Source: Anaerocolumna sp. (lineage in GTDB: Bacteria > Bacillota > Clostridia > Lachnospirales > Lachnospiraceae). From it: a DNA stretch of 32,084 nucleotides. A model generated the notes under the pieces. It saw only the letters and a program-made list of their open reading frames with translations. It made no database searches and was not told the DNA's origin. The stretch is taken from positions 1 to 32,084 of the forward strand of contig JAQZAX010000006.1 of assembly GCA_029239455.1 (NCBI GenBank). Reading direction: 5' to 3'. A program made the position numbers and the translations under genes. Shown here piece after piece: positions 1 through 32,084 of the stretch (position 1 is its first letter; each line of letters opens with the position of its first letter).

Positions 1-1
1 C

Positions 2-1003
2 ATATCTCATGATGAAACCCTGCTGGAAGGAACAGCTAATGTTATTATACATTTGGAACAAATAAGAAGGAAAACCTTGCCTCGCTATACTGTAATGAGA
101 ATGCCATATAAACAATATGTAGGGGAGCGGTTAGCAAAGTTCGCACACCAGGAACAAATAGCCAGAAAAGAGCAAAGTGAATATGAGAAGCAGCAGGAGA
201 GATTTCGTAAAATCCAAGGGAAAGTTGAGCATCAGCAAAATGCCATAACCCGTCAGGATCCTCATGGAGGAAGGTTATTAAAAAAGAAAATGAAAGCCGT
301 CAAGTCCATGGAAAAGCGTTTTGACAGAGAGCATGAGAATATGACTCAGATTCCGGAAGAAGAAGATGCTATTTTTATTAAGTTTAATGAACAGATCATT
401 ATTCCAAACGGGAAGACGATTCTTGATTTCAGACTGGAACAGTTATGCATAAATAACAGGACGCTAGCGGAGAATGTAATACTAAATGTGAGAGGCCCGG
501 AAAAAATATGTATTATTGGGAAGAATGGTATTGGCAAATCAACTTTGCTTAAGGTTATCGCAGAAGAATTATTAGGAAGACAGGATATTAAAGCCGGGTA
601 TATGCCTCAAAACTATGAGGATTTACTAGATTTTAACTTAACCCCCATAGAGTATCTTGCTACTACCTTCGATAAAGAAGAAATTACCAGAATACGGACT
701 TATCTTGGAAGTATGAAATACACCGCCGATGAAATGAATCATGCCATACGTGAAATGTCAGGTGGACAAAAAGCTAAACTATTATTGTTAAAACTAAGTT
801 TGGAAGGTTGTAATGTTCTCGTTCTAGATGAACCTACGAGAAATTTCTCGCCGATTTCTAATCCGGTGATACGAGATGTGTTAAAGAGTTATAATGGAAC
901 AATCATTAGCATATCTCATGACAGAAAATATATAAAAGAGGTTTGTGATAAAGTATATATACTTTCAGAAAGTGGTTTATATCCAGAGATAGATCTGATG
1001 TAA
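2..1003 (+). CDS. ABC-F family ATPase, 3' part only (gene starts outside the window)
   Basis: The reading frame is open from the left edge, and the first visible residues (ISHDETLLEG) are the end of a first ATPase domain, so the TTG at 53 is internal and not the start. After it comes a charged, probably coiled linker (about nt 110-350, rich in K, E, Q), then a second ATPase domain: Walker A GKNGIGKS at 518-541, signature SGGQ near 757-768, Walker B VLVLDEPT ending near 838, and the H-loop ISHDR near 910-924. Two ATPase domains on one chain with a linker and no membrane segments is the ABC-F plan. Such proteins act on the ribosome in translation or antibiotic protection. The residues after Walker B read RNFSPIS instead of the usual NHLD, as in a Firmicute subgroup. 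Which ABC-F type it is, and whether it gives resistance, cannot be told. Confidence 0.85.
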   Translation: MSHDETLLEGTANVIIHLEQIRRKTLPRYTVMRMPYKQYVGERLAKFAHQEQIARKEQSEYEKQQERFRKIQGKVEHQQNAITRQDPHGGRLLKKKMKAVKSMEKRFDREHENMTQIPEEEDAIFIKFNEQIIIPNGKTILDFRLEQLCINNRTLAENVILNVRGPEKICIIGKNGIGKSTLLKVIAEELLGRQDIKAGYMPQNYEDLLDFNLTPIEYLATTFDKEEITRIRTYLGSMKYTADEMNHAIREMSGGQKAKLLLLKLSLEGCNVLVLDEPTRNFSPISNPVIRDVLKSYNGTIISISHDRKYIKEVCDKVYILSESGLYPEIDLM

Positions 1004-1054
1004 CCTTTCAGGCAGGATGCACACCCGTACGTAAAGTATATGCCATAAAAATTT

Positions 1055-1083
1055 TTGCCATTTTAATTTTAGTTTGGTATAAT
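1055..1083 (+). promoter_or_regulatory. sigma-A promoter of the 2-hydroxyacid dehydrogenase gene
   Basis: TTGCCA at 1055-1060 and TATAAT at 1078-1083 are separated by 17 bases, an almost ideal housekeeping promoter. The expected start of transcription near 1090 leaves a leader of about 25 bases before the ATG at 1116, with GGAGG at 1105-1109. This also argues against starts upstream of 1116. Confidence 0.8.
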
Positions 1084-1115
1084 TATTGAGAAAAATGAAA
1101 TATTGGAGGTATACT

Positions 1116-2057
1116 ATGAAATTGGTTATTATCGAACCGCTAGGAGTGGATAAGGACAAGCTCCTTGCTATGGCAAAAGAAGTACTAGGAGAAAAAGTAG
1201 AAATCGTTTACTATGATACCAGAGTAACCGACACGGAAACTTTAATTGAAAGAGGGAAAGACGCTGACATAATTGCTGTATCTAATCTTCCTATGAATGC
1301 GGATGTTATTGGCGGATGCAAGAACCTGAAATTCTTATCAGTTGCTTTTACTGGGGTGGATCACATAGCCATTGATACTTGTAAAGCAAATGGAGTAGTT
1401 GTAAGTAATTGTGCCGGATATTCTACCGTTGCGGTTGCAGATCTGGTATTTGGACTGATTGTTTCACTCTATCGTAATATTATTCCTTGTGACAAGGTAG
1501 TACGTGAAGGTGGAACCAAAGACGGTTTCGTGGGTTTTGAACTGGAAGGCAAGAAGTTTGGTGTTGTAGGTACCGGAGCCATCGGAATGAGAGTAGCAAA
1601 TATAGCAAAAGCATTTGGATGTGAAGTATATGCGTACAGTAGAACAGTAAAAGAAGGAAACGGAATTACTTATACAGATTTAGATACTTTATTATCTACC
1701 TGTGACATCATTTCCCTTCATACACCTTTAAACGCATCTACGAAAGGATTGATAAATGCTGAAAAGATAGCACTTATGAAACCAAGTGCAATCCTTATTA
1801 ATACTGCAAGAGGACCTGTAGTTGACAGTCAGGCATTAGCTGACGCTTTAAAAACAGGTAAGATAGCAGGTGCCGGCATCGATGTATTTGAAATAGAACC
1901 ACCAATTGCAAAGGATCATCCATTATTCCTGGCACCAAACACTATCGTGACTCCTCATATTGCTTTCGCAACCAAAGAAGCATTAGTAAAGAGAGCAGTT
2001 ATCGTATTTGACAATGTTGTGAAATGGTTAGAAAATAAACCTCAAAATGTAATTTAA
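1116..2057 (+). CDS. D-isomer-specific 2-hydroxyacid dehydrogenase (NAD-dependent)
   Basis: 313 residues, a usual length for the family. It reversibly reduces a 2-oxoacid to a D-2-hydroxyacid with NAD(P)H in the cytoplasm. The Rossmann motif GTGAIG lies at residues 152-157. The catalytic Arg is in NTARGPVVD (R232), the Glu in DVFEIEPP (E261) and the His in TPHIAF (H281), so the whole catalytic set is present. The ATG at 1116 is chosen because GGAGG lies 6 bases before it. In-frame TTG 1086 and ATG 1095 lie before or too close to the expected transcript start and lack a ribosome site. It stands alone behind its own promoter and ends just before a long palindrome. The substrate (glyoxylate/hydroxypyruvate, lactate, phosphoglycerate or other) cannot be assigned. 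Confidence 0.9.
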   Translation: MKLVIIEPLGVDKDKLLAMAKEVLGEKVEIVYYDTRVTDTETLIERGKDADIIAVSNLPMNADVIGGCKNLKFLSVAFTGVDHIAIDTCKANGVVVSNCAGYSTVAVADLVFGLIVSLYRNIIPCDKVVREGGTKDGFVGFELEGKKFGVVGTGAIGMRVANIAKAFGCEVYAYSRTVKEGNGITYTDLDTLLSTCDIISLHTPLNASTKGLINAEKIALMKPSAILINTARGPVVDSQALADALKTGKIAGAGIDVFEIEPPIAKDHPLFLAPNTIVTPHIAFATKEALVKRAVIVFDNVVKWLENKPQNVI

Positions 2058-2058
2058 A

Positions 2059-2180
2059 ACGGTGTCAAAAACGGTGTCACATAAATTGGTGTCAGGCACC
2101 CTTACGATTTTCTTACGAAATGGTTCTTTTTCGTAAGAAAATCGTAAGGGTGCCTGACACCGTTTTGTGACACCGTTTTT
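2059..2180. repeat. long GGTGTCAGGCACC-type palindrome, probable bidirectional terminator
   Basis: A perfect 33-bp stem pairs 2088-2120 with 2129-2161 around an 8-base loop. An outer 15-bp stem pairs 2067-2081 with 2166-2180 across a small internal loop. The inner stem begins and ends with GGTGTCAGGCACC and its complement, and the outer stem carries ACGGTGTCA. A further direct copy of ACGGTGTCA starts at 2059. It fills the space between two convergent genes, running from 2 bases after one stop codon to the first base of the other, so transcripts from both sides would fold it. Such palindromes are commonly dispersed in bacterial genomes as REP-like elements. That it terminates transcription is inferred. 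Confidence 0.85.
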
Positions 2181-2458
2181 CACTGTGAATCTACACCTTG
2201 AGCAATATCAATCATTTCTGATGTAGAAAGGGCCAATCCATTTTCCATTTCATCAATTTCGTCATCTCCCTGATTTAAGGAAGCTGGCTCCTGTTCCGGC
2301 ATGTCATATATAAATTCACCATTTTTATCAACAATACGTTCATGGGTAAAAGGCGTGAAGGTACCTTCTTTTAAATCATACTTTTCAATTATATCCGGTT
2401 CCACCGGCACATTTCCTTTCTGTGTTTCAATAAATAATTCTTCTTTTTTCTGTTCCAT
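2180..2458 (-). CDS. small acidic protein of unknown function
   Basis: 92 residues, strongly acidic, with no membrane segment, signal peptide or known motif. The chain opens with a charged segment (MEQKKEELFIE) and continues with a PVEPDIIEKYDLKEG stretch, then a Glu/Asp-rich tail. A good ribosome site (complement of TCCTCC at 2467-2472) precedes the ATG at 2456-2458, which supports a real gene. It lies 91 bases downstream of aroE on the same strand and may be co-transcribed with it. I do not recognise the family. It looks like a conserved small cytoplasmic protein, but that cannot be shown from the sequence alone. Confidence 0.65.
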   Translation of the reverse strand: MEQKKEELFIETQKGNVPVEPDIIEKYDLKEGTFTPFTHERIVDKNGEFIYDMPEQEPASLNQGDDEIDEMENGLALSTSEMIDIAQGVDSQ

Positions 2459-2549
2459 AGGCTGTTTCCTCCAAAACCATATATAAAATTACCCGCTTAA
2501 TATATGTAATATTGGAGAATTCATTCTGAAAATATGATTGAAAATTATA

Positions 2550-3326
2550 TCAAGTCTCTTTCTTCATAAATTCCATCAGGATATCATTATATATTTCTTC
2601 AATTATGGATTCGTCTATTTTTTTATCTAAATATTTTTCCGCCGCATATACTGCCTGAGCAACTAGCATCTCCAACCCATTGACAGCCTGTATGCCAAGA
2701 CTTTCAGCTTGCAACAGAAGTTTAGTTCTCAGGGGATTATAAATTAAATCCAAGGCAGCTTCACATGAAGGAAATGCCTTTAGATCTACAGCCGCAGCAT
2801 CAAGTTCAGGATACATTCCTAGCGGAGTTGTGTTTACGATAACTTGTCCATCAGAATGAGACTGATAACATTCTTCATACGTAATTGCGCCATCTTTTGC
2901 TGTCCTTCCAACAAGTATAATATCTTTGGCTTTCAAATGTTGTAATAAAGCAATTACTGCTTTCGCAGCACCACCATTGCCTAAAACCAGCACTTTTTTA
3001 CCCTCGATTTTAATATAATTGTGGTCCACTGTATATAAGAGACCATAAAAATCCGTATTGTAACCTTTCAGCTTTCCGTTCTTATTTACAATTGTATTAA
3101 CTGCACCAATTTTAGCTGCAATTTCATCTATTTCATCTAAATAGGGAATAACATCTTTTTTATAAGGAATGGTTACATTAATGCCTTTAAAATCTCTGCT
3201 TTTCATAAAAGCATCAAAATTATCTTTAGCCAATGGGTTTAATCCATAGTGATATCCCCCAATTTTCTCATGGATGATTTTAGAGTAACTATGCCCCAGT
3301 TTTTCGCCGATTAATCCATATTCCAT
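2550..3326 (-). CDS. aroE: Shikimate dehydrogenase AroE
   Basis: 258 residues, slightly short for the family (usually 270-290). It reduces 3-dehydroshikimate to shikimate with NADPH in aromatic amino acid synthesis. The N-terminal substrate domain has GHSYS (11-15), the catalytic Lys in NVTIPYK (K56), GAVNT (N77) and NTD (D92). The cofactor domain has the glycine loop GNGGAAK (116-122), then VNTTPLGMYP and DLIYNPLRTKLL, and NGLEMLVAQA near the C terminus. One difference is Lys after the HSxS motif (HSYSK) where Pro is usual. All catalytic positions are kept, so it is probably active. A ribosome site (complement of CCTCC at 3337-3341) fixes the start. No other shikimate gene is adjacent. Confidence 0.93.
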   Translation of the reverse strand: MEYGLIGEKLGHSYSKIIHEKIGGYHYGLNPLAKDNFDAFMKSRDFKGINVTIPYKKDVIPYLDEIDEIAAKIGAVNTIVNKNGKLKGYNTDFYGLLYTVDHNYIKIEGKKVLVLGNGGAAKAVIALLQHLKAKDIILVGRTAKDGAITYEECYQSHSDGQVIVNTTPLGMYPELDAAAVDLKAFPSCEAALDLIYNPLRTKLLLQAESLGIQAVNGLEMLVAQAVYAAEKYLDKKIDESIIEEIYNDILMEFMKKET

Positions 3327-3559
3327 ACTTCTCTTACCTCCAATTCTATACTTTCTACACTAGCAGTAGTGCAACAGAAAAACTGTAGAAAATAATTTAT
3401 ATTTTTGTCTCATAATCTTTTTATAAGAATAATATAATGGAGTATATTTTACAAGAACATTTTATTTACCAGTAGGTTCCGTTTATTCTCCCTGGAAAAC
3501 ATCGAAAACCTTCCATATGGATGGTGATAAATATATAGAATTTTTTCAAATTTTTTTTA

Positions 3560-3587
3560 GAATAAATGCAGAAGGTGGACATATATT
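3560..3587 (+). promoter_or_regulatory. candidate sigma-E promoter of the spoIIIA operon
   Basis: GAATAAA at 3560-3566 and CATATATT at 3580-3587 with 13 bases between resemble the mother-cell sigma-E pattern (ATA-type -35, CATA-type -10). The spoIIIA operon is sigma-E dependent in Bacillus subtilis. A weakness is that the expected transcript start near 3594 falls at the ribosome site (AGGAGG 3594-3599), giving a very short leader. Confidence 0.35.
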
Positions 3588-3608
3588 GTTTAAAGGAGGG
3601 AAGGATGG

Positions 3609-4556
3609 ATGGACAAAAAAGACGAGCTGTTAAAAATATTTTCCATTAGACTTAGAACAATGCTGTCAAAGATTGAATTTGATTATGAGAAGCTGCAGGA
3701 GATTCGGCTGCGGGTAAATGCACCCATGCTGGTCATCTATGATAATAATGAATATTTCCTGACAACTCAGTCGAAGTTAATCAAAACAGATGCGGATGCT
3801 TACATAATTTCAAAAAATGAAATCAGAGAAACTATGGAGTATATCAGTAATTACTCCCTGTATGCATTTGAAGAGGAAATAAAACAGGGATTTATTACCA
3901 TTACCGGAGGACACAGAGTAGGAATAACGGGAAAGGCAGTAATAGAAGATAATAAGATTAAGAGTATAAAACACATATCATTTATTAATATTCGTTTATC
4001 ACACCAGGTTAAGGGCTGTGCCGACAAGGTAATTCCTTACATAACTAGTAAAGAAAATAACTGCTATCATACACTAATCATATCACCTCCACGGTGTGGG
4101 AAAACCACGCTGCTAAGAGATGTAATCAGGCAACTTTCTGAAGGAAATGAGAAACGTCCCGGATTAACGGTAGGAGTTGTTGATGAACGCTCTGAAATCG
4201 GAGCCTGTTATATGGGAATACCGCAAAATGAATTAGGGATAAGAACCGATGTATTAGATTGCTGTCCCAAGGCAAAAGGAATGCTGATGCTGATTCGCTC
4301 CATGTCTCCTAGAGTCATCGCAGTGGACGAGGTTGGCTCCGGTGAGGATATTGATGCAATTGAGTATGTTATGAACTGCGGATGCAAGCTGATTGCCACA
4401 GTGCATGGGAACTCCATTGATGATATCAGAAGCAAGCCAATCTTAGGCAAATTAGTACGTGAGAGGATATTTGAACGGTATATTCTGCTGAATAATCAGG
4501 GAGGAGTAGGACACTTGGAAGAAATTTATGATGAAAGAGGGACCAGAATATTTTAA
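3609..4556 (+). CDS. spoIIIAA: Stage III sporulation protein AA (ATPase)
   Basis: 315 residues, the usual size. SpoIIIAA is the ATPase of the SpoIIIA-SpoIIQ channel that links mother cell and engulfed forespore, and resembles secretion ATPases of the GspE/VirB11 type. Walker A lies in SPPRCGKTT (159-167), followed by VVDERSEIG, then the Walker B-like segment RVIAVDEVG and a His-containing IATVHGNS. The ATG at 3609 is preceded by AGGAGG at 3594-3599. An ATG at 3605 is in another frame. It opens an eight-gene cluster in the standard order AA to AH, the next gene starting 21 bases later. Expression is expected in the mother cell after engulfment begins, under sigma-E. Confidence 0.96.
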   Translation: MDKKDELLKIFSIRLRTMLSKIEFDYEKLQEIRLRVNAPMLVIYDNNEYFLTTQSKLIKTDADAYIISKNEIRETMEYISNYSLYAFEEEIKQGFITITGGHRVGITGKAVIEDNKIKSIKHISFINIRLSHQVKGCADKVIPYITSKENNCYHTLIISPPRCGKTTLLRDVIRQLSEGNEKRPGLTVGVVDERSEIGACYMGIPQNELGIRTDVLDCCPKAKGMLMLIRSMSPRVIAVDEVGSGEDIDAIEYVMNCGCKLIATVHGNSIDDIRSKPILGKLVRERIFERYILLNNQGGVGHLEEIYDERGTRIF

Positions 4557-4577
4557 CCGGATAGGAGGAAAGTGAGA

Positions 4578-5102
4578 ATGCTTATAATTAAAATCATTGG
4601 CTGCATACTAATAATTACATCATGCACAGGCATGGGATGGTATTTTAGCAGTGAGCTAAGAAACAGAATTGCTGATTTAAAAGAGTTGAAGAAAATAATT
4701 ATACTCTTGCGTGGCGATATCCGATATGCCAACACTCCACTGCCGGAAGCGGTACAAGCCCTTGCTATAAGGCAGGAAGGAAAATATAAATTATTCTTAA
4801 GTGAAATCGCGGATAGATTAAAAGAACTGGGCGGAATTTCTTTTCAAACTATTTGGAAGGAAACCATTGAAAAAAAATTAGACAATACCTCCTTATCTAA
4901 AAAAGATTTAGAGTACCTTGGACAATTAGGAGAAAATCTTGGCTATCTTGATAAAGATATGCAGATTAATACATTGGATTTATACCTATCTCAAATAGAG
5001 GAAGAAATAAAAGAATTGACTCGTAATGTAAAGGAGAAAACCTATTTGTATAACTCACTTGGAGTTATGGGAGGCATTTTTATCACCATAATAATGCTAT
5101 AA
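4578..5102 (+). CDS. spoIIIAB: Stage III sporulation protein AB
   Basis: 174 residues, matching the family (about 170). A hydrophobic N-terminal segment (about residues 1-20) and a hydrophobic C-terminal end (about 155-174) flank a helical, charged middle, as expected for a GspF-like membrane partner of the SpoIIIAA ATPase. The start is ATG 4578, since AGGAGG at 4563-4568 lies 9 bases before it. The GTG at 4572 would be only 3 bases from that site. It sits between spoIIIAA and spoIIIAC in the standard order. Confidence 0.93.
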   Translation: MLIIKIIGCILIITSCTGMGWYFSSELRNRIADLKELKKIIILLRGDIRYANTPLPEAVQALAIRQEGKYKLFLSEIADRLKELGGISFQTIWKETIEKKLDNTSLSKKDLEYLGQLGENLGYLDKDMQINTLDLYLSQIEEEIKELTRNVKEKTYLYNSLGVMGGIFITIIML

Positions 5103-5142
5103 CAGGTATAAAGAGAGTAACGAACAAGGTAAGGAGGATAAC

Positions 5143-5337
5143 ATGACTATCAACCTAATATTTAGAATTGCGGCGGTAGGCATATTGGTTTCAGTTTTAA
5201 ACCAGGTACTAAAGCAATCAAACAGAGATGAACAGGCCTTTTTGACAAGCCTTGCAGGATTAGTACTGGTTCTGTTTTGGATTGTCCCATACATATATGA
5301 TCTATTTGAAATTATTCAGAATTTATTTACCCTATAG
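5143..5337 (+). CDS. spoIIIAC: Stage III sporulation protein AC
   Basis: 64 residues with two membrane segments (about 5-22 and 36-54) joined by a short polar loop (KQSNRDEQA). Size, two-helix plan and position between spoIIIAB and spoIIIAD identify it. In the channel model it is a small integral membrane part of the mother-cell complex. AAGGAGG lies just before the ATG. The following gap of 123 bases to spoIIIAD is unusually long for this operon and contains a repeated structured element. Confidence 0.94.
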   Translation: MTINLIFRIAAVGILVSVLNQVLKQSNRDEQAFLTSLAGLVLVLFWIVPYIYDLFEIIQNLFTL

Positions 5338-5379
5338 GAATAAGTGATAAGAGTGAAAGAAAATTTAGAAAAAGAAAGG

Positions 5380-5460
5380 TTGCCAAAGTGTGCTTCTTTC
5401 TCTCCTTTTTATTTGTGGCAGTATCGCAGGCCAATCTGCGATATGAGGTGGGTGTAAATT
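5380..5460 (+). repeat. structured repeat element, copy A (upstream of spoIIIAD)
   Basis: About 81 bases from TTGCCA (5380) to the base before the spoIIIAD ATG. The last part, 5410-5458, matches 11651-11699 upstream of ispA at 44 of 49 positions, and the similarity extends upstream to TTGCCA with small gaps. It folds into a hairpin of 9 pairs (5422-5430 with 5435-5443, loop CCAA, innermost pair G-U). TGCCA at 5381-5385 can pair with TGGCA near 5416-5420. The end of the element (AGGTGGGTGTAAA) acts as the ribosome site for spoIIIAD, as no other SD-like sequence lies there. Its role is unknown: a dispersed repeat, a cis-acting RNA, or both. Confidence 0.8.
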
Positions 5461-5844
5461 ATGATCCAGATAGCATTAATAGGAATCGTTGTAGTTTTAA
5501 TGGGGATACAATTTAAAAGCACTCGGGCCGAATATGCAATATACATTAGCATTGCAGGGTGTATCCTGATTTTTTACCTTGGAATTAGTAAACTGGAGAT
5601 TATCATTAACGCGATTAGGAAAATACAGTCTTATATTAACCTAAATGAAACTTATATTACTATATTGATTAAGATTATTGGAATTACCTATATTGCGGAA
5701 TTTTCTTCAAATATATGCAAGGATTGTGGATACAGTGCAGTCGCAAATCAGATTGAATTAGTGGGGAAATTAACTATATTGGCTACCGGCATGCCTATTC
5801 TTTTAGCTTTACTTGATACCATTAATAATTTCCTGACGGCATAA
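5461..5844 (+). CDS. spoIIIAD: Stage III sporulation protein AD
   Basis: 127 residues, the usual length, with several hydrophobic segments (about 3-17, 25-42, 63-80, 104-124). The family segment KDCGYSAVANQIELVGKL near residues 86-103 identifies it. It is an integral membrane part of the SpoIIIA complex. Unlike its neighbours it has no AGGAGG: the site before its ATG is AGGTGGG, which belongs to the repeated element at 5380-5460. Its translation may therefore depend on that structure. Confidence 0.94.
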   Translation: MIQIALIGIVVVLMGIQFKSTRAEYAIYISIAGCILIFYLGISKLEIIINAIRKIQSYINLNETYITILIKIIGITYIAEFSSNICKDCGYSAVANQIELVGKLTILATGMPILLALLDTINNFLTA

Positions 5845-5856
5845 AGGGGGACTAAA

Positions 5857-7008
5857 TTGAATCGATTAATAAAACGGCCTGTGGTAAGAAGAATTTTACT
5901 TCTGGTTTTTTTCATCTTCCTCCTTTTAGGTAAAGGAGTAAAGATATATGCAAATGATACAACTAAAGTAAACGATGAAGACATAGATTATCATGCTATT
6001 CAGGATGTCATTGATGATGTTTTACAGGCAGATGAAACTATTAATTTTGAAGAGTATGTTATGGATCTGCTATCTGGTAAAAGTGATTTTTCTTTTAAGA
6101 CAATTGCGGGTGATATTAAAGATGGAATTATGAATGAAATACATAGCAATATCGGCACCCTCACCGGACTTATATCAATTGCCGTTATTGCAGCAGTTTT
6201 CACAAACTTCTCCCATGCTTTTCAAAATAGCCAGATAGCTGAAACCGGATTTTATATCGCCTATTTATTACTTTTTAGCATTTTAACAGTATCCTTTATT
6301 TCAGCTGCCAAACTAGCCGGCAACACTTTATCGGCAATACTGGAATTTATGAAAGTCCTAATACCATCCTATTTTATAACGGTTGCCTTTGCATCGGGTG
6401 CCGCAGCTTCCATGGTTTATTATCAGGCTACATTATTCTTAATCACATTTGTGGATGCATTGCTAATTCACCTTGTAATACCTATGATTAATATCTTTCT
6501 GATCGTTAGTATGGCAAATAATCTTTCAAAAGATGATATGTTATCTAAACTCTCGGAGCTAATCTCCATTGTTGTTAAATGGATGTTAAAAACTCTTCTG
6601 GCAATTGTCATTGGAGTGAATGCGATACAAGGATTAATTCTTCCTGTAGCTGAAAGCATAAAGCGCTCAGTTTTTATAAAAGCAGCGGGTTCCATACCTG
6701 GAGTAGGTAATGTATTAGGAAGTGTGACAGAGAGCATTATAGGAGCTGGTGTGCTTCTTAAAAATGCCGTAGGAGTAGCCGGAGTAGTGGTGATTTTAAT
6801 TATCTGTGCCGTACCTATCATTAAACTTGTAGTGACAGTATTAATTTATCGAATCAGCTGTGCTGCTGTACAGCCAATATCGGACAAGCGAATGCTTAAT
6901 TGCGTCACTGCATCAGCAGAAGCCGCTGGATTATTACTACAGACGGTCTTTGTAGGGGCGGTTTTATTCCTTCTCACCATTACAATTGTTGCAGCAACTA
7001 CTACTTAA
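5857..7008 (+). CDS. spoIIIAE: Stage III sporulation protein AE
   Basis: 383 residues. A cleavable-type signal is visible: basic MNRLIKRPVVRR, a hydrophobic core to about residue 26, and a likely cut after IYA near residue 32. A short soluble part (about 33-90) follows, then at least six hydrophobic segments to the C terminus, with Gly-rich loops such as AAGSIPGVGNVLGSVTESI. This is the plan of SpoIIIAE, the large polytopic membrane component of the channel. The start is TTG 5857, supported by AAAGGGGG at 5844-5850. It begins 12 bases after spoIIIAD, so the two are surely co-transcribed. Confidence 0.95.
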   Translation: MNRLIKRPVVRRILLLVFFIFLLLGKGVKIYANDTTKVNDEDIDYHAIQDVIDDVLQADETINFEEYVMDLLSGKSDFSFKTIAGDIKDGIMNEIHSNIGTLTGLISIAVIAAVFTNFSHAFQNSQIAETGFYIAYLLLFSILTVSFISAAKLAGNTLSAILEFMKVLIPSYFITVAFASGAAASMVYYQATLFLITFVDALLIHLVIPMINIFLIVSMANNLSKDDMLSKLSELISIVVKWMLKTLLAIVIGVNAIQGLILPVAESIKRSVFIKAAGSIPGVGNVLGSVTESIIGAGVLLKNAVGVAGVVVILIICAVPIIKLVVTVLIYRISCAAVQPISDKRMLNCVTASAEAAGLLLQTVFVGAVLFLLTITIVAATTT

Positions 7009-7039
7009 TTCAATCTTTAAGTAATTGGAGGAAACACAC

Positions 7040-7660
7040 ATGGAAATTATCTATGAATGGGTAAGAAATATAGTAATCTTCCTGGTTCTTACAACAATTA
7101 TTGGAAACCTCCTGGGAAAGAGTTCCTATAAGAAATATATCAATCTGATTACCGGTATTATACTGGTACTTCTGGTTATATCACCTCTTCTAAGATTATT
7201 TCAACTTGAAGATAGCCTGGATTATTATCTTTCAACCAATTTTTTTCAAGCGGAAGCAAATGATTATAACGGAAGGCTTGTGGATGTAGAACAAAACCAA
7301 ATGACTTCAATTATTGCGGAGTATAAAAATATAATCTATGAGCAGGTAGATGGACTCTTAAAGAGTCAGGGACTCTATTTACATGAACTTATTATTGTTA
7401 TTGATGAAGAGGAAACAAGTGAAGATTTCGGGAAATTAAAAACTCTGGATGTTATTACAGGATATCAAAAAGAGAATGAAGAAACTACGGTTGGTATCAT
7501 GGATAAAATAATTATTAACGAAATAAAAATAGGTGATAAAGAGGAAGAAGTTCCATCCGTAGAAGGAATTCTATCTCCGGATGAAATTAATGCAAAAAAC
7601 CTCTTATCGGACTTCTATAATATGCAACCTGATAATATAAATATTAGTATACAGGAGTAA
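7040..7660 (+). CDS. spoIIIAF: Stage III sporulation protein AF
   Basis: 206 residues: two membrane helices (about 8-25 and 33-53) followed by a soluble, acidic domain, as in SpoIIIAF, a ring-forming member of the channel. The start is ATG 7040, since GGAGG at 7027-7031 precedes it. An in-frame TTG at 7025 overlaps that site. It follows spoIIIAE closely in the standard order. Confidence 0.92.
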   Translation: MEIIYEWVRNIVIFLVLTTIIGNLLGKSSYKKYINLITGIILVLLVISPLLRLFQLEDSLDYYLSTNFFQAEANDYNGRLVDVEQNQMTSIIAEYKNIIYEQVDGLLKSQGLYLHELIIVIDEEETSEDFGKLKTLDVITGYQKENEETTVGIMDKIIINEIKIGDKEEEVPSVEGILSPDEINAKNLLSDFYNMQPDNINISIQE

Positions 7661-7695
7661 TGATGATTCCTGTTATACAGTAATAGGAGAAAAGA

Positions 7696-8298
7696 ATGGA
7701 AAAGGAAAAGAAGAAGCTCAGTTTAAAGGAGATAGGTCCTTCCAGACTGATAATAATGCTGTTAGCAGGAATATTTCTGCTTGTATTATCATTTCCCGAT
7801 ATGTTTTCATCCGATAAGGCCTCTGACACAACAGGAAACAGTACAAAAAATTCTTCTGTTAGTAATACGGTCAGACAGGAGAACCAAGATGAGACAGATA
7901 TGTATATAAGCCTAATGGAGGAGCGTTTAGAAGATATTCTGGCTAAGGTAAAGGGCATTGGAGCTGTCGATGTCATGATAACTTTGAAAGGATCAAAAGA
8001 ATTAATTGTTCTAAAGGATCAGCCATATACACAAGAGAGCATGAACGAATCAGATGGGGAGGGCGGAAACAGAGTTAGTAGTGGTATTGACAAAGAAGAT
8101 AGCACAGTTACTGTGGACGATGGGAGTGGTGGAAGCCTGCCGTTTATTATTCAGGAATTAGAGCCCGAGGTTGCAGGCATCGTGGTAATAGCTCAAGGTG
8201 GAGACAATCCTGAAATAATGACTGAAATTGTCGATGCAGTTCAGGTATTATTTAACGTACCCGCTCATAAAGTTAAAGTAATGAAAATGAATGATTAA
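7696..8298 (+). CDS. spoIIIAG: Stage III sporulation protein AG
   Basis: 200 residues. A basic N terminus (MEKEKKK) is followed by one membrane helix (about 17-36), a polar Ser/Thr/Asn-rich linker and a soluble domain that ends with a ring-building-type segment (GIVVIAQGGDNPEIMTEIVD and on). SpoIIIAG forms a large ring in the space between mother cell and forespore membranes. The order and spacing (35 bases after spoIIIAF, 27 before spoIIIAH) agree with one operon. Confidence 0.94.
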   Translation: MEKEKKKLSLKEIGPSRLIIMLLAGIFLLVLSFPDMFSSDKASDTTGNSTKNSSVSNTVRQENQDETDMYISLMEERLEDILAKVKGIGAVDVMITLKGSKELIVLKDQPYTQESMNESDGEGGNRVSSGIDKEDSTVTVDDGSGGSLPFIIQELEPEVAGIVVIAQGGDNPEIMTEIVDAVQVLFNVPAHKVKVMKMND

Positions 8299-8325
8299 AT
8301 AAATGTATTTATTAAGGAGGTAAGT

Positions 8326-9099
8326 ATGAAGAATATATTTAAGAAGAACCAGATTATCATTGTAGCACTTGCTATTATGATAATAATTGCAGGGTATCTG
8401 AATTATTCTGACAGAAACAATAAAGATAAAACTAATACGGCTGACTTTGAAAATGGAGATGTATTAGATTATGATACAAGTGATGTTACTGCTGATGATA
8501 ATGATCTGGAAAGCGACCTGATATCATTATTAGATGGTGAAGAAGATGTTGCAACAAATGAAGGAGAGCAGACAACCACAGGTGAAACGACTGCAGATGA
8601 ACAGGAAGACGCAGAAGCAGTGGTTACTTCTGATATTTCCGACGAAGATGAGCAGCTTGCTGTATCGGATACCGGTGAAGTTTTAGCGCAGAATGATGAT
8701 TCAGAAGCACCAGGAGAAGCAGTTTTAGTAAGCACATCAATTCCTGCTAACTATTTTGCCACTGCCAAATTAGCAAGAGAGCAGTTAAGAGCAAAAAGCA
8801 GAGAAACTTTAAATGCAATCATTGATAATGTGAATCTTTCAAAAGAAGATAAAGCAGATGCAGTGGATGCGCTGATTAACCTAACTGCTTTAGCTGAAAA
8901 AGAATTCAATACTGAGATTTCATTGGAAGCAAAAGGTTTTAGTGATGCTGTGGTAACCATTGGCGAGAAGGTTAATGTCATTATTAATGCCACAAGTATT
9001 AATGAACAGGAAATCGCACAGATTCAGGATATTGTAACAAGAAATACGGAAGTCGATGTTTCTAATATTGTAATTTCACCTGTTGTGAAAGAAGAATAG
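8326..9099 (+). CDS. spoIIIAH: Stage III sporulation protein AH
   Basis: 257 residues. A short basic N terminus, one membrane helix (about 9-25), a long acidic, low-complexity linker rich in D, E, T (about 30-140), then a YscJ/FliF-like ring-building domain (about 145-257, beginning near YFATAKLAREQLRAK). SpoIIIAH meets forespore SpoIIQ across the intermembrane space to form the channel. The acidic linker makes it longer than the Bacillus subtilis protein (about 218 residues). A ribosome site AAGGAGG precedes the ATG. Last gene of the spoIIIA operon. Confidence 0.95.
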   Translation: MKNIFKKNQIIIVALAIMIIIAGYLNYSDRNNKDKTNTADFENGDVLDYDTSDVTADDNDLESDLISLLDGEEDVATNEGEQTTTGETTADEQEDAEAVVTSDISDEDEQLAVSDTGEVLAQNDDSEAPGEAVLVSTSIPANYFATAKLAREQLRAKSRETLNAIIDNVNLSKEDKADAVDALINLTALAEKEFNTEISLEAKGFSDAVVTIGEKVNVIINATSINEQEIAQIQDIVTRNTEVDVSNIVISPVVKEE

Positions 9100-9183
9100 T
9101 AATATCACCTATTCAAAACCCTGGTAAAGGTTAACTACATACTATCTATGGTGCATGAAACATAGAAATATGAATAAAATGGT

Positions 9184-9211
9184 TTGCAAATATTTATAAG
9201 TTTGATATAAT
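9184..9211 (+). promoter_or_regulatory. sigma-A promoter of the asp23-family gene
   Basis: TTGCAA at 9184-9189 and TATAAT at 9206-9211 with 16 bases between. The transcript would begin near 9218, about 58 bases before the GTG start at 9276. It marks the switch from the sporulation operon to a vegetatively expressed block. Confidence 0.75.
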
Positions 9212-9275
9212 ATCCATATAATAACCATGTTAATTCATATAAACATAGAGATTGTAACACCAGGAGGTAAAGACT

Positions 9276-9665
9276 GTGATTAAAGAACAGGAGAATAGAA
9301 ATACTTATCAAATACATGCGAACAGTAATGTCGGAGAAGTTCAGATAGCGGATGAAGTTGTAGCAACCATTGCAGGTTTAGCAGCTACTGAAGTTGATGG
9401 AGTTGCTTCCATGTCTGGTAATATAACCAATGAACTGGTTAGCAAGCTTGGAATGAAAAATCTATCAAAAGGTGTAAAGATAGACGTGAGTGCAGATTCA
9501 GTAACTGTAGATTTAGCCCTCACATTAGAATATGGATACAATATTCCCAATACGTCAAAACAGGTACAAGAGAAAGTAAAGGCAGCTATTGAAAATATGA
9601 CCGGTTTAACTGTATCCGGAGTAAATATTAGAATAGCCGGAGTGAATATTGAGAAAAGTAAATAA
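9276..9665 (+). CDS. Asp23/Gls24 family envelope stress protein (YqhY-like)
   Basis: 129 residues. The family core is easy to see: GEVQIADEVVATIAGLAATEVDGV near residues 20-43, then an alternating hydrophobic stretch (VDLALTLEYGYNIP) and the closing segment (TGLTVSGVNIRIAGVNI). Asp23-family proteins sit at the inner face of the membrane and affect envelope and fatty acid balance; the Bacillus subtilis homologue at the same place, yqhY, also lies before nusB. GTG 9276 is preceded by AGGAGGT at 9262-9268. It has its own promoter and is followed by a hairpin, so it may be partly uncoupled from nusB. Confidence 0.92.
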   Translation: MIKEQENRNTYQIHANSNVGEVQIADEVVATIAGLAATEVDGVASMSGNITNELVSKLGMKNLSKGVKIDVSADSVTVDLALTLEYGYNIPNTSKQVQEKVKAAIENMTGLTVSGVNIRIAGVNIEKSK

Positions 9666-9692
9666 TATATACAATCAAATGCATCTATATAT

Positions 9693-9727
9693 AACAACCC
9701 TTGGATAATTTTTATTTAAGGGTTGTT
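9693..9727 (+). terminator. hairpin between the asp23-family gene and nusB
   Basis: A 10-bp stem, AACAACCCTT (9693-9702) with AAGGGTTGTT (9718-9727), with a 15-base loop. The following sequence is T-rich but interrupted (TATGTGTTTAT), so termination may be partial, letting some transcripts continue into nusB. Confidence 0.5.
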
Positions 9728-9764
9728 TATGTGTTTATAATAAGTGATATTTATGGAGGAAGAA

Positions 9765-10163
9765 ATGAGCAGAAGAGAGATTAGAGAACACCTTTTTCGA
9801 ATGTTATTTCGCAGAGATTTTTATGCGGAGACAGAATTAAATGAACAGATAGATTTTTATTTTGAATCACTAGAAGAGCCAAAAGAAGAGGATAAGCAAT
9901 ATTTAAAGATAAGATTTCATTTGATATTGGATAAAATTGCGGAGATTGACAAGACTTTGGAAGAAATATCAAGTGGATGGAAGTTAAACCGAATGGGAAA
10001 AGTTGACCTTACAGTTATGAGAATCGCAATCTTTGAAATACTTTTTGACGATTCTATCCCAAATAAAGTAGCAGTAAATGAAGCCGTGGAAATTGCCAAA
10101 AAGTTTGGCGGGGATTCTTCAGGTTCGTTTGTAAACGGAGTGTTGGCGAAACTTTTAAAATAA
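9765..10163 (+). CDS. nusB: Transcription antitermination factor NusB
   Basis: 132 residues, the normal length. Begins MSRREIREHLFRMLFRRDFY, the usual basic first helix, and ends with the diagnostic segment NEAVEIAKKFGGDSSGSFVNGVLAKL. NusB with NusE binds boxA RNA and supports rRNA transcription. GGAGG at 9755-9759 is 5 bases before the ATG at 9765, so the in-frame GTG 9744 and ATG 9753 are rejected. It lies 28 bases before xseA; folD, which follows nusB in Bacillus subtilis, is absent here. Confidence 0.94.
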   Translation: MSRREIREHLFRMLFRRDFYAETELNEQIDFYFESLEEPKEEDKQYLKIRFHLILDKIAEIDKTLEEISSGWKLNRMGKVDLTVMRIAIFEILFDDSIPNKVAVNEAVEIAKKFGGDSSGSFVNGVLAKLLK

Positions 10164-10191
10164 CCTGATTTACAACGAGATGAGGTGTTGT

Positions 10192-11400
10192 ATGAATAAT
10201 GTATATTCCGTAACCCAAGTTAACCTGTATATAAAGAATATGTTTATTAAAGATTACATTCTGGGTAATATCTATATCAAGGGCGAGGTATCTAACTGTA
10301 AATATCATACCTCCGGCCACATTTATTTTACTTTAAAAGATGACAAAGGCCAAATGGCCTGTGTCATGTTTGCCGGACAGAGAAGCGGACTTGGTTTTCA
10401 ATTAAAAGAGGGGCAAAGTGTAATTGCTTTAGGAAGCGTTAATGTATATGAACGGGACGGGAAATATCAGTTATATGCAAGGGAAATTGTATTAGATGGT
10501 TCCGGTATCTTATACCAAAAGTATGAACAATTAAAGAAGAGATTAGAAGAAGAAGGTCTGTTTGCAAGTTCCCACAAAAAGCCCTTACCTGCTTACCCAA
10601 ACAAGATAGGAATAGTTACAGCAAAAACCGGAGCTGCACTTCAGGATATTATAAATATAGCAACAAGACGTAATCCTTATATACAGCTGATTCTGTATCC
10701 TGCCCAGGTACAAGGAGAAGGAGCAGCCGAGGCAATTGCATCCGGTATACATAAATTGGACAAGCTTGGTGTCGATACGATAATTGTTGGAAGAGGCGGC
10801 GGTTCCATTGAAGATTTATGGGCGTTTAATGAAGAAATTGTAGCAAGGGCTATTTTTGAATGTAATACACCAATAATTTCTGCGGTAGGTCATGAAACAG
10901 ATGTCACTATTGCTGATTTCGTATCCGATTTAAGAGCTCCTACACCATCTGCTGCTGCTGAACTTGCAGTCTTTGATGTGAGAAATATTCTATCTGGCAT
11001 GGAAGCGTATCATCAGAATTTAAACCGTCTGATGCAAAAGAAGTTAAATGCTTATCGAAGTGAATTAAAACAATTAACCTTAAAAATTGAGTATGCAAGC
11101 CCTATCTATCAGATCAGACAAAAGAGACAAATGCTTCTTGATCTGGAACAAAGACTGGATAATCTGATGCAGAATACATTGATAAAGAAAAAACATCTTA
11201 TGGATATTTATATAGAGAAATTAGAGGGTTTATCTCCCTTAAGAAAATTAAGTAAAGGGTATGCCCTTGTCTTAAATAGGGAAGATAAAGTTTTGAACAA
11301 GTTAGATAAAGTTTCGGCAGGAGAAAATGTGCGAATCTGCATAACGGATGGCGATGTAGTTGCAAAAGTTACGGAATGCATTAGAAAGGAGAGAGGTTAG
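10192..11400 (+). CDS. xseA: Exodeoxyribonuclease VII large subunit
   Basis: 402 residues, usual for Gram-positives. N-terminal OB-fold (about 1-100, with VTQVNLYIK, GEVSNC, HIYFTLKD, VMFAGQ), then the nuclease core with GIVTAKTGAALQDI, GRGGGSIEDLWAFNEE, SAVGHETD and DLRAPTPSAAAELA, and a C-terminal coiled region ending in the KGYALVLN segment. With XseB it degrades single-stranded DNA from both ends. ATG 10192 is chosen because GAGGT lies 5 bases before it; the in-frame ATG at 10180 has no such site. It ends on the base before the xseB ATG, so the pair is translationally coupled. Confidence 0.96.
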   Translation: MNNVYSVTQVNLYIKNMFIKDYILGNIYIKGEVSNCKYHTSGHIYFTLKDDKGQMACVMFAGQRSGLGFQLKEGQSVIALGSVNVYERDGKYQLYAREIVLDGSGILYQKYEQLKKRLEEEGLFASSHKKPLPAYPNKIGIVTAKTGAALQDIINIATRRNPYIQLILYPAQVQGEGAAEAIASGIHKLDKLGVDTIIVGRGGGSIEDLWAFNEEIVARAIFECNTPIISAVGHETDVTIADFVSDLRAPTPSAAAELAVFDVRNILSGMEAYHQNLNRLMQKKLNAYRSELKQLTLKIEYASPIYQIRQKRQMLLDLEQRLDNLMQNTLIKKKHLMDIYIEKLEGLSPLRKLSKGYALVLNREDKVLNKLDKVSAGENVRICITDGDVVAKVTECIRKERG

Positions 11401-11601
11401 ATGGAAAAAGTAGAAAAAACTTTAGAATCTTCCTTTGGCGAGTTAAATGATATTATAAGCAAATTGGAGAAGGAAGAAATTACATTAGAAGAATCCTTTC
11501 AGTTATATCAGGAAGGTGTAGAACTTCTGAAATATTGCAATAATTCTATTGATAAAGTAGAAAAACAACTGATAATTTTAGGAGAAAATGTTGAAAGATA
11601 A
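11401..11601 (+). CDS. xseB: Exodeoxyribonuclease VII small subunit
   Basis: 66 residues, the expected small size. The family pattern is FGELNDIISKLEKEEITLEESFQLYQEGVELLK in two helices, followed by a third helix (NSIDKVEKQLIIL). It directly abuts xseA and binds the C-terminal helices of XseA. The gap after it carries the repeat element found also before spoIIIAD. Confidence 0.94.
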   Translation: MEKVEKTLESSFGELNDIISKLEKEEITLEESFQLYQEGVELLKYCNNSIDKVEKQLIILGENVER

Positions 11602-11617
11602 TAATTAAGAGAAGGGA

Positions 11618-11700
11618 TTGCCATAAGCGAATAGATTCTTTCAACCTATTTATTTATGGCAGTATGGCAGGCAAACCTGCGATATAAGGTGGGTGTAAAA
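11618..11700 (+). repeat. structured repeat element, copy B (upstream of ispA)
   Basis: 83 bases from TTGCCA to the base before the ispA ATG. Core 11651-11699 matches 5410-5458 at 44 of 49 positions. The hairpin pairs GCAGG (11667-11671) with CCTGC (11676-11680), loop CAAA; the innermost pair is G-C where copy A has G-U, while one pair lower down is lost to a G-G mismatch. TGCCATAA (11619-11626) is exactly complementary to TTATGGCA (11654-11661), a longer outer stem than in copy A. AAGGTGGG at 11686-11693 is the only SD-like sequence for ispA. Confidence 0.8.
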
Positions 11701-12627
11701 ATGAATCAGGAGAAGTTTGATATAGAACGGGACCAAAGAGGCGCCTATATTGAAGAGATTCTAAGCAAATATTTGCCGAAAGAAACTGGATACCAAAAAA
11801 CAGTACTGGAAGCCATGAACTATAGTGTCCTTGCTGGGGGGAAAAGATTACGTCCCATGCTCATTTTAGAGACTTATCGTTTATTTGGAGGGGAAGATAC
11901 TAGTATTATTGAACCTTTTATGGCAGCAATCGAAATGATTCATACCTATTCCCTGGTACATGACGACCTGCCTGCCTTGGATAATGACGAATTCAGAAGA
12001 GGCAGAAAGACGACGCATATAGTGTATGGGGAAGCAATGGGTATTCTTGCAGGAGATGGCTTGTTAAATTACGCCTTTGAAACTGCCTGTCATTCCTTAA
12101 ATAGAAATGTTTTTGGTAATATGACTCCAGAGGCTCAGTTAATGAGGCTTACAAGAACTGCAAAAGCCCTGGAGATACTGTCTGTAAAAGCAGGTATTTA
12201 TGGTATGATAGGCGGTCAGGTGATTGATGTGGAAGGAACAATGGAATCCCTTGAACAAGTACTCAATATGTATCAGTTGAAAACCGGAGCACTAATAGAA
12301 GCTTCCATGATGATTGGAGCAGTTTTAGCCGGGGCAGATGAAAATGCGCTAAAAATTATTGAACAGATGGCATCGGATATAGGACTGGCATTTCAGATTC
12401 AGGATGACATTTTAGACGTCACTTCAACCCTTGAGGTATTAGGGAAACCAATTCATAGTGATGAACGTAATGAGAAAGCAACTTTTGTAGCTTTTGTGGG
12501 ACTAGAGCAAGGGAAAAACGAAGTGGTACAATATTCTTCCCGTGGATTAGATGGATTCCGTCTGCTTGGCAGAGAGAATGAATTTTTGCGTGACATGATG
12601 ATTCATCTGATTAACCGTGAAAAGTAA
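11701..12627 (+). CDS. ispA: Farnesyl/geranyl diphosphate synthase type polyprenyl synthetase
   Basis: 308 residues. Joins isopentenyl diphosphate to allylic diphosphates; the neighbouring dxs supplies the precursor path. The first Asp-rich motif is DDLPALDND (88-96), the second is IQDDILD with D235/D236, and GGKRLRP (46-52) binds diphosphate. These match short-chain synthases of the IspA type. The chosen start is ATG 11701, behind AAGGTGGG in the repeat element. The frame stays open through the element to an ATG at 11656, but that codon has no ribosome site and the extra 15 residues are repeat-encoded. Product chain length (C15 or C20) cannot be set from sequence alone. Confidence 0.93.
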   Translation: MNQEKFDIERDQRGAYIEEILSKYLPKETGYQKTVLEAMNYSVLAGGKRLRPMLILETYRLFGGEDTSIIEPFMAAIEMIHTYSLVHDDLPALDNDEFRRGRKTTHIVYGEAMGILAGDGLLNYAFETACHSLNRNVFGNMTPEAQLMRLTRTAKALEILSVKAGIYGMIGGQVIDVEGTMESLEQVLNMYQLKTGALIEASMMIGAVLAGADENALKIIEQMASDIGLAFQIQDDILDVTSTLEVLGKPIHSDERNEKATFVAFVGLEQGKNEVVQYSSRGLDGFRLLGRENEFLRDMMIHLINREK

Positions 12628-12653
12628 AATTAGTATAGAATGAAGGTGATTTA

Positions 12654-14534
12654 TTGTCGGATATCTTAAACAGCATAAATAGTGCAAATGATATTAAGAA
12701 GGTTAACCCCTCTGATTATAAAAGACTGGCAAGTGAAATAAGACATTTCTTATTAAAAAATATTAGTAAAACCGGGGGACATCTGGCCTCTAATTTGGGT
12801 GCCGTTGAGCTTACCATGGCACTGCATTTAAGCATGGATTTTCCTAAGGATAAACTGGTATGGGATGTAGGACATCAGGCGTATACTCATAAACTTCTTA
12901 CCGGAAGAAAGAAAGAATTTGAAACCCTTAGATGCTTTGACGGAATGAGTGGATTCCCAAAGACAAAAGAGAGTGATAGTGATGCATTTAATACAGGTCA
13001 CAGTTCTACCTCTATATCTGCGGCACTTGGTATTGCAAATGCCAGGGATTTAAACGGACAAAAGTTTAAAGTTGCGGCAGTAATAGGTGATGGAGCTTTA
13101 TCCGGGGGAATGGCTTATGAAGCGCTCAATAATGCTGCGAGGTTAAAATCTAATTTAATCATCGTGTTAAATGACAATAATATGTCCATTTCTGAGAACG
13201 TTGGAGGTATGGCAAATTATCTTGGTAAGTTAAGAACTGATATTAAGTATCATAATTTAAAGAACAGTGTGGAAAGTACCATTAATAAAGTACCAGTGTT
13301 AGGAACCGGCATTATGGAGAAACTGCGTAAATCAAAGGACTCTGTAAAACGCTTATTTATTCCTGGCATGTTATTTGAAGATATGGGGTTAACTTATATC
13401 GGACCCATTGACGGGCATGACATTAATCAGCTACTGACCGCATTTAATAGTGCTTCTAGAGTGAATGAGGCTGTACTAATCCATGTAATAACTAAAAAGG
13501 GGAAAGGCTATCAGCCGGCAGAAATGAATCCTAGTAAATATCATGGTGTTGATACATTTGATCTTGCAACAGGGGAATGTATCGCTGCCAAAACAGGGAA
13601 AACCTATACAGAAGTTTTTTCTGAAACCATGGTAGAACTTGCTGGCAAATATAATAATCTTGTAGCTATTTCTGCAGCAATGCCAAGTGGTACCGGCTTA
13701 AACAAATTCAGGGATCTATACCCAAAACGTTTCTTTGACGTTGGTATCGCGGAAGAACATGCAGTTACATTTGCTGCAGGCTTGGCATCTGGTGGAATGA
13801 AACCTGTTGTGGCCATTTACTCTACCTTTTTGCAAAGAGCTTATGATCAAATCATTCATGATGTTTGTATCAGCGGGCTGCCGGTAATATTTGCAATTGA
13901 CAGGGCTGGTTTAGTTGGAAATGATGGGGAGACTCACCAGGGTATTTTTGATATATCCTTCTTATCACACATTCCAGGCTTAACAGTGTTAGCTCCAAAG
14001 AACGCAAAAGAACTATCTGCCATGTTGGACTATGCTGTAGAATATAATGGTCCTATCTCTATACGCTATCCTAGAGGGAAAGCCTTTGAAGGGATGGACG
14101 AGTTCCAGGTACCTATTGTATACGGTAAAAGTGAAGTGCTTTATGAAGCACCAGTAGATTTACCTCACCGTATTGTTTTATTAGCAGTAGGCAGTATGGT
14201 AGAAACTGCAGTTTTAGTAAGGGAATTATTGTTAGAGAATAATATAAAGGCAGGCTTAGTCAATGTAAGATTTATTTCACCAATGGATGAAGGGTTACTT
14301 CACGAACTTGCAACGAAATATAATGTATGGGTTACCCTAGAAGAAAATATAAAAGCAGGCGGTTACGGTGAAAGAGTATCCGGTTTTCTTTTGGAGCAAG
14401 GTTATAAGCAGGTGAAACATAGTAACATATCCTTACCCGGTCGCTTTATAGAACATGGGGATGTCCCTGTTTTAAAAGAGAATCTTGGAATAGATGGTGA
14501 ATCTATATACAGAAAGGTATTGGAACTGCTATGA
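12654..14534 (+). CDS. dxs: 1-Deoxy-D-xylulose-5-phosphate synthase
   Basis: 626 residues, full length. First enzyme of the MEP pathway: thiamine-diphosphate dependent joining of pyruvate and glyceraldehyde-3-phosphate. Seen in order: KTGGHLASNLGAVELT near residues 40-55, thiamine site GDGALSGG (145-152) with NDNNMSISENVG, then GIAEEHAVTFAAGLASGG and DRAGLVGNDGETHQG in the central domain, and the C-terminal transketolase domain. The start is TTG 12654, preceded by GAAGGTGAT. It lies 26 bases after ispA and overlaps tlyA by 4 bases (ATGA), so the isoprenoid genes and tlyA form one unit. Confidence 0.96.
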   Translation: MSDILNSINSANDIKKVNPSDYKRLASEIRHFLLKNISKTGGHLASNLGAVELTMALHLSMDFPKDKLVWDVGHQAYTHKLLTGRKKEFETLRCFDGMSGFPKTKESDSDAFNTGHSSTSISAALGIANARDLNGQKFKVAAVIGDGALSGGMAYEALNNAARLKSNLIIVLNDNNMSISENVGGMANYLGKLRTDIKYHNLKNSVESTINKVPVLGTGIMEKLRKSKDSVKRLFIPGMLFEDMGLTYIGPIDGHDINQLLTAFNSASRVNEAVLIHVITKKGKGYQPAEMNPSKYHGVDTFDLATGECIAAKTGKTYTEVFSETMVELAGKYNNLVAISAAMPSGTGLNKFRDLYPKRFFDVGIAEEHAVTFAAGLASGGMKPVVAIYSTFLQRAYDQIIHDVCISGLPVIFAIDRAGLVGNDGETHQGIFDISFLSHIPGLTVLAPKNAKELSAMLDYAVEYNGPISIRYPRGKAFEGMDEFQVPIVYGKSEVLYEAPVDLPHRIVLLAVGSMVETAVLVRELLLENNIKAGLVNVRFISPMDEGLLHELATKYNVWVTLEENIKAGGYGERVSGFLLEQGYKQVKHSNISLPGRFIEHGDVPVLKENLGIDGESIYRKVLELL

Positions 14535-15397
14535 AAGAGCGTTTAGATGTATTGTTAGTAAAAAGAAATATAGTTGAATCAAGAGAAAAAGCTAAAGCAA
14601 TTATTATGTCCGGTAACGTCTTTGTAAATGGACAGCGTGAAGATAAATCAGGAAGCAGTTTTGATGAAAGTGTTCAAATTGAAGTAAAAGGAATTGCCTC
14701 CAAATATGTGAGCCGGGGTGGCTTTAAGCTTGAGAAGGCGATAGAAGAATATGGTGTAAATCTGGAAGGAAAAATATGCATGGATGTAGGCTCCTCCACG
14801 GGAGGGTTTACAGACTGCATGCTTCAAAACGGTGCAATAAAAGTATATGCAGTAGATGTCGGAACAAATCAGCTGGCATGGAAACTAAGACAGGATGATC
14901 GTGTAATATCCATGGAGAAAACGAATATCAGGTACTTAGAGTCCGGGCAAATCCCCGATATTATGGATTTTATTTCTATCGATGTCGCTTTTATCTCACT
15001 AACTAAAGTATTGATTCCTGTAAGCAATCTGCTAAAGAAAAATGGAGAAGTGGTTTGTCTCATTAAACCTCAATTCGAAGCGGGTCGTGAAAAAGTAGGT
15101 AAAAAGGGAGTTGTAAGAGACTTTGATGTACATGTAGAAGTAATTGAAAAAATTATTTCATATGCAGTTTGCATAGGATTTCGTATTCTTAACTTAGATT
15201 ATTCTCCTATTAAAGGACCGGAGGGTAATATTGAGTATTTGCTTCATATTAAGAAGACCGAGGATCAACAGATGAGTGAAGATACTACCTTAAGTATGGA
15301 GGAATGTTCGCAGTATGTTGATAACGAAAACTTAGGGGATTTGTCAAATGCCATCTATAAAATTGTTTCAATGTCACACAATACTTTGAACTTGTAA
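14531..15397 (+). CDS. TlyA family RNA methyltransferase / hemolysin A homologue (YqxC)
   Basis: 288 residues. N-terminal S4 RNA-binding domain (about 1-60), then SRGGFKLEKA and an FtsJ-like methyltransferase fold: SAM loop DVGSSTGGFTDC (85-96), AVDVGTNQLAWKLR, FISIDVAFISL, CLIKPQFEAG and GPEGNIEYLL, so the K-D-K-E type residues are present. TlyA of mycobacteria 2'-O-methylates rRNA; activity in clostridia is inferred from the family. The last 35 or so residues are a polar extension beyond the usual end. Its ATG overlaps the dxs stop, and it holds the same place as Bacillus subtilis yqxC. Confidence 0.9.
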   Translation: MKERLDVLLVKRNIVESREKAKAIIMSGNVFVNGQREDKSGSSFDESVQIEVKGIASKYVSRGGFKLEKAIEEYGVNLEGKICMDVGSSTGGFTDCMLQNGAIKVYAVDVGTNQLAWKLRQDDRVISMEKTNIRYLESGQIPDIMDFISIDVAFISLTKVLIPVSNLLKKNGEVVCLIKPQFEAGREKVGKKGVVRDFDVHVEVIEKIISYAVCIGFRILNLDYSPIKGPEGNIEYLLHIKKTEDQQMSEDTTLSMEECSQYVDNENLGDLSNAIYKIVSMSHNTLNL

Positions 15398-15536
15398 AAG
15401 CCTATATCATATGATAAAATATTAATATTCATGAAATATAATTAGTTCCATCATCCAAACTCAGGCATTTAACATATCATTAATGATGTAAATAATGTGT
15501 ATAAATAAACATTTATATATATTTCTAGGAGCCATA

Positions 15537-16403
15537 ATGAATAAATTCTGCGTAATAACGAATCGTGAAAAAGATAATAATTTGGAAATAACCAATCGAA
15601 TTGTAAATTATATTAATCAAAATGGAAGAGAATGTATTCTTTTAGATGATCAGGATCCAACCTGTTTTGATCATTGTTTTACTAATTCGGAGTTAATTCC
15701 AAATGATACAGAATGCGCAATCGTCTTAGGTGGAGACGGTACCATTATTCAAGCCGCATTTGATTTATCAGGCAAAGAGATTCCGATTCTAGGCGTTAAT
15801 CTTGGGACCTTGGGATTTCTGGCAGAAATAGAAAAAAATAACATATATACTGCTTTAGACTACCTGTTTCAGGATGAATATAAACTTGAGAGTCGAATGA
15901 TGATTCATGGAAACATTCAATGTAATGGACAGTCAATCTACTCCGGTGTAGCATTAAATGATATCGTAATATCCAGAAGTGGATTTTCAAGAATCATTAG
16001 TGTGTGTATCTATGTTAATAATGAACTGGTAGATCGCTACAGGGGAGATGGTGTTATTATATCAACACCAACAGGGTCTACTGGGTACAGTCTTTCCTGC
16101 GGTGGACCGGTGGTAAAACCGGACTCTCATGTAATGATAATTACTCCAATTAGTCCCCATTCCTTACATGCAAGGACGATTGTTGTCTCATCCAGAGATA
16201 AAATTGTTATAAAAATTGAGAAAAGCAAAAAGACTCAAGAAGAGGAAGCGATTGCAACCTTTGACGGAAGACAGGCTATCCTGCTTCACACAGAGGATGT
16301 AATAAAAATAAAAAGATCTAAAGAAGAAACAAAGTTAGTAAAAATTAGTGATACTAGTTTTTTTGAGATTCTAAGAACAAAAATTGGACAAAGTGGGGAT
16401 TAA
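15537..16403 (+). CDS. nadK: NAD kinase
   Basis: 288 residues, normal length. Phosphorylates NAD to NADP. Motifs: LGGDGTI (64-70) holding the catalytic Asp, GVNLGTLGFLAEIE, and the TPTGSTGYSLSCGGPVV segment. The start is ATG 15537 because an AGGAG lies shortly before it; an in-frame ATG at 15495 lacks a site. The 139-base gap after tlyA is AT-rich with no clear terminator. Four bases separate it from argR. nadK lying directly before argR is common in clostridia. Confidence 0.95.
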   Translation: MNKFCVITNREKDNNLEITNRIVNYINQNGRECILLDDQDPTCFDHCFTNSELIPNDTECAIVLGGDGTIIQAAFDLSGKEIPILGVNLGTLGFLAEIEKNNIYTALDYLFQDEYKLESRMMIHGNIQCNGQSIYSGVALNDIVISRSGFSRIISVCIYVNNELVDRYRGDGVIISTPTGSTGYSLSCGGPVVKPDSHVMIITPISPHSLHARTIVVSSRDKIVIKIEKSKKTQEEEAIATFDGRQAILLHTEDVIKIKRSKEETKLVKISDTSFFEILRTKIGQSGD

Positions 16404-16407
16404 TAGT

Positions 16408-16869
16408 ATGAAGTTAGGAAGACAAAGTAAAATAATTGAGCTGGTTAATAAGAATGATATTGAAACTCAGGAAGAATTAGCAGATTTATTAACCAAAGCG
16501 GGTTATAATGTAACCCAGGCAACTATATCCAGAGATATTCGTGAGTTGAAGCTGACAAAGGTTGCTGTAGATGAAGGAAAACAAAAATATATTATTCTTA
16601 ATAATAATGAAACAGGATTAAGCGAGAAATTTATCCGCGTGTTAAAAGATGGATTTGTATCAATGGATATGGCACAAAATATTGTAGTGATTAAGACTGT
16701 ATCCGGTATGGCTATGGCTGTGGCAGCTGCATTAGATGCATTACATATACAGGGAATTTTGGGCTGTATCGCTGGAGACGATACGGTTATGTGCGTTATC
16801 AAAACATCGGAAGAAACATTAGCGGTTATGGAGAAACTTAATAAACTTATTAATTCAAAAAACTTGTAA
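16408..16869 (+). CDS. argR: Arginine repressor ArgR/AhrC
   Basis: 153 residues. N-terminal winged helix with QEELADLLTKAGYNVTQATISRDIRELKL near residues 21-50, and C-terminal oligomerisation and arginine-binding domain with GCIAGDDTVMCVIKT. It senses arginine and controls arginine synthesis and breakdown genes. ATG 16408 fits the family start (MKxxRQxKI). The ribosome site is weak (GTGGGGA, inside the nadK end), and the gene begins 4 bases after the nadK stop, so coupling with nadK translation is likely. No ARG-box was recognised nearby. Confidence 0.94.
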   Translation: MKLGRQSKIIELVNKNDIETQEELADLLTKAGYNVTQATISRDIRELKLTKVAVDEGKQKYIILNNNETGLSEKFIRVLKDGFVSMDMAQNIVVIKTVSGMAMAVAAALDALHIQGILGCIAGDDTVMCVIKTSEETLAVMEKLNKLINSKNL

Positions 16870-16938
16870 GAAATTCAAAAAGATGATAGAATAAGTAATT
16901 GTGAGTTTATTATGTATTCGATTTGAAGGAGAATTAAT

Positions 16939-17667
16939 ATGTCAGGACATTCAAAGTTTGCCAATATAAAACATAAAAAAGAAAGAAATGATGCAACAAA
17001 AGGCAAAATATTTACAAAGCTTGGAAGAGAAATTGCGGTAGCAGTAAAAGAAGGCGGTGCTGATCCTAACAGTAACAGCCGTTTAAAAGATATCATTGCT
17101 AAAGCAAAATCTAATAATATGCCAAACGATACTATTGACAGAAGTATTAAAAAAGCAGCAGGAGATGCAAATGCTGTTAATTATGAATTTGTAACTTATG
17201 AAGGATATGGACCTAACGGAACAGCAATTATCGTAGAAGCATTAACAGATAATAAGAATCGTACTGCTTCTAATGTCAGAAATGCCTTTACAAAAGGTGG
17301 AGGCAACGTAGGAACTCCAGGCTGTGTATCCTTTATGTTCGATAAAAAAGGTCAGATTATTGTTGATAAAGAAGAATGTAATCTGGATGCGGATGAGCTT
17401 ATGATGAAAGCTTTGGATGCCGGTGCAGAAGACTTCAAAGAAGAAGAGGACAGCTTTGAAATTTTAACAGATCCGGATTCTTTCAGTCAGGTTCGAGAAG
17501 CATTAGAGGCAGCAGGGATTGCCATGGTACAGGCAGATGTAACCATGATTCCTCAAACCTGGGTTGACTTAATAGAAGAACAAGATATCAAGATGATGAA
17601 TCGCACCTTAGATCTTCTTGACGAAGACGACGATGTGCAGGAAGTATATCATAATTGGAATGAGTAA
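16939..17667 (+). CDS. YebC/PmpR family protein (TACO1-type)
   Basis: 242 residues, standard length. Starts with the family signature [19 protein letters not shown] and continues with [53 protein letters not shown] and, near the C terminus, [31 protein letters not shown]. The family has been described as transcription regulators and more recently as ribosome-associated factors easing translation of proline stretches; which applies here is unknown. AAGGAG precedes the ATG. It is the last conserved gene before the accessory interval. Confidence 0.95.
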
Positions 17668-17789
17668 GTTAGGACAGTGAAAGCCTTTATTTATCGGTAT
17701 TTGAAGCGGTTTATCAATGATTTACAAAGTGATTTAACAGTGATGATGTACTGGACATTTTGAAAACTGTAAAAACATATACTACTAGG

Positions 17790-17833
17790 ACCTCTGTACA
17801 CCGTCACTGACGGAAATGTATGGAGGTTATTTT
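17790..17833 (+). terminator. extended hairpin after yebC, covering the ribosome site of the integrase remnant
   Basis: An outer stem of 10 pairs (17790-17799 with 17818-17827, two of them G-U) and an inner CCGTC/GACGG stem, followed by TATTTTTAT. It may end the yebC transcript. Its right arm contains GGAGG (17822-17826), the ribosome site for the ATG at 17835, so in long transcripts that site would be hidden, a device typical of mobile element genes. Confidence 0.5.
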
Positions 17834-17834
17834 T

Positions 17835-18053
17835 ATGTCAAAGCCACTCACAGAGAAACTATCATTACTGGAAGTATTACAGTAATATTTGTTTGGTTGT
17901 AAACTACGAAAGTTATCAGAACGAACAACGAAGAGCTACAGGAATAATAATCTGTCATTCTTACGTTTCATTAAGACAAAATACGACTTAACAGAGGCTG
18001 ACAGGACAGTCTTAGAATACAAATGCATATTAAAATCCAAAAATGTGAAATGA
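17835..18053 (+). pseudogene. remnant of a tyrosine recombinase/integrase (N-terminal domain only)
   Basis: From an ATG at 17835 with GGAGG before it, the frame reads MSKPLTEKLSLLEVLQ, meets TAA at 17883-17885, and continues in the same frame to TGA at 18051-18053. The second part (KLRKLSERTTKSYRNNNLSFLRFIKTKYDL) has the look of the SAM-like DNA-binding N-terminal domain of XerC/D-type integrases (LSERTxxSYxxNLxxFxxF). No catalytic domain follows. I read it as a truncated gene with an internal nonsense mutation, the trace of a past mobile element. The family call rests on one short segment and is moderate. Confidence 0.55.
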
Positions 18054-18209
18054 TTATGTCTATAATACAATCTGATAATTGGCCCTTCTGTAACTTAATT
18101 TCTTACAATTTTATTAATTTATATAAATTGTATTTACAAGGTTGCTTGTCTGTGTTACTTTATTACCAGATAATGTAATATAGAAAAAGGTATGAAAGGG
18201 GTTGGTTTT

Positions 18210-18679
18210 ATGAATGATGTTTAAGTGGGTTATGTGGACCAATTTCAGGAGCGGTATCATTAATGTTTTATGATGATGAAGTTAGTGATTTCTATGTAGA
18301 AACCGACTATGAAAATGAAAGCGATTTAACTGATAAATTGAATACTTTAATGGATATTGATTTATCAGGAGCAACATCTACAAGTGAAGTGGTTGATGGA
18401 TTAAATACGTATTTTTCGGAACTAGGTTTAGCTAATACTGCTAATTATCTCAGCAGTTTTAGCTTTAGTATGGTACAAACTAGAATTAATAACAATAGAC
18501 CTGTTATAATTGATACAGATAATCACCCAGACTTTGGTGAACATTGGATTACTGCACATGGTTATTATAATAGTGCCTTGATGGATGACTATGTTATCGT
18601 AAATAATGGGTGGGGAGATAATAATGTATGGGTAATAGTAGATCAGTGTTTAGATGACATTGTTTACTTTAGTAAATGA
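18210..18679 (+). pseudogene. decayed C39-like cysteine peptidase gene
   Basis: An ATG at 18210 with AAAGGGG about 8 bases upstream gives only MNDV before TAA. In another frame, from just after a TGA at 18215, comes CLSGLCGPISGAVSLMFYDD and an open frame to 18679. CGPxSGA carries the catalytic Cys of C39_2/papain-like domains. Farther on, GEHWITAHGYY has the His and VIVNNGWGD the Asn. So the catalytic domain (about 150 residues) is nearly whole, but the N-terminal signal and propeptide part is missing and the start is out of frame. The first usable ATG (18263) would lose the active Cys. Likely once a secreted peptidase. Confidence 0.6.
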
Positions 18680-18804
18680 TTTGGTAGAGGCGAATTTTTT
18701 ATATATAGTAATAGGTAAAATATCCAAATATGCTATTCCGTTATGACATGTTTTTATAAATTTGATAACCTATTAATAATTTAGAATATAAGAGGATTTA
18801 TATA

Positions 18805-19227
18805 ATGAGAAAGTATTGCATAATACTTATAATTATTTTATTTCTTGCTATTGGCTTCATTGGATATTTAAATGTTAAGTCTCAAAAAGTCAAACCTCTT
18901 ACTGATTTAAATGCTGATGATATTAAATCAATCATAATCAAAACACAGATGTTTGAAAATAGTCCTCAAGAAAAAATTGTTACAGATAACGAAGAGATAA
19001 GGGAAGTTATTGAATATTTTACAAAATTAAAATACAATAAGCTAAATGAGCAAGTGGAAGAAAATGGATGGCAGTTTTGGTTGATTTTTGATGGTTGGGA
19101 TAAGGATATTATATGTACAGGCAATTTTGTTATTGTAGATGGTTATCGTTATGAAGTAAAATCAGAAAGAGGCGAAGAATTTTTGACGATTTATAAAAGC
19201 ATCAAATCTTCTACTAGTGATAACTGA
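18805..19227 (+). CDS. unknown small membrane-anchored protein
   Basis: 140 residues. A basic start (MRKYC) and one strong membrane segment (about 5-23) are followed by an exported soluble part of about 115 residues with TDNEEIREVIEYFTKLKY, and alternating strands (WQFWLIFDGW, GNFVIVDGYRYEV). There is no lipobox cysteine after the helix, so it is probably anchored by the uncleaved helix or released. I do not recognise the family. An AAGAGGA-type ribosome site precedes the ATG, and a good terminator follows at 19265. It lies in the accessory interval. Confidence 0.65.
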   Translation: MRKYCIILIIILFLAIGFIGYLNVKSQKVKPLTDLNADDIKSIIIKTQMFENSPQEKIVTDNEEIREVIEYFTKLKYNKLNEQVEENGWQFWLIFDGWDKDIICTGNFVIVDGYRYEVKSERGEEFLTIYKSIKSSTSDN

Positions 19228-19264
19228 TTAAGTCTAATAAAGAAAATAAGCAGGTGTAAGATTG

Positions 19265-19308
19265 TCCTCCAGTTTATCGTAACAAATTACGGTAAACTGG
19301 AGGATTTT
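19265..19308 (+). terminator. intrinsic terminator after the membrane-anchored protein gene
   Basis: A 17-pair stem (19265-19281 with 19288-19304, one G-U pair) with a 6-base loop ACAAAT, followed at once by TTTT. A strong Rho-independent terminator for the gene ending at 19227. Confidence 0.85.
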
Positions 19309-19432
19309 GATATTATTGTGCGAAAATATTTTTCATACTTTTATGTAATTTTAAGTCGATATTGATATAAATGTATGAAACTGTTAATATAATATTGTAG
19401 TTAATATTAAACATAATAGGGAGGATAAATGC

Positions 19433-20122
19433 ATGTTATACGCAGCTGATTTTCGAAGAATTGCAAGAGAAGCTCTTAGGGGTAGATGGGCGCTTGCTGT
19501 AGGAACTGGTTTTGTCGCAGCGTTACTAGGAGGAATTTCTAAAGGAGGTTCATCCAATGGAAGCTCATCCAATGGAGGCGATTCCCTCAATTCTTTTTTG
19601 GTAAATCCATTTGGTACATTGATTACGGTTATTATATCATTTATATTATTATGGGCACTCATAGCATTCTTTATTGGTGGAGCCATTGAGCTTGGGTATT
19701 GTAGGTTTAACTTAAATCTTATTAACGATACAAATCCTAAATTCAATGATTTGTTTTCAAGATTCAATATTTTTTTGAAGGCCCTTGGATTGCGTCTTGT
19801 CATCGCAATTTTTACATTATTATGGACTTTATTATTCATTATTCCAGGAATAATTGCTACATTTAGTTACTCAATGGCTTTCTATATCATGGAAGAGGAT
19901 CCATCCATTGGAATTTTGGATGCGATTAGTCAGTCAAAGGAACTGATGCGAGGGAATAAATATCGTTTATTCTGTCTGAGTTTTAGTTTTATCGGATGGA
20001 TTTTGCTTAGCGTTATTACTTTTGGAATTGGTATGCTATGGTTAGTTCCTTATATGAATGCATCATTTGCCGCATTTTACCTGGAAATATCAGGCAAGAA
20101 CCAATTTAGTTATACTGAATAG
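19433..20122 (+). CDS. DUF975 family integral membrane protein
   Basis: 229 residues with about five membrane segments: near 20-36, 60-85 (IISFILLWALIAFFIGGAIELGY), 115-145 (LVIAIFTLLWTLLFIIPGIIA), and two near 180-215. A Gly/Ser/Asn loop (KGGSSNGSSSNGG) lies between the first two. The pair LDAISQSKELMRGNKYRLF followed by LSFIGWILLSVITFGIGMLWLVPYMNASFAAFY is the DUF975 signature. Function is unknown. ATG 19433 follows GGGAGGA by about 8 bases. A weak promoter may lie at 19362-19390 (TTGATA, 17 bases, TAATAT). Confidence 0.85.
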   Translation: MLYAADFRRIAREALRGRWALAVGTGFVAALLGGISKGGSSNGSSSNGGDSLNSFLVNPFGTLITVIISFILLWALIAFFIGGAIELGYCRFNLNLINDTNPKFNDLFSRFNIFLKALGLRLVIAIFTLLWTLLFIIPGIIATFSYSMAFYIMEEDPSIGILDAISQSKELMRGNKYRLFCLSFSFIGWILLSVITFGIGMLWLVPYMNASFAAFYLEISGKNQFSYTE

Positions 20123-20161
20123 ATGTAGAAAGAAAGAGTCTAGCCCTCCAGAATCTAGCGC

Positions 20162-20262
20162 TGACGCGAATCACTTCAGTGACATATTTCATTAGCGCGT
20201 CATGTGATTACTCGGGTCGCGTTATTTACTTTATATGACGCAATTTCCTTTAAAGTAAATAA
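20162..20262. repeat. cluster of hairpins downstream of the DUF975 gene
   Basis: TGACGCG (20162-20168) pairs with CGCGTCA (20196-20202), enclosing a smaller TCACT/AGTGA hairpin (20171-20175 with 20178-20182). Next, a 12-bp perfect stem pairs TTATTTACTTTA (20222-20233) with TAAAGTAAATAA (20251-20262). The first part is GC-rich in an AT-rich setting. Its nature is not known: degenerate mobile element end or structured 3' region. Confidence 0.55.
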
Positions 20263-20293
20263 AAACCACTCCATGGGAAGTGGAGTGGTTTTT
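20261..20293. terminator. bidirectional intrinsic terminator
   Basis: A perfect 13-bp stem, AAAAACCACTCCA (20261-20273) with its complement at 20281-20293, and loop TGGGAAG. The A-run on one side and T-run on the other let it work in both directions. It shares its first two bases with the preceding hairpin arm. Confidence 0.8.
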
Positions 20294-20420
20294 GAGGGGA
20301 GTATAAATAATCAAAAACGTAAACCTTACATATTATACAATGCATTCATTGTCGCAAATTGTAGAATAATGTATATTAAACGTTTTTTACAGTATATAAT
20401 ACCTATTTTTCTATGTCAAG

Positions 20421-20545
20421 TGATAGATTATAATTTTATTATTAAGTGATAGATTATAATTTCATTATTAACTATGATAGATTATAATTTTATTATTATC
20501 TATGATTATAAGTTTATTACTATCTATAATTAATTTTATTACCGT
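20421..20545. repeat. AT-rich degenerate direct repeats, period 26-28
   Basis: Units starting TGATAGATTATAATTT begin at 20421, 20447 and 20475 (periods 26 and 28). More degenerate units begin at 20503 and near 20523. The gap 20123-20716 is otherwise without genes: it holds hairpins, a terminator, this array and a promoter. The array ends about 120 bases before the -10 region of the Ig-like protein gene. Confidence 0.75.
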
Positions 20546-20667
20546 TATAGTAACTTTTTATATTATTTAATACTAAAAGCTTGTTATCAAGAGGAAACTA
20601 TTGAAAGCCAATTTTAGCCAAATGAAATAAATATCTAAGGAAATTAAGAAAAAATGCCGATATATAT

Positions 20668-20676
20668 TGGTATAAT
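20668..20676 (+). promoter_or_regulatory. extended -10 promoter of the Ig-like repeat protein gene
   Basis: TGGTATAAT, an extended -10 with perfect TATAAT at 20671-20676, about 40 bases before the ATG at 20717. No convincing -35 hexamer is seen at the right distance, which an extended -10 can tolerate. Confidence 0.5.
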
Positions 20677-20716
20677 ATGAGATTGAATGTTAACAGAACT
20701 AGTATGGGAGGCACTT

Positions 20717-23700
20717 ATGAAGAAAAAATTCAGAAATTTATTAATAGGAATACTATGTATAGTAGCTACCTTAGGAATTGCTTATGGGAATCAGTTACAT
20801 GCTGATGCAAGTGCAGTTTCAACAGATGGTTATTATTTCGTATATAATGGAACCAATATTGCAGATGGTGCAGAAGTTACATACGTAGATAGTGCAAATC
20901 TGCAATTAAAATATGGGACCAGTGGTTCCGTCCCTGCTAATGTCACGTGGGATTCCACCAATGATAATATTGTGGCCCTTGGAACACCGGATGTTAACCA
21001 AAATGTAGTACTTAATCCCGAGAGCCCTGGTTTTGCAACAATAAATGCCTATGTTAAGGATGGAAGTGGAGATACCATAGCTTCTGTAAGTTGTAATGTT
21101 AAAGTTCCTCTGAAAATAGATGAAACGGCTACAGGGATGCTGCCTATTTCTGCATCAGATAAAATTCTACTATTAGATAATCTGGACAGTGCTGCTGACA
21201 GTAAAAATGTAAGTTTACAATATACGGCATCCACTCCTTTAGTGACGTGGGATTCATCAAATGAAACTGTTGCAACGGTTGATACAAATGGTTTGGTCCA
21301 AGCTGTAAGCGCAGGATCTGCAACAATAATTGTAACAACAAACACCCTTTCAAAAATAGATAATCAACCGCTGACACAAACTATTAATGTTGTGGTAAAA
21401 CCGACAGTGGTGAATGATTCCGGTACTTCCATTGGTAATACACAAAAATACACTTTAACAAATACTTCAAGTTTAACCATCAAAACAAATGCCAATCCAG
21501 CCACGAATTTAACCTGGAATGTAACGGATCTTAATGGTAATGTGATTACACAGGCAGATCAAAGCAGATTGACCTATTCCATTAGTACATTTAGTGGTAA
21601 TTTTGAATTAAGTAATATGAAAGCCGGAACCTATAAGATTAAAGCATTTGCTAACAGCAGTTATTCTGATACTACCCCAGTCCAGTACATTGATGTGACG
21701 GTAGTTGTTCCTATCAAAGTGCCGACTACCAGCCTCATAATGAATGTTAATGACAGCTACAGTTTGTTGGAAAATACGAATATTCCGACTGCCGGAGTAT
21801 TTAATTATAGTTCTGATAACAATCTTGCAACTACTGTAGAGGCAGGAGTAATAAAAGCTCTTAAGGAAGGTGTCTCAAATATTGAGTTTACTTACAATAC
21901 TTCCAATGGTATATTTGCACCGGAAGATGAACCTGCAGATCCATTTCCGATAAAAGTAACAGTGATTGATGGGATTGCGTTAAATTATTCGACTGCAACT
22001 ATATATAGCTCTGGGAAATTGCAACTGACAGCTCTTTCTACGGATTTTTCAAAGAATATCACCTGGGCTTCTGACAATCCTAGTGCGGCTACGGTTGATG
22101 CTTTTGGTATGGTTACCGGTGTAGCACAGGGTAAAGCCATTATTACAGCAACTCAAACCATCCAAGGAGTGAAAAAAACTGCTTCTGCTACCATATTTGT
22201 TCAACCATCGGTATCAAGTATTACCATTAACCCTTCTTCTGCTACGATGAAAGTTGATGATAATTTAGTATTAACAGCTACGGTACAACCCTCTAATTTA
22301 AGCAATGTAACCTTACACTGGGTGACATCTGATGAGACGGTCGTTTCCATAACCAATGCAGGAGCAATAAATACTACAATTAAGGCAGAAAACCCTGGTA
22401 CTGCAGTAATAACCGCAATTAATCAGGATAATGTAATTGTTGGCTATAGTTATATTACAGTAAAGCAGGATGTAACAGGCATTACATTATCAGAATCCTC
22501 CATTACAGTTCCGCTTTCTTTGAAAAATATACAACTTAGAGCCAATATAGAGCCGGAGGATGCTACAAATAAAAATGTCAGATGGACTTCCTCCAATGAA
22601 CAGGTTGCAAGAGTGGATCAAACGGGTTATGTGACTATTGTAGCACCTGGTGTAGCTTCCATTATTGCAGTATCTTTAGATGATCCTACCATTTCAGCAC
22701 TTTGTAATATAACCGTTGAAATTCCGGTAGCATCAATCTCTTTGGATGAAAAAACTAAATTAATGTATGTTGGAGAATCAGCAAGACTTGGTTATTTAAT
22801 AACACCGGAGACGGCTACGAAAAAAGATGTAATCTGGAGCTCAACAGATACTTCTGTTGTTAGTGTTGATGCAAAAGGATTAGTAACAGCAAAAGGAGCA
22901 GGTCAGGCACTCATTATCGTAAAAACAGCGGATGGAACTATGATGGCAACCTCTACTATAACAGTACGGCAAAAAGCGACCGGTGTAACCTTTGATGTAG
23001 ATAAGTTGGAGATAGGGGTAGGACAGTCCTATACCATAAAAACAACAATAAAGCCTGCAAACAGTGAACTAACCCTTACTTGGGAATCTACCAATACTTC
23101 CGTGGCAACGGTGGATAATACAGGTAAAATTACTGGTGTTGCGACTGGTAAGGCGGTTGTCTTTGCAAAAACCTCTTATGGTGGATTTATCTACTGTAAT
23201 GTAACAGTAGTTCAACAACCTACCGGAATCCAGCTAAATTACGACGAAAAAACCATTGTATTAGGAGAAAGTTTTCAAATTAAAGCAACTGTTGTCCCAA
23301 GTAATGCAGCAGGTGTTGAACTGGTTTGGAGCAGTTCCAATACAAAAGTTGCTAAAGTTTCCGCTGACGGTACCGTTACAAGTGTAGCTGGAGGCACAGC
23401 AATTATTAAATGTTCAACAAAAGATGGCAAAATAACGGAATTTACTATTGTAAATGTTGTTGAACCTGTGACAAGTTTAAAGCTTAATAAAACAACGTTA
23501 AGAATAGGCCGTGGAGTGAGTTATACTCTTAAAGTAACAATAGAGTCAAATTCAGCAACGAATCCAAAGGTTAAGTGGACTTCCAGCAATACTAAGATAG
23601 CCTCTGTAAATGCAAATGGAAAAGTAATAGCAAAAGCTTATGGTTATGCTACCATAACAGCAACTGCCCAGGACGGATCAGGAGCGGAAGCTGTTTGTGA

Positions 23701-24436
23701 AGTTAGAGTAGTTAGACCGGTAACTTCAGTAGCGATTAATAAGTCATCGGTTACGACAGTAGTTGGAAGAAGCTTTACATTAAAAGCAACGGTGAAACCA
23801 ACCAACTCCACATACAGGTCCGTTAACTGGAGCTCTAGTGATGAAAGTATTGCAATTGTTGATTCTGATGGTGTAGTAACGGCCTTAATGGAAGGAAAGG
23901 TTACAATTACCGCCAAAGCCAAAGACGACAGTGGTAAATCCGATTCGGTTCGTGTTACGGTTCGTGAAGAGACCCCTGCTACAAGTGTAACTATTATTAA
24001 TCAGAACTTAACCATGGTTCCAGGTGAAACTACTACATTACAAAAAGCAATTAATCCTACTGCAAGTACAGACCGTTTTACTTGGGAAAGTGATAATATA
24101 ACGGTAGCAACGGTGGATAGATCTACCGGTAAGGTGACAGCTCGGTCCCCGGGTAATGCAAATATTACCGTTATGACTGAGTCTGGTAAAACTGCAACGA
24201 CTAAGGTAACAGTTGTCGGATTAAATGCTACTTCGTTAGAGTTGGAACAATATTCAACTTATACGTTATCTGTAATCGGTGTTACGCAAGGTGTAACCTG
24301 GGATGTTGCAGATTCCTCTGTTGCAGTTGTGACAGGTGGAGTGGTAAGTACCAGAAGGATTGGAACGACAACAATTACTGCTACCGTAAATGGCCGTAAG
24401 TTAACCTGTAAGTTAAAAGTTGTTGCAATTAGGTAA
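20717..24436 (+). CDS. large secreted protein of bacterial Ig-like (BIG2) repeats
   Basis: 1239 residues. A signal peptide (MKKKFRNLL, hydrophobic core, probable cut near ADASA about residue 33) is followed by about 14 Ig-like group 2 units of 75-95 residues. The repeated pattern is a Trp plus Ser/Asp/Asn cluster (WSSSNTKVAKV), then DxxGxVTA and GxATITA. The first four are divergent, the rest regular. The chain ends right after the last unit (LTCKLKVVAIR) without LPXTG, membrane tail, SLH or catalytic domain. It is probably a surface or matrix protein, or binds other wall proteins. ATG 20717 follows GGGAGG; the in-frame ATG 20687 lies close to the transcript start. It stands alone between terminators, with its own promoter. 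Confidence 0.9.
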   Translation: MKKKFRNLLIGILCIVATLGIAYGNQLHADASAVSTDGYYFVYNGTNIADGAEVTYVDSANLQLKYGTSGSVPANVTWDSTNDNIVALGTPDVNQNVVLNPESPGFATINAYVKDGSGDTIASVSCNVKVPLKIDETATGMLPISASDKILLLDNLDSAADSKNVSLQYTASTPLVTWDSSNETVATVDTNGLVQAVSAGSATIIVTTNTLSKIDNQPLTQTINVVVKPTVVNDSGTSIGNTQKYTLTNTSSLTIKTNANPATNLTWNVTDLNGNVITQADQSRLTYSISTFSGNFELSNMKAGTYKIKAFANSSYSDTTPVQYIDVTVVVPIKVPTTSLIMNVNDSYSLLENTNIPTAGVFNYSSDNNLATTVEAGVIKALKEGVSNIEFTYNTSNGIFAPEDEPADPFPIKVTVIDGIALNYSTATIYSSGKLQLTALSTDFSKNITWASDNPSAATVDAFGMVTGVAQGKAIITATQTIQGVKKTASATIFVQPSVSSITINPSSATMKVDDNLVLTATVQPSNLSNVTLHWVTSDETVVSITNAGAINTTIKAENPGTAVITAINQDNVIVGYSYITVKQDVTGITLSESSITVPLSLKNIQLRANIEPEDATNKNVRWTSSNEQVARVDQTGYVTIVAPGVASIIAVSLDDPTISALCNITVEIPVASISLDEKTKLMYVGESARLGYLITPETATKKDVIWSSTDTSVVSVDAKGLVTAKGAGQALIIVKTADGTMMATSTITVRQKATGVTFDVDKLEIGVGQSYTIKTTIKPANSELTLTWESTNTSVATVDNTGKITGVATGKAVVFAKTSYGGFIYCNVTVVQQPTGIQLNYDEKTIVLGESFQIKATVVPSNAAGVELVWSSSNTKVAKVSADGTVTSVAGGTAIIKCSTKDGKITEFTIVNVVEPVTSLKLNKTTLRIGRGVSYTLKVTIESNSATNPKVKWTSSNTKIASVNANGKVIAKAYGYATITATAQDGSGAEAVCEVRVVRPVTSVAINKSSVTTVVGRSFTLKATVKPTNSTYRSVNWSSSDESIAIVDSDGVVTALMEGKVTITAKAKDDSGKSDSVRVTVREETPATSVTIINQNLTMVPGETTTLQKAINPTASTDRFTWESDNITVATVDRSTGKVTARSPGNANITVMTESGKTATTKVTVVGLNATSLELEQYSTYTLSVIGVTQGVTWDVADSSVAVVTGGVVSTRRIGTTTITATVNGRKLTCKLKVVAIR

Positions 24437-24456
24437 AAAAGCAAAAAAAGATTATG

Positions 24457-24507
24457 AGGTGCTGTTGCATGTGCTGATACATTAGCCATGCAGCAGCACC
24501 TTTTTTG
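24457..24507 (+). terminator. strong intrinsic terminator after the Ig-like protein gene
   Basis: A 15-pair stem, AGGTGCTGTTGCATG (24457-24471) with 24487-24501 (one G-U pair), is followed by a T-run and preceded by an A-run, so the outer GCAAAAAA/TTTTTTGC can also pair. Confidence 0.9.
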
Positions 24508-24532
24508 CTTTATAATCTTTCTTTAAATTCAT

Positions 24533-24561
24533 TTGCACAAATACAATGGATATGGTAAAAT
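24533..24561 (+). promoter_or_regulatory. sigma-A promoter of recN
   Basis: TTGCAC at 24533-24538, 17 bases, then TAAAAT at 24556-24561 with an upstream TGG (extended -10). The transcript would begin near 24568, giving a leader of about 80 bases. Confidence 0.7.
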
Positions 24562-24572
24562 AAGTCCAAATA

Positions 24573-24586
24573 AGAACATATGTTTT
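24573..24586 (+). promoter_or_regulatory. LexA (SOS) box in the recN leader
   Basis: AGAACATATGTTTT fits the Gram-positive LexA/DinR box CGAACRNRYGTTYC at all but the two end positions, with the half-sites GAAC and GTT intact. It lies 11 bases after the -10 hexamer, where a bound repressor would block RNA polymerase. recN is a classic SOS gene in E. coli, which supports the reading. Confidence 0.6.
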
Positions 24587-24648
24587 AAATGCTTGGAGAG
24601 GCAAAGAAGTTGTTTGTTATATTAAAACAAACCATAGGAGGCACTATT

Positions 24649-26328
24649 TTGTTACTTAATTTACATGTGAAAAATTTTGCAATTATTGATGAAGTTGATG
24701 TTTATTTTGGAGACAATTTGAACATTCTTACCGGTGAAACTGGAGCAGGAAAGTCAATTATTATTGGTTCCATTAATGTAGCACTTGGAGGAAAAATAGC
24801 GAAGGATATTATTAGAAACGGAGCAGAATATGCTTTAGTGGAATTATTGTTTCAAGTAGAAGATGAGACCACGAAAGCAATCCGAAGTCTTGATATTCCT
24901 GTTGAAGATGGTCAGATTATTATCAGCAGAAAGATTATGAATGGTAAAAGTATCAGCAAGGTGAATGGTGAAACAGTTACGGCAGGTGCACTTCGTGATA
25001 TAGCAGGTTTACTAATTGATATACATGGACAACATGAACATCAGTCTCTGTTACATAAAGAAAAACATTTAGATATTATTGACCGATATGCCAGAGATGA
25101 AATTAGTGACATTAAGAAACAGTTAGAAGTTACCTATAAAGAATATGTGTCAGTAAAAAGTAAATTACACGACATGAATATGGATGAAGATAAAAGGTTA
25201 AGAGAGATTTCATTTTTAGAATACGAGATTAACGAAATAAAATCAGCTTCTTTAAAACAAGGGGAAGATGACAGTTTATCTGTAGAATATAAGAGACTTT
25301 CCAATGCCAAAACTATATCGGAAGGATTAAGCAGTGTATATGATTTCATGAGTTATAATACCAATGGATCAGCAAGTGATACTATTGGGAGAGCAGTTAG
25401 AGTATTAGGTAAACTTCATGATTATGACGATGCGATTGCTTCTTTTTCCAATCAGATTGCAGACATTGAAGCTTTAGTAACTGATTTTAACAGAGAATTA
25501 GCCGAGTATATAGATGATTTATCGAATCATGAAGAAGACTTTACCGCCGTAGAACAGAGATTAAATTTTATAAATCATTTAAAATCTAAATATGGCAATA
25601 CTATTGATGATGTAATTAAATACTGTGAAGAAAGCGAACGAAAACTTGAACAATATCAGAATTATGAATTAACATTAACTTCATTAACAAAACAACTAGA
25701 CCAGTTAGAAATTAAGTTGAAAAGTTTATCGGATCATTTATCAGGAATTCGTATCGATAAATCCAAGGAATTAACCAAAAGGATGAAAGAAGCATTAGTT
25801 GATTTGAATTTTTTGGATGTAAAATTCGAAATGACCTTTAATAGACTAGATCATTATACAAGTAATGGGTATGATGACGCAGAGTTTGTAATCTCCACCA
25901 ATCCTGGTGAGGAATTAAAGCCATTATCTAAAGTAGCTTCCGGTGGCGAATTATCACGTATTATGCTAGCAATAAAATCGGTTTTAGCAGATAAGGATGA
26001 AATTGATACTTTAATTTTTGATGAAATTGATGTTGGTGTCAGTGGCAGAACCGCACAGAAAGTTTCTGAAAAATTATTTATGATAGCAGGTAATCATCAG
26101 GTAATATGTATTACTCATCTTCCGCAAATAGCGGCTATGGCTGATGCTCATTTTATTATTGAGAAAACGACAGACGGAATAACTACAAAAACATCAATCA
26201 ATAAATTAGAAGAAAGTGACTCTGTAGGTGAAATTGCAAGAATACTAGGTGGTGCAGTCATTACTGAAACAGTGATTCAAAGTGCTAAAGAGATGAAAGA
26301 ATTAGCAAAATCAACTAAAAAATACTAG
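24649..26328 (+). CDS. recN: DNA repair protein RecN
   Basis: 559 residues, full length. An SMC-like ATPase acting at double-strand breaks. Begins MLLNLHVKNFAIIDEV, with Walker A GETGAGKS (29-36), then GQHEHQSLL, a long coiled-coil pair (about 150-370), signature ASGGELSRIMLAIK, Walker B TLIFDEIDVGVSG and HLPQIAAMADAHF. The start is TTG 24649, because AGGAGG at 24636-24641 lies 7 bases before it and the family starts there; the ATG 24589 would add 20 unrelated residues. It has its own promoter and an SOS-type box, unlike arrangements in which argR and recN are directly adjacent. A terminator follows. Confidence 0.96.
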   Translation: MLLNLHVKNFAIIDEVDVYFGDNLNILTGETGAGKSIIIGSINVALGGKIAKDIIRNGAEYALVELLFQVEDETTKAIRSLDIPVEDGQIIISRKIMNGKSISKVNGETVTAGALRDIAGLLIDIHGQHEHQSLLHKEKHLDIIDRYARDEISDIKKQLEVTYKEYVSVKSKLHDMNMDEDKRLREISFLEYEINEIKSASLKQGEDDSLSVEYKRLSNAKTISEGLSSVYDFMSYNTNGSASDTIGRAVRVLGKLHDYDDAIASFSNQIADIEALVTDFNRELAEYIDDLSNHEEDFTAVEQRLNFINHLKSKYGNTIDDVIKYCEESERKLEQYQNYELTLTSLTKQLDQLEIKLKSLSDHLSGIRIDKSKELTKRMKEALVDLNFLDVKFEMTFNRLDHYTSNGYDDAEFVISTNPGEELKPLSKVASGGELSRIMLAIKSVLADKDEIDTLIFDEIDVGVSGRTAQKVSEKLFMIAGNHQVICITHLPQIAAMADAHFIIEKTTDGITTKTSINKLEESDSVGEIARILGGAVITETVIQSAKEMKELAKSTKKY

Positions 26329-26372
26329 TTTGAAAATTAATTATATACGCATACTATCAAAGGATAGTTAGT

Positions 26373-26408
26373 AAAAGATATACATCTTTCTGTATATCTT
26401 TTTTTACT
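26373..26408 (+). terminator. intrinsic terminator after recN
   Basis: A 12-bp perfect stem, AAAAGATATACA (26373-26384) with 26391-26402, loop TCTTTC, running into a T-rich tail. A small ACTATC/GATAGT hairpin lies just before it (26352-26367). Confidence 0.85.
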
Positions 26409-26502
26409 TTATATAAGGCAAATAGTCCTATAAAGTAAGAGATTCTATCTTGTACTCTATATTTTGAATAAATAGATATCGATAGATTGGAGATAGATTA
26501 AT

Positions 26503-27792
26503 ATGCGTAGAAAAACTATGTACAGAAAAGTACTTATGCTTTTGTTTTTTATTAACTTAATTGTGATTCTGGTATTTTCTTATATGCAGATGTCAAGAAG
26601 CATCCCAGATAATATTAGAATTATGGTGGGAGAAAATCAGGATTTTAATTTTAATTTACCCATAGAAGCAGATTTAACTGTTGATGATGTTGATGTAATT
26701 AGTGTTAATAATAAGAACGTTTCTTCCAATCAAATAAAATTAAATTTTAATAAACCATTTACCATTAAGGCTTCTGAATTAGGTAGCTATACGATTAACT
26801 TAAAGCTGTTTGGCCTAATTAATTTTAAACAAATAGAACTTGGCATCATTGATTCCATGGAACTTATGCCAAGTGGCAGCCCAATTGGAATCTATGTAGA
26901 GACTGATGGCGTGATGGTTTTAGGTACAGGAGTAATTAGTGGAGTTGATGGATTAAATTATGAACCGGCACTTAATAAATTAAAAACAGGCGATTATATT
27001 ACAGCAGTAAACAATATTACAATAACTAACAAAAAAGAATTAATAGCGGTAATTCAAGATTGTAATGGCAAAGATTTATTAATAGATATTAGAAGAGATG
27101 GTCTAAAATTGCAGTATAAAATCGCTCCGGTTAAGACAGCAAACGACGAATACAAAATTGGAGCCTGGATAAGAGATAATACCCAAGGTATCGGAACAAT
27201 GACTTTTACAACAAAAGAAGGCGAATTTGGTGCACTTGGACATGGAATAACGGATATTGATACAAGTCTTATTATGCAAATAGAGCAAGGGTATTTATAT
27301 TCTGCAGATATTATGACAATAATTAAAGGCAAAAAAGGGGTACCAGGTGAGCTCATCGGTGTTATCAATCAAAACGATAATAATCAAATCGGGAGTATTT
27401 TAAAAAATACAGGACAAGGTATCTTTGGTATAGTAAATGAAAACTACAATAAAGAAAATGAAGGCGTATATTTGCCAATTGGCTTAAAACAAGATGTTAA
27501 ACTTGGACCAGCCACGATTCTAAGCTGTGTTGATGATGAAATTAAAGAATATGGAATTAACATAGATAAAATAGATATGAGCAATTCCGGTACGAACAAG
27601 GGCATGGTAATATCAATCACTGATGAAGAATTGTTGAAATTAACTGGAGGTATTGTACAAGGAATGAGTGGAAGTCCTATTATTCAAGATAATAGGCTAA
27701 TTGGAGCAGTAACACACGTATTTATACAGGATTCAACGAAAGGTTACGGTACTTTCATTGAAAATATGATTTATAATATGCAAGAAGAATAA
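26503..27792 (+). CDS. spoIVB: SpoIVB peptidase (stage IV sporulation protein B)
   Basis: 429 residues. Made in the forespore and exported, it cleaves SpoIVFA and so starts sigma-K activation in the mother cell. One N-terminal membrane segment (about 9-28), a region of about 80 residues, a PDZ domain (about 115-205), then the S55 peptidase domain. Catalytic residues are H247 (GALGHGITD), D374 (ISITDEELL) and S389 (VQGMSGSP). Their spacing equals that of the Bacillus subtilis triad H236, D363, S378. GGAGA precedes the ATG. It lies between recN and spo0A, as in Bacillus. The upstream terminator means it has its own promoter, but I could not find a sound sigma-F/G site. Confidence 0.96.
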   Translation: MRRKTMYRKVLMLLFFINLIVILVFSYMQMSRSIPDNIRIMVGENQDFNFNLPIEADLTVDDVDVISVNNKNVSSNQIKLNFNKPFTIKASELGSYTINLKLFGLINFKQIELGIIDSMELMPSGSPIGIYVETDGVMVLGTGVISGVDGLNYEPALNKLKTGDYITAVNNITITNKKELIAVIQDCNGKDLLIDIRRDGLKLQYKIAPVKTANDEYKIGAWIRDNTQGIGTMTFTTKEGEFGALGHGITDIDTSLIMQIEQGYLYSADIMTIIKGKKGVPGELIGVINQNDNNQIGSILKNTGQGIFGIVNENYNKENEGVYLPIGLKQDVKLGPATILSCVDDEIKEYGINIDKIDMSNSGTNKGMVISITDEELLKLTGGIVQGMSGSPIIQDNRLIGAVTHVFIQDSTKGYGTFIENMIYNMQEE

Positions 27793-28124
27793 GCAAATAA
27801 AAATATCGACGGAATATACTTTATTTCTCATAAATAATATAATAAATTCTGGCTTAATTTCAAGTATTATGTGATTATTATTAATAAAAATTTAATTAGT
27901 TTGAATAATAACGAAAGAATTACTAAGTCATGTCGTAAAATGCGATAAGAAACAATTGATAAATTGTTAAATCATGTATATAATTCAAACATAATAAGTT
28001 TTTACAAAATATTTATTTAAGAACAGATTTCTTAAAATGTTCAAGTGTATTAGTGTAAAAATTTAATTGTTTTGCAAATAAATAAGATAAAAATGCAATA
28101 AAATGGTAAAATTCATGTAAATTA

Positions 28125-28153
28125 TTGACTAGATGAAAATTTTGGGATATAAT
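28125..28153 (+). promoter_or_regulatory. sigma-A promoter upstream of spo0A
   Basis: TTGACT at 28125-28130, 17 bases, TATAAT at 28148-28153. It would give spo0A a leader of about 290 bases. The 660-base gap 27793-28452 otherwise holds AT-rich sequence, small hairpins at 27951-27968 and 28017-28035, and a 14-base inverted repeat (28070-28083 with 28253-28266) that brackets this promoter. No clear gene lies in it. Confidence 0.75.
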
Positions 28154-28452
28154 AATTGTTACGCACATATGAAAATTATTATATTTATATTATTAAGTTT
28201 ATATAGGGAATTTTCTTATATAGAATAGTAATAGACGGAAAAACAGCATAATATTTATTTGCAAAATTAATAATTAATTAATATAGGAAGGGAGGATTAA
28301 TAAGAGGTTTCATTTTGTTTTTATATTTTTTTGTAAAATTCAGATAAGAATTACTACAAAATTAATACTATTTTGGATGCAGTTAGGGGATGACTGCTGG
28401 AGTAATTATTTTTGAATTAAGTAGGTTAAATATTATTGGGAGGTAATAAATC

Positions 28453-29256
28453 GTGGGTAAAATTAATGTGGCTATAGTTGACGATAATGAAAGGATTGTG
28501 AATCTTTTAACCGATATTTTAAAAGCAGATTCTGATATCGAGGTTGTGGGAACTTCTGATAACGGTATTGAAGCTCTAGGAATGATAAAAGAGAAAAACC
28601 CTGATGTTGTATTGCTCGACTTAATAATGCCAAAGTTAGATGGTTTAGGTGTTATGGAAAAAGTAAGACTAGATGATTCTTTTAAAAAGACTCCAGCGTT
28701 TATTGTGATTACAGCAATAGGTCAAGAGGGAGTTACAGAAAATGCATTTGAACTTGGTGCAAATTATTATATTATGAAACCTTTTGATAATAATGTTGTG
28801 TTATCAAGAATTAAGCAAGTAAGAGGGGATTTACATAACAACAAATTAGTCGAAAGTCATCGTGTTAGTACATACGAGAATAAGGAAACATATAAAGAAC
28901 GTAATTTAGAATCTGATGTAACAAATATTATTCATGAAATAGGGGTCCCGGCACATATTAAAGGTTACCAGTATCTTAGAGATGCTATTATGATGTCTGT
29001 TAATGATAATGAAATGTTAAATTCGATTACTAAACTATTATATCCATCCATTGCAAAAAGACATAAGACAACTCCAAGCAGAGTTGAAAGAGCTATAAGA
29101 CATGCGATTGAAGTTGCATGGAGCAGGGGTAAAATGGATACTATAGATGAATTATTTGGATACACAGTAAGTAATGGGAAGGGCAAACCAACGAATTCTG
29201 AATTTGTTGCTTTAATTGCTGATAAGATAAGACTTGAATATAAATTAAGAGCATAG
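28453..29256 (+). CDS. spo0A: Sporulation master regulator Spo0A
   Basis: 267 residues, same size as in Bacillus. N-terminal receiver domain with D10, D11, the phosphorylated D56 ([10 protein letters not shown]) and K109 (IMKPFD). A linker rich in E, K and N (about 125-150) is followed by the DNA-binding effector domain with [41 protein letters not shown] and a C terminus ending [11 protein letters not shown]. Phosphorylated Spo0A starts sporulation. GTG 28453 follows GGGAGG at 28438-28443. It follows spoIVB, as in Bacillus, but with a 660-base gap and its own promoter. Confidence 0.97.
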
Positions 29257-29258
29257 AT

Positions 29259-29297
29259 AGTAAAGAGGATATGACATATGATCATATCCTCTTTACT
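29259..29297 (+). terminator. hairpin terminator after spo0A
   Basis: A 16-bp perfect stem, 29259-29274 with 29282-29297, starting 3 bases after the spo0A stop codon, loop CATATGA. The T-run after it is short (GTTTAGG), so termination relies on the strong stem with its T-rich right arm. Confidence 0.75.
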
Positions 29298-29371
29298 GTT
29301 TAGGCTTAATCATTAGGCTATAATCTAGTAATGTTTTATTCTATTATTTCTTTTAAATTATATAATAATAT

Positions 29372-29433
29372 AGTATAATAGATAGAAGATTAGATGATTA
29401 ATATAAGTATAATAAATAGAAGATTAAATGATT
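29372..29433. repeat. two tandem copies of a 28-base AT-rich unit upstream of glgA
   Basis: 29372-29399 and 29406-29433 differ at 2 of 28 positions (period 34). Each copy carries TATAAT, but no good -35 hexamer lies 16-18 bases before either. Confidence 0.8.
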
Positions 29434-29494
29434 CGAAAATACAAGTATCTTAATTTAAAGGAATGAAATTAATTTAAGCAGGAGGTATTTTAGT

Positions 29495-30931
29495 GTGAAA
29501 AAAGTATTATTCGCTGCATCAGAATGTGTTCCATTTATTAAAACTGGAGGATTGGCAGATGTTGTTGGCTCGTTGCCAAAATACATAAATAAAGAAGAGT
29601 ATGATGTTCGTGTTATTCTTCCTAACTATATGGCCATTCCTGCTACATATAAAGAAAGTATGGTGTATAAATCCCATTTCTATATGGATCTGGCATGGAG
29701 AAGTCAATATGTTGGAATTATGGAATTAGAATTACAGGGTATCACATTTTATTTTATTGATAATGAATTCTACTTCACTGGAAGTACTCCCTATGGAAAT
29801 GCGTATGAAGATATTGAAAAATTTGCATTTTTTAGTAAAGCTGTTCTTTCTGCCCTGCCGCTTATAGATTATCGTCCTGATATTATTCACTGCCATGACT
29901 GGCAAACTGGTTTAATACCCGTATATCTCCATGATTCCTTTGCCAGTGGAGATTTCTATCAAGGGATGAAAAGTATCATGACGATCCACAATCTAAAATT
30001 TCAAGGTATCTGGAATATGAAAACGGTAAGTGACATTACAGGCTTATCGGAATATTATTTTACCCCTGATAAGCTGGAAGCTTATGGAGATGCTAATTAT
30101 CTAAAAGGTGGAATTGTTTATTCTGACATTGTTACAACTGTTAGTGATTCTTACGCTTATGAGATACAGACTCCTTTCTATGGAGAAGGGCTGGATGGAC
30201 TAATGAGCGCCAGAGCTGGTTCGCTGGTAGGAATTGTGAATGGAATTGACTATGAGGAATATGATCCGGAAACAGACATATTAATTAATAATAACTTTAA
30301 TGCCAGAGATTTTAGAAAAGAAAAAATTAAGAATAAAAGAGCACTTCAAAAAGAACTTGGATTAGAAGTTAATGATAAGACTTTTATGATAGGAATTGTA
30401 TCCAGGTTAACCGATCAAAAGGGATTTGATCTTATAGATTATGTTATTGAAGAACTTTGTGCTGTAGATGTCCAGCTAGTTGTACTTGGAACCGGAGACC
30501 AAAAATACGAAAATTTATTCAGGCACTACGCTTGGAAATATAGTGACAGGGTATCTGCTAATATTTTTTACTCTAACGAAAGATCCCATAAGATCTATGC
30601 AGCCTGCGATGCTTTCTTAATGCCATCTTTATTTGAACCTTGTGGTTTAAGCCAACTCATAAGCTTACGATATGGCACTGTCCCAATTGTACGACAAACA
30701 GGAGGATTAAGAGATACAGTTGAACCATATAATGAATATGAGAGTACAGGTACAGGTTTTAGCTTTCAAAATTATAATGCACATGAAATGCTTGCCTCTG
30801 TAAATTACGCTAAAAATATATATTTTAATAAAAAAAGAGAATGGAATAAAATCATAGACAGAGGAATGGCAAAAGATTATTCCTGGAAAAATTCAGCAGA
30901 GCGCTATGAACAAATCTATAACAATCTTTAG
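29495..30931 (+). CDS. glgA: Glycogen synthase GlgA (ADP-glucose type)
   Basis: 478 residues, standard length. Adds glucose from ADP-glucose to alpha-1,4-glucan (glycosyltransferase family 5). Begins MKKVLFAASECVPFIKTGGLADVVGSLP with the KTGGL nucleotide-sugar motif at 16-20, then DIIHCHDWQTGL, TIHNLKFQG, GIVNGIDYEEYDP, GIVSRLTDQKGFDL and the C-terminal PSLFEPCGLSQLISLRYGTVPIVRQTGGLRDTV. GTG 29495 follows GGAGG at 29481-29485; the GTG at 29493 is out of frame. No other glg gene is adjacent. Glycogen-like granules are often stored before sporulation in clostridia, which fits but does not prove a link with the neighbours. Confidence 0.96.
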   Translation: MKKVLFAASECVPFIKTGGLADVVGSLPKYINKEEYDVRVILPNYMAIPATYKESMVYKSHFYMDLAWRSQYVGIMELELQGITFYFIDNEFYFTGSTPYGNAYEDIEKFAFFSKAVLSALPLIDYRPDIIHCHDWQTGLIPVYLHDSFASGDFYQGMKSIMTIHNLKFQGIWNMKTVSDITGLSEYYFTPDKLEAYGDANYLKGGIVYSDIVTTVSDSYAYEIQTPFYGEGLDGLMSARAGSLVGIVNGIDYEEYDPETDILINNNFNARDFRKEKIKNKRALQKELGLEVNDKTFMIGIVSRLTDQKGFDLIDYVIEELCAVDVQLVVLGTGDQKYENLFRHYAWKYSDRVSANIFYSNERSHKIYAACDAFLMPSLFEPCGLSQLISLRYGTVPIVRQTGGLRDTVEPYNEYESTGTGFSFQNYNAHEMLASVNYAKNIYFNKKREWNKIIDRGMAKDYSWKNSAERYEQIYNNL

Positions 30932-30967
30932 ATAAAATTTAGAATAAAAAACATAATCTTTTGAAAT

Positions 30968-31022
30968 AATAGTCTTAGATAACAGCAAAATATCATTATG
31001 CTGTTATCGGGACTATTTTTTA
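30968..31022 (+). terminator. intrinsic terminator between glgA and the first small coat-type gene
   Basis: AATAGTC (30968-30974) pairs with GACTATT (31011-31017), and GATAACAGCA pairs with TGCTGTTATC inside it, across a small internal loop, followed by TTTTT. It ends only about 18 bases before the next ATG (31040). Confidence 0.85.
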
Positions 31023-31039
31023 TAAAGGAGGACAAAATT

Positions 31040-31225
31040 ATGAGCAACCTATCAGGAATGGAGCTTCAGAACTTAAGACATCTTTTACTATTTAGTGAAA
31101 CAGACAAGGAAAAATATAAAACCTATGCTGAGAGTTGTACAGATCCACATGTAAAGCAATTTTTCCAAAAAGAATCTCAATCCGCTGAACAGAAAAAACA
31201 AACTTTATTACAATTCTTAAAATAG
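31040..31225 (+). CDS. small helical protein, probable spore-associated partner of the next gene
   Basis: 61 residues, predicted all helical and soluble, with Gln, Lys and Glu in plenty (ESQSAEQKKQTLLQFLK end). AAGGAGG at 31025-31031 gives a very good ribosome site; the in-frame ATG 30998 lies inside the terminator hairpin and is rejected. It is 10 bases before the CotF-like gene, so the two are one operon. Short genes with LRHLLLFSETDKEKYKTYAE-like helices often sit with coat-F-type genes in clostridia. I infer a spore coat or related role, without a firm family. Confidence 0.7.
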   Translation: MSNLSGMELQNLRHLLLFSETDKEKYKTYAESCTDPHVKQFFQKESQSAEQKKQTLLQFLK

Positions 31226-31235
31226 GAGGTAGCAT

Positions 31236-31568
31236 ATGCAAGAGCAAGTAATGGTAACAGATGCATTAAATTCACTTAATGCAGGATTAAAAAGTTTAAG
31301 CGATATGATTTCACAGACAGAGAATCAGGAATTAAGACAGACATTACAAAAAATGCGTAACGATGCAGAGACCTGTCAGTATGAACTGTATACCATAGCG
31401 AAGAGTAAAAATTATTACCAACCAGCTCAAAAGGCAACTCAGGATGAAATCATGACTGTTAAAAATTTTGTAAATCAGAGTTCTCAAAGTGCCGGACAGT
31501 CACAAAGTGGAGGACAATCTTGGGGTCAGTCTGCTGGACAATCTCAAGGCATGAGTCAGATGAGATAA
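31236..31568 (+). CDS. CotF-like spore coat family protein
   Basis: 110 residues. Residues 1-70 form two helices with the pattern MVTDALNSLNAGLKSLSDMI and ELRQTLQKMRNDAETCQYELYTIAKSKNYYQPAQKA; the closing YYQPAxxA is typical of coat-F (ferritin-like fold) proteins. The last 30 or so residues are low complexity, rich in Gly, Gln and Ser (GQSQSGGQSWGQSAGQSQ), ending MSQMR. Such proteins are mother-cell coat parts made late. AGGAGGT precedes the ATG. A terminator follows at 31624. Confidence 0.75.
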   Translation: MQEQVMVTDALNSLNAGLKSLSDMISQTENQELRQTLQKMRNDAETCQYELYTIAKSKNYYQPAQKATQDEIMTVKNFVNQSSQSAGQSQSGGQSWGQSAGQSQGMSQMR

Positions 31569-31623
31569 CAAATCAGTAAATCAAGTGTTATATAATATTT
31601 GATAAACAATCAATAAGTATTTA

Positions 31624-31668
31624 GGTATCACACCTCTACCGTGGTTGTGGTAGTAGGGGTGGGATACC
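31624..31668 (+). terminator. hairpin terminator after the CotF-like gene
   Basis: GGTATC and GGATACC ends close a long, slightly bulged stem (31624-31640 with 31649-31668) carrying CACCTCTACC and GGTAGTAGGGGTG, followed by AAATATTTATTTA. Confidence 0.65.
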
Positions 31669-31704
31669 AAATATTTATTTACTTTATAGGATTTAAGGAA
31701 GCCT

Positions 31705-31760
31705 CTTATCAGCCCCTGGCCGCCCTCTGCGGGAGAATGTGGCAAGGTACATTCTTTGTT
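31705..31760. other. GC-rich segment with two small hairpins in an AT-rich gap
   Basis: CCGC (31720-31723) pairs with GCGG (31729-31732), and AGAATGT (31734-31740) with ACATTCT (31749-31755). The segment stands out by its C and G runs. The rest of the gap 31569-32029 is AT-rich, with a terminator at the start and the gap leader at the end. Nature unknown. Confidence 0.45.
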
Positions 31761-31945
31761 CTGGAATTGAGATTGTTAAAAAATCTTCAAACTACAGTTA
31801 ATTTGCACAAATAAGGGAATGAGAATAACAAAAATTTGTAGTATCTACTAGACTTGGGATTATTATTATTTTCTTCTTGATATTTAGAATTAAAAAAGGT
31901 AAAATGAAGGGGATTTGAGAGTATAAAAAAAATATTTACATATAT

Positions 31946-32008
31946 GCTAATAACTGTCTAGTCAAAATAAGTTAGTGTTTTGTAATGATTAGCAGTATAT
32001 TATATATT
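31946..32008 (+). promoter_or_regulatory. gap leader: dyad and possible promoter
   Basis: GCTAAT near 31946 and ATTAGC near 31988 form a dyad flanking about 36 bases. TTGTAA (31980-31985), 17 bases, TATATT (32003-32008) could be a promoter, but the transcript would start almost at the ribosome site (AGGAGG, 32017-32022). The true promoter may lie farther upstream, with the dyad in the leader. Confidence 0.35.
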
Positions 32009-32029
32009 TAACTTATAGGAGGAATTATC

Positions 32030-32084
32030 ATGGCAGTAAAAGTAGCAATTAATGGGTTTGGACGTATTGGACGTCTTGCATTTA
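32030..32084 (+). CDS. gap: Glyceraldehyde-3-phosphate dehydrogenase, first codons only
   Basis: Only 18 residues are in the window, MAVKVAINGFGRIGRLAF, which is the conserved NAD-binding start (INGFGRIGR) of the glycolytic enzyme. AGGAGG at 32017-32022 supports the ATG at 32030. The gene runs off the right edge, so whether a glycolytic operon follows cannot be seen. Confidence 0.93.
   Translation, partial: MAVKVAINGFGRIGRLAF

Follow-up and report, generated by a model that had tools for sequence, protein, structure and literature searches.

Two copies of a structured repeat

The window, a stretch of 32,084 nucleotides from Anaerocolumna sp., contains two related sequences located on the forward strand directly in front of functionally distinct genes. 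The first precedes spoIIIAD (5461..5844; open reading frame with Pfam SpoIIIAC/AD, PF06686). The second precedes ispA (11701..12627; Pfam polyprenyl_synt, PF00348) and follows the exonuclease VII small-subunit gene (11401-11601, forward strand), also identified with Pfam. The first-pass annotation had described them as a repeat of about 80 bases, each copy ending just before a start codon. The pair is real, since an independent direct-repeat finding aligned 5404-5458 with 11645-11699 (55 nt, 89% identical), and the copies do lead to the ATG at 5461 (SpoIIIAD) and to that at 11701 (polyprenyl synthetase). This repeat forms the 3' portion of a longer element, of about 110 nt, whose real starts are situated about 30 nt further 5', at 5351 and about 11590.

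Copy 1 (5351..5460, forward strand), a representative of subtype 1, was delineated by BLAST and is matched at 5348-5465 by the covariance model R1 with 141 bits. It starts with the 5' arm of a stem named S1, GAGTGAAAGAA (5351..5361), whose partner TTCTTTCTCTC lies at 5394..5404. The 5' arm of a second stem, S2, TTGCCAAA (5380..5387), would pair with TGTGGCAG (5414..5421) and form a pseudoknot with S1. The hairpin H3, TATCGCAGG-CCAA-TCTGCGATA (5422..5443), has G-U as its inner pair, and is followed by a Shine-Dalgarno (SD)-like tail, AGGTGGGTG (5446..5454). These parts were read from the sequence, with the additional support of pair counts for both S1 arms and the S2 3' arm, of double changes in the alignment for H3, and of anti-SD energies for the tail.

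Copy 2 (11590..11700, forward strand), of subtype 2, was delineated from the sequence, BLAST and the match L035, and its 5' arm overlaps the 3'-terminal codons of the gene for the exonuclease VII small subunit. Its S2 arm ATTGCCATAA (11617..11626) faces TTATGGCAGT (11654-11663), its H3 hairpin TATGGCAGG-CAAA-CCTGCGATA (11663..11684) has a G-C inner pair and one G-G mismatch further down, and its SD-like tail is AAGGTGGGTG (11686..11695). The hairpin with a G-U to G-C change and the TGCCA...TGGCA stem (S2), both annotated at first, are present as described; the additional stem S1, which interlocks with S2, had been missed. The copies belong to two different subtypes and are both somewhat degenerate, copy 1 having one mismatch in S1 and one in S2. 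Elsewhere in the window (20418-20502), an AT-rich repeat of 26-28 nt occurs in three tandem copies.

Architecture and variant forms

In the draft genome that holds the window (G000), the element comprises, from 5' to 3', the S1 5' arm GAGTGAAAGAA, an A-rich loop with a GAAAGG end, the S2 5' arm TTGCCACA, a short loop, the S1 3' arm TTCTTTCACTC, a T-rich strand (L3), the S2 3' arm TGTGGCAG, the hairpin H3 TATCGCAGG-NNNN-CCTGCGATA, and the tail AGGTGGGTG or CAATGGGTG followed by TAAA, 1-2 bases and ATG. Because S1 and S2 (TGCCAC/GTGGCA) interlock, the RNA would consist of an H-type pseudoknot with H3 on its 3' side. Subtype 2, to which the ispA copy and others of the same genome belong, has GGTTGAAAGAA/TTCTTTCAACC and ATTGCCATAAAT/ATTTATGGCAGT, both sides being changed in both stems. 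A short form of about 85 nt is found in six genera of the family. Its S1 is a plain hairpin and its S2 5' arm is absent; H3 is retained, together with most of the TTATTGGTGGCAGTA strand and an SD-like tail, for example GCAGGAGGTG.

Other arrangements were observed. In five loci of the closed genome G010 (L317-L321; G010:C1:2618519-2618762, 3532515, 4110012, 4238560 and 643338), a 53-nt 5' module consisting of the S1 hairpin with its TGCCAC loop is present in tandem at least two times, with a single 3' half and ATG after the array. A second kind of hairpin element (L071, L160, L170, L259), made of a hairpin, CCTGATTTGTA or CAAATTTGTGCT, a second hairpin, an SD-like stretch and ATG, nests with the first kind. 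A GCCGC..GCGGC-like hairpin with a stretch like CATCATGTCTGA, perhaps a further repeat, lies 5' of the copies at L048, L063, L066, L067, L068, L100 and L105. Finally, at L021 (G000:C41), a tandem pair runs into the interior of a gene, presumably a flippase-like one, and its second copy is without the usual ATG; this arrangement could be an assembly join.

Copy number and taxonomic range

The repeat pair is more than a chance resemblance, as 44 BLAST matches, the weakest at E 9.7e-8, were obtained in its own draft genome (2.455 Mb, 75% complete), and some Lachnospiraceae contain dozens of copies per genome. Model R1 was built from 24 subtype-1 copies, with S1 and H3 modelled and S2 left out. 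It matched 15/15 Anaerocolumna genomes and one other sampled genus (16/61 genomes); 60 candidates were scored per genome, so that counts of 60 are lower bounds. The lowest R1 copy counts were those of G003 (4) and G004 (3). A strict pattern matched 14/15 Anaerocolumna genomes and its reversed control gave 0 matches. Other carriers, among the matches listed, include Robinsoniella peoriensis, a Herbinix MAG and Lachnoclostridium phytofermentans.

A broader model, R2, was used with strict filters and nine candidates scored per genome, conditions under which weak or diverged forms can escape. At E <= 0.001 it matched 20/397 genomes and 18/334 genera in the family. In the order 9/392 genomes were matched, five of them from one further family, and phylum-wide the own genome alone among 398 (E <= 1e-4). 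The 409 kb searched in G003 gave one weak partial match (E 0.07). Pattern matches outside the order (L079, L094, L098, L117, L121, L140 and L177, among the matches listed) are without the S1 5' arm and were discarded as chance. An origin from a phage or plasmid was likewise dropped, with no match in phage or plasmid collections at E 0.01.

That this might be an RNA family not described before, as proposed at first, agrees with the comparison to Rfam 15, which gave 0 matches at gathering score over the whole window and, for the region 5300-5520 at E<=10, seven matches all far below it. A scan of 10 loci yielded two T-box matches and one Clostridiales-1 match, the element itself being without match at gathering score. 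At L264:1393-1551, the Clostridiales-1 RNA (RF01699) match is directly 5' of the element and overlaps its 5' part. No description of the element was found in titles and abstract starts of the literature, most subscription papers being outside this scope.

Covariation of the stems

With 112 distinct rows fitted to R1, 93.8% of the cells were paired, compared with 85.1% after shuffling and 40-55% when the arms were slid. Double changes affected 21/28 pairs, and the covariation score was 0.253 vs 0.107 in shuffled alignments. They were distributed over H3 (9/9 pairs), S1 (9/11) and S2 (3/8, with 88% of cells paired), in an alignment whose model included S1 and H3 but not S2. For subtype 1 of the own genome taken alone, the signal is weak: 97.0% of cells were paired vs 96.7% in shuffles, 40/500 of which were as high. 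S2 is almost invariant within Anaerocolumna, and its main support comes therefore from differences on both sides between lineages; among loci L075-L176, its conservation is inflated by their choice with a pattern requiring TGCCAC and GTGGCAG. The differences, detected by eye, are TGCCAC/GTGGCA, TGTCAC/GTGACA (G960), TGCCCA/TGGGCA (G168) and TGCCAT/ATGGCA (subtype 2). The element thus displays the conserved structure with compensatory changes of a riboswitch or another cis-regulatory RNA, weakly within one subtype and in alignments fitted to S1 and H3. An additional helix between L3 and the tail, which would hide the SD, is pairable and has no clear covariation; it was kept as a sub-hypothesis only.

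Placement before start codons

Placement was scored as an ATG at -8 to 0 of the model end, opening a frame of at least 60 aa (or at least 20 aa to the contig end). Such an ATG was present at a fixed place in 95 of the 112 distinct copies assembled first, and in 89 of these it occupied one of two adjacent offsets; the same criterion was satisfied by 3.4% of 5000 random positions. The catalogue was then enlarged to 229 entries, reduced to 227, and to 222 after stricter de-duplication. In this catalogue, which combines model matches with a pattern requiring TGCCAC and GTGGCAG and is not a random sample, 191/222 copies end at a fixed place before a frame-opening ATG. The remaining 31 were inspected by eye: about 16 precede another element, three precede GTG or TTG gene starts, nine have an ATG or an ATG-containing stretch that opens only a short frame, and a few are ambiguous.

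Since both R1 and R2 include the tail and ATG, and the catalogue is non-random, G010 was searched with a pattern limited to the 5' half. The 54 matches (reversed control, 0) correspond to 43 sites in this one genome. A gene start lies within 30-170 nt in 42/43 of them, compared with 34% of 6000 random positions, and within 60-110 nt in 32/43, compared with 17% at random. The sole site without gene start is L335, an array of 5' hairpins. Most of these sites show the tail by eye; that of L331 is not recognisable. The placement independent of start codons that characterizes MITE- or REP-like repeats was therefore not what this test revealed. In 53/195 copies (counted before the last de-duplication), the tail contains an ATGGG that reads in frame into the host ATG without an intervening stop, and the start of these genes could be earlier by a few codons.

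A search of this genome and its relatives with a covariance model had been proposed at the outset; it shows numerous copies, nearly always just before start codons, with paired changes.

Insertion between the Shine-Dalgarno sequence and the start codon

The gene spoIIIAD was found in 13/15 Anaerocolumna genomes. Its closest relative, in G003 (SpoIIIAD 98% identical), reads ...TATAGGGAAGTGACCAT|ATG, at the place where the own genome has ...TATAGGAATAAGTGATA, the element and TTATG. A by-eye alignment with this empty site (GGGAAGTGACCAT|ATG) identifies GGAATAAGTGATA (5337..5349, forward strand), now 5' of the element, as the probable remnant of the native SD-to-ATG spacer. By eye, no recognisable copy precedes the gene in any of the 12 other Anaerocolumna genomes having it. 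Other inserts occur at this place in G008, G004, G002 and G013 (L183-L186). That of G004 has a tail-like ATGCAATGG and is possibly an eroded copy.

Further empty sites were found for the PTS enzyme I-like gene and the nadD-like gene, by comparison with G003, and for cinA and HPr. In the comparison at L006, the native SD stretch is poorly matched on the filled side; those at L005, which did not align cleanly, and L029 were uninformative. As far as alignments tell, these empty sites in relatives show an insertion between the native SD and ATG. At empty and filled sites, no target-site duplication longer than 0-2 nt was recognisable by eye. In G010, eight catalogued near-identical copies occupy eight places, each before an ATG with 1-2 bases between. 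This is, judging by their sequences, a recent spread. On the upstream side, five of them have their own SD-like stretch and three the tail of another element. The mobility suspected in the first-pass annotation finds support in empty sites and recent near-identical copies.

The fate of the SD was analysed in 176 non-tandem copies, counted before the last de-duplication, so that a few doubles are possible. An SD-like stretch (<= -6 kcal/mol) is present in the 18 nt 5' of the element in 83/176 copies. Applied to two windows located further 5', the same criterion gives 23/176 and 28/176; shuffling of the 18-nt window gives 26%. The tail of the element itself is SD-like in 114/176 copies, being a weak SD in most Anaerocolumna copies (AATGGGTG). 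These counts suggest that, in many cases, the native SD stays behind upstream of the element, which supplies a new one. A same-strand open reading frame ends -10 to 60 nt upstream, as inside operons, in 61/176 copies.

Host genes and history across the genus

The first-pass annotation had proposed that a sporulation and an isoprenoid gene share control through this repeat. Pfam was used on 28 downstream proteins of the own genome, corresponding to the 30 listed G000 entries minus L021 and L040 (triosephosphate isomerase and the nadD-like protein were added later). They are functionally unrelated, three being without match, and include SpoIIIAD, D-Ala ligase, a PTS enzyme I-like protein, a class II tRNA synthetase, a MutY-like glycosylase, a polyprenyl synthetase, transporters and regulators. 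The association with functionally related genes that characterizes riboswitches is therefore not seen among these 28 proteins. A copy recognisable by eye at spoIIIAD is present in 0/12 other Anaerocolumna genomes, and shared control of the sporulation and isoprenoid genes is not supported by these results. The broader alternative, a mobile, translation-friendly repeat or a cis-acting RNA family, finds support in both its halves.

The copies before spoIIIAD and HPr are recent and limited to one species each, and G008 has a different copy before an HPr paralogue. At cinA, a copy is common to three related species and two more have an eroded one; the remaining genomes comprise seven empty sites, one other insert, one unreadable site and one without match. 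Among these copies, common by descent, H3 was kept by a double change (TATCGCAG/CTGCGATA in G011 vs TATCACAG/CTGTGATA in G014), and the eroded copy of G005 has kept and extended S2 and lost S1. Both observations suggest some selection on structure in place at cinA. In addition, 16 pairs of similar genes, some of them paralogues, have copies in two genomes, and many of these have different subtypes, which points to repeated insertion or conversion.

A proposed portable ribosome-binding site

The explanation that we favor, and consider rather probable, is that a proliferating structured element enters the gap between the SD and the start codon and takes over as ribosome-binding site. It starts from the placement, the empty sites, the paired changes, the recent copies in many places and the SD-like tail, all visible in the sequences. 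The element, non-coding and with a length of about 110 nt (short form, about 85 nt), would multiply in Lachnospiraceae genomes and integrate, in sense, within the few bases separating the SD from the start codon. Its RNA would adopt the H-type pseudoknot (S1, S2) and the hairpin H3, and would present an SD-like tail of its own a few nt upstream of ATG. Once the element is inserted, this tail would serve as the ribosome-binding site of the host gene, and the insertion would be tolerated for this reason, even in operons or before housekeeping genes. The old SD, upstream of the element, would be free to decay; we infer that ribosomes use the tail as their site, and that the decay follows from it. 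Recent copies, even the near-identical ones, are found at start codons without exception; the mover would therefore presumably recognise a translation-initiation site along with the folded RNA or with single-stranded DNA.

A translational switch acting in cis, which would resemble a riboswitch or bind a protein and would have been copied to many genes for their coordinated control, appears unlikely. The tail would be free with S2 formed, and blocked with S2 open by pairing with the L3/S2-3' strand. The double changes found across genera (in alignments fitted to S1 and H3) are consistent with this model, as are the cinA copies, where H3 persists by double change (G011 vs G014) and S2 is kept and extended without S1 (G005); such structure could equally be retained for mobility. 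The minimum free energy fold of a recent copy (L277) has its tail paired, a loop CCATGC is complementary, by eye, to the tail GCATGG in G203 and G337, and the tandem 53-nt modules place several TGCCAC loops before one GTGGC. The proposed L3-tail helix itself argues the other way: 77-81% of its cells are paired (31-52% when slid), but its covariation is not above that of shuffled alignments (0.103 vs 0.107, and 0.104 vs 0.103); a weak hint in favor of the helix comes from the second alignment, where 7 L3-tail pairs have double changes vs 4.0 after shuffling. The unrelated functions of the host genes also speak against coordinated control.

An ordinary interspersed repeat of the MITE or REP type, inserting anywhere and purged so strongly that only start-codon insertions remain, is improbable. 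Such repeats are typically small, contain hairpins and exist in many copies, with subtypes and tandem copies, and all of this is found here, with many similar short copies dispersed in one genome; recent copies, however, should include neutral intergenic sites, and 0/8 of the near-identical G010 copies do, while 42/43 of the sites detected without the tail in that genome lie before gene starts.

Very improbable is a portable upstream open reading frame, which would be translated from the native SD at NTG-AAA-GAA-AAT, with translation coupled to that of the host gene. A GTG or TTG, in some copies an ATG, is usually available in the 5' arm at SD distance, a 34-codon frame reaches TAA just before ATG in 16/38 NTG-start copies of G000 (three further without NTG), and in other genomes early stops are fewer in that frame (31/140) than in the other two (131/140 and 78/140), but neither frame nor peptide is kept, the A-rich loop having indels of 1-2 nt and stops being scattered throughout the element in other genomes. 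No conserved reading frame being found, a leader peptide was rejected as a conserved feature, its frame being broken by these indels and differing between species.

Returning to the element that would carry its own ribosome-binding site, a more ambitious and tentative proposal is that it belongs to a new class of mobile elements, with an insertion machinery able to recognise translation-initiation sites, perhaps via mRNA bound at the start codon and back to DNA. It would provide a portable, possibly switchable ribosome-binding site, and its long, short, multi-module and second-hairpin types would share this habit and be nested within each other in this bacterial order. We regard the element as a variant of interspersed repeats, with a fair chance that its targeting is of a new kind. 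If the favored explanation is true, dozens of genes in one genome would have had their ribosome-binding site replaced by one folded RNA. Nature would thus have run an experiment on translation initiation, mobile DNA would have a new preference for its targets, and these anaerobic bacteria might possess a post-transcriptional switch acting genome-wide; gene starts and leaders in carrier genomes would need re-reading.

Comparison with known systems

Several known systems share part of these properties. The bcr1-type repeats of Bacillus cereus are, like this element, structured and mobile-looking repeats of Firmicutes; to our knowledge, they have no start-codon placement. The translational riboswitches preQ1 and SAM-II have an H-type pseudoknot beside the SD and start codon and control few related genes. 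The element described here resembles them by its pseudoknot at this place and differs by its dozens of recent copies, unrelated genes and absence of Rfam match. The byp elements of yeast mitochondria are structured and mobile, and are located inside coding sequences, where the ribosome skips them. In both cases a structured mobile element would be tolerated since translation copes with it, here before the start codon instead of within the gene.

According to their published description, the BOX, RUP and SPRITE repeats of pneumococcus, which are small, structured and interspersed, have multiplied within one lineage and are enriched between convergent genes; BOX and RUP have terminal inverted repeats and target duplications (PMC3049150). 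The present element is similarly small, structured and proliferated, and its start-codon placement contrasts with the convergent-gene preference reported for them. The closest case of placement found is that of the TAACTGA direct repeats of marine Beggiatoaceae, of which 169 sets are reported in one genome, most in sense and a few nt upstream of the start codons of genes without common function; a translational role is suspected, and the repeats of other lineages are presented as not tied to start codons (PMC4679880). Sense orientation, proximity to start codons and unrelated genes are thus common to both. As far as that report describes them, the TAACTGA repeats are heptamers arranged in tandem, which have little SD character and overlap the ribosome-binding site expected there (PMC4679880), unlike the present element of 110 nt, with its interlocking stems and its own SD-like tail.
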